From Candidatus Peregrinibacteria bacterium (GTDB taxonomy: Bacteria; Patescibacteriota; Gracilibacteria; UM-FILTER-43-11): DNA of 32,592 nt. The translations under genes were made by a program, and so were the position numbers. The notes beneath the pieces are model-generated. The model did no database searches. It saw only the letters and a list, made by a program, of their open reading frames with translations, and was not told the origin of the DNA. Shown here piece after piece: positions 1 to 32,592 of this stretch. The stretch spans positions 1 through 32,592 of the forward strand of contig JAFGCR010000019.1 of the NCBI GenBank assembly GCA_016932495.1, in the 5' to 3' direction. How positions within the stretch are numbered: the first letter of the stretch is position 1; the number at the start of each line of letters is the position of its first letter.

Positions 1-1
1 A

Positions 2-1516
2 ATAAAACCGAAAAAGAAATTGGCAGAAAAAGATCCATATCAACTTGATTTAAAAACCCTTGAACAAGTTCGTGCGGAAGTGGCTGCAGAAAAAGTGGCT
101 GATCACATTGATTTACCTACCCTTGAAGATGTTAGAAGCGGTAAAGTGAAACCTGTAGATGCTCTGAAAGGGCGTGATCCTAATCATCTTTATTTCAATA
201 CACTGGAAGCGATTAGGCGTGGTGACGTGAAGCCGTCAGAGGCTGTTGAAGGTGAAGGCTCAGGTCAGTTAAAACTTAAAACGCTTACAGAAATCAGGGC
301 GGAACGTGAAAGTGCCAGAAAGAAAGAGGGCATAAACATTGCAAGGACGCACTTAGTTGATGGGATTAGGTATTTTAAGGGTGAGTATAATAAAAAAGGT
401 GTTGAGGTTTATTTTGATTTTAAGGGAGGTGAAAAAGGTGGATATGAAATCTTTATGCCGAATGCGTCGCATCGTATATGTCAGACTATTCGATTTGATG
501 CATACAATTATCGGGTAGCTGAATCGATATATAGCCGCATTGTCGAACTGGCGAAACAGGGAAAAGATTCCGATCTGATCGGCTTTGAGGTGCATAAAAT
601 GCTGAAGGAAATCGGACCAAAAGGATCGAAAAGTGCTAAAGAGTTTGAAAATAAACTGAGAAATGAAGAAGTCGCCAAGGTAATTGAGGCCGAGAGAGAA
701 TCCGCCCGTGAACACAGAGAAGAAGTCCGCAAAGAAAAGGAAACAGTCCAGAAAAAAACGGCTGAAATCGATTTAAAAAAACTGGATAATGATATCGAAA
801 CCAATCTTCGGCGTGAAATTGAAAGACAGAAATTGGAAATGGAGCCGGAAGAGGTAATAGAAGTGATCGAGGCGGAAAAGAAATTTGTCCGTGATGTGAT
901 TGAAAAATATGAGCAATGGGCGACGGAAAAAGACGCCACGGTTTTATGGGATATTGATGATACGATGGGACTTGGTTTTGTGCGTGAGGGGCAGGCTAAA
1001 TTTTTATTCCGCCCCGGCATTTTGCCTTTGCTGGCTCAATTAAAAGCCCGCTTTCCACAAATTAAAAATGGTCTTATAACCGATCGCCCGCGGGAACAGG
1101 TGCTTAAAGAGCTTGGTGATGCGGAAGATTTGGGGCCCTTGGCTGATTTTATTGATTCCGGTCTTGTGTTTTCTTCCGGTAAGATCAGTCGTGTTTTGCA
1201 GAATGATGCTCGTTATCGCCAAAAGGGCAAAGAGATAGGTTTTGGATATACCAGCGGCGCAGCCGAAAAAGCAGAAATGCTGGATCTGATCAAAGGCAAA
1301 GAAGATGCGCTTGCGCGACAAAAAAGTCAGGAGCATCCAGATTTTAAAGAGCAGCTTGAACCCTATCTCTCTCAGGTTACCGAACCGATTCCAAATGCCA
1401 AGATCATCGATGATTTTGCGGCGGTTAAAAACCCTGAACACGATGGTTTGTGGGTTAATCCACGGGAATATAATGCATATGCGAGCAGTGAGTTTGGTGC
1501 GGTGCAGTGGCAGTAA
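2..1516 (+). CDS. HAD-superfamily phosphatase-like protein with N-terminal TLExxR repeats (5' partial)
   Basis: The C-terminal third looks like a HAD-type hydrolase. Motif I is DIDDT (about residues 311-315 counted from the TTG at 20), which carries the family's Asp nucleophile and acid/base Asp. Motif II is LITDRP, and a motif-IV-like IIDDF lies near the end. The N-terminus holds about four degenerate units of 22-27 residues with the core TLExVR/TLExIR (for example LDLKTLEQVR, IDLPTLEDVR, YFNTLEAIR, LKLKTLTEIR). A Lys/Glu-rich segment, probably coiled coil, links them to the HAD domain. The frame is open to the window edge, so the TTG at 20 may be internal and more repeats may lie upstream. 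HAD enzymes hydrolyse phosphate esters; the substrate cannot be told here. I do not recognise the full-length protein. The HAD call is fairly firm; the role of the repeats is unknown. Confidence 0.75.
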   Translation: MKPKKKLAEKDPYQLDLKTLEQVRAEVAAEKVADHIDLPTLEDVRSGKVKPVDALKGRDPNHLYFNTLEAIRRGDVKPSEAVEGEGSGQLKLKTLTEIRAERESARKKEGINIARTHLVDGIRYFKGEYNKKGVEVYFDFKGGEKGGYEIFMPNASHRICQTIRFDAYNYRVAESIYSRIVELAKQGKDSDLIGFEVHKMLKEIGPKGSKSAKEFENKLRNEEVAKVIEAERESAREHREEVRKEKETVQKKTAEIDLKKLDNDIETNLRREIERQKLEMEPEEVIEVIEAEKKFVRDVIEKYEQWATEKDATVLWDIDDTMGLGFVREGQAKFLFRPGILPLLAQLKARFPQIKNGLITDRPREQVLKELGDAEDLGPLADFIDSGLVFSSGKISRVLQNDARYRQKGKEIGFGYTSGAAEKAEMLDLIKGKEDALARQKSQEHPDFKEQLEPYLSQVTEPIPNAKIIDDFAAVKNPEHDGLWVNPREYNAYASSEFGAVQWQ

Positions 1517-1527
1517 ATAATTAGCTC

Positions 1528-1556
1528 TTAATCTTTCCTTCTTTTTCCTTTAGAAT
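1528..1556 (+). promoter_or_regulatory. Candidate sigma70-type promoter for pheS
   Basis: TTAATC (1528-1533), a 17-bp spacer, then TAGAAT (1551-1556). The -10 is good and the -35 is weak (3 of 6). It would start transcription about 20 nt before the pheS ATG. Confidence 0.4.
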
Positions 1557-1582
1557 GGTGTCTGAATTCTAAAGTTGTTTTT

Positions 1583-2629
1583 ATGCAGGAAAAAATCCAG
1601 AAACTCAAAATCGGCATGCTGGCCGACCTGAAGGCGGCTAATTCTGAAGTCGCTATCAAAGAAGTCGAAGTAAAATACCTAGGTCGCCAGGGTTTGTTTA
1701 ACAATATTATGAAAAGCCTCAAGGATTTATCCGATGACAATAAGCGTACGGTCGGTAAACTGGCGAATGAAACCAAAAAAGAATTGGAATCCGCTTCTGA
1801 AAAACGTTATCTGGAACTGGAAGGGGAAAAGCTCGGCACTATTGCCGATGAGGAATGGATCGATGTGACCGTTCCCGGCAAAAGGCCGGTGGTGGGGCAT
1901 CGTCACCTTATTTCTAAATTCATAGATGATTTGGAAACGATTTTCGCGAAAATGGGATTCTCTGTCGCCGATGGGCCGGATGTAGAGTTGGAACATTACA
2001 ATTTCAATCAGCTCAATATCCCCGATGACCACCCTGCCCGCGATATGCAGGACACGTTCTGGCTGAAAGATCTAAAAAAACACGTGCTCCGCACACAGAC
2101 TTCCCCGGTGCAGATCCGCCATATGGAAAAACACAAACCACCCATCCGCATCATTGCCATGGGCAAGACGTTCCGGAAAGACAGCGATGCCACTCATTCG
2201 CCTATGTTCCACCAGATCGAAGGCCTGATGGTCGATGAGAATATTTCTATGGCCAACCTGAAAGCCGTCATGACCCAGATGCTTCAGCAGATTTTTGAAG
2301 ACCCGAGCATCAAGACCCGTTTTCGTGTGAGCTATTTTCCCTTTGTGGAACCGGGAATGGAAGTGGATTGCACCTGCCCCATCTGCCACGGGAACGGAAA
2401 ACTCCCGGATGGCGTCCCGTGCCGGCTGTGTAAGCAGTGCGGGTGGCTTGAAATCGCGGGGGCGGGCATGGTGCATCCTCAGGTGCTGGAAAACGTTGGC
2501 TATGACTCCAAAAAATACACAGGGTTTGCCTTTGGCATCGGCATCGACCGCATGGTGATGATTAAATACCGCATCAATCATTTACGTTTGTTTTTTGAGA
2601 ATGATTTACGGTTTATTCAACAATTTTGA
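1583..2629 (+). CDS. pheS: Phenylalanine--tRNA ligase alpha subunit
   Basis: Cytoplasmic class II aminoacyl-tRNA synthetase subunit that activates Phe and charges tRNA-Phe, normally as an alpha2-beta2 tetramer with PheT. The 348-aa length fits bacterial PheS. An N-terminal coiled-coil region (about 1-85) precedes the catalytic core. The core has the motif-1 region around GHRHLI, the conserved stretch DDHPARDMQDTFWL, motif 2 (GKTFRKDSDATHSPMFHQIE) and motif 3 (FGIGIDRMVMIKY) near the C-terminus. A Cys-rich segment (DCTCPICHGNG then CRLCKQCGWLEI) matches the known Cys-containing loop of many bacterial PheS proteins and may bind zinc. The start is ATG with no Shine-Dalgarno. pheT does not follow; the next gene is rpiB. 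Stop is TGA. Confidence 0.97.
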   Translation: MQEKIQKLKIGMLADLKAANSEVAIKEVEVKYLGRQGLFNNIMKSLKDLSDDNKRTVGKLANETKKELESASEKRYLELEGEKLGTIADEEWIDVTVPGKRPVVGHRHLISKFIDDLETIFAKMGFSVADGPDVELEHYNFNQLNIPDDHPARDMQDTFWLKDLKKHVLRTQTSPVQIRHMEKHKPPIRIIAMGKTFRKDSDATHSPMFHQIEGLMVDENISMANLKAVMTQMLQQIFEDPSIKTRFRVSYFPFVEPGMEVDCTCPICHGNGKLPDGVPCRLCKQCGWLEIAGAGMVHPQVLENVGYDSKKYTGFAFGIGIDRMVMIKYRINHLRLFFENDLRFIQQF

Positions 2630-2654
2630 CCATGATTTATAAGATTAATAAAAT
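2626..2654 (+). promoter_or_regulatory. Candidate promoter for rpiB-rpe overlapping the pheS stop
   Basis: TTGACC (2626-2631), a 17-bp spacer and TAAAAT (2649-2654) give near-consensus boxes at ideal spacing. The -35 contains the pheS TGA stop. Predicted start is about 2661, leaving a leader of about 44 nt. The 10-bp word TGACCATGAT occurs twice here (2627-2636 and 2654-2663). Confidence 0.55.
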
Positions 2655-2704
2655 GACCATGATCCTATTCTATTAATCAGATGTGTCGCATTAACTAAAA
2701 TATT

Positions 2705-3151
2705 ATGAAAAAGGTAGTTATTGGCTCTGATCACGCGGGGTATCAGGTTAAAGAACGGATTAAAAAAGAACTGGGTGACCAGTATGAATTTGTTGACTTG
2801 GGAGCCGACAGCGAAGAGGCGGCGGATTATCCGGTTTATGCTGAAAAAGTGGCGAAACAAGTGGTGGTTACGCCAGGCGCTCAGGGTGTGCTGGTGTGTG
2901 GGTCAGGCATTGGTGTTTCCATTGTCGCCAATAAGGTCAATGGTGTTCGGGCCGCACTGAGTTATAGTAAAGAAGCCGCTAAATCTGCTCGCGAACACAA
3001 TGACGCTAATATCGTGGCGACTGCCGGCCGTTCACAGACCATGGATGATCCCGTTGAAATCGTCAAAACGTTTCTGGAAACCGATTTCTCCGGTGATGAA
3101 CGCCATAAACGCCGGGTTAAGGAGATGATGGAAGTGGAGAAACACAATTAA
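2705..3151 (+). CDS. rpiB: Ribose-5-phosphate isomerase B
   Basis: Cytosolic enzyme interconverting ribose-5-phosphate and ribulose-5-phosphate in the non-oxidative pentose phosphate pathway. The 148-aa protein fits the RpiB/LacAB family. It shows GSDHAGY at 7-13 (D9, H10), the DYPVYAEKVA segment, the active-site Cys65 in VCGSGIG, and AREHNDANIV with H99. The usual LGGR ending of that motif reads TAGR here. The next gene, rpe, uses ribulose-5-phosphate, so the two form a logical pair separated by 23 bp. The start is ATG without a Shine-Dalgarno. Confidence 0.96.
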   Translation: MKKVVIGSDHAGYQVKERIKKELGDQYEFVDLGADSEEAADYPVYAEKVAKQVVVTPGAQGVLVCGSGIGVSIVANKVNGVRAALSYSKEAAKSAREHNDANIVATAGRSQTMDDPVEIVKTFLETDFSGDERHKRRVKEMMEVEKHN

Positions 3152-3174
3152 ATTTTTCATTTTACATTTTTCAT

Positions 3175-3846
3175 TTGGTAACAAAATCTCTTTCATTTCG
3201 CGCTGTTAAACTAAAAACCAAGATCGCCCCGTCGATTCTGGGGGCCGATTATGGTGACCTAAACCATTATCTCCAGAAACTGGAGCCGTTTTCGGATTTG
3301 TTCCATGTGGATGTGATGGATGGCAACTTTGTCCCCAATCTCACCATCGGGGCAGTGGTGGTGAATGCTATTAAAACCACTATTCCGCTCGACTGCCATC
3401 TGATGATCAATCACCCTGAAGAATATATTGAAGATTTTGCCAAAGCAGGCGCTCATATCATCACGGTCCACGCGGAAGCGACGCGGGATCTGAAGAAGAC
3501 GATTGAAAAAATTCATGATCTGGGCTGTCTGGCCGGGGTTTCCATTGACCCCAAAACACCTGTCAGCAAAATTCAAAAAGTCCTGCCACTGGTCGACCTA
3601 GTTCTTATCATGTCTGTGGAGCCGGGTTTCGGCGGCCAGGCGTTCATGCCGGAGGTGCTCCCGAAAATCGTGCAAATCCGAAAAGCTTACCCTGAGCTGG
3701 ACATCGAGGTCGATGGAGGGATCACCCATGAAACCGCCCCTCTTTGCAAGTCCGCGGGCGCCAATATTTTTGTGGCAGGTTCTTACATCCTAAAAGCCGA
3801 CGACCCCAAAGCAGCGGCGGAGAAACTAAGAAAGGCCGTTTCTTAA
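3175..3846 (+). CDS. rpe: Ribulose-phosphate 3-epimerase
   Basis: TIM-barrel enzyme interconverting ribulose-5-phosphate and xylulose-5-phosphate. It shows the expected KIAPSILGADY start of strand 1, HVDVMDGNFVPN (metal and catalytic His/Asp), DCHLMI, SVEPGFGGQAF and EVDGGIT. Length is 223 aa, normal for Rpe. Start choice: no ATG precedes the conserved KIAPSIL; the TTG at 3175 is the best candidate and gives about 15 extra residues. The frame is open back through the spacer, so the start is uncertain. The stop (TAA, 3844-3846) overlaps by 4 bp the stop of the converging 72-aa gene. Confidence 0.95.
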   Translation: MVTKSLSFRAVKLKTKIAPSILGADYGDLNHYLQKLEPFSDLFHVDVMDGNFVPNLTIGAVVVNAIKTTIPLDCHLMINHPEEYIEDFAKAGAHIITVHAEATRDLKKTIEKIHDLGCLAGVSIDPKTPVSKIQKVLPLVDLVLIMSVEPGFGGQAFMPEVLPKIVQIRKAYPELDIEVDGGITHETAPLCKSAGANIFVAGSYILKADDPKAAAEKLRKAVS

Positions 3847-4061
3847 AATTCGGGCGGTTCAATATCCCCTCTTAAAATACGCCGTGCCGGATTGCGGAAT
3901 TCATCCATTCCCCACTGAAAGCTTTTAGCAATGTTCTGTACTTCCTCTGGATTCATTCCGGTTAAGTCAAAACCGGCATCGAGAAGAAGTTGCTGCAGAT
4001 ATTCAGTGACACCTGTCTCTTCAAAATGTGGATTAGTGATGTCTGCTTCGAGGGCGCTCAT
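3843..4061 (-). CDS. Hypothetical 72-aa protein, paralogue of its upstream neighbour
   Basis: Small soluble acidic protein of unknown function. It begins MSALEA, as does the 72-aa protein encoded at 4120-4338, and both share a helical pattern with DL..M.PEE/Q, then A..F, then F. The pair therefore looks like an old tandem duplication; the codons for the shared MSALEA differ. There is no signal peptide, membrane segment or catalytic motif. It is the last gene of a possible minus-strand operon, though the 58-bp gap upstream contains an AT-rich TATATT-like sequence that could be its own promoter. It overlaps the rpe stop by 4 bp. Confidence 0.7.
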   Translation of the reverse strand: MSALEADITNPHFEETGVTEYLQQLLLDAGFDLTGMNPEEVQNIAKSFQWGMDEFRNPARRILRGDIEPPEF

Positions 4062-4119
4062 AAAAATATTTTTATTTTATGGGGATAATATAAGATATTT
4101 TTAACTATTAAGCCAATTT

Positions 4120-4338
4120 TTATTCACCTCCAGCTTCTGGTCTATCGGCGAAAACGGAGCCAATAAGTCTATGAAATTTTACCAGATCTGCTCCGAATTC
4201 CTGCGCCAATTTTTTTGCCTGTTCCGGGCTCATCCTGCTTAAGTCGATTTCCAGATTTCTTAGCAGAAATTGTTTTAAGCTATCGGGTAGCTCAGATTGT
4301 TTGATCCGTTCGATGGTTTTGGCCTCAAGCGCAGACAT
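4120..4338 (-). CDS. Hypothetical 72-aa protein, paralogue of its downstream neighbour
   Basis: Unknown small soluble protein starting MSALEA, identical in length to the product of 3843-4061 and sharing the central DLSRMSPEQ / DLTGMNPEE signature and an amphipathic helix pattern. Its ATG lies 17 bp downstream of the stop of the SLOG-family gene, so it is probably cotranscribed with it. No known domain is visible. The shared residues in two adjacent genes support both being real proteins. Confidence 0.7.
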   Translation of the reverse strand: MSALEAKTIERIKQSELPDSLKQFLLRNLEIDLSRMSPEQAKKLAQEFGADLVKFHRLIGSVFADRPEAGGE

Positions 4339-4355
4339 GATAATCAGAGTTAGTT

Positions 4356-4847
4356 TTAAAGCAAATCTTTGATTTTTTCAATCACCTCCTGCCGGGTGCG
4401 GGCGATGTGTATTTTCTGTTCATCCAGTTTTCTAAAAAACGCCTTACTTTCCTCGTTATCGGAAAACAGGATAACGTTTTTCTCTGCCTTGAGCGCCAAG
4501 GCGATTTCCGAGGCGGTCCCCGAACCTATTCCGCAGGCGATCACCACATCACTTGTCAGTACATTAATGCTGTTCCGGGCACTTCCCATATTGGTGATGA
4601 TAGCAATATCCACATAATCCGAGGTCTCACTGGTATCCGGTCCGGGCATCACGCCGATCACCAGGCCCCCCGCCTCCTGCGCACCCCGGCTGGCCGCGTC
4701 CATTACCCCCACATTCCGGCCGCCTGTTAAAAGGACCCATTTATTCTCTGCAATCATTCGCCCTAATTCATGTGCATTTTCCACATCCTTTTCTTTGGCA
4801 TGGTCTCCTGGCCCCATAATTCCGATGATGGTCTTACGTTTGATCAT
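4356..4847 (-). CDS. SLOG/LOG-like nucleotide-binding protein (TIGR00725-like)
   Basis: A 163-aa Rossmann-like protein. It has the glycine-rich pattern LLTGGRNVGVMDAASRGA (39-56) and GSGTASEIALAL (about 107-118), typical of the SLOG superfamily that includes lysine-decarboxylase-like LOG phosphoribohydrolases, TIGR00725 proteins and the DprA core. It lacks the PGGxGTxxE form of true LOG enzymes; GSGTASE is closer to TIGR00725. Family members bind or cleave nucleotide-like ligands; the ligand here is unknown. The ATG starts directly after the stop of the hydrolase gene (0 bp gap), so the two are almost certainly cotranscribed and perhaps translationally coupled. Confidence 0.85.
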   Translation of the reverse strand: MIKRKTIIGIMGPGDHAKEKDVENAHELGRMIAENKWVLLTGGRNVGVMDAASRGAQEAGGLVIGVMPGPDTSETSDYVDIAIITNMGSARNSINVLTSDVVIACGIGSGTASEIALALKAEKNVILFSDNEESKAFFRKLDEQKIHIARTRQEVIEKIKDLL

Positions 4848-5591
4848 TTAGATGGGTTTTAGATAGATGATCAGATGCTTAGCGATTTCTTTGATCCTTG
4901 CTTTACTTAAAAATAAAAAGTGATCCAGTTCCGCTAATTCTTTATAAATAATATTGGGTTGTTTTAAATGGGGATCTTGGTCATTAAAATAAATGTCTGA
5001 TTTTTGGCCATTTACAATAATGATTTTGCATTTGCGCGTAAAGACCATTTTCCTGCAAACATCTTTAAGCAGTTTAAAATTAAATAAACGAAACAAGCGG
5101 TGAAGCGGCCAGTTTTTTTCCATGCGCAGATATTCCCTCCATTTTTTGAAAAAATTTCTGCCCAGACTGCTGATCAGGCTTTTGATTAATTCTTTTCTTC
5201 CGATTTCTTTAAAGGTGCGGTTGATGGGCGCCAGCATGATCACCTTATCCACTATTTCGCTGTATTTTTCTGCGAAAGCATTCGCGATGGAACATCCCAT
5301 AGAATAACCGACCAGGATCACTTGCTTTTTTATTTCTTCATTTTCCAAAATCAGCCTGATGTCCTCTACGTAACTTTTCAGGAAAGGTTTTTCGCATTTT
5401 GAATAAACCACCCCTCTCAATTCGACCAAAATCACATTATAATGGATGAATTTTAAAAAATATTTAAAAATAGAACTGCTGGAAAAAAGGCCATGTAAAA
5501 AAACCACGGTCGTGTCGGAATGATTGTCTATAAACTGGTAATAAACCGGCTGATCTTTATTTTGGACCTGTTTGAAGTTTGGTTTTTTCAT
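4848..5591 (-). CDS. Alpha/beta hydrolase
   Basis: A 247-aa alpha/beta-hydrolase-fold protein. VVFLHGLFSSSSIF carries the oxyanion-hole HG, GYSMGC is the nucleophile elbow (Ser97), an Asp lies in the NGQKSDIYFNDQD region, and the catalytic His is in ELDHFLF near the C-terminus. No signal peptide, so probably cytoplasmic. The substrate cannot be predicted. The protein is rich in Lys, Ile and Phe and its gene is more AT-rich than its neighbours. It is the first gene of a minus-strand operon, with a clear promoter just upstream. Confidence 0.88.
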   Translation of the reverse strand: MKKPNFKQVQNKDQPVYYQFIDNHSDTTVVFLHGLFSSSSIFKYFLKFIHYNVILVELRGVVYSKCEKPFLKSYVEDIRLILENEEIKKQVILVGYSMGCSIANAFAEKYSEIVDKVIMLAPINRTFKEIGRKELIKSLISSLGRNFFKKWREYLRMEKNWPLHRLFRLFNFKLLKDVCRKMVFTRKCKIIIVNGQKSDIYFNDQDPHLKQPNIIYKELAELDHFLFLSKARIKEIAKHLIIYLKPI

Positions 5592-5611
5592 TTTTCGTAA
5601 AAGACGCGCCT

Positions 5612-5640
5612 ATTATACCTGTAATCGCTATAGGTGGGAA
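5612..5640 (-). promoter_or_regulatory. Promoter of the hydrolase operon
   Basis: Reading the minus strand: TTCCCA (5640-5635), a 17-bp spacer and a perfect TATAAT (5617-5612). Predicted start is near 5605, giving a leader of about 14 nt. Confidence 0.6.
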
Positions 5641-5644
5641 TGAT

Positions 5645-6019
5645 TTAAAGTTTCAATTCTAAATCTGACAATTCTGCCTCTAGCGCCCTTTGTTTTAAGA
5701 ACTCCCTTAGCGCCATGATGATCGTAAAGCGCTTAAAAGATGTTTCCACTTCAGCTTCCCGGCTTGCTATTTCATCATATGGCAGGGCGCCCATTAAGTT
5801 CTGTCTGATTCGTTCGCGTGGTACTTGCCTGCTAGCCAGCCTTTCTTTAATGTCACTTTTTTTTGTGAAATCAAAAATATCCCGCGGATCCATGCTCATC
5901 CCCAGCCCAATATCGTAAATCGTGTTTAAATCTTCTGTCGGGATGTTTACATGGCTCATTTGGTGAACAAATTCTTCGCGGTTAAGAGGTTTTTTAGGGT
6001 CTTCGGGTACCGTTTCCAT
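5645..6019 (-). CDS. Hypothetical 124-aa protein, divergent from the TPR-RelA/SpoT-like gene
   Basis: Soluble, charged, mainly helical protein with no recognisable domain, signal peptide or membrane segment. The C-terminal 40 residues (FKRFTIIMALREFLKQ, then a Leu/Glu-rich end) look like an amphipathic helix. It is transcribed away from the gene at 6117 from a promoter whose -35 overlaps that gene's -35, which suggests linked expression. I do not recognise it. A partner or antitoxin-like role for the RelA/SpoT-like protein is possible only by position and is speculative. Confidence 0.75.
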   Translation of the reverse strand: METVPEDPKKPLNREEFVHQMSHVNIPTEDLNTIYDIGLGMSMDPRDIFDFTKKSDIKERLASRQVPRERIRQNLMGALPYDEIASREAEVETSFKRFTIIMALREFLKQRALEAELSDLELKL

Positions 6020-6043
6020 GAGATTATTGTGTTAGAGTAATGT

Positions 6044-6072
6044 ATTGTAAAACATAAATTATCTTTTGACAA
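6044..6072 (-). promoter_or_regulatory. Promoter of the 124-aa gene (shares -35 DNA with the divergent promoter)
   Basis: Minus strand: TTGTCA (6072-6067), a 17-bp spacer, TACAAT (6049-6044). Predicted start is near 6037, a leader of about 18 nt. The -35 lies on the same bases as the plus-strand TTGACA at 6066-6071. Confidence 0.6.
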
Positions 6073-6094
6073 ATTATTTTATTTTTTGTTTAAT
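6066..6094 (+). promoter_or_regulatory. Promoter of the TPR-RelA/SpoT-like gene
   Basis: Perfect TTGACA (6066-6071), a 17-bp spacer and TTTAAT (6089-6094, 5 of 6). Predicted start is near 6101, about 16 nt before the ATG at 6117. This placement decides the gene start: a TTG start at 6066 would lie on the -35 box. Confidence 0.7.
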
Positions 6095-6116
6095 AATAGC
6101 CTTAATTCATATCTAT

Positions 6117-8252
6117 ATGTCAGAACATGATTCTCCCCGCCACGAAGAGGCTGAGCGTTATTTTGAACGTGCCCAGATCATGCTCGAATCCAGGCTGGCC
6201 TCCCGCGAAGAAGCAATGGAAAGTGCATTAAATAACGCAAAAAAGGCGTTTGAACTTCATCCGGAAAACCCCAATTACTTTAATTTGTTTTTGCAGGTTA
6301 CGTTAGCAACCCGTCAGTCTATCTGCCGCTTGGGGGTTGATGCCGCACTTGATGCCGCTTTGCAGAATCCTGATTGCCGTGAAGTGGCTTTTTATATCAT
6401 TGCACATGTCCGTCTTCAGGTAATGGAAGTTATGGATAATGATTTTGATTTGCTTAAAAAGTTTTCTTTTGGCGGGGAAATCGATTTGCTGGAAAAATTG
6501 ATCACCATTGATCGTCGGCCTGATGCTTTGCACACTCTTTATCTTTTTTATAAATTGTCCGGTCGTCAGCATGAGGGCATGGCATTTTTTAAAGAAGCCG
6601 CTGAAACAAAGCCTGAAAATTACGGTTCTTATTACATTATGGCGTGCAAAAATCAGGAGCGTTATCAGGAGCTTATTGAATATTATGAGAAAAATGAAGC
6701 TGTTTTACTGCCCATGATGTCTGATGATCACAAAACAGTGGTTGCCATTGCTTACGAAAAGCGGGCAGCTGGTTTGGAGTGGCAGGACCGGATCCGGTTT
6801 GAAAACGAAGGGATGCCTGCCGACTCTCTGGATGATTATCGTAAATCTAAAGCTATTTATCAGCGTATCGCTCAACCTTACGAATCCTTGCTGACCGGCG
6901 GACAGCCTGTCACATCTGAGGGGTCGGTCGCCCTTATTAATTATGCCCAGATCCATGTGCTGGAGGCCCAATGTATTCAGCATTCGGCTGATGAGCAGAT
7001 CGACAAAACGACTGCCCTTGAGTTAAAGCGTAAAGCCCTCGCTATTTTAAATCCGCTCATTGAACGGATGAGCGCAATCGGTTATCCCGAATCTTCTGAT
7101 TTATATCGCCATTTACTGCTTGCCAAAACTCATGTATTGAGCGCTTCCTCGGATGTCCGCTTGGGAATAGAAGCGGTCGAACGAGCTATCGCTTTTGCTA
7201 AGGAATTGCAAGGCGATAAAGTTTTTCTAGCACTTTCGTTTGCCGATATTCTCCCCAATAATTTATCCGGTCTGCTGCACATTCGTAACCATTTACTCGG
7301 CAAGGAAACCGATCCTGAGCTGGAAGAGGAACTTCTGTGCCAGTCGCTTGTCGGGAATTGGAAAAATTTGCAAAGTTACGCTCCGTTGGTGCAGTTTTAC
7401 CTGAAAACAGGTGATAATGAAATGGCGCATCGGATTGAGCAAGTCTGCGCTTTGGTTCCCTTTCTGGAAAACCTGATTAAACTGGATAAATTCGGTCGTC
7501 AGGATTTTGACAATTGCGCTTTGGGTATTGCGCAGGCACCAGAAAGTCATGATGTTAAAACTTACAATGCCGCCCTTCAGAAAGTTTATGACTCCCTGCA
7601 GGTCACCCATGTTGCCCTAGAAGAACATTTGAAGCCTTTGCACGATGCTTTTGAGCCTTTCCGTGAGTCTTATAAGGCATATTTGGCAAAGATCGCTCCG
7701 GAAAATGCGCTGATTGATTCACGTCTGAAAATGACTTACTCCGTTATTTTGAAATTGCTTAAAGAAAGAAATGTGGCAGTTCCGGATGTAACTGATTTTT
7801 TGGCCTTTCGGGTTTTAACTGATACGGAAGAGGAAGCCCGGGTGCTTTATGAAAAAGTCCGCCTTGGAATGAGGAAAGATAGATCCATGAAAGAATGGAT
7901 CACTATTGATAAACCTACCAAAACCAATTATCGGTCTATGGATATTACCGGCACTATCCAGGGTGATGATATTCAATTGCAAGTCCAGATCCGCTCAAAA
8001 GCTATTGATGCGGAAATCAGCGCCGGTTTCGCGCACCATGGTTATTATAAGCGGGAGTCCGGGTGGAAACTGGAGGAGGCAATCAATAAAAATCCCATTC
8101 CTTATTTATGGCTCCTCAATGAGATCGTTCTTACTTTGGGCAATGCGTATCGTTTTATCCGTGATTCAGAAACACCCCTTACTTTGCATGAACTTCTTGA
8201 GATTTATCGCGATCCTCCTTTACCGCATTTGCCGGATCAGCCAAGCAGATGA
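6117..8252 (+). CDS. TPR-rich protein with C-terminal RelA/SpoT-like nucleotidyltransferase domain
   Basis: About 711 aa. The N-terminal 500 residues are helical with TPR-like units (for example KKAFELHPENPNYFNLF). Residues about 535-655 match the (p)ppGpp synthetase domain order: RLK..YS (R536, K538), TDFLAFRV (D560), K-rich then YRSMD (605-609), VQIRS (623-627) and GFAHHGYYK. Known synthetases make (p)ppGpp from ATP and GTP/GDP; some toxic relatives modify other substrates, including tRNA. Two expected residues differ: Gln622 replaces the Glu of E-V-Q-I-R-T, and Asp609 replaces the His of YxSxH. Activity is therefore uncertain. There is no HD hydrolase, TGS or ACT domain. The ATG at 6117 is chosen because a promoter covers the upstream frame. 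The 3' end overlaps the converging transporter gene by 16 bp. Confidence 0.8.
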   Translation: MSEHDSPRHEEAERYFERAQIMLESRLASREEAMESALNNAKKAFELHPENPNYFNLFLQVTLATRQSICRLGVDAALDAALQNPDCREVAFYIIAHVRLQVMEVMDNDFDLLKKFSFGGEIDLLEKLITIDRRPDALHTLYLFYKLSGRQHEGMAFFKEAAETKPENYGSYYIMACKNQERYQELIEYYEKNEAVLLPMMSDDHKTVVAIAYEKRAAGLEWQDRIRFENEGMPADSLDDYRKSKAIYQRIAQPYESLLTGGQPVTSEGSVALINYAQIHVLEAQCIQHSADEQIDKTTALELKRKALAILNPLIERMSAIGYPESSDLYRHLLLAKTHVLSASSDVRLGIEAVERAIAFAKELQGDKVFLALSFADILPNNLSGLLHIRNHLLGKETDPELEEELLCQSLVGNWKNLQSYAPLVQFYLKTGDNEMAHRIEQVCALVPFLENLIKLDKFGRQDFDNCALGIAQAPESHDVKTYNAALQKVYDSLQVTHVALEEHLKPLHDAFEPFRESYKAYLAKIAPENALIDSRLKMTYSVILKLLKERNVAVPDVTDFLAFRVLTDTEEEARVLYEKVRLGMRKDRSMKEWITIDKPTKTNYRSMDITGTIQGDDIQLQVQIRSKAIDAEISAGFAHHGYYKRESGWKLEEAINKNPIPYLWLLNEIVLTLGNAYRFIRDSETPLTLHELLEIYRDPPLPHLPDQPSR

Positions 8253-9397
8253 TCACTTCGTCTGAGCGTAAGCCACCCCATCAGCATAAACGCGCCCATC
8301 GCGATCACCAGCCACAGGAAACGGTCCGGCAGGAACAGGAAGGCGGTTGCCAGTATGGCACTGCTGATTAACCGTGCGATGGTCAGATAGATCTCACGGT
8401 TCAGATTAAAATGGACGGGATGGATTTTGTTGCCGTAAGCGTATAAGTATGAGTCGGCAAACGTCTGGTGCATGGTTTCGGCAAAGCGGTTGAATAACTG
8501 AACGCCCCATACGTAAATCAGGTGCGGATAAATGCCGACTGACGCGTATAAAAATGCCCCCAGCGACCGGATAAAAGTTAATCGTGAAAATATAACAATG
8601 CGTTTTCGTTTGTCGAACCAATGTCCGGACAGCCTTGTCAGCAGAGTGGCCACAAGGGTCGTTACGCCGACCAATATACCCAATTCCTTAATATTCCCAA
8701 TAAACAGGGCAAAAGCCAGTATCCAGGCATTGCTGATGAAATGCTGAGTAAATCCCTCCCAGAAATGCGCCGGCCGGATGGCTTTGAGTTCAGGTTTCCC
8801 CAGCGTTGTCCTGATTTCTTTAAGGCCATAGGTGCCGTCATGTGCCGGCGCGTGGAAAAACAGGATGGGGATCAAGCTTAATAGTCCTGCCAGGCTGCCT
8901 AAAATAAAAGTCGCGTTAAAAGAAACCCGGAAACTCACCCATCCTCCGATAATCGGCGCTGCGAATCCGGTGATTATTTTAATAATAGCGAGCCAGCTCA
9001 TCTGCTTGCCGATTCTCCGGTAATCTGTGTTCGTCGCGAAAAACCAATGCCGTATCATCCAGTAAAAACTGATATACAGGGTCATAAAAATGGTCGCGGG
9101 GATGATCATCCGTATATTGTCGGTCGTTGTCTGTCCGAAAAACCATAGCGACAGTACGTAAAAAACCATCCCCATGGCCATAAAATATTTAGGCTTTCTG
9201 GATTTCATGGCCAGGTTGAATACAGGAATGAACAACAAAGCGTAAAACACGTTCCAGATGAAGGTAAAAGTAAACACGGCGCTGATAGAATGGAAAAGCT
9301 GATAGATAAAAATAGGCAGCACAATAATCAGCATGGTGTCGCTGAACTGAAAAAGGGTTTCATGGGTGTAAAAAAGGTGGAGGTTGCGCTGTTTCAT
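8237..9397 (-). CDS. Major facilitator superfamily-type membrane transporter
   Basis: A 386-aa integral membrane protein with about 12 hydrophobic segments spread over the whole length, in two halves separated by a polar loop near residues 187-210 (HAPAHDGTYGLKEIRTTLGK). A short basic motif after a TM segment (GHWFDKRKR) resembles the cytoplasmic G..xDR/K.RR loop of MFS carriers. Length and topology fit the family; the substrate is unknown. It is preceded by the tRNA spacer and converges on the RelA/SpoT-like gene, with a TGA stop inside that gene's 3' end. No Shine-Dalgarno precedes the ATG. Confidence 0.82.
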   Translation of the reverse strand: MKQRNLHLFYTHETLFQFSDTMLIIVLPIFIYQLFHSISAVFTFTFIWNVFYALLFIPVFNLAMKSRKPKYFMAMGMVFYVLSLWFFGQTTTDNIRMIIPATIFMTLYISFYWMIRHWFFATNTDYRRIGKQMSWLAIIKIITGFAAPIIGGWVSFRVSFNATFILGSLAGLLSLIPILFFHAPAHDGTYGLKEIRTTLGKPELKAIRPAHFWEGFTQHFISNAWILAFALFIGNIKELGILVGVTTLVATLLTRLSGHWFDKRKRIVIFSRLTFIRSLGAFLYASVGIYPHLIYVWGVQLFNRFAETMHQTFADSYLYAYGNKIHPVHFNLNREIYLTIARLISSAILATAFLFLPDRFLWLVIAMGAFMLMGWLTLRRSDHLLG

Positions 9398-9484
9398 TAT
9401 TTTTTGCTTAGCGATTAAGGATTATAGTATAAAAACTTGCCATTAAATACTCTTTTTACTAGAATGGCTGAGCCCTGAGATAAA

Positions 9485-9526
9485 GGGGCCCCCAAAAAAA
9501 TGTGAAGCGAAGCGAATTTTTTGGGG
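9485..9526. repeat. Inverted repeat, left copy of a pair flanking the tRNA
   Basis: GGGGCCCCC, seven A, then TGTGAAG (9485-9507). An imperfect inverted copy lies at 9790-9811. The left copy also forms its own 10-bp hairpin (9490-9499 with 9517-9526). Confidence 0.5.
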
Positions 9527-9561
9527 AAGAGGTGGTATCTACATAAGCAGGAGCTCCGATG

Positions 9562-9590
9562 TTGCATCGGAGCGTATGCTGAAGTAAAAT
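9562..9590 (+). promoter_or_regulatory. Promoter of tRNA-Arg
   Basis: TTGCAT (9562-9567), a 17-bp spacer, TAAAAT (9585-9590). Predicted start is about 9597, next to the tRNA 5' end. The -35 sits in the loop and arm of the 9553-9573 hairpin. Confidence 0.6.
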
Positions 9591-9598
9591 GCCGACGA

Positions 9599-9674
9599 GC
9601 GCCTGTAGCTCAGGGGATAGAGCGTCCGGTTGCGGTCCGGGAGGTCACAGGTTCGATTCCTGTCAGGCGCACCA
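9599..9674 (+). tRNA. tRNA-Arg (anticodon GCG)
   Basis: Complete cloverleaf of 76 nt with encoded CCA. The acceptor GCGCCTG pairs with CAGGCGC; the D stem is GCTC/GAGC with GG and A20 in the loop; the anticodon stem is TCCGG/CCGGG around loop TTGCGGT, giving anticodon GCG; the T stem is ACAGG/CCTGT with loop TTCGATT; the discriminator is A73. C35 and A20 are the Arg identity elements known from E. coli. It reads CGC and, by G-U wobble, CGU. Most bacteria instead use an ACG (inosine) tRNA for these codons. Confidence 0.95.
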
Positions 9675-9678
9675 TCAC

Positions 9679-9753
9679 CCCAAAGCAGGCTTTTGTCTGC
9701 CAGTCCGCCTTTGTGTTGCTTCGGCGGTTTGTTCGACATACGCCTGCTTTGGG
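9679..9753. repeat. Nested inverted repeat downstream of tRNA-Arg
   Basis: Outer arms 9679-9690 and 9742-9753 are perfect 12-bp complements; a CCGCC/GGCGG hairpin sits in the loop. It could be an RNA processing or termination structure, or a mobile palindromic repeat. Confidence 0.5.
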
Positions 9754-9789
9754 ACTCCTCTCACAGAAAATACGGTCGCTTTAAGCGAC

Positions 9790-9811
9790 CTTCACATTTT
9801 GTGGGGTCCCC
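9790..9811. repeat. Inverted repeat, right copy of the pair flanking the tRNA
   Basis: Its reverse complement reads GGGGACCCCACAAAA then TGTGAAG, matching 9485-9507 with few differences. The two copies are 282 bp apart and enclose the tRNA. Confidence 0.5.
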
Positions 9812-9881
9812 TTTCCTTTGGTGCGCCTGTTGGTAAACTGCCCTTCCGATTTTATCCGCTTTTCTTTACAATACAGTTACT

Positions 9882-10529
9882 ATGATCGCATTCCACAACG
9901 TCACTAAAAAATACGGCCTGCACACGGTTCTGGATGAAGCCAGTTTTGAAATTCAGCCCAATGAGCTGGTGGTTTTGAGTGGTCCGTCCGGCGCTGGCAA
10001 ATCGACGGTGGTCGCCATGCTGATCGGGGCTGAAAAACCGAATCGTGGGACAGTTGAGGTCGATGAGATGGTCGTCAACAATATGGATATGGACACCCTC
10101 CAGTTGTATCGCCGTAAGGTCGGCGTCGTGTATCAGGATTACAAATTACTCCCCAAAAAAACCGTTTTCGAGAATGTGGCATTTGCCATGGAGGTGTGCG
10201 AAGAGCCATGGGATATCATCCATGAACAAGTGCCGCGTGTGCTGGAAAAAGTCGGCTTACTGCAACACCAGGACCAATTCCCCCAGTATCTTTCCGGCGG
10301 GGAAAGGCAGCGCCTCGCCATCGCCCGCGCCCTGGTGCACAATCCCCGCCTGCTGATTGCGGATGAGCCGACCGGCAATCTGGATAAGGCCAATGCTCAG
10401 GGGATTTTAGATCTGTTCAGTAAACTCCATTCGGAAGGCGCTACGGTGCTTTTAACTACCCACGATCCGCTGGTGCGGGATATTCTGCCGGGGCGCGCGC
10501 TTGCAATCGAGGGAGGAAAGATATATTAA
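9882..10529 (+). CDS. ftsE: FtsE-like ABC transporter ATP-binding protein
   Basis: A 215-aa ABC ATPase. Walker A is GPSGAGKST (34-42), the signature is [15 protein letters not shown], Walker B is [12 protein letters not shown] and the switch His is in TTHD. The segment [22 protein letters not shown] around the Q-loop closely resembles the typical FtsE FQDFKLLPxxTVxENV stretch, so FtsE is the best name. FtsE with the membrane protein FtsX controls peptidoglycan hydrolases during division. No ftsX follows: the next gene is purM after a repeat-filled spacer. If ftsX is absent from the genome, a LolD/MacB-type ATPase would be the alternative. Confidence 0.85.
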
Positions 10530-10585
10530 TTTGTGATTTGAGATTTCTGATTTGTGATTTTTTATTTTCTGTCTTGCACATGGGG

Positions 10586-10631
10586 CCCAACCCCTTAATT
10601 CCCCTAATAAGGGGAACAAAAAAGGGTTGGG
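10586..10631. repeat. Nested palindromic repeat upstream of purM
   Basis: Outer arms CCCAACCC (10586-10593) and GGGTTGGG (10624-10631) enclose an inner hairpin TTCCCCT (10599-10605) / AGGGGAA (10610-10616). This looks like a dispersed palindromic repeat rather than a terminator, as no T-run follows. Confidence 0.55.
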
Positions 10632-10678
10632 GGGTAAGAAAGGCATAGATCCTGAGTCAAGTTCAGGGGGGTAAGAAA
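10629..10678. repeat. Direct repeats bracketing a CCTGA...TCAGG palindrome
   Basis: GGGGGGTAAGAAA occurs at 10629-10641 and 10666-10678. Between them lies the imperfect palindrome CCTGAGTCAAGTTCAGG (10651-10667). A close copy of the palindrome is found upstream of rpsG at 26449-26466. Confidence 0.6.
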
Positions 10679-10734
10679 AAACATATAAAAAAAGAAACAG
10701 AAAGAAAGAATTATCCTTTTATTTTTTATCCAAA

Positions 10735-11772
10735 ATGACTACGTATAAAGATTCCGGTGTCGATATTGAGCTCGGTGACGCCTGCTCAAAATTAGCTTAT
10801 GAAGCGGCCAAGGGAACTTTCCCAGGCCGGAAGGGGATGATCGGCGAACCGGTTATAGAAGAAGGCGGGTTTACCGGTATGATGGATATGGGTGATTTTT
10901 ACCTTATCCAAAATGATGATGGCGTGGGAACAAAAATCGAAGTGGCGGAAAAAATGCGTAAATTCGATACACTTGGTTACGATTTGATCGCCATGGTGGC
11001 GGATGACGGGATTTGTGTGGGGGCGGAAGTCTTTTCGGTTACCAATACGCTGGATGCCCCCAAACTCGACAGGGAAATGGTGGAAGGATTGATGGCTGGA
11101 TTAAAAAGGGCGGCCTTGGAACAAAAAATCGTGGTTCCTGGCGGAGAATTGGCGGAACTCGGCGATGCTCTGAAGGGAGCGGTGTGGAATGCTACGGCGG
11201 TCGGCTTGGTGGAAAAAAATAAAGTCATCACGGGCGCTGATATCCAAGAGGGCGATGTGGTGCTGGCCTTTAAATCCGCCGGTATCCGTTCTAACGGAAT
11301 GAGCCTGGCACGTTATATTTTAAAAGAAAAATTCGGCAAAAATTGGGTCCATCAGGATTTTGATGGACGGCCTTGGGGCGAGGTCATCCTTACTCCCTCC
11401 AAAATCTATCATCGCGCTGTTCTTAATCTGATCGGTGGGTATAAGCAGGAACGTAAATTCAATATCAAAGGCCTGGTCCATAACACGGGCGGTGGCATTA
11501 AAGGCAATCTTCCCCGTTTGCTGAAGAAAAAAGGATTGGGTGCCGATCTTACTGATCTGCCACAGCCTCATAAATTCATGAAAAAACTGCAGGAATTGGG
11601 CAATGTCAGTGACGAAGAGGCTTACAAAACCTGGAACATGGGTGTGGGTATGATGGCAGTTGTCGATCCATCCGACGCGGATAAGATTTTAGAAGCGCTG
11701 AAGGGCGAAGGGGTGGAGGCGGTTGTGGCTGGAAAAGTAACAGGCAGTCCAACTATTAAATTGTCAATTTAA
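10735..11772 (+). CDS. purM: Phosphoribosylformylglycinamidine cyclo-ligase (AIR synthase)
   Basis: ATP-dependent cytosolic enzyme that closes the imidazole ring to form AIR, a step of de novo purine synthesis. The 345-aa length fits PurM. It begins YKDSGVDIELGD, very close to the family's YKDAGVDI, and contains DDGVGTK (nucleotide/metal site), VPGGELAELGD, RSNGMSLAR, HNTGGGIKGNLPRLL and WNMGVGMMAVV. No other purine gene is adjacent, so pathway completeness cannot be judged. The preceding 205 bp are repeat-filled and AT-rich. There is no Shine-Dalgarno before the ATG and no clear promoter. Confidence 0.93.
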   Translation: MTTYKDSGVDIELGDACSKLAYEAAKGTFPGRKGMIGEPVIEEGGFTGMMDMGDFYLIQNDDGVGTKIEVAEKMRKFDTLGYDLIAMVADDGICVGAEVFSVTNTLDAPKLDREMVEGLMAGLKRAALEQKIVVPGGELAELGDALKGAVWNATAVGLVEKNKVITGADIQEGDVVLAFKSAGIRSNGMSLARYILKEKFGKNWVHQDFDGRPWGEVILTPSKIYHRAVLNLIGGYKQERKFNIKGLVHNTGGGIKGNLPRLLKKKGLGADLTDLPQPHKFMKKLQELGNVSDEEAYKTWNMGVGMMAVVDPSDADKILEALKGEGVEAVVAGKVTGSPTIKLSI

Positions 11773-11777
11773 ATGAT

Positions 11778-11806
11778 TTGGTGATCCTGAAAGGGTTTGT
11801 TATAGT
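11778..11806 (+). promoter_or_regulatory. Candidate promoter for the transposase-dprA pair
   Basis: TTGGTG (11778-11783), a 17-bp spacer, TATAGT (11801-11806), just after the purM stop. Predicted start is near 11814, about 45 nt before the transposase ATG. Confidence 0.4.
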
Positions 11807-11858
11807 GCCACCTTATTTTGCATATAAATGAGTTTTTGTATTTTAATTAGTTTTTTGT

Positions 11859-12389
11859 ATGAAATTTGAATTTAGAGATTGGCAGAAACGTTTTTATTTT
11901 CCGGATGCAGTTTACTTTGTGACTTTTTATACAAAAAGTCGATATCCATTTTTCCGTGAACGGATTTTTGCGGACCTATTTGTAGAAAATCTACAGTTTT
12001 GTAAGAAACTGAAAGGATGCTTGCTATTCGGGTGGGTTCTTTGTTATGAACATGCACATTTACTGCTTCAGCCGAATAATATATGGAATATTTCTGATGT
12101 TATACATTCTTTAAAAAGACATATATCAAGGAATATGAATATTTTGATTGATAGCATATCTGAAAGTGCGGATAGCTATCCGCACTTTCAGGGTGAAGAC
12201 TTATGTTGTTTTTTCCCAAAATTCAAATGGCAAAAATCCTTTTATGATCACTATATTCGTAACGACCGTGATTTCGATTGTCATATGGAATACATCGCCG
12301 ATAACCCATTCAAACATGGATTACTTTCGGATTGGCCTTACGTTTATACTAATTCAAAATACGATGATCTAACCAATGATTACATTTAA
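11859..12389 (+). mobile_element. IS200-like / REP-associated (Y1, HUH) transposase
   Basis: A 176-aa Y1-type transposase. The HUH motif is seen in CYEHAHLLLQP, where RAYT-like enzymes usually have PNHVHLLI. SLKRHISRNMN follows, and the catalytic-Tyr region reads WQKSFYDHYIRND, then YIADNPFKHGL, which is typical of REP-associated tyrosine transposases. These enzymes nick and join single-stranded DNA at hairpins. The gene is clearly more AT-rich than purM and dprA, which suggests transfer. A perfect 32-bp palindrome lies in the coding region between the HUH and Tyr motifs. I see no left-end or right-end hairpins typical of an intact IS200 copy, so it may be a domesticated single-copy RAYT. It ends 3 bp before dprA. 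Confidence 0.87.
12160..12191. repeat. Perfect 32-bp palindrome inside the transposase gene
   Basis: The left arm CTGAAAGTGCGGATAG (12160-12175) is followed directly by its exact reverse complement (12176-12191). It is in frame and encodes part of the variable loop around residues 101-111 (ESADSYPHFQ). Confidence 0.95.
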
Positions 12390-12392
12390 AAT

Positions 12393-13448
12393 ATGCCGAA
12401 TGAATACCGCTATCTTTGGGCCCAATGGGGGATTCTGAATTACGAACAATATCAGATTGCCCTGAAGCAATTTGGGGATTTGGAGTCGGCATGGAAAAAG
12501 ATCGACAGGTTGTTTTTGATGCGCTTAGGATTTGGACAGGAAAAAGTTAATCGTCTTCTGGAAATCCAAAAAACCATTCAGTTCCAACGGTTGGAGGATT
12601 TTGATGTCCGTATTTTGTGTGTGGATGATCCCGATTATCCAAAATGCCTTCGTTCCATTTCATCTCCGCCGGTATTTTTATTTGTGCGGGGCAAATTGCC
12701 ATCTTTCCACAAATCATTGGGAGTTGTCGGTACACGTGACATCACGGATTATGGCCGGCTGACCACCGAAAAATTTGTTTCCGATCTGACGGCGAATGGT
12801 TTTGTGATCGTCAGCGGCCTGGCGTTAGGGGTAGATGCCTGCGCCCATGAAACCACTTTAAAAAATAAGGGCGTCACGGTGGCGGTTTTAGGGTCAGGGA
12901 TCGACCGCGTTTATCCGGCTGCAAATCGTTACCTGGCGGAAAAGATTCTTGAAAAAGGCGGCGCGGTCCTTTCGGAATATCCATTGGGTACACCCGCCAT
13001 GCAGCACCATTTCCCTATGCGCAACCGCATCATCTCCGGCCTGTCACGCGGGGTCTTAATCGTCGAGGGCGGGGTGAAATCCGGGGCGCTGATCACCGCG
13101 CGCTACGCGCTGGAGCAGGGGCGGGAAGTATTTGCCATTCCCAACAACATCACCAAAACAGGCCTGAGCGGCACCAATCACCTCATCCGCCGTTCCGAGG
13201 CGAAACTGGTTGAAAGCGTTAATCATATTCTCGAAGAATTCCAGATGCAGTCACACGTTTCTAAACAGCCGATTACTTTTTCCGCTATTGAATCCGAGTT
13301 ACTTGAACGGATTGCCAATGACGGTAAAGGAATCGATGAACTCGTACTCGAAACCCCTTATAACGTGGCAAAACTTTCTGAAATACTTATCACCTTACAG
13401 CTTAAAGGGGTGGTCCGTGAGATAGGCCAAAAGTGGGTGATTGTTTAG
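12393..13448 (+). CDS. dprA: DNA processing protein DprA
   Basis: A 351-aa protein that in other bacteria binds incoming single-stranded DNA and loads RecA during natural transformation. There is an N-terminal helical region (1-85). The Rossmann core follows with VVGTRDITDYGR (111-122), SGLALGVDACAHETTL (141-156), GSGIDRVYPAANRYL, SEYPLGTPAMQHHFPMRNRII (194-214) and VEGGVKSGALITARYALEQGR. A C-terminal winged-helix-like domain (about 285-351) has the DprA/DML1 pattern. The length is typical. It starts 3 bp after the transposase stop and is probably cotranscribed with it. Its stop overlaps the stop of the converging secreted-protein gene by 4 bp. Competence is common in CPR bacteria and would fit. 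Confidence 0.95.
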   Translation: MPNEYRYLWAQWGILNYEQYQIALKQFGDLESAWKKIDRLFLMRLGFGQEKVNRLLEIQKTIQFQRLEDFDVRILCVDDPDYPKCLRSISSPPVFLFVRGKLPSFHKSLGVVGTRDITDYGRLTTEKFVSDLTANGFVIVSGLALGVDACAHETTLKNKGVTVAVLGSGIDRVYPAANRYLAEKILEKGGAVLSEYPLGTPAMQHHFPMRNRIISGLSRGVLIVEGGVKSGALITARYALEQGREVFAIPNNITKTGLSGTNHLIRRSEAKLVESVNHILEEFQMQSHVSKQPITFSAIESELLERIANDGKGIDELVLETPYNVAKLSEILITLQLKGVVREIGQKWVIV

Positions 13449-14626
13449 TATTTCTCATCTTCTGAACTTGCTGGCGGCAGACAGTCATCCGGTTCGTTTC
13501 CCAGACAGGCATCCTCATCCCGCCGGACCGGCAGGAAGGGGAGCTGGAGCACTTCGTATGAGGTGAATTCATCGGGCATGACCACCGGTTCCACATCGTT
13601 GATGTTGCTGACCTTGTAGGAATAGTAAACCGAGAACTGGTCAATTGGATCGAGGTCTTTCAGGATCAGTTTGATGCGGAAAAAATCAAAAATTCCATGA
13701 ACGTCATCGGCGTGGAACATGGATGACAGATAAAATTTATTGAGCATTGACCATAGCTCCGTTTTATCGTCGTCCGTCACGTTTTCGCCCAGCCGCTCAG
13801 CAGCCGAAACAATAAAATTCACTATTTTTCTTTTATTGAGCGTGAAGTTAGTGAACCCTTTCTGCGGGCCATCCACCACGGTCCTTGCGGTAAAAAAGTC
13901 AGTATCAAAAAATTCATCTATCAACTCCTGCACAACGGCCGACATCTCTTCATCCGTCGCCTGTTCTTCAGCCACACCGCTCAGCAATTCTTTATAAGTT
14001 TCTTTCATCCCTTTTTCTTTTAATTCTTCCCGTATGCCTTCCTGTTCCAGGGCTGATTGCAGGGGGGCCGGCAGTCCTTCCGTGTTTGCCGCCCCGATAA
14101 TGTCGGCCGGGAAATAAAACCAGATATACCGTACCGATTCTAATTTTTCTTTCAGCTCTTTTTTAAATTCCAGATAGTTTTCATCTTCGCCTTCAGCTAT
14201 GTTATCCGCTATCAGATTAAACGTGTTTAAACGGGCGTAAATTCCATCACCCGCTATATTGATCAGTTCGGCCCACAGATTGATGTTTATGCGGTCGAAT
14301 GGCCGGTCGGCCCCCCCTATATCCATAAATGCGTGCCCTCGTATAAAGGAATACATATCCGCTTCGTAAGGAGATCGGTTTACGACATCCGTATTTATTT
14401 TCAGTCGGTATTCCCCCGTCATTTTTATCGGCCCACCCCCCAAACCCCGTTCCAGCGCGAAATCACCCACCAGGTTCTGGTTTAGCCGGTAACTTTCCAA
14501 TGCCTGCATATTTTCCGTTGACGCAAAGAAGGTCAGCGGGTCAGAATTAAATCCTTTCGCGGGGAACGCCATGACCGATACCGCGCCTGTTAATACGATC
14601 AATAAAAAAGCAAATAAACGTTTCAT
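13445..14626 (-). CDS. Secreted hypothetical protein
   Basis: A 393-aa protein with a clear signal peptide: KR, then a hydrophobic stretch to about residue 20 (VMA/FPAKG). The mature part is acidic and mixed alpha/beta, with repeated segments about internal helices (EFKKELKEKLESV, YKELLSGVAEEQ, ELIDEFFDTDFF). It ends in a Cys-containing, Pro/Asp/Glu-rich tail (ACLGNEPDDCLPPASS). There is no lipobox, because the only Cys residues are C-terminal. I recognise no family. It is divergent from the penicillin-binding protein gene with only 52 bp between the starts, so a role at the cell surface and shared control are plausible but unproven. Confidence 0.78.
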   Translation of the reverse strand: MKRLFAFLLIVLTGAVSVMAFPAKGFNSDPLTFFASTENMQALESYRLNQNLVGDFALERGLGGGPIKMTGEYRLKINTDVVNRSPYEADMYSFIRGHAFMDIGGADRPFDRININLWAELINIAGDGIYARLNTFNLIADNIAEGEDENYLEFKKELKEKLESVRYIWFYFPADIIGAANTEGLPAPLQSALEQEGIREELKEKGMKETYKELLSGVAEEQATDEEMSAVVQELIDEFFDTDFFTARTVVDGPQKGFTNFTLNKRKIVNFIVSAAERLGENVTDDDKTELWSMLNKFYLSSMFHADDVHGIFDFFRIKLILKDLDPIDQFSVYYSYKVSNINDVEPVVMPDEFTSYEVLQLPFLPVRRDEDACLGNEPDDCLPPASSEDEKY

Positions 14627-14678
14627 AATATAATGAGTTAAATTTAAGAAAGCAGTTTACCATATTTTAATACAGCAC

Positions 14679-16748
14679 ATGAACCGATTTGTTACCAGCC
14701 TTATTATTCTCATCGTCCTCGTTAACGTTTTTTTGCTGACGTTCTTTTTTTATCCGCTTCCTAGAGCGCTCCGTTCGTTGCAACCTGAGCCTACCCTTAA
14801 ATTATATGACCGCCATGATGAACTCTTGTACGAGGTCCTGAGCGAAGAAGCAGGCAGGCAGTCCTTTATTGCGCTTTCTGATATGCCGGATGATTTGAAA
14901 AATGCTTTTTTGTCTATCGAAGATAAAGATTTCTACGAACATTCCGGGATTGACCTCAAAGCGATTCTGCGTGCCATCTGGCAGAATATGTCGGCGGGTG
15001 AGATCGTTTCCGGCGGCAGTACCATCACCCAGCAAGTCGTCCGTAACCTGATCGGCGTGAACCAAAAGCGCACGTTCCGCCAGAAGATCAAAGAGAGCAT
15101 TATGGCGCTTAAAATCGATAAATTTTTCGACAAGGACCAGATTTTTGAAGTCTACCTGAATTCCATTTACTTCGGCGGGCTGGCGTATGGTGTGGAATCC
15201 GCTTCGTGGCAGTATTTCAATAAATCAGCTTCCAATCTCGACTTGGCGGAATCCGCTTTTTTGGCCGGTTTACCCCAGGCACCCAACCGTTATTATCCGT
15301 TTGAACATTTTGAGCTGGCAAAGGAGCGTCAGAAAGCGGTGCTTTCCGCCATACTTAAAAACGGCGCTATCAGCGAGGAGGATTATAAACAGGCCGTTGC
15401 TGAAAATCTTAAGCTCCAGCGGGGCGCTTTTGCCAAAAAAGCTCCTCATTTTGTCGATTATGTGTTATCCAATTGTGGACCCGATTGCGGATCCAGCGGT
15501 GGACCCAATGGTGGTCACAAAATTATTACGACGCTGGATTTGGGAATGCAGGAGCGGGTCGAAAATATCATAGAATCCGACCTCACCTTTCTGTCCAAAT
15601 TTAATATTGAAAATGCGGCCGTGGTTATTTTAGATGTTAAAACTGGCGATATTTTAACTATGGTCGGTAGTGCGGATTACGATGATCCTACGATTCAGGG
15701 TGCTGTGAACATCACTACATCTCTCCGTCAGCCGGGTTCCAGCATCAAGCCGCTGGTGTACGCGATGGCGTTTGAACAGGGTTGGTTAACCGATACGGTG
15801 GTTTCCGATGAACCGGTCCGTTTTGAAACGGAAGACGGCCTGCCGTACAGCCCCCAGAATTTTGACCTGGTTTACCACGGAGAGGTCACGTTAGCGGAAG
15901 CACTGGCCCAGTCGCTTAATATTCCGGCGGTTCAGGTGATGGATTTTGTCGGCGTCGCTTCGTTTTTGTCGCGGGTACGGGATTTCGGGATCACTACCCT
16001 GGATCAGCCCGCTGAACATTATGGCCTGTCGCTCGCTTTGGGGAGCGGGGAAGTCCGCTTACTGGAACTTACGAATGCTTATTCCGTGTTTGCCAATGAA
16101 GGCCAGCGCGCCATTATCCGTTTTCTTTTGTCCGATGAGCCTGACGACTTAGAATCAGTCATCCGTCCGGAAACCGCTCAGGCCATTTCCGCTATTTTGT
16201 CCAGCAATGATCTGCGTATGCCGGCGTTTGGCGAAGAAAATCCTTTAAACCTGCCCTTTCCGGTGGCCGCCAAAACCGGTACCACCCGTAATTTCCGCGA
16301 TAACTGGACACTTGGTTACACCGATGATTACGCGGTCGGGGTGTGGGTTGGCAACGCGCGTGGCGAGGTGATGGAAGGGGTGTCGGGCATTACCGGCGCG
16401 GGCCCGATTTTTTATAAGGTGATGATGATGTTGAATGAGATGACAGGCACCAAATTGACCGTCCAACCATTGCAGATCGATGTGACATCGCGGGCTGAAG
16501 AGCCCGCTCTGCCTGAGGAGTTCCGCATCATCACCCCCTTCGCCAACGACGTGTTCCTTTTCGATCCCACCAAACCATCCGAATTTCAGAAAATCAAACT
16601 CGAAGCGTCCGCTTCGGCTGAATGGTTTGTGGATGGTCAACGTGTCGGCGAAGGATTGTCCGTTTTATGGCCGCTTGAAAGAGGTGAACATCAGATCAGG
16701 TCCGTTGCTGATCAGGAGGAGCGGGTGGTTGAGATTGTGGTGCGGTGA
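14679..16748 (+). CDS. pbpC: Bifunctional peptidoglycan glycosyltransferase/transpeptidase, PBP1C-like
   Basis: A 689-aa class A penicillin-binding protein anchored by one N-terminal TM segment (residues 8-28). The GT51 domain shows IEDKDFYEHSGIDL (catalytic Glu81), GGSTITQQVVRNL and the KIKE then EVYLNSIYFGG motifs. The transpeptidase domain has S354-x-x-K357 (SSIK), S412-L-N414 and K532-T-G. The C-terminal 80 residues (IITPFANDVFLF, WFVDGQRVGEGLSVLWPLERG) resemble the BiPBP_C domain, which points to PBP1C rather than PBP1A. A short Gly/Cys-rich insert (NCGPDCGSSGGPNGGHK) links the two catalytic domains. It polymerises lipid II and crosslinks stem peptides outside the membrane. The 3' end overlaps the converging 92-aa gene by 53 bp. 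Confidence 0.95.
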   Translation: MNRFVTSLIILIVLVNVFLLTFFFYPLPRALRSLQPEPTLKLYDRHDELLYEVLSEEAGRQSFIALSDMPDDLKNAFLSIEDKDFYEHSGIDLKAILRAIWQNMSAGEIVSGGSTITQQVVRNLIGVNQKRTFRQKIKESIMALKIDKFFDKDQIFEVYLNSIYFGGLAYGVESASWQYFNKSASNLDLAESAFLAGLPQAPNRYYPFEHFELAKERQKAVLSAILKNGAISEEDYKQAVAENLKLQRGAFAKKAPHFVDYVLSNCGPDCGSSGGPNGGHKIITTLDLGMQERVENIIESDLTFLSKFNIENAAVVILDVKTGDILTMVGSADYDDPTIQGAVNITTSLRQPGSSIKPLVYAMAFEQGWLTDTVVSDEPVRFETEDGLPYSPQNFDLVYHGEVTLAEALAQSLNIPAVQVMDFVGVASFLSRVRDFGITTLDQPAEHYGLSLALGSGEVRLLELTNAYSVFANEGQRAIIRFLLSDEPDDLESVIRPETAQAISAILSSNDLRMPAFGEENPLNLPFPVAAKTGTTRNFRDNWTLGYTDDYAVGVWVGNARGEVMEGVSGITGAGPIFYKVMMMLNEMTGTKLTVQPLQIDVTSRAEEPALPEEFRIITPFANDVFLFDPTKPSEFQKIKLEASASAEWFVDGQRVGEGLSVLWPLERGEHQIRSVADQEERVVEIVVR

Positions 16749-16974
16749 ATAATTCCTTAAACCATTTTCGGAATTCTTCAAATGCTTCCGGGTCTCTCCA
16801 GTCAAAATCGGAGCGGTCGTAGGTTTGTTGTAATTTGCCGATAGGATATTGAGGTGGAGTTGGCATATACCAGCCTTTGACCAGAACAAATTCCAAAAAC
16901 TCTCTGAAGAGATATTTACATGCTTCCGCGTGCTCGAGATACTCATTTGTCTGTCCTTCTACATATTCTGGCAT
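16696..16974 (-). CDS. Hypothetical 92-aa protein
   Basis: Unknown small soluble protein rich in aromatic and acidic residues (YLFREFLEFVLVKGWYMPTP, then FDWRDPEAFEEFRKWFKELF), ending in a Pro/Gln-rich tail. The residue composition looks like a genuine folded protein. Its ATG lies inside the 3' end of the upstream gene (16-bp overlap), which suggests translational coupling. It runs 53 bp into the converging PBP gene. No known domain is seen. Confidence 0.62.
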   Translation of the reverse strand: MPEYVEGQTNEYLEHAEACKYLFREFLEFVLVKGWYMPTPPQYPIGKLQQTYDRSDFDWRDPEAFEEFRKWFKELFTAPQSQPPAPPDQQRT

Positions 16975-17204
16975 GCCTTTAAAAAAGAGTCGTTCTTAAA
17001 TCTTTCTATTAATTCGTGTGAGTGTTTAGCATCCGTTAATCGGCCATTTAGTTTATGCTGAAAGATGATCAGTTTTGCCTTTTCTGACACTTTTGGATCT
17101 TCCTTTGAGTTTGCTTTGGACATTAATTTTATCATTCTGTCTCTTTCCGGCAATGTTTCTAATGTCTCTGTTTCTCCTTTAGTCCGTGATGGTCTTTCGG
17201 TCAT
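16959..17204 (-). CDS. Hypothetical 81-aa protein
   Basis: Small, basic, Lys/Glu-rich helical protein (MTERPSRTKGETETL, later ERFKNDSFLKACQNM) of unknown function. The ATG at 17204 is preferred; an in-frame TTG at 17234 would fall in a leader hairpin. A promoter with a perfect TATAAT lies upstream. It overlaps the next gene by 16 bp. Confidence 0.6.
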   Translation of the reverse strand: MTERPSRTKGETETLETLPERDRMIKLMSKANSKEDPKVSEKAKLIIFQHKLNGRLTDAKHSHELIERFKNDSFLKACQNM

Positions 17205-17225
17205 ATATAGGTGCCTATGCGTGTG

Positions 17226-17246
17226 GGGCCCCAATTCAATTGGGGG
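17226..17246. repeat. GC-flanked palindrome in the leader of the small minus-strand genes
   Basis: CCCCAATT, one C, then AATTGGGG, preceded by GGGG. On the minus strand it would form a hairpin at the very 5' end of the mRNA started by the promoter at 17252-17280. Confidence 0.6.
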
Positions 17247-17251
17247 GTCAG

Positions 17252-17280
17252 ATTATAAGGGGTAGAAAAGAAATAAACAA
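17252..17280 (-). promoter_or_regulatory. Promoter for the 81-aa/92-aa gene pair
   Basis: Minus strand: TTGTTT (17280-17275), 17-bp spacer, perfect TATAAT (17257-17252). Predicted start is about 17246, a leader of about 42 nt. Confidence 0.5.
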
Positions 17281-17340
17281 AGAAAAGAAAAATATTATAA
17301 AATAAAATATATTTTTGTCCATTTGATTTTATTCGCCAAT

Positions 17341-17368
17341 TTGACTTCATTGCCACTTTGTCTATAAT
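17341..17368 (+). promoter_or_regulatory. Strong promoter of the rpoB-ssb-rpoC cluster
   Basis: TTGACT (17341-17346), 16-bp spacer, perfect TATAAT (17363-17368). Predicted start is about 17375, giving a long leader of about 222 nt before rpoB, unlike the short leaders elsewhere in the window. Confidence 0.7.
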
Positions 17369-17374
17369 ATTCTG

Positions 17375-17536
17375 GCTATCAGTGTCCCCCCGAGTGAGTT
17401 GAGATTGAAGGCACTTGCATACATTTTTGTTATCAGCAAGCCACATTACTCAATTGTTTATGAGGGTGTCCAAAATCAGATTTTAAACTGTTTTACAGAA
17501 TTGGCTTTCCGCATTTAGCCAATTCTTTTTATTTTA
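17375..17536 (+). promoter_or_regulatory. rpoB leader with upstream fold and intrinsic terminator (attenuator)
   Basis: About 160 nt of likely transcript before a terminator. The first part can form a long hairpin: TTGAG near 17400 with CTCAA near 17450, and inside it GGC..CTTGC with GCAAGCC. An 8-codon reading frame, MRVSKIRF (17460-17486), ends 10 nt before the terminator stem. The layout suggests attenuation, or a separate small RNA. It does not match any riboswitch I can recognise. Confidence 0.5.
17497..17536 (+). terminator. Intrinsic terminator in the rpoB leader
   Basis: AGAATTGGCT (17497-17506), a 10-nt loop, AGCCAATTCT (17517-17526), a perfect 10-bp stem running straight into TTTTTATTTT. 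It sits 61 bp before the rpoB ATG and downstream of its promoter. Confidence 0.8.
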
Positions 17537-17596
17537 TTGTTTTGGAAATCCCGATAAGCAATTCCTTACCTTATTTATTAGCTTCATTTAAATCTT

Positions 17597-20500
17597 ATGG
17601 CTAAAAAAAGCGCTGCCTTTAAATTGTCCGTTGAGCCCACCAAAGTGTTAAATGGGCGTCATTATTTTACGGAAACCCTGGACACATTCCGTCTCCCCCC
17701 ACTGATCGAGGTCCAGCTCAATTCTTACCAATGGTTTTTGAGCGACGGGCTGAAGGAGCTTTTAGAAGAAGTGTCTCCCATTACGGATTTTTCCGGCAAA
17801 AAAATGGAACTGCATTTCCTCAATCATACGCTGGATAAGCCCAAACATGACGCCATGACCGCAAAACGGAAGAACCTTTCTTATGAGGCGGCTCTAAAAG
17901 CTCATGTTCAGCTTATTAATAAGGAAAGCGGTGAAATCAAGGAACAGGATGTGTTTCTAGGTTCTGTTCCTCTAATGACCGAACGCGGCACTTTTATTAT
18001 TAACGGGATCGAGCGCGTGGTCGTGAACCAGATTGTCCGGAGCCCCGGTGTTTTTTATTCCCGCAATGCGACTGCTCCTCAATTTTTTAATGCCAAGATC
18101 ATTCCTAAGCGCGGTGCCTGGCTTGAGATCGAAACCGATAAGAAAGGTCTTATCACCGTCAAGATCGACCGCAAGCGTAAGATCTACATCACTCAGCTGC
18201 TGCGTATTTTCGGTTACGAGAAAAATTCTGATATCCACAATCTGTTCAAAGATGTAAATGTGGATATCAATAACGATTATATCCAGAACACCCTTGAAAA
18301 AGACAATGCCCATACGGTCGCGGACGCCTATCAAAGCATTTACCGCAAGATCCGCCCCGGCGATCTGGCGACCCCTGAAAACGCCAAACAGCTTATCGAC
18401 GCGCTGTTTTTTGATTTCAAGCGGTATGACATGGGTGTTGTAGCCCGTTACAAACTCAACAAGCGTTTTGGCACGACCCGCGGCATCAAAATGAAAGACC
18501 GCGTGTTTCAGGTCGAAGATTTTATCCACATCCTCAAACGCCTTATCGAACTCAATAATGGGGAAGGGCAGGAAGATGACATTGATCATCTAAGCAATCG
18601 CCGCATTCGTTCTGTTGGCGAACTGGTGCAGAATAAATTCCGTGTCGGCCTTATGCGTACTGACCGTATATCCAAAGACCGCATGACGGTCATGGACCTG
18701 GAAACCGTTACACCGACCCAGCTGATCAATTGCCGGCCGATTACCGCAGCGCTCCGTGAATTTTTTGCCAGCTCCCAGCTGTCCCAATTCATGGACCAGA
18801 CCAACCCGTTGGCGGAACTGGCCCACAAGCGTCGTATTTCCGCGATGGGTCCGGGCGGTCTGTCGCGCGAGCGCGCTTCTTTCGACGTTCGCGATGTGCA
18901 TACTTCCCATTATGGCCGCCTTTGTCCGATTGCCACTCCGGAAGGTCCGAATATTGGTCTCGTGGTTCACTTGGCCTCTTATGCACGTGTGAATGAATAC
19001 GGTTTTATTGAAACTCCTTACCGCGCTATTGAACATTATGTGGAACCCAAGGTTGAAAGCCTTGTCGGCCGGATTATTGATGAAGAAGTGAGAGACGGCC
19101 GGAAAGTGATCGCCAAAATCGAAGACAAGCTGACGAAAGAACAGGCTTCCAAAGTGGCCAAGATCAAAAAATCGATTAAAACACCGCCCCCGCACGATAT
19201 CGACGCTTCATTGGTCCGGCCGCTGGTCGGCCAGATCGCGGCCCAGGATATTAAAATCGGCCGCAGGTTATTGGTTACAAAAGGCGACGTGATCGATGAG
19301 GTCAAAGCCCGCATTATCGTGAATGAAAAAAGCCTGGATAAGATTAAAATCCAGGAGCGCCCGCGTAATTTAACAAAAGTCCGGGCCTATGTCGGTGAAG
19401 ATACCCAATACTATGACGCGGACGCTGAAAAATATTTTATTATTGCCGAAGCGAACGTGAAAATGGATGAGAAAGGGCAATTCACCAACACGCGTGTGGC
19501 TGCGCGGCGCAGCGGCGATCCGGCGCTGGTCCATGTGCGTGATCTTACTCATATCGACATCGCCCCCAAGCAGATCATTTCAGTCACCACTTCCCTGATC
19601 CCCTTTCTGGAGCACGACGATAACACACGCGCGTCCATGGGTTCAAACATGCAGCGCCAGGCTGTTTCCCTGATCCGTCCTCATCGTCCGATTGTCGGGA
19701 CCGGTATGGAAGCGCTTACCGCTGAAAGTTCCGGTCAGGCAGTGGTTGCCCGCACGAAAGGGGCTGTAAAGGAAACAGATGCTTCTCAGGTGGTGGTGAT
19801 GTATGAGGACGGGAAGAAAGAAACATATCCTATTCTTAATTTTATGCGCTCCAACCAGGCCACGGCCATCCATATGCGTCCGGCGGTCATCAAGGGGCAG
19901 AAAGTTAAAAAAGGCGATGTGCTGATCAATGGGGCGGCGGTGGACGAAGGGGAGCTGGCTCTTGGTCAGAACTTACTCGTCGCTTACATGACATGGGGTG
20001 GGTACAACTACGAGGACGCGGTGATCCTTTCTGACCGCGTGGCCAAAAAAGGACTGTATGATTCGGTGCATATCGAAGTGTTTACCGTGGATGTCCGCGA
20101 CACTAAACTGGGCCCTGAAATCGTCACGCGGGATATTCCCAACGTCGGAGAAGCCCGCTTAAAAGATCTGGATGTGGACGGCATTGTCCGCATTGGAGCC
20201 ACGGTGCGTGAAGGCGACATCCTCGTCGGTAAGATCACGCCGAAAGGGGAAACAGAGCTTACCGCAGAAGAACGTCTGCTTCAGGCGATTTTCGGCGATA
20301 AGGCCAAAGACGTGAAAGACACATCCCTGCGCCTGCCGGGCGGGGAGGGCGGTAAGGTAGTGGATGTCCAGATTTTTAACCGCCAGCAGGGTGATGAACT
20401 GCCCACGGGCGTTATCCGTCAGATCAAAGTTTATGTTGCTCAGACCCGCAAGGTCCAGGTCGGTGATAAAATGGCCGGCCGCCATGGGAACAAGGGTGTG

Positions 20501-21433
20501 ATTTCCAAAATCGTCCCGCAGGAGGATATGCCCTTTTTACCAGATGGCACACCTGTCGATATTATTCTAAATCCCCTTGGCGTTTCCAGCCGTATGAATA
20601 TCGGTCAGATTCTGGAAACCCATTTGGGCTGGGCGGCGGATAAGCTCGGCATCCATGTAGCCACACCCGCGCTGAATGGCCTGGGCATGGATATCATTGA
20701 ACAGCTGATGAAAGATGCTGACCTGCCTCAGGATGGCAAAATCCAGCTCTACGATGGGCGGACCGGTGAACCGTTTTATTACAAAACTACCGTCGGAAAA
20801 GTCTATATGCTTAAACTTCTGCATCTGGTCGAAGACAAATTGCACGCCAGAAGTGTCGGGCCTTATTCATTGGTCACCCAGCAGCCGCTTGGCGGTAAAG
20901 CCCAGCATGGCGGACAGCGTTTTGGGGAAATGGAAGTGTGGGCCCTGGAAGCTTACGGGGCCGCTCATACTTTGCAAGAGATGCTTACCATTAAGTCCGA
21001 TGATGTGATTGGCCGCGCCCGCGCGTATGAATCGATTGTTAAGGGCGAATCCATCCGTACCCCCAGCGTGCCGGAAAGTTTCAATGTGCTGGTCAAAGAA
21101 TTAAAAAGTCTTTGTCTCGATGTTTCTCTTACCAAAGTCCACGGAGATGAAGTGGTGGGGGAGGTGGATCTGGAAGATGTCATTGAAAATGAGGAAATCG
21201 ACCTCATTCCTTCGGATGACAAGATCAGCGAGCTTGATGATACCAAGGAAAGAGAGGAAGCGATTGAATCAGAACTGGAGGGCGAAAATATCGGCGAACA
21301 TGATGTGCTCGAAGAAATGGAAGAGGCTTTGATGGAAGAAGAAGGACCGGAAGGGCACATATCCCGCGGAGAAATCGAGCACGAAGAAGAAGTGATTGAA
21401 AAAGCAGAGAAGAAATTAAATAAGAAGAAATAA
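17597..21433 (+). CDS. rpoB: DNA-directed RNA polymerase beta subunit
   Basis: A 1278-aa core RNA polymerase subunit. Recognised by the rifampicin-pocket region (SSQLSQFMDQTNPLAELAHK, then RRISAMGPGGLSRER, near residues 390-425), RLCPIATPEGPNIGL, YNYEDAVILSDR, KGETELTAEERLL, GDKMAGRHGNKGVIS and the C-terminal clamp segment QQPLGGKAQHGGQRFGEME. The rifampicin pocket is of the common sensitive type by eye. After the conserved end, about 95 residues form a strongly acidic Glu/Asp tail that ends in Lys. It starts at an ATG without Shine-Dalgarno, 61 bp after a terminator hairpin. It is followed by ssb rather than rpoC. Confidence 0.99.
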   Translation: MAKKSAAFKLSVEPTKVLNGRHYFTETLDTFRLPPLIEVQLNSYQWFLSDGLKELLEEVSPITDFSGKKMELHFLNHTLDKPKHDAMTAKRKNLSYEAALKAHVQLINKESGEIKEQDVFLGSVPLMTERGTFIINGIERVVVNQIVRSPGVFYSRNATAPQFFNAKIIPKRGAWLEIETDKKGLITVKIDRKRKIYITQLLRIFGYEKNSDIHNLFKDVNVDINNDYIQNTLEKDNAHTVADAYQSIYRKIRPGDLATPENAKQLIDALFFDFKRYDMGVVARYKLNKRFGTTRGIKMKDRVFQVEDFIHILKRLIELNNGEGQEDDIDHLSNRRIRSVGELVQNKFRVGLMRTDRISKDRMTVMDLETVTPTQLINCRPITAALREFFASSQLSQFMDQTNPLAELAHKRRISAMGPGGLSRERASFDVRDVHTSHYGRLCPIATPEGPNIGLVVHLASYARVNEYGFIETPYRAIEHYVEPKVESLVGRIIDEEVRDGRKVIAKIEDKLTKEQASKVAKIKKSIKTPPPHDIDASLVRPLVGQIAAQDIKIGRRLLVTKGDVIDEVKARIIVNEKSLDKIKIQERPRNLTKVRAYVGEDTQYYDADAEKYFIIAEANVKMDEKGQFTNTRVAARRSGDPALVHVRDLTHIDIAPKQIISVTTSLIPFLEHDDNTRASMGSNMQRQAVSLIRPHRPIVGTGMEALTAESSGQAVVARTKGAVKETDASQVVVMYEDGKKETYPILNFMRSNQATAIHMRPAVIKGQKVKKGDVLINGAAVDEGELALGQNLLVAYMTWGGYNYEDAVILSDRVAKKGLYDSVHIEVFTVDVRDTKLGPEIVTRDIPNVGEARLKDLDVDGIVRIGATVREGDILVGKITPKGETELTAEERLLQAIFGDKAKDVKDTSLRLPGGEGGKVVDVQIFNRQQGDELPTGVIRQIKVYVAQTRKVQVGDKMAGRHGNKGVISKIVPQEDMPFLPDGTPVDIILNPLGVSSRMNIGQILETHLGWAADKLGIHVATPALNGLGMDIIEQLMKDADLPQDGKIQLYDGRTGEPFYYKTTVGKVYMLKLLHLVEDKLHARSVGPYSLVTQQPLGGKAQHGGQRFGEMEVWALEAYGAAHTLQEMLTIKSDDVIGRARAYESIVKGESIRTPSVPESFNVLVKELKSLCLDVSLTKVHGDEVVGEVDLEDVIENEEIDLIPSDDKISELDDTKEREEAIESELEGENIGEHDVLEEMEEALMEEEGPEGHISRGEIEHEEEVIEKAEKKLNKKK

Positions 21434-21438
21434 AACCA

Positions 21439-21545
21439 TGATTACAATGATTTAAATGATGTGCATGATATATCCAGTATATCCAGCTACCAATTATCTA
21501 AAATCATGGCAATCATCATGGCCCATCAATTAAATCATTTAATCA
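21439..21545. repeat. Imperfect 31-bp inverted repeat between rpoB and ssb
   Basis: The left arm (21439-21469, starting TGATTACAATGATTTAAATG) and the reverse complement of the right arm (21515-21545, TGATTAAATGATTTAATTGA) match at about 28 of 32 aligned positions. No T-run follows. The arms are built from repeated ATCATGG / AAATGAT words. Confidence 0.6.
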
Positions 21546-21578
21546 CAAGTCCAATTTTCAATTTTTAATTTTTAATTT

Positions 21579-22025
21579 ATGAGAAGCGTTAATAAAGTCA
21601 TCCTGGTCGGTAATATCACGCGGGATCCGGAGATCAAACAGACCACCACAGGCCAGTCTATTGTTACCTTTGGTCTGGCCACGAACCGCGAATGGGTTAC
21701 GAGTAAGGGTGAGAAGCAATCTCTGGCCGAATACCATAATTTGGTGGCCTGGGGAAAACTCGCGGAGATATGCAAGCAATATCTTAAAAAGGGTAAATTG
21801 ATTTACGTGGAAGGATACCTTAAGACCCGCTCATGGGATTCGCCGGAGGGGGTGAAGATCTTTAAGACCGAAGTCGTGATCTATGACATGATCATGCTCG
21901 AAAAACGCCCGCGGGATGAAGAGGGCATCGACAGCCCCGATGATTTTATTCCCGGCGAAAATGATGCCTTTGATCCCTTGGCCGATATCGGAGGAGAGAT
22001 TTCTGACAAAAATACTTCCAAATAA
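21579..22025 (+). CDS. ssb: Single-stranded DNA-binding protein
   Basis: A 148-aa OB-fold SSB that coats ssDNA in replication, repair and recombination. The N-terminal 110 residues match the family: VNKVILVGNITRDPEI, TTTGQSIVTFGLATNREW, EYHNLVAWGKLAEICKQYLKKGKLIYVEG and KTEVVIYDMIML. The C-terminal tail is acidic (DDFIPGENDAFDPLAD) but ends in SDKNTSK, without the usual terminal DDDIPF-type tip that binds partner proteins. The position between rpoB and rpoC is unusual. The upstream spacer is AT-rich (TTTTCAATTTTTAATTTTT) with no Shine-Dalgarno. Confidence 0.96.
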   Translation: MRSVNKVILVGNITRDPEIKQTTTGQSIVTFGLATNREWVTSKGEKQSLAEYHNLVAWGKLAEICKQYLKKGKLIYVEGYLKTRSWDSPEGVKIFKTEVVIYDMIMLEKRPRDEEGIDSPDDFIPGENDAFDPLADIGGEISDKNTSK

Positions 22026-22063
22026 AAATAATAATTTTCAATTTTTAATCTTCAATAATTAAT

Positions 22064-25000
22064 ATGCATAAGACGCAAAAAAAGCACGATGAGTTTGACG
22101 CCATCACCTTATCCATTGCCAGTCCGGACAGCATTCTGGAATGGTCGTACGGCGAGGTGACCAAGCCGGAAACCATCAATTACCGGACCCAAAAACCTGA
22201 ACGGGACGGTCTTTTCTGCGAGAAGATTTTTGGCCCGACCAAAAACTGGGAGTGTTATTGCGGCAAATACAAGCGTATCCGCTATAAAGGGGTCGTGTGC
22301 GAAAAATGCGGCGTGGAAGTCACCCGCTCCATTGTCCGCCGTGAGCGGATGGGGCATATCAGCCTGGCTGTCCCCGTCACCCATATCTGGTTTCTCCGCT
22401 CCACACCCAGCCGTATCGGCCTACTTCTCGACCTGCCCATCAAGGCCATCGAGCAAGTGATCTATTTTGCTTCTTATATTGTTATCAGTGTTGACGAAGA
22501 AGCTAAACAGCAGGCGCTTGACCAGCTTGATAAGGATTATCAATCTTATAAAAAGCAGATCCAGGATGAATTCAAGCAGAAAGAAGCTGAATTTAAAGTG
22601 AAAAAACGCGATAAATCCGCCAAAGCCAATAAAGGCGATACAAATGAGGAAATTCCCGTGAGCGATCTGCTGAAAATCGAAGACGCCTTTGCGCAGAAGA
22701 TCGAAGAATTGAACCAACAGCACACTCAGGCGAAAGCAGAACTGGAATCCCTGAGTACCGGTAAGGTCATCGGTGAGCTGGAATACCGGGAGCTTTCTAT
22801 GAAATTCGGCCACATTTTCCGTGCGGGCACCGGCGCCGAATCTATCCGCCAGATCATGGAAGCGCTTGAGCTGGAAACCTATATTAAAAAATTACAGGAA
22901 GAATATGTTCAGAGCACCGGACAGCGCCAGAAGAAACTCAGCAAACGGATCCGTTTTGCCAATGCGCTGAGCCGCGCGGGTATCCGGCCGGAATGGATGG
23001 TGATCACCCAACTACCCGTCATCCCGCCCGACCTCCGGCCTATGGTCCAGCTGGACGGGGGCCGTTTCGCGGCCAGCGATCTTAACGACCTCTACCGCCG
23101 TGTGATCAACCGCAATAACCGTCTGAAACGTCTGATGGCCATCGGCGCCCCCGAAGTCATCTGCCGCAATGAAAAACGTATGCTGCAGGAAGCGGTCGAT
23201 GTCCTTTTTAACAACCAGCCCCGTGGCGGCAAGAGTGCTTTCATGGCCGGGGACAAGCGGAAACTCCGTTCTTTATCCGATATGCTTAAAGGAAAGCAGG
23301 GCCGTTTCCGTCAGAATCTTTTAGGAAAACGTGTCGATTATTCCGGACGTTCCGTGATCGTGGTCGGGCCTGAGCTTAGGCTGGATCAATGCGGGCTCCC
23401 CAAAGAAATGGCCCTGAAACTGTTCAAGCCGTTTGTAATCGGCCAATTGATCCGGGAAGAACACGCCCACAATGTCAAAGGCGCTGAACGGCTGATCGAA
23501 TCCGGCAAAAAAGAAGTATGGGATATCCTTGAGCGGGAAACACAGAACCGTTACGTGCTCCTCAACCGGGCACCCACCCTGCACCGTCTGGGCATCCAGG
23601 CCTTCCAGCCGGTCCTCATTGAAGGGAAGGCCATCCAGATACATCCTCTGGTCTGCGCCGCGTTTAACGCCGACTTTGATGGTGACCAGATGGCGGTCCA
23701 TCTCCCCTTATCCGAAAGTTCTCAAAAGGAATCCAAAGAACTGATGCTGGCGGTCACCAACCTTTTAAAACCGTCTGCCGGCGAACCGATCATTACTCCT
23801 TCTCAGGATATGGTGCTGGGCATTTATTATCTCACCAAATCCCTCAAAGGAAAGACGGGAGAAGGCATGCTGTTTTCCAGCATCAATGAGGCAGTCAATG
23901 CATACCGCATGGGTTATGTGGACCTGCACGCGCTTATTAAAACACGCGTTAAGGGCGAAATCATTGAAACCAGTGTCGGCCGCATGATCTTCAATACCTT
24001 TCTGCCCGAAGCGCTCCAGTATGTAAACGAGACGATGGGCAAAGGCGGTTTGAAAAAGCTTCTGGCCGACTGTCTGGAACATGTTGGCCCGGAAGCCACC
24101 GCTAAGATGGCGGATGAATTTAAGCGGATCGGTTTTAAATTCGCCACCAAATCCGGTTTATCGATTGCGGCTGCCGATATGCTTGCCCCCGATGAACGCG
24201 AGGAACTGGTCGAAGAAGCGTCTGAAAAAGTGAAAAAAATCAATAATCAGTACTGGAAAGGCTGGATCACCGAAGAAGAACGGTACAACCACGCCATCCG
24301 TATCTGGTCTTTCCTTAAAAACGATATCACCAACCGGATGATCGAGACGTTTGAAAAAATGCCCGAGAACCACATCCATTACATGATCGACTCCGGAGCC
24401 CGCGGTAACTGGGGCCAGATCACCCAGCTGTGCGGTATGAAAGGGCTGGTGGCTAATCCGAGCGGCAAGACCATTGAACTGCCGATTAAATCCAATCTGA
24501 AAGGCGGCTTCTCTATTCTGGAATACTTCATCGCCACCCATGGCGGACGTAAAGGAAAATCCGACACGGCGCTTAAAACCGCTGAAGCCGGTTATCTGAC
24601 CCGCCGTTTGGTGGACGCGGTCCAGGATGTGGTGATCAAAGAAGTGGATTGCGGCTCGGAGCATGAGCATGTCATCACGCGTGCGGAAAGCAAGCAGATC
24701 GGTGAAGGTTTTGAAAAACGCATTTATGGCCGGACACTGATGGGGCCGGTCGTCCATCCTAAAACCGGTGAAGTCCTGGCGAAGAAAGGGCATGAGATCG
24801 ACCATGAAGTCGTCCGCAAGATCAAGGAATTCGGCATCAACGAAGTCCGTGTCCGCGGTATTATGACCTGCCGCACCGAAAACGGCATCTGCCAGAAATG
24901 TTACGGCCAGGACCTTGGCACCAATAAAACGGTGGAGTTGGGCACTGCGGTCGGTATCATTGCCGCGCAGAGTATCGGTGAGCCTGGCACCCAGCTGACC

Positions 25001-25954
25001 ATGCGCACCTTCCACATGGGCGGCGTGGCGGAAGGGTCGGATATCACCCAGGGTCTTACCCGCGTGGAGGAACTTTTTGAAGCACGCCCCCCCCGCGCCA
25101 ACTCGGTCCTTTCTGATGTCGATGGACGTGTCCGCATTAAACAGAAAAAAGACCAGATCGAAGTCACGATCACCGGCGAAGAGCTCGCCACCGATACCCA
25201 CCTGATTCCTTTCGGTTTTGAAGTGATGGTCAAAAAAGGCGATAAAGTAAAAGCCAAACAGGTCATCGCCCGTTCAAAAGCTGATAAAAATACTGTCAAA
25301 GCCTCTGCCGACGGCAGGGTTCTGAAGATCGAAGGAGGATTTATCCACATCAAACATCAGGAAAAGCAAGTCCGTACGCATGCCTTTGGCCACCGGGAAC
25401 GCCTTTTGGTGTCCAATAACGACCTTGTTGCCAAGGGAAGCCCCCTGAACCGCGGCCATCTCAACCTTCAGGAACTCCTGCACCTGACTGATGTCTATAA
25501 AGTGCAGCGGTATATCATGACAGAAGTCCAGCACATTTACGCCTCACAGGGGCAGACCATCAATGACAAGCATATTGAGATCATTGTCAAACAGATGTTT
25601 TCCAAGGTGCGCGTGCTGGATCCGGGAGGAAGCGATCTTCTGGCCGGCGAGATCATCAGCACGGCTAAATTTGAACGCCTGAATCAGGAGCTCAGGAAAA
25701 AGAAAAAACCCGAAGTCATTATCGAGCATCTGCTGTTGGGTATTTCACGCGTGGCTATTATGACAGACAGCTGGCTTTCCGCGGCTTCGTTCCAGGAAAC
25801 CATCCGTGTTTTGGTCGAAGCGTCCACCACTAAAAAAGTGGATTTGCTGAAAGGCTTGAAAGAAAATGTGATTATTGGTAAATTAATCCCCGCTGGCCGC
25901 GTCTTTCAGGACCATTTAGCGGAAGTGGAAGAGGCTAAAACAAAAAAGAAATAA
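22064..25954 (+). CDS. rpoC: DNA-directed RNA polymerase beta' subunit
   Basis: A 1296-aa catalytic subunit. The N-terminal zinc site is CYCGKYKRIRYKGVVCEKCG; the active-site magnesium loop is NADFDGDQM (D537, D539, D541). The bridge-helix/trigger region includes GGRKGKSDTALKTAEAGYLT, and the second zinc cluster is CRTENGICQKCYG, followed by GIIAAQSIGEPGTQLTMRTFH. A Lys/Glu-rich coiled-coil insertion (about residues 145-230) sits between the zinc region and the clamp. No frameshift is seen. It begins 38 bp after ssb in an AT-rich spacer and is followed 62 bp later by rpsL. Confidence 0.99.
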   Translation: MHKTQKKHDEFDAITLSIASPDSILEWSYGEVTKPETINYRTQKPERDGLFCEKIFGPTKNWECYCGKYKRIRYKGVVCEKCGVEVTRSIVRRERMGHISLAVPVTHIWFLRSTPSRIGLLLDLPIKAIEQVIYFASYIVISVDEEAKQQALDQLDKDYQSYKKQIQDEFKQKEAEFKVKKRDKSAKANKGDTNEEIPVSDLLKIEDAFAQKIEELNQQHTQAKAELESLSTGKVIGELEYRELSMKFGHIFRAGTGAESIRQIMEALELETYIKKLQEEYVQSTGQRQKKLSKRIRFANALSRAGIRPEWMVITQLPVIPPDLRPMVQLDGGRFAASDLNDLYRRVINRNNRLKRLMAIGAPEVICRNEKRMLQEAVDVLFNNQPRGGKSAFMAGDKRKLRSLSDMLKGKQGRFRQNLLGKRVDYSGRSVIVVGPELRLDQCGLPKEMALKLFKPFVIGQLIREEHAHNVKGAERLIESGKKEVWDILERETQNRYVLLNRAPTLHRLGIQAFQPVLIEGKAIQIHPLVCAAFNADFDGDQMAVHLPLSESSQKESKELMLAVTNLLKPSAGEPIITPSQDMVLGIYYLTKSLKGKTGEGMLFSSINEAVNAYRMGYVDLHALIKTRVKGEIIETSVGRMIFNTFLPEALQYVNETMGKGGLKKLLADCLEHVGPEATAKMADEFKRIGFKFATKSGLSIAAADMLAPDEREELVEEASEKVKKINNQYWKGWITEEERYNHAIRIWSFLKNDITNRMIETFEKMPENHIHYMIDSGARGNWGQITQLCGMKGLVANPSGKTIELPIKSNLKGGFSILEYFIATHGGRKGKSDTALKTAEAGYLTRRLVDAVQDVVIKEVDCGSEHEHVITRAESKQIGEGFEKRIYGRTLMGPVVHPKTGEVLAKKGHEIDHEVVRKIKEFGINEVRVRGIMTCRTENGICQKCYGQDLGTNKTVELGTAVGIIAAQSIGEPGTQLTMRTFHMGGVAEGSDITQGLTRVEELFEARPPRANSVLSDVDGRVRIKQKKDQIEVTITGEELATDTHLIPFGFEVMVKKGDKVKAKQVIARSKADKNTVKASADGRVLKIEGGFIHIKHQEKQVRTHAFGHRERLLVSNNDLVAKGSPLNRGHLNLQELLHLTDVYKVQRYIMTEVQHIYASQGQTINDKHIEIIVKQMFSKVRVLDPGGSDLLAGEIISTAKFERLNQELRKKKKPEVIIEHLLLGISRVAIMTDSWLSAASFQETIRVLVEASTTKKVDLLKGLKENVIIGKLIPAGRVFQDHLAEVEEAKTKKK

Positions 25955-26016
25955 TACCCAATATCTAATATCTGATATCTTTTTAAATCCTAAATTCTAA
26001 TCTCTAATTTACCGTT

Positions 26017-26433
26017 ATGCCAACCATTAACCAATTGATCAAAAAGAGCAGACGCAGTCCTAAAAAGAAGAGTAAGTCTCCCGCTCTGCAATACACGTTT
26101 AATTCTCTCCGGAACCGTGAAGTCGGCCTGGATAAAGGCGCCCCGCAGAAGCGCGGGGTATGCGTTAAGGTGACTACCCGTACGCCTAAAAAGCCGAATT
26201 CCGCTTTGCGTAAAGTGGCCAGGGTCCGCTTAACGAACGGAGAAGAAGTGACCGCTTATATTATGGGAGAAGGCCACAACCTTCAGGAACATTCTGTGGT
26301 CCTGGTGCAAGGCGGGCGCGTGAAAGACCTTCCTGGAGTACGTTATCATATTATCCGCGGGCCTCTGGATACCCAGGGCGTCCAGGACCGCAAGCAGGGC
26401 CGCAGCCGTTACGGCGCCAAGAAGCCCAAGTAA
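26017..26433 (+). CDS. rpsL: 30S ribosomal protein S12
   Basis: A 138-aa decoding-centre protein. It shows [37 protein letters not shown] (the Lys whose mutations give streptomycin resistance is K58 or K59 here, wild type), [13 protein letters not shown] and [16 protein letters not shown]. It carries the 14-residue N-terminal insertion seen in Firmicutes-type S12 and absent from E. coli. It follows rpoC, as in many bacteria. The start is ATG, with no Shine-Dalgarno. Confidence 0.99.
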
Positions 26434-26448
26434 AATTTTCAATTTTTC

Positions 26449-26466
26449 CCTGAATCAAGTTCGGGG
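26449..26466. repeat. CCTGA...TCGGG palindromic repeat upstream of rpsG
   Basis: CCTGAATCAAGTTCGGGG, a near copy of the element at 10651-10667. It sits between two AT-rich ATTTTCAATT words in the rpsL-rpsG spacer. Confidence 0.55.
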
Positions 26467-26490
26467 TTATACTTTAATTTTCAATTCATT

Positions 26491-26949
26491 ATGGTCCAGA
26501 AAAAAACGAAGCACATTCCGGCTGATTCATCCGAATTACAGGAAAAATTCATTAACTGCATGATGACCAGAGGCAAGAAATCGGTGGCGCGCCATATTTT
26601 TTCCGACGCCATGCGGATTTTACACGAACAGGGCAAAAGCAATCCGGCAGCCATTTTCCAGAAAGCTCTGGATAATGTTAAACCCACTACCGAAGTCCGG
26701 GCGAGGCGGGTGGGCGGGTCGGTTTATCAGATTCCTGTCGAGGTAAGCCCCAAACGCCAGATGGCCCTCAGTATCCGCTGGATCATCCAGGCGTGCCGTA
26801 CGAAAAAAGGCAAACCTATGGCTGACAAACTCGCCCAGGAATTCATCGATGCCAGCAACGAAACGGGGGTGGCCTTTAAAAAACGCGAAGATGTCCACAG
26901 GATGGCCGCCGCCAACAAAGCGTTTGCCCATTTTGCCCGGTATAGATAA
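26491..26949 (+). CDS. rpsG: 30S ribosomal protein S7
   Basis: A 152-aa 16S rRNA-binding protein that nucleates 30S head assembly. It has the conserved MMTRGKKSVARHI, NVKPTTEVRARRVGGSVYQI, PVEVSPKRQMALSIRW and KREDVHRMAAANKAFAHFARY. fusA and tuf, which often follow in the str operon, are absent; a structured GC-rich spacer and then an SLH gene follow instead. Confidence 0.98.
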   Translation: MVQKKTKHIPADSSELQEKFINCMMTRGKKSVARHIFSDAMRILHEQGKSNPAAIFQKALDNVKPTTEVRARRVGGSVYQIPVEVSPKRQMALSIRWIIQACRTKKGKPMADKLAQEFIDASNETGVAFKKREDVHRMAAANKAFAHFARYR

Positions 26950-26950
26950 A

Positions 26951-27035
26951 CCCATGGGCGGCCCCGGTCGATGCTCCGATATGAGCTCCAATTGGAGCCC
27001 CTATGGGGATATTTTCTTTTGATTAGGGGTTTTTT
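26951..27035 (+). terminator. Structured region with probable terminator after rpsG
   Basis: CCCAT (26951-26955) pairs with ATGGG (27003-27007), and GGGC with GCCC inside it, around a perfect palindrome GCTCCAATTGGAGC (26985-26998). Alternatively CCCCTA (26998-27003) pairs with TAGGGG (27024-27029), followed by six T. The latter is the likely intrinsic terminator of the ribosomal operon, though its loop is long (20 nt). Confidence 0.5.
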
Positions 27036-27045
27036 ATGGTAAAAT
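27018..27045 (+). promoter_or_regulatory. Candidate promoter for the SLH-domain gene
   Basis: TTTGAT (27018-27023), 16-bp spacer, TAAAAT (27040-27045), overlapping the 3' arm of the preceding terminator. Predicted leader is about 23 nt. Confidence 0.45.
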
Positions 27046-27074
27046 GACTGCACTTAAAAATAAAAAAACAAATC

Positions 27075-28112
27075 ATGAAAATTCAAAAGCTATTCGCAAC
27101 GGTTTTGACGCTTGTTTTTTTGAGTATCCCCCTGGCGCCGGTATCAGCGGAAACGGCTGAAACCTCGTCCGGCATCAAAGCGGTGACGGATTTTCAGGAT
27201 GTCCTCCGCACCCATTCCAATTATGTGTCTATTAGTTATCTGAATGAAGCCGGTGTGATCAATGGCTATTCTGACGGGACGTTTAAGCCCGAGAACCCCA
27301 TTAACCGGGCGGAGGTTTTAAAAATCATTCTGATGGGTTCCGGCGTGGAAGTTCCTGAAGATTTCGGAGAAGTATCTTTTCCGGATTTTCAGAAAACAGA
27401 CTGGTTCGCCCGGTTTGTCATGAAAGCCAAAGCATTGGGAATCGTAAAAGGGGATGACGCGGATGGCACTTTTGCCCCTTCCCGCCAGGTGAATAAGGCA
27501 GAATTCCTGAAAATGCTTTTAATGGCCAATAACATCAAAATCGACGCGGTCCAGATGGAAGATGATCTGGCGCCGGATGCCCCAAAAGAAGCCTGGTTCG
27601 CTCCTTATCTGAATTACGCGTTTCAGGTCGGCATTATCACCAAAAACGAGCAGGGGCTGCTTGAACCGGCCAAGCCTTTAACGCGGGCCGAAGTGGCTGA
27701 CATGATGTATCTGCTGATTTTGATCAAAGGCAGTAAAGACACCCAATTCCTCCTCCATCGCGCTGAAGCTGAACTGGCTCAGATCGAAGTGTATATTGCG
27801 GCGAACAAAGTCCTGAACGCCAAGCGCGCGTCAGAACTGGCGGTTGATCTGACTCAGCAGGCTTACCGCAACATGCCGGATAACAATGTGGTTTTAGGGG
27901 CCGCCAAATTATCCCGCGCGTATGACTGGCTGGTGGACGCTTTTGTCCTGGGGATCCAGAAGGATTATACAGGGGCGGCTGAATGGGCTAATAAGGCCAT
28001 CGACAAAGCCACGGAAGCCTGGGAAGTGAACAATGCCACCCAGCCCATTGCCCGCCACATTAAAGACCGAGCCCGCGAGATCCTGGCGCAGGTCGGCGGA
28101 CAAGAAGAATAA
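27075..28112 (+). CDS. Secreted SLH-domain (S-layer homology) protein
   Basis: A 345-aa protein with a signal peptide cleaved near VSA/ETA (residue 25). Three SLH-like repeats follow at about 40-90 (YLNEAGVINGYSDGTFKPENPINRAEVLKI), 103-150 (AKALGIVKGDDADGTFAPSRQVNKAEFLKM) and 165-215 (AFQVGIITKN then PAKPLTRAEVADMM). SLH domains bind secondary cell-wall polymers and hold proteins on the surface. The C-terminal 120 residues are helical, with a TPR-like character (AANKVLNAKRASELAVDLTQQA; YTGAAEWANKAIDKATEAW), and may be a protein-binding module. Likely located at the cell surface. It has its own promoter. Confidence 0.92.
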   Translation: MKIQKLFATVLTLVFLSIPLAPVSAETAETSSGIKAVTDFQDVLRTHSNYVSISYLNEAGVINGYSDGTFKPENPINRAEVLKIILMGSGVEVPEDFGEVSFPDFQKTDWFARFVMKAKALGIVKGDDADGTFAPSRQVNKAEFLKMLLMANNIKIDAVQMEDDLAPDAPKEAWFAPYLNYAFQVGIITKNEQGLLEPAKPLTRAEVADMMYLLILIKGSKDTQFLLHRAEAELAQIEVYIAANKVLNAKRASELAVDLTQQAYRNMPDNNVVLGAAKLSRAYDWLVDAFVLGIQKDYTGAAEWANKAIDKATEAWEVNNATQPIARHIKDRAREILAQVGGQEE

Positions 28113-28159
28113 AGCCTGGCAGTCATCATGCTGGGCGATTATTATCATCCCTTTCACCT

Positions 28160-28582
28160 ATGAAAACTTTTTATCGCCTTTTCCCTGTCAGTCTCCTGCT
28201 GTTCCTGCCATTACATGCCCATGCTTATCAGAGTTCCCTCCTGGATGGCAATTCATCCCCTGTCTGCAATGCCTATTTTGAGATCATTAATTTTTCCATT
28301 GCCCTTGTGCTCATGGGAATCATTATCCTGATCCTCAATAAACTATCTAATGGTCTTAAAATGAGCTGGATTTATTTTTTCATTGCGTCATTCCTGTTTG
28401 CCGCCCTCCATTTGGCGGGCCTGTTAAAAGTGTTCAATATCATTGACCTGTCGTCCATTGCCTGTCTTATCGAATTACTGATGATGGTTTTTTTACTTTT
28501 GGCGGTCATAAGCTTCCGCAAGCTTCTCCGCCAGATCATTTCAAACAAATCGTTTACCCAGGATTCTAAAGGCAAGGATTAA
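28160..28582 (+). CDS. Small membrane protein, hypothetical
   Basis: A 140-aa protein. An N-terminal signal sequence or TM helix (to about HAHA/Y, residue 22) is followed by three hydrophobic helices (about 43-60, 70-90 and 100-118) and a short charged cytoplasmic tail (SFTQDSKGKD). No known family is recognised. It lies 47 bp after the SLH gene and 45 bp before the sensor kinase, in the same direction, so it may be cotranscribed and act with either. Confidence 0.78.
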   Translation: MKTFYRLFPVSLLLFLPLHAHAYQSSLLDGNSSPVCNAYFEIINFSIALVLMGIIILILNKLSNGLKMSWIYFFIASFLFAALHLAGLLKVFNIIDLSSIACLIELLMMVFLLLAVISFRKLLRQIISNKSFTQDSKGKD

Positions 28583-28627
28583 AAGTGCGGTTTATTATTC
28601 ATTTTTCATCAAGGGGTCATTTTTTTT

Positions 28628-31348
28628 ATGAAGAGAACCGACCAATCATCATTAGTGGGCGATAAAGATCTGGCTGTTTATGTTAAACCCCGGTTCTATT
28701 CCATCGGCTGGCGGCTTTTAGTCTATTTTTTCTTTGTTTCCCTGCTCCCGGTTTTTATTATCGGTTATTCGATGATCCAGAACAGCCAGTATCTTCTGCA
28801 AACCGAAATATCAAATAAACTGGAAGCCATCGCCATGTCTAAATTGTCCAAAATCCAGTTCCTGCTCGATGAAAGTCAGGGGGAGTTTGAGGATTTTTTT
28901 ATGAACCGTTCGGATCTGCTGACTTCAATCGACCAGATGCTCCGCGAAAGTGATTTTGAGAAAAGGAATGATGTCCGCAAGGATTTTCAGGAGCTTCTTT
29001 CTTATTCGCGTCATTTTTCCGAACTGGCCCTTCTGGACCGGCATACCGGCAGGATTATCGTTTCGACCGATCCTTCAAAAGAAGGGCAGAAGTGGGATGA
29101 TCCTGTCCTTTTTGAGAAAGGGGTGAGCCAGTTTTATACCGAGAACCTCCATTATGCCTCTGAGCTGAATGATTATACGCTTGGCATGAGCATGCCCTTA
29201 AGGCATACCAATTCAGATTTTTTAGGGGTCTTTGTGGGGCGGCTTGATCTTTCTAAATTATATGGATTTTTGGGCGACCATGCCGGCTTTGGTGAAACGG
29301 GAGAAACCTACATTGTTAATAATGAAGGCTATATCATATATGGCATTGGTTTAAACTCCTATTACCGGAAAATGGAGCCGGCTATCCGTCAGCGTTTAGT
29401 GGCAGAATATAAACAAACCCCCTTATCCACTGAAGGGGCGGTCAGGGGCATGAGAGGTGAGACCGGAATTGCCATTTATGATGATTACGCGGGTAATGAA
29501 GTTATCGGCTATTTTGAAAATATCCCCAAGTTTGATTTTGTTTTTCTGGCGGAACAATTCACAAACGAAGCCTTTGCCTCGGTTCAGGTCATGAAGTTCC
29601 GTTTGGTATGGATCCTGTTCGGTGTTTTGGCGGCCAATGTCATTTTAGCTTTTATTATCGCGAACAGTATCACCCGGCCTTTAAGCAAATTAACCGAAAG
29701 CGCCAAACAGATATCCTCGGGCGATTATGAGGCGCTGACACAGGTAACGGGTTACGATGAATTCGGCATTCTGGCCCAGGCGTTCAACAGGATGTCCGAA
29801 ACGCTGATCCTCTCACTGGATGAGACTAAAAATATTATCCGCGTACTGCCTAACGCATTGTTTGTTCTGGATACGCAGGGGCGGATCACTTCCGTCAACC
29901 AGGCCGCCGAACGTCTGACCGAATTCGGTTCCCAGGAAATGGCCGGCAAATCACTGGAAGAGCTGATCGGGCATACCGGCGATGGCCAGAAGGAAGAAAT
30001 ATTCAACTTAACTGATTTACGCAAACGTGGCGCGATCTACGATTTACAGGCGTTTTGTTTTACTAAATATCATAAAAATATACCCATTAGTTTATCAGGT
30101 GTGGTTTTAAAGAATAAACAGCAAAAGCTCATCGGTTTTATTGTGGTGGCCCAGGATCTTAGCGACATCAAGGCTTCTGAAATCAAATTGCAGGCGTCCC
30201 ACGCCATCCTAAAGAAAGAAAAGGCTAAGACCGACGAAGAAAAAGCCAAAGCCGAGGCCCTTTTGGAAAGTATCGGCGAAGGGATCATTGCCATCGATCC
30301 CCAGGGAAAAGTTCTTTTTATGAACCAGAAATCTGAAGCCATGTTCGGTCGGTCTTCACAGGAAGCCATCGGCCGGCATTATGCGGAGAATTTTGATTTT
30401 GAAGACGCGAAAGGGCGCCCCATTAAATCCGACATCTTTTCGGTTTCCGGCTCTATTGTGATGGATAAAAAGATCGTTTTCTTCTTTAAGCTTGATAACG
30501 GTAAACTTCCCCTTTCCATCACCGTATCGCCGATCGTGTTTGAGGAGAAGTCGATGGGGAATATCGTCACGTTCCGCGACATCACTAAAGAAATGGAAGT
30601 GGATAAGGCCAAAAGCGAATTCGTGTCCCTGGCATCCCATCAGTTACGCACGCCGCTCACGGGCATTAAATGGTTATTGCAGGAGATTTTCCGCAAGGGA
30701 AATCTGGGAGACCTTCAAACCGAATATATGCAGGACGCGATCCATTCCAATGACCGTATGATCAATCTGGTCAACGACCTTCTCAATGTCTCACGGCTGG
30801 AAACCGGCACCATCCAGGCGGTTTCTGAGAAGGTCGATCTGTTCGAATTTCTCCATCCCATCGTCCGTGAGGCCAGCATTCTATCCAAGGAAACCGGCCG
30901 CATCCTCCGGTTCCATTTGTCGGGTTCTAAGATCGATGTCATGCTTGATCCTCAGCTGATCGGGCAGGTCATCACCAACCTGTTATCAAACGCGATCCAC
31001 TATACAGACAAAGGAAAAACGATTACTATTTCCGCGGAAAAGAAGGGCAAAGCGATTGTCATCAAAGTTACAGATGAAGGCATCGGCATTTCAAAAGAAG
31101 ACCAAAAGAAACTGTTTAGTAAATTTTTCCGTTCCAAAGAGGCGGCCAAGCGGTCCACGACCGGCTCCGGCCTGGGTTTATATATTGTCGGCAAGATCCT
31201 CGATGTCTGTTCCGGCACCATTGAATGCCAGTCGGAAGAAGGAAGGGGAACTACCTTTATCGTCACTCTGCCCATAAAAGGGCCTGTCAATAAGGCCAGT
31301 GAGAAAACGCTTATTCTTAAAAAATTGTTCAGCCCTCTGAAGAAATAA
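28628..31348 (+). CDS. Membrane sensor histidine kinase (Cache-like, HAMP, two PAS, HisKA, HATPase)
   Basis: A 906-aa kinase. TM1 is at about 27-49, an extracytoplasmic sensor of about 275 residues (dCache-like: GETGETYIVNNEGYII) follows, and TM2 is at about 327-349. Then come HAMP (RPLSKLTESAKQISSGDYEAL), PAS1 (about 405-510), a coiled coil and PAS2 (about 550-650). The H-box is SLASHQLRTPLTG with phospho-acceptor H671. The ATP-binding domain has the N-box (ITNLLSNAIHY, about 783-793), DEGIGIS and TGSGLGLYIV. It should autophosphorylate in response to an extracellular ligand. The receiver gene 46 bp downstream is its probable partner. Confidence 0.95.
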   Translation: MKRTDQSSLVGDKDLAVYVKPRFYSIGWRLLVYFFFVSLLPVFIIGYSMIQNSQYLLQTEISNKLEAIAMSKLSKIQFLLDESQGEFEDFFMNRSDLLTSIDQMLRESDFEKRNDVRKDFQELLSYSRHFSELALLDRHTGRIIVSTDPSKEGQKWDDPVLFEKGVSQFYTENLHYASELNDYTLGMSMPLRHTNSDFLGVFVGRLDLSKLYGFLGDHAGFGETGETYIVNNEGYIIYGIGLNSYYRKMEPAIRQRLVAEYKQTPLSTEGAVRGMRGETGIAIYDDYAGNEVIGYFENIPKFDFVFLAEQFTNEAFASVQVMKFRLVWILFGVLAANVILAFIIANSITRPLSKLTESAKQISSGDYEALTQVTGYDEFGILAQAFNRMSETLILSLDETKNIIRVLPNALFVLDTQGRITSVNQAAERLTEFGSQEMAGKSLEELIGHTGDGQKEEIFNLTDLRKRGAIYDLQAFCFTKYHKNIPISLSGVVLKNKQQKLIGFIVVAQDLSDIKASEIKLQASHAILKKEKAKTDEEKAKAEALLESIGEGIIAIDPQGKVLFMNQKSEAMFGRSSQEAIGRHYAENFDFEDAKGRPIKSDIFSVSGSIVMDKKIVFFFKLDNGKLPLSITVSPIVFEEKSMGNIVTFRDITKEMEVDKAKSEFVSLASHQLRTPLTGIKWLLQEIFRKGNLGDLQTEYMQDAIHSNDRMINLVNDLLNVSRLETGTIQAVSEKVDLFEFLHPIVREASILSKETGRILRFHLSGSKIDVMLDPQLIGQVITNLLSNAIHYTDKGKTITISAEKKGKAIVIKVTDEGIGISKEDQKKLFSKFFRSKEAAKRSTTGSGLGLYIVGKILDVCSGTIECQSEEGRGTTFIVTLPIKGPVNKASEKTLILKKLFSPLKK

Positions 31349-31394
31349 CTTGAAAACTTGAAAACTATTTATTTCTTAAAACCAAATATTAAAT

Positions 31395-31781
31395 ATGAGT
31401 CAAAATACCAAGAAGATCCTTATAGCCGAAGATGACCCGTTTTTGGTCAAGATCATGGCGAACCGTCTTCGGGAAGAGGGTTTTGAAGTCGAAACCGCCA
31501 ACGATGGCGATGAGGCGATGCAAAAAGTTAAAGGCTGTTCGTACGCGCTTTTAATGCTCGACCTCATCATGCCCAATAAAAACGGTTTTGAAGTGCTCCA
31601 GCAGATGAAGGAAGACCACTGCAACATCCCTGTTCTTGTTTTTACTAACCTTTCCCAAGAGGAAGACAAAGAAGAAGTGATGAGCCTGGGGGCGAAAGGG
31701 TATTATGTAAAATCCGATATCGCGATTGATGAACTGGTGGAGGTTATTAAAGAAAATACCAAAGAAAAAACAGAAGCCTAA
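31395..31781 (+). CDS. Single-domain response regulator (CheY-like receiver)
   Basis: A 128-aa receiver with all key residues: acidic pocket E12/D13/D14 (AEDDPF), phospho-acceptor D56 (LMLDLIMP), T84 (VFTN) and K106 (YYVKSD). There is no output domain, so it should act by protein contact or in a phosphorelay. It follows the histidine kinase by 46 bp, in a spacer with a doubled CTTGAAAA word, and is followed by another PAS-domain sensor under its own promoter. Confidence 0.95.
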   Translation: MSQNTKKILIAEDDPFLVKIMANRLREEGFEVETANDGDEAMQKVKGCSYALLMLDLIMPNKNGFEVLQQMKEDHCNIPVLVFTNLSQEEDKEEVMSLGAKGYYVKSDIAIDELVEVIKENTKEKTEA

Positions 31782-31782
31782 G

Positions 31783-31810
31783 TTGCCCCTTCCCGCATTT
31801 GTGCTATATT
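31783..31810 (+). promoter_or_regulatory. Candidate promoter for the terminal PAS-domain gene
   Basis: TTGCCC (31783-31788), 16-bp spacer, TATATT (31805-31810). It lies just after the receiver stop; the predicted leader is about 12 nt. Confidence 0.45.
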
Positions 31811-31828
31811 TACTTAAAAGCATGTAGC

Positions 31829-32592
31829 ATGGCAAGGTCGGCCAAAAAACCATCGATGTTCTCCGTTCTCGATAGTCTTATGGATTACCGGATGTTTTTT
31901 GATCTGCCTAACATCATGATGCTGATTATTGACAGCCAGGAGAAGGTCACCCTCATCAGCCCTAAGGGATGTGAGATTTTAGGCTGTTCCGAAAATGAGG
32001 CGGAAGGTAAAAACTGGTTTGATACTTTTTTACCGAAAGAGCAACGGGGTGAAGTCAAAAAAGTTTATAAGCAGATCATTAAAGGTGAACTGGAGCCTTT
32101 TGCTCATTATGAAAATTATATTATTACCAAGAAGGGTAAAAAACGCCTCATCAGCTGGCATAATACTTATTTGAAAGATGAAAAAGGCCGTATCCGTTTT
32201 ACGTTAAGCTCCGGGGTCGATATCACTCATTACGAACAGGTGAAATCGGATTTAAAAGAAAGCGAAGCCAAATACCGGCGGCTTTTTGAAAAATCCAATG
32301 ACGCTATTTTAGTCATCGACAAAAAACTGAATATTGTCGACGTGAACCATGCCGCCTGCCGTGTTTCAGGTTATAAAAAATCCGATTGTTTAAAAATGAC
32401 GGTGGCTGAGATTGTACCGAAAGAAGACCAGATGGCAGTAGGAAAAAAGCTGGAGGAAGGTTTTAAAAAAGGTTTTACCCACTTTCCCTGCCGTGGCGTT
32501 AAGGCCAATGGCCGGCTGATGTATGTGGATGTGAACGCTAAAGTCATCGATAAGAAAAAAGGCCTGATGCTCGGCATCATCCGTGACCTGAC
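31829..32592 (+). CDS. PAS-domain sensor protein, probable histidine kinase (3' truncated by window)
   Basis: The frame is open from ATG 31829 to the window end (254 codons, no stop). Two PAS domains are visible: residues about 25-135 (LPNIMMLIIDSQEKVTLIS, then CSENEAEGKNWFDTF and GVDITHYEQ) and from about 142 (YRRLFEKSNDAILVID, VNHAACRVSGYKKSD, IIRDLT). There is no TM segment near the N-terminus, so it is probably cytoplasmic. The linker KSDLKESEAKYRRLFE is typical of PAS histidine kinases or diguanylate cyclases; the output domain lies outside the window. An internal ATG at 31856 is an alternative start. Confidence 0.85.
   Translation, partial: MARSAKKPSMFSVLDSLMDYRMFFDLPNIMMLIIDSQEKVTLISPKGCEILGCSENEAEGKNWFDTFLPKEQRGEVKKVYKQIIKGELEPFAHYENYIITKKGKKRLISWHNTYLKDEKGRIRFTLSSGVDITHYEQVKSDLKESEAKYRRLFEKSNDAILVIDKKLNIVDVNHAACRVSGYKKSDCLKMTVAEIVPKEDQMAVGKKLEEGFKKGFTHFPCRGVKANGRLMYVDVNAKVIDKKKGLMLGIIRDL

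Follow-up and report, generated by a model that had tools for sequence, protein, structure and literature searches.

The window, the whole stretch of 32,592 nucleotides that was analysed, is contig C33 of a 1.175-Mb genome that is 98% complete. The gene under study lies on the forward strand at 6117..8252, where an intact open reading frame encodes a protein of 711 aa with a TPR-like N-terminal part, a RelA/SpoT synthetase (SYNTH) domain and a C-terminal module (hereafter TPR-SYNTH). The ATG at 6117 is backed by the orthologue from a second species of the same genus (L003), in which the aligned Met is the start codon. A TTG further upstream, at 6066, was merely the mechanical longest start, and the orthologue alignment favoured the ATG. 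A promoter scan of the sequence gave no signal above chance.

TPR-SYNTH is flanked by a divergent gene of 124 aa (5645..6019, reverse strand) and by a convergent MFS transporter gene (8237..9397, reverse strand), the 3' end of which overlaps the TPR-SYNTH coding sequence. We propose neither the former as an antitoxin nor the latter as part of a system. The 124-aa gene had no Pfam match and no match in 144 other genomes of the phylum, but its orthologue occupies the same place in L003. The transporter gene is likewise arranged there, so that the genes directly flanking the L003 orthologue on either side match those of the window. No adjacent co-directional gene was found at the window locus. 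The surrounding region is core genome, with genes for a PheS-like synthetase subunit and an RpiB-like isomerase together with rpoB, rpoC, rpsL, ssb and dprA. A gene for a SLOG cluster 4 (LDcluster4) protein (4356-4847, reverse strand) was also observed near TPR-SYNTH, adjoining an alpha/beta hydrolase gene; it is absent from the L003 open reading frames listed at the corresponding place.

The SYNTH domain (residues 535-647; 7719..8057, forward strand) matched PF04607 (RelA_SpoT) at 2e-13 with 51 bits. Since this is well over the cut-off of 27, the order of the synthetase motifs is not a matter of chance; R536-L-K538, D560-FLAF-R565-V, Y605-R-S-M-D609, Q622-V-Q-I-R626 and H641..Y644-K645 all stand where the earlier note had placed them. 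All four members of the family described below exceeded the same cut-off, and in a profile-profile comparison the family profile matched canonical Rel with 98.3% probability at 21% identity. A 225-residue model of the domain was predicted with AlphaFold from a shallow alignment of 16 rows, including Rel rows from viral contigs. Its mean pLDDT was 71, most of the core scoring above 70, and the predicted structural elements follow a SYNTH-like order. When PDB structures were searched with this model, 50 of the 50 matches listed were RSH or GTP-pyrophosphokinase-family chains, among them RelP, RelQ, RelSeq, RelA and SpoT (TM 0.33-0.52 by query length), and comparison with the RelSeq-pppGpp structure gave an rmsd of about 3 Å over 140 columns. 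A structural match to the RelA/SpoT fold, which had been set as a test of the claim, was thus obtained with the predicted model, and a SYNTH fold is supported, the match being not independent of the homology claim because Rel rows were part of the model's alignment. Pfam, profile-profile comparison and structure search therefore agree with the earlier description, in which a TPR-like part is joined to a divergent RelA/SpoT domain. The HD hydrolase and the TGS and ACT parts, said to be missing, were indeed not found in the open reading frame by Pfam search.

Residues 6-345 (6132..7151, forward strand) are predicted to form a TPR-like helical solenoid. In an AlphaFold2 model of the full-length protein built on a two-row alignment, residues 6-215 and about 240-345 took the form of successive helical hairpins, most clearly over residues 6-215; block pLDDT was about 52-91. 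The top Foldseek matches of the model include the TPR superhelices of OGT (1w3b), Ctr9 and Ski3; the whole-model TM-scores against TPR structures were low because the C-terminal half of the model, over residues 365-711, is unreliable. A phmmer search of the PDB with the whole protein returned chiefly designed TPR proteins with weak E-values and did not pick up the SYNTH part, for which a profile was required. The Pfam TPR models gave matches below threshold only. As these curated cut-offs were missed, we term the protein TPR-like rather than TPR, and a helix-hairpin solenoid resembling known TPR structures is supported by the model. Of the roughly 500 residues of TPR-like helices proposed earlier, the two blocks up to about residue 345 were modelled and matched TPR structures, while residues 365-490 are helical only at low confidence. 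They fall within a helical linker of uncertain structure (residues 346-530; 7152..7706, forward strand), which has low pLDDT and is less conserved between the two orthologues (identity about 0.5-0.7 by block). The protein ends in a family-specific helical module (residues 648-711; 8058..8249, forward strand), modelled at low confidence, with a pattern conserved in all four homologues.

The active-site residues were placed by alignment with RelSeq. In that numbering the catalytic carboxylates are D264 and E323, the adenine is held between R241 and R269, and Y308 stacks on the guanine (PMC7983052); in RelP the equivalents Asp107 and Glu174 hold Mg (PMC5794853). TPR-SYNTH retains R241 (R536), K243 (K538), S247 (S542), K251 (K546), D264 (Asp560; 7794..7796, forward strand), R269 (R565), K297 (K592), Y308 (Tyr605; 7929..7931, forward strand), S310 (S607), Q325 (Q624) and R327 (R626). 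The arginine pair of the ATP site and the G-loop tyrosine are therefore complete. Altered positions are H244 to Met, Y299 to Trp, G307 to Asn, H312 to Asp609 (7941..7943, forward strand) and E323, which corresponds to E335 of RelA, to Gln622 (7980..7982, forward strand), leaving the carboxylate pair incomplete. These assignments confirm the reading of Gln622 as the catalytic Glu of EVQIRT and of Asp609 as the His of YxSLH. Synthetase activity of RelSeq is eliminated by D264G and by E323Q (PMC13299517), and RelA'-E335Q has been employed as a catalytic mutant (PMC4432633); the natural Gln622 is thus the same change as the laboratory knock-out. Among 78 distinct SYNTH-like rows read from the retrieved loci, a set that excludes two distant homologues detected later, Glu occupied the E323 position in 72, Gln there and Asp at the H312 position were found only in the fusion pair, and the remainder were gaps or a spurious frame.

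The search for the same fusion in other genomes, suggested by the earlier note, yielded a family. A SYNTH-domain profile run over the complete class recovered four members among 353 genomes: the window protein, its orthologue in L003 (64% identical, with both Gln and Asp), and homologues from G676 (L160:4590-6716, 708 aa) and G577 (L161:5019-6875, 618 aa), which belong to families different from that of the window genome. The two distant members were recovered only in this way; when the whole protein was searched against 98 relatives, and a full-length profile of two rows against 380 genomes of the phylum, the genus pair alone came up besides SYNTH-domain matches of other proteins. Both distant proteins align along the length of the window protein, the N-terminus of the G577 protein being shorter and poorly aligned; the C-terminal module is common to all four members, and each open reading frame is intact. 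In a tree built from 84 SYNTH domains, a single branch (100/99) sets the four apart from the remaining sequences; it is to be read with a long-branch warning, and the order of the four rows is not settled. No member was found in a second class (306 genomes), where the weak matches, mostly in open reading frames of about 480-530 aa, are taken as short Rels. Sampled genomes of other classes contained no family member, nothing related to the fusion turned up in viral contigs, and phages and plasmids gave SYNTH-domain matches only. We found no report of a TPR-SYNTH fusion in the open-access literature.

Residues K243, S247, K251, D264, Y308, S310, Q325 and R327 (RelSeq numbering) are common to all four members. 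In the order window, genus mate, G676 and G577, the E323 position reads Q, Q, E, Q, the H312 position D, D, A, D, the R241 position R, R, G, R and the R269 position R, R, R, T. Gln622 is accordingly conserved in three of the four, and the G676 protein has Glu. That protein (R241G, H312A) has lost the adenine-stacking Arg and contains both carboxylates, while G577 has the substitutions E323Q, R269T and H312D. Every member is therefore without some catalytic or donor-site residue, and the set differs between members. Between the two orthologues dN/dS was about 0.16-0.2 for the coding sequence (NG86, LWL85), indicating purifying selection. Identity was 77% in the SYNTH domain and 60% in the N-terminus; within the domain, 21 of 22 pocket positions were identical against 74 of 99 elsewhere, a marginal difference (p=0.04) for a residue list chosen by the authors.

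A normal Rel of 723 aa is encoded in the window genome (L001:388-2559), with HD, RelA_SpoT, TGS and ACT all over cut-off, and Rel-type RelA_SpoT matches are present in all four member genomes. In G676 a further open reading frame of 530 aa was observed with a moderate RelA_SpoT match of 58 bits (G676:C43:3441-3758, L169). An in-frame TGA lies within the RelA_SpoT match in several genomes of this class, which points to the inclusion of Gracilibacteria-like recoded lineages in this class.

Taken together, we lean slightly towards the view that TPR-SYNTH represents a rare family of one Patescibacteria class in which an alarmone-synthetase domain has been turned into a binding module, probably non-catalytic. 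The higher conservation of the SYNTH domain over the N-terminus, and of the pocket over the rest of the domain, favours a binding module. Differing losses in the donor and catalytic sites, combined with retained phosphate and guanine contacts, are the pattern that the aligned residues of an enzyme-derived binding module would be expected to display, though not proof of one. Judging from the published mutants of homologues, without the catalytic Glu pyrophosphate transfer would be absent or almost so. The pocket may still accept a purine nucleotide: ATP could occupy the donor site, and/or GTP, GDP or (p)ppGpp could be held through the G-loop Tyr605 and the Lys, Arg and Gln phosphate contacts. 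Nucleotide occupancy could alter the SYNTH and C-terminal module, and the TPR-like solenoid might relay this change to a protein partner, with the alarmone itself presumably made by the cell's normal Rel. An inactive nucleotide sensor, among the three functions offered earlier, is the best supported, given a Glu-to-Gln change published as dead and differing active-site losses in the homologues. Against a non-catalytic family stand the D and E carboxylates kept in G676, so that loss of activity need not extend to the whole family, and the Asp at a neighbouring position in the three Gln members, which could replace the missing carboxylate.

This last point leads to the rival that survives best, which we nevertheless consider rather unlikely: an active, perhaps weak, enzyme in which the strand adjacent to Gln622 supplies Asp609 for the Mg and 3'-OH job of Glu323, possibly with acceptor specificity changed to another nucleotide or to RNA. 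Asp pairs with Gln in all three Gln members while the Glu-keeping member has Ala, the remaining catalytic and phosphate residues are present in the window protein, and H312 and Q325 of RelSeq both contact pppGpp, so that position 609 is probably pocket-facing. However, as the order of the four rows is not settled, the Gln/Asp pair may have a single origin; Asp is shorter than Glu, and R269 is also gone in G577. To our knowledge, no RSH has such an arrangement.

It is improbable that the fusion is a decaying remnant that is losing its function and has no current role. Its rarity (4/353 genomes), the loss of different residues in different members and the long branches would fit decay, but intact open reading frames in all members, the low dN/dS with a SYNTH part better conserved than the rest, and a C-terminal module kept across families argue against it.

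The reading as a toxin, the least probable of all, would make TPR-SYNTH a toxSAS-kind toxin or anti-phage effector whose TPR part would sense the phage or act as an inbuilt inhibitor, comparable to the zinc-finger part of CapRel; SYNTH domains can indeed act as conflict effectors, as in toxSAS and CapRel, the distribution is patchy and PADLOC matched residues 496-628 to the candidate PDC-S33, but that match, its sole one of note, is weak (28 bits), the catalytic Glu is absent in three of four members, no phage or plasmid relative extends beyond the SYNTH domain, and the window locus lies stably among core genes in synteny within the genus. No adjacent operonic antitoxin gene, as expected for toxSAS, was seen, and the flanking genes differ between lineages: G676 has a divergent gene of no assigned family and a convergent NHL-repeat gene, and G577 a co-directional gene for a HEAT-repeat protein upstream and a convergent gene downstream. 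With no recurrent partner gene among the four loci and core-genome surroundings in the window, the setting argues against a toxin-antitoxin or defence-island locus, and a toxin-antitoxin toxin is not supported.

The RSH proteins known so far synthesize or degrade (p)ppGpp. With the long RSH proteins (Rel, RelA and SpoT, for example RelSeq, 1vj7) the window protein has the SYNTH fold and most pocket residues in common, whereas it lacks the defining HD, TGS and ACT domains, has Gln for the catalytic Glu, and has a TPR-like N-terminus and C-terminal module of its own. RelP (SAS2), the best Foldseek E-value among the matches listed, and RelQ (SAS1) are likewise SYNTH proteins without a hydrolase, but they are tetramers of about 200 aa with Asp and Glu intact; TPR-SYNTH, whose 711 aa include about 500 additional residues at the N-terminus, is not a short, single-domain stand-alone SAS. 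The toxSAS proteins FaRel2, PhRel2 and CapRel share the SYNTH domain, which in CapRel is fused to a sensing and inhibiting domain, whereas neither an antitoxin gene nor a zinc-finger part was seen here, the Glu is lost and the locus is in the core genome. The RelA'-E335Q and RelSeq E323Q mutants have the identical substitution at the identical position, but the Gln here is natural and occurs in two congeneric species as well as in a distant third.

If the binding-module reading is true, it would mean that a SYNTH fold can take on a new role as a receptor for nucleotides or alarmones, and this in genomes so small that accessory genes come at a cost. A natural receptor derived from a pyrophosphokinase, with catalysis lost and pocket kept, that reports the (p)ppGpp or purine level through a TPR-like scaffold is a possible but doubtful form of it; we found no report of stringent-signal reading by such a receptor. 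Here a natural, conserved family with the laboratory 'dead' substitution coexists with a normal Rel encoded by the same genome, and its Gln/Asp pair poses the biochemical question whether a catalytic carboxylate can shift one strand over.

The additional weak RelA_SpoT matches from the window's family were either spurious or belonged to other divergent proteins, and none was this fusion. L104, L105 and L110 (G010, G005 and G004) are open reading frames of 508-562 aa that combine a long N-terminal part with a divergent C-terminus resembling RelA_SpoT, where YELQIF, YEMQIF or YEFQIF replaces the EVQIRT motif; they are probably another unstudied RSH-like group in the taxonomic family of the window genome. 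L102 (G007:C74) and L103 (G015:C23), of 910 and 1295 aa, have weak RelA_SpoT matches near the C-terminus with the motif EVQLQT or ELQMHL, and L103 has a second open reading frame nearby with a near-copy of the domain. By eye, both look like secreted-effector arrangements.

Follow-up and report, generated by a model that had tools for sequence, protein, structure and literature searches.

A candidate cis-regulatory leader RNA upstream of rpoB in a Patescibacteria class, possibly gating leader-peptide attenuation in one sub-lineage

The 5' region of rpoB in the stretch of DNA analysed here (32,592 nucleotides, contig C33 of a 1.175-Mb genome, hereafter the window) bears on how reduced, uncultured bacteria of this kind set the level of their RNA polymerase. 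An earlier note, made from the sequence alone, had proposed that this region is an attenuator-like leader from which most transcripts could stop before rpoB unless antitermination occurs. The reading favoured here, with a probability of roughly 0.45, is that the leader of the rpoB mRNA forms a structured RNA with a cis-regulatory role, acting as a pseudoknot switch and, in the window's lineage, gating leader-peptide attenuation. Such a leader may set how much RNA polymerase these small-genome bacteria make.

The leader sits directly in the rpoB 5' region, with no gene between it and the start codon, in the following setting:

17341 to 17368, plus strand: promoter TTGACT-16-TATAAT, 11/12 consensus matches
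17597 to 21433, plus strand: rpoB, ATG at 17597, six RNA_pol_Rpb2 Pfam domains
21579 to 22025, plus strand: ssb (Pfam)
22064 to 25954, plus strand: rpoC (Pfam)
26017 to 26433, plus strand: rpsL (Pfam)
26491 to 26949, plus strand: rpsG (Pfam)

The near-consensus promoter and the rpoB start described in the earlier note were thus recovered. The promoter match taken alone is weak evidence, since 16 promoter-like sites occurred on both strands of 14000-19000 against 7.2 +/- 3.0 in shuffles; a promoter of the TTGAC ... TATAAT type was also seen by eye at the same place in 13/13 related leaders with upstream sequence, one of them with TACAAT at -10. Judging from strand and short gaps, ssb, rpoC, rpsL and rpsG (21579-26949) likely belong to one operon with rpoB; the single-strand binding protein gene ssb is inserted between rpoB and rpoC. 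The gene upstream of the leader encodes a penicillin-binding protein (14679-16748), and neither rplJ nor rplL was present among the 26 window ORFs scanned with Pfam, in line with the absence previously noted.

Between promoter and gene lies a candidate site of termination:

17497 to 17543, plus strand: intrinsic terminator, stem 17497-17506/17517-17526 followed by a T-rich tail

The stem (AGAATTGGCT/AGCCAATTCT) is a perfect 10 bp, as had been claimed, with a loop of 10 and the tail TTTTATTTTATTGTTTT, and has a folding energy of -12.2 kcal/mol; perfect stems of 9 bp or more followed by a T-rich tail arose in 10/5000 dinucleotide shuffles of 17369-17596. A simple terminator scan with loops limited to 8 did not report this stem. 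In a genome of the same genus (G001), whose leader is 91% identical to the window's over 135 nt, the stem base is kept with a different hairpin in the loop (-15.2 kcal/mol), and G010 (locus L034) carries yet another version at the same place (-14.1 kcal/mol); in G016 (locus L035), inspection by eye showed no clear terminator. The order of promoter, structured leader, intrinsic terminator and rpoB is therefore found in three genomes of two genera, and it is reasonably probable that the window leader is an attenuator of rpoB. This part of the earlier proposal stood; it had not foreseen that the conserved structure is an element of roughly the first 80 nt, that this element recurs across the class, as a rule with no terminator behind it, and that its apparent site of action in most relatives is the start codon of rpoB.

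The capacity of the roughly 120-nt leader to fold, which the earlier note had mentioned, is in itself of little informative value: folded whole, 17374-17540 was no better than shuffles (z -0.99; 31/200 at least as good), so the evidence for structure is comparative. It centres on two features:

17381 to 17415, plus strand: P1 hairpin, arms 17381-17386 and 17410-17415 (AGTGTC/GGCACT), covarying among relatives
17392 to 17403, plus strand: conserved loop core GAGTGAGTTGAG, class consensus GRWUGWGUURNG, from a weight matrix and counts

Regions upstream of rpoB were obtained by RpoB searches from 15/18 genomes of the window's family, together with 80 kept from 173 named relatives, which are MAGs, most of them carrying the label Peregrinibacteria, Peribacteria, Gracilibacteria or Patescibacteria. 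A weight matrix built from the 15 family loops, which made no demand for TG.GT, found the same loop before rpoB well beyond the family; the consensus counts used a pattern demanding TG.GT, and those positions are invariant by construction. The window's P1 folds on its own at -4.0 kcal/mol. Among relatives the stem letters vary freely (GTGTC/GACAC, GTCC/GGAC, GCGC/GCGC, GCTATC/GATAGC, CACAGC/GCTGTG, AAGACC/GGTCTT, CCGTGT/ACACGG). When sites were picked by loop sequence only (core score of at least 4 in 71/81 loci, giving 60 representatives), own flanks out-paired permuted flanks in all 5000 permutations, with only 15/60 loci placing their own partner in the top 5% and with kinship among loci only partly removed by the 75% identity filter. 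When 12 Peribacteria hairpins were aligned with MAFFT, paired cells made up 94%, a level reached by 1/500 shuffles, and the covariation score was equalled by 2/500; covariation is modest, two-sided changes affecting 3 of 7 pairs (matched by 126/500 shuffles) and further pair types being matched by 297/500. Compensatory changes, whose absence from homologues would have spoken against the earlier proposal, are present in relatives, and P1 is very probably a real RNA structure conserved at rpoB.

Many families of this class-level Patescibacteria group carry the P1/loop element ahead of rpoB, and on inspection it was accepted in 0/20 genomes of other classes. A loop score trained on the window's family alone passed 14/15 family loci, the miss (L038) being cut at a contig end, and outside the family 43/66 other named loci, 11/20 further class genomes and 3/20 genomes of other classes; the core was missing on inspection in the latter three and in three of the 11 further class passes (L157, L158, L169). 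Among the 20 further class genomes the element is clear in L159 and L160 (family f8), L165 and L166 (f14), L168 (f22), L172 and L173 (f15) and L176 (f16), and likely by eye, below the score, in L167 (f22) and L174 (f2), with nothing clear in f3, f9, f10, f13, f17 and f24 and a doubtful case in f7. A covariance model built from the 12 Peribacteria hairpins (R1) has a narrow reach, matching 24/81 sources at E<0.05, of which 12 are its training set and none lies in the window's family. In 192 genomes of the phylum it gave seven matches at E<=0.05: five are class members of family f5, all upstream of rpoB by coordinates, and the other two are weak (E 0.014 and 0.05), in other classes and away from rpoB. 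Loop-like pattern matches inspected within the window's family numbered 38 outside rpoB and 8 at rpoB, and a stem scoring at least 11 accompanied 9/38 of the former versus 8/8 of the latter. The nine stem-bearing sites lie inside open frames of at least 164 aa (137 in the case of one short stretch) that have a coding appearance. We therefore regard rpoB as the one clear location, although one stem by itself does not decide the matter.

The loop also has a partner downstream, in a pairing termed P2:

17397 to 17403, plus strand: P2 5' strand AGTTGAG, inside the P1 loop, complementary to 17449-17455
17449 to 17455, plus strand: P2 3' strand CTCAATT, complementary to 17397-17403

The window duplex has -7.2 kcal/mol. 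Apart from the Peribacteria-type loci, the loop shows complementarity to a stretch immediately preceding the AUG of rpoB, and loop and partner have undergone compensatory changes (GATGGGT/ACCCATC, GTTAAGGAAC/GTTCCTTGAC, GAGTTAAG/CTTAACTC, GTTGTGGA/TCCACAAC, TGAGGAT/ATCCTCA, GATTGTGTT/AACACAATC). A strong partner is present in 19/39 non-Peribacteria-type representatives and in 16 of them ends 7-12 nt before the AUG; this count of 16/39 was reached by 0/5000 permutations (maximum 11), shuffled loops giving on average 2.15 representatives, and the P2 cut (15), the 7-12 range and the exclusion, by loop pattern, of 16 Peribacteria-type loci were chosen after viewing earlier results. Across 55 representatives the summed P2 score was reached by 1/5000 permutations, with only 14/55 loci placing their own partner in the top 5%, and in 31 short leaders, a few of whose cores or starts are mis-assigned, it was equalled by 0/2000. 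Several rpoB start codons are uncertain, that of L041 having been corrected by hand and those of L112 and others left as they were, and the identity filter leaves some kinship among the loci here too. The 16 Peribacteria-type representatives have no consistent loop partner. Because their leaders are long, the window, G010 and G016 stand outside the P2 statistics, and the evidence for P2 comes from other genomes.

The position of the partner at the ribosome entry site points to control of translation initiation by a pseudoknot. Outside the Peribacteria-type loci, the loop and the pre-AUG segment probably form a pseudoknot that blocks initiation, and we regard it as likely that P2 both forms and acts on initiation there. 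In the window and G010 the loop has some complementarity to the region just before rpoB too (scores 13.5 and 17.0), so direct action at rpoB is conceivable in these genomes as well.

These pairings bear on two other accounts of the conserved sequence. It could be a DNA element, the loop serving as operator for a DNA-binding regulator and the pairings being incidental, as its strong conservation close downstream of the -10 box might suggest; an operator, however, predicts neither stem letters that vary while pairing is kept nor a loop that covaries with a distant start-codon segment, and we give this account hardly any credence. It is also very improbable that the terminated RNA of about 155 nt is a trans-acting small RNA, with rpoB fed by read-through or another promoter: promoter and strong terminator do flank a conserved RNA in three genomes, but most element-bearing members of the class have, by eye, no terminator between element and rpoB, and the loop partner is located at the rpoB start codon.

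In the window's own sub-lineage the partner lies elsewhere. The loop GTTGAG and partner CTCAA are found in the window, G001, G010 and G016, as against GTTGTG and CACAA in several other family members, and in all four the partner is distant from rpoB. It is followed instead by a short reading frame:

17460 to 17486, plus strand: putative leader ORF MRVSKIRF* (8 codons), kept in G001, variant in G010

This ORF is identical in G001 and reads MGVSKIRI* in G010, while its start codon is gone in G016; ORF and terminator co-occur in the window, G001 and G010, and both are missing, the terminator by eye, in G016. The P2 partner ends 4 nt before the ORF start in the window, which is shorter than usual, and the stop codon precedes the terminator stem by 10 nt in the window and G001 and by 7 nt in G010. 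The P2 switch thus still appears to be positioned ahead of a start codon, which here would belong to the putative leader peptide rather than to rpoB. According to one study of E. coli, a terminator with a stop codon only a few bp away can be repressed by the ribosome, full termination returning only beyond 27 nt (PMC4824070). The same study states that, unless polymerase pauses, it is rarely caught by a ribosome in the first 100 bp, which counts against a leader-peptide step (PMC4824070). The ORF has 8 codons only, and almost all of its conservation could be explained by that of the RNA. That the window leader works through a leader peptide is accordingly a tentative proposal, to which we would give somewhat less than even odds.

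The antitermination invoked by the earlier note could also come about by other means. An attenuator made of RNA alone or bound by a protein would leave the ORF untranslated: P1 and P2 would refold, or a protein would bind, and an antiterminator would form or the terminator be exposed. A terminator and a structured leader are indeed present, and the P1 arm sequence GTGTC is repeated, by eye, at 17466-17470 in the window and G001, making an alternative to P1 possible; yet for pairing with the terminator 5' arm the leader was found to offer nothing that shuffles do not match (141/300 as good), which leaves a pure RNA antiterminator unsupported. We consider this explanation unlikely. For antitermination, the short ORF would provide a ribosome-dependent route instead.

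The favoured pseudoknot switch would operate as follows. Pairing of the P1 loop with the segment before the rpoB AUG would keep ribosomes from entering and put translation in an OFF state, which a signal would either stabilise or reverse; as the element is found clearly only at rpoB, this signal may be autogenous, coming from RNA polymerase subunits or from a factor linked to their abundance. In the window's lineage this switch would stand before the 8-codon ORF. With the pseudoknot open, a ribosome would translate the ORF and hinder the terminator hairpin, so that polymerase would read into rpoB; with the pseudoknot closed, transcription would end near 17535. A translational switch would in this way have been re-used as a transcription attenuator and, if this is true, the lineage illustrates such a conversion by a tiny ORF and a terminator placed behind the switch. 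A fuller version, in which RNA polymerase or a level-reporting factor binds the P1 loop of a class-wide Patescibacteria rpoB leader RNA and controls the loop/rpoB-start pairing, the ORF and terminator having been added in one sub-lineage, is rather unlikely as a whole. Autogenous control of rpoBC is described for E. coli in PMC10931766. A leader RNA at rpoB over much of the class, with a covarying stem and loop-start pairing, provides a testable handle.

Since rpsL and rpsG follow closely behind rpoC, a ribosomal-protein leader was also weighed, in which S12, S7 or L10(L12)4 would repress the rpoB-rpoC-rpsL-rpsG unit by binding to the P1 loop. Leader RNAs control many ribosomal protein operons, according to PMC10931766, but the leader matches no Rfam ribosomal leader model and its loop is not similar to the part of the genome's own 16S rRNA held in the assembly (model positions 874-1520); this explanation appears quite improbable. 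At gathering score, Rfam gave no leader match in the window or in 34 loci, ribosomal leaders such as L10_leader included, and the only match in the window was a tRNA. Permissive matches (DLEU2_5, ctRNA_pT181, CopA and others) were at chance level and were rejected, and 6S RNA, considered from the overall shape, was dropped for want of an Rfam match. Mimicry of rRNA, with the loop resembling 16S or 23S segments, was discarded too, the best core scores being low in a comparison that covered only 16S model positions 874-1520. On contig C50 (L197) of the window's genome (G000) the 16S is matched only at these positions and no 23S gene was found in the assembly, whose rRNA is incomplete.

The nearest known kind of RNA is Lacto-rpoB (RF01709), which to our knowledge always precedes rpoB. 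Both are structured RNAs in the leader of rpoB, but Lacto-rpoB is confined to Lactobacillales whereas the present element belongs to a Patescibacteria class. Its model matched 0/60 class genomes, the window genome included, with the positive control Lactococcus lactis found, and was not among the permissive Rfam matches of 17200-17620. Lacto-rpoB is presented as a structured RNA of the rpoB 5' UTR with a proposed cis-regulatory role in PMC2864571, and is also treated in PMC7724050 and PMC6064168.

Three further systems offer comparisons. In E. coli, the attenuator of the beta operon is located between rplL and rpoB; the present locus has in common with it a terminator before rpoB and, as proposed, feedback on RNA polymerase synthesis, but differs in having its own promoter, in lacking rplJL and in carrying a hairpin/pseudoknot leader that occurs class-wide. 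In attenuators of the pyrBI kind, a short ORF ahead of the gene has its stop codon a short way from an intrinsic terminator, as here; the ORF at 17460-17486 differs in being itself pseudoknot-gated, as proposed, in having no run of special codons and in that no pause site was identified. The preQ1, SAM-II and S4/S15 leaders are translational pseudoknot switches in which, as proposed for the present element, the loop of a hairpin pairs with a strand of the same mRNA close to where the ribosome enters; sequence and gene are different here, and no Rfam model matched. With regard to attenuators based on intrinsic terminators in general, the order promoter, leader, terminator and gene was found and an exclusive antiterminator pairing was not; with regard to pseudoknot switches, covariation of loop and pre-start segment was found in 16/39 non-Peribacteria-type representatives, but not in Peribacteria-type loci. 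The rpoB leader would therefore work like known kinds, but appears to be a member of no described family tested. PMC4824070 mentions pyrBI as a leader-peptide attenuator. Among the matches listed in the open-access PMC literature, to which this search was confined, none described an rpoB leader for Peregrinibacteria or Gracilibacteria, and a term search of the text of PMC7247131 gave no mention of rpoB, Peregrinibacteria or Gracilibacteria.

Some minor observations concern the coding frames and surroundings of these loci. In many class members (L067, L072, L074 and others) an open frame extends from the element across the customary start of rpoB, which suggests an N-terminal extension of RpoB, lysine-rich in L067. 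RpoB matches in several families of the class (f10, f14 and f22; L096 and L123, for example) contain many in-frame TGA codons, as would be expected for recoded TGA. In the window, 16665-17234 on the minus strand holds two short ORFs that differ in frame (16959-17234 and 16696-16974) and have no Pfam match, perhaps a frameshifted remnant, and a promoter-like site lies near them on the same strand at 17321-17294. The palindromic GGGGCCCCAATTCAATTGGGG at 17227-17250, upstream of the promoter, also precedes rpoB in G001 and G010 and may be a dispersed repeat. Farther upstream, 6066-8252 encodes a 728-aa ORF with a RelA/SpoT domain close to its C-terminus.
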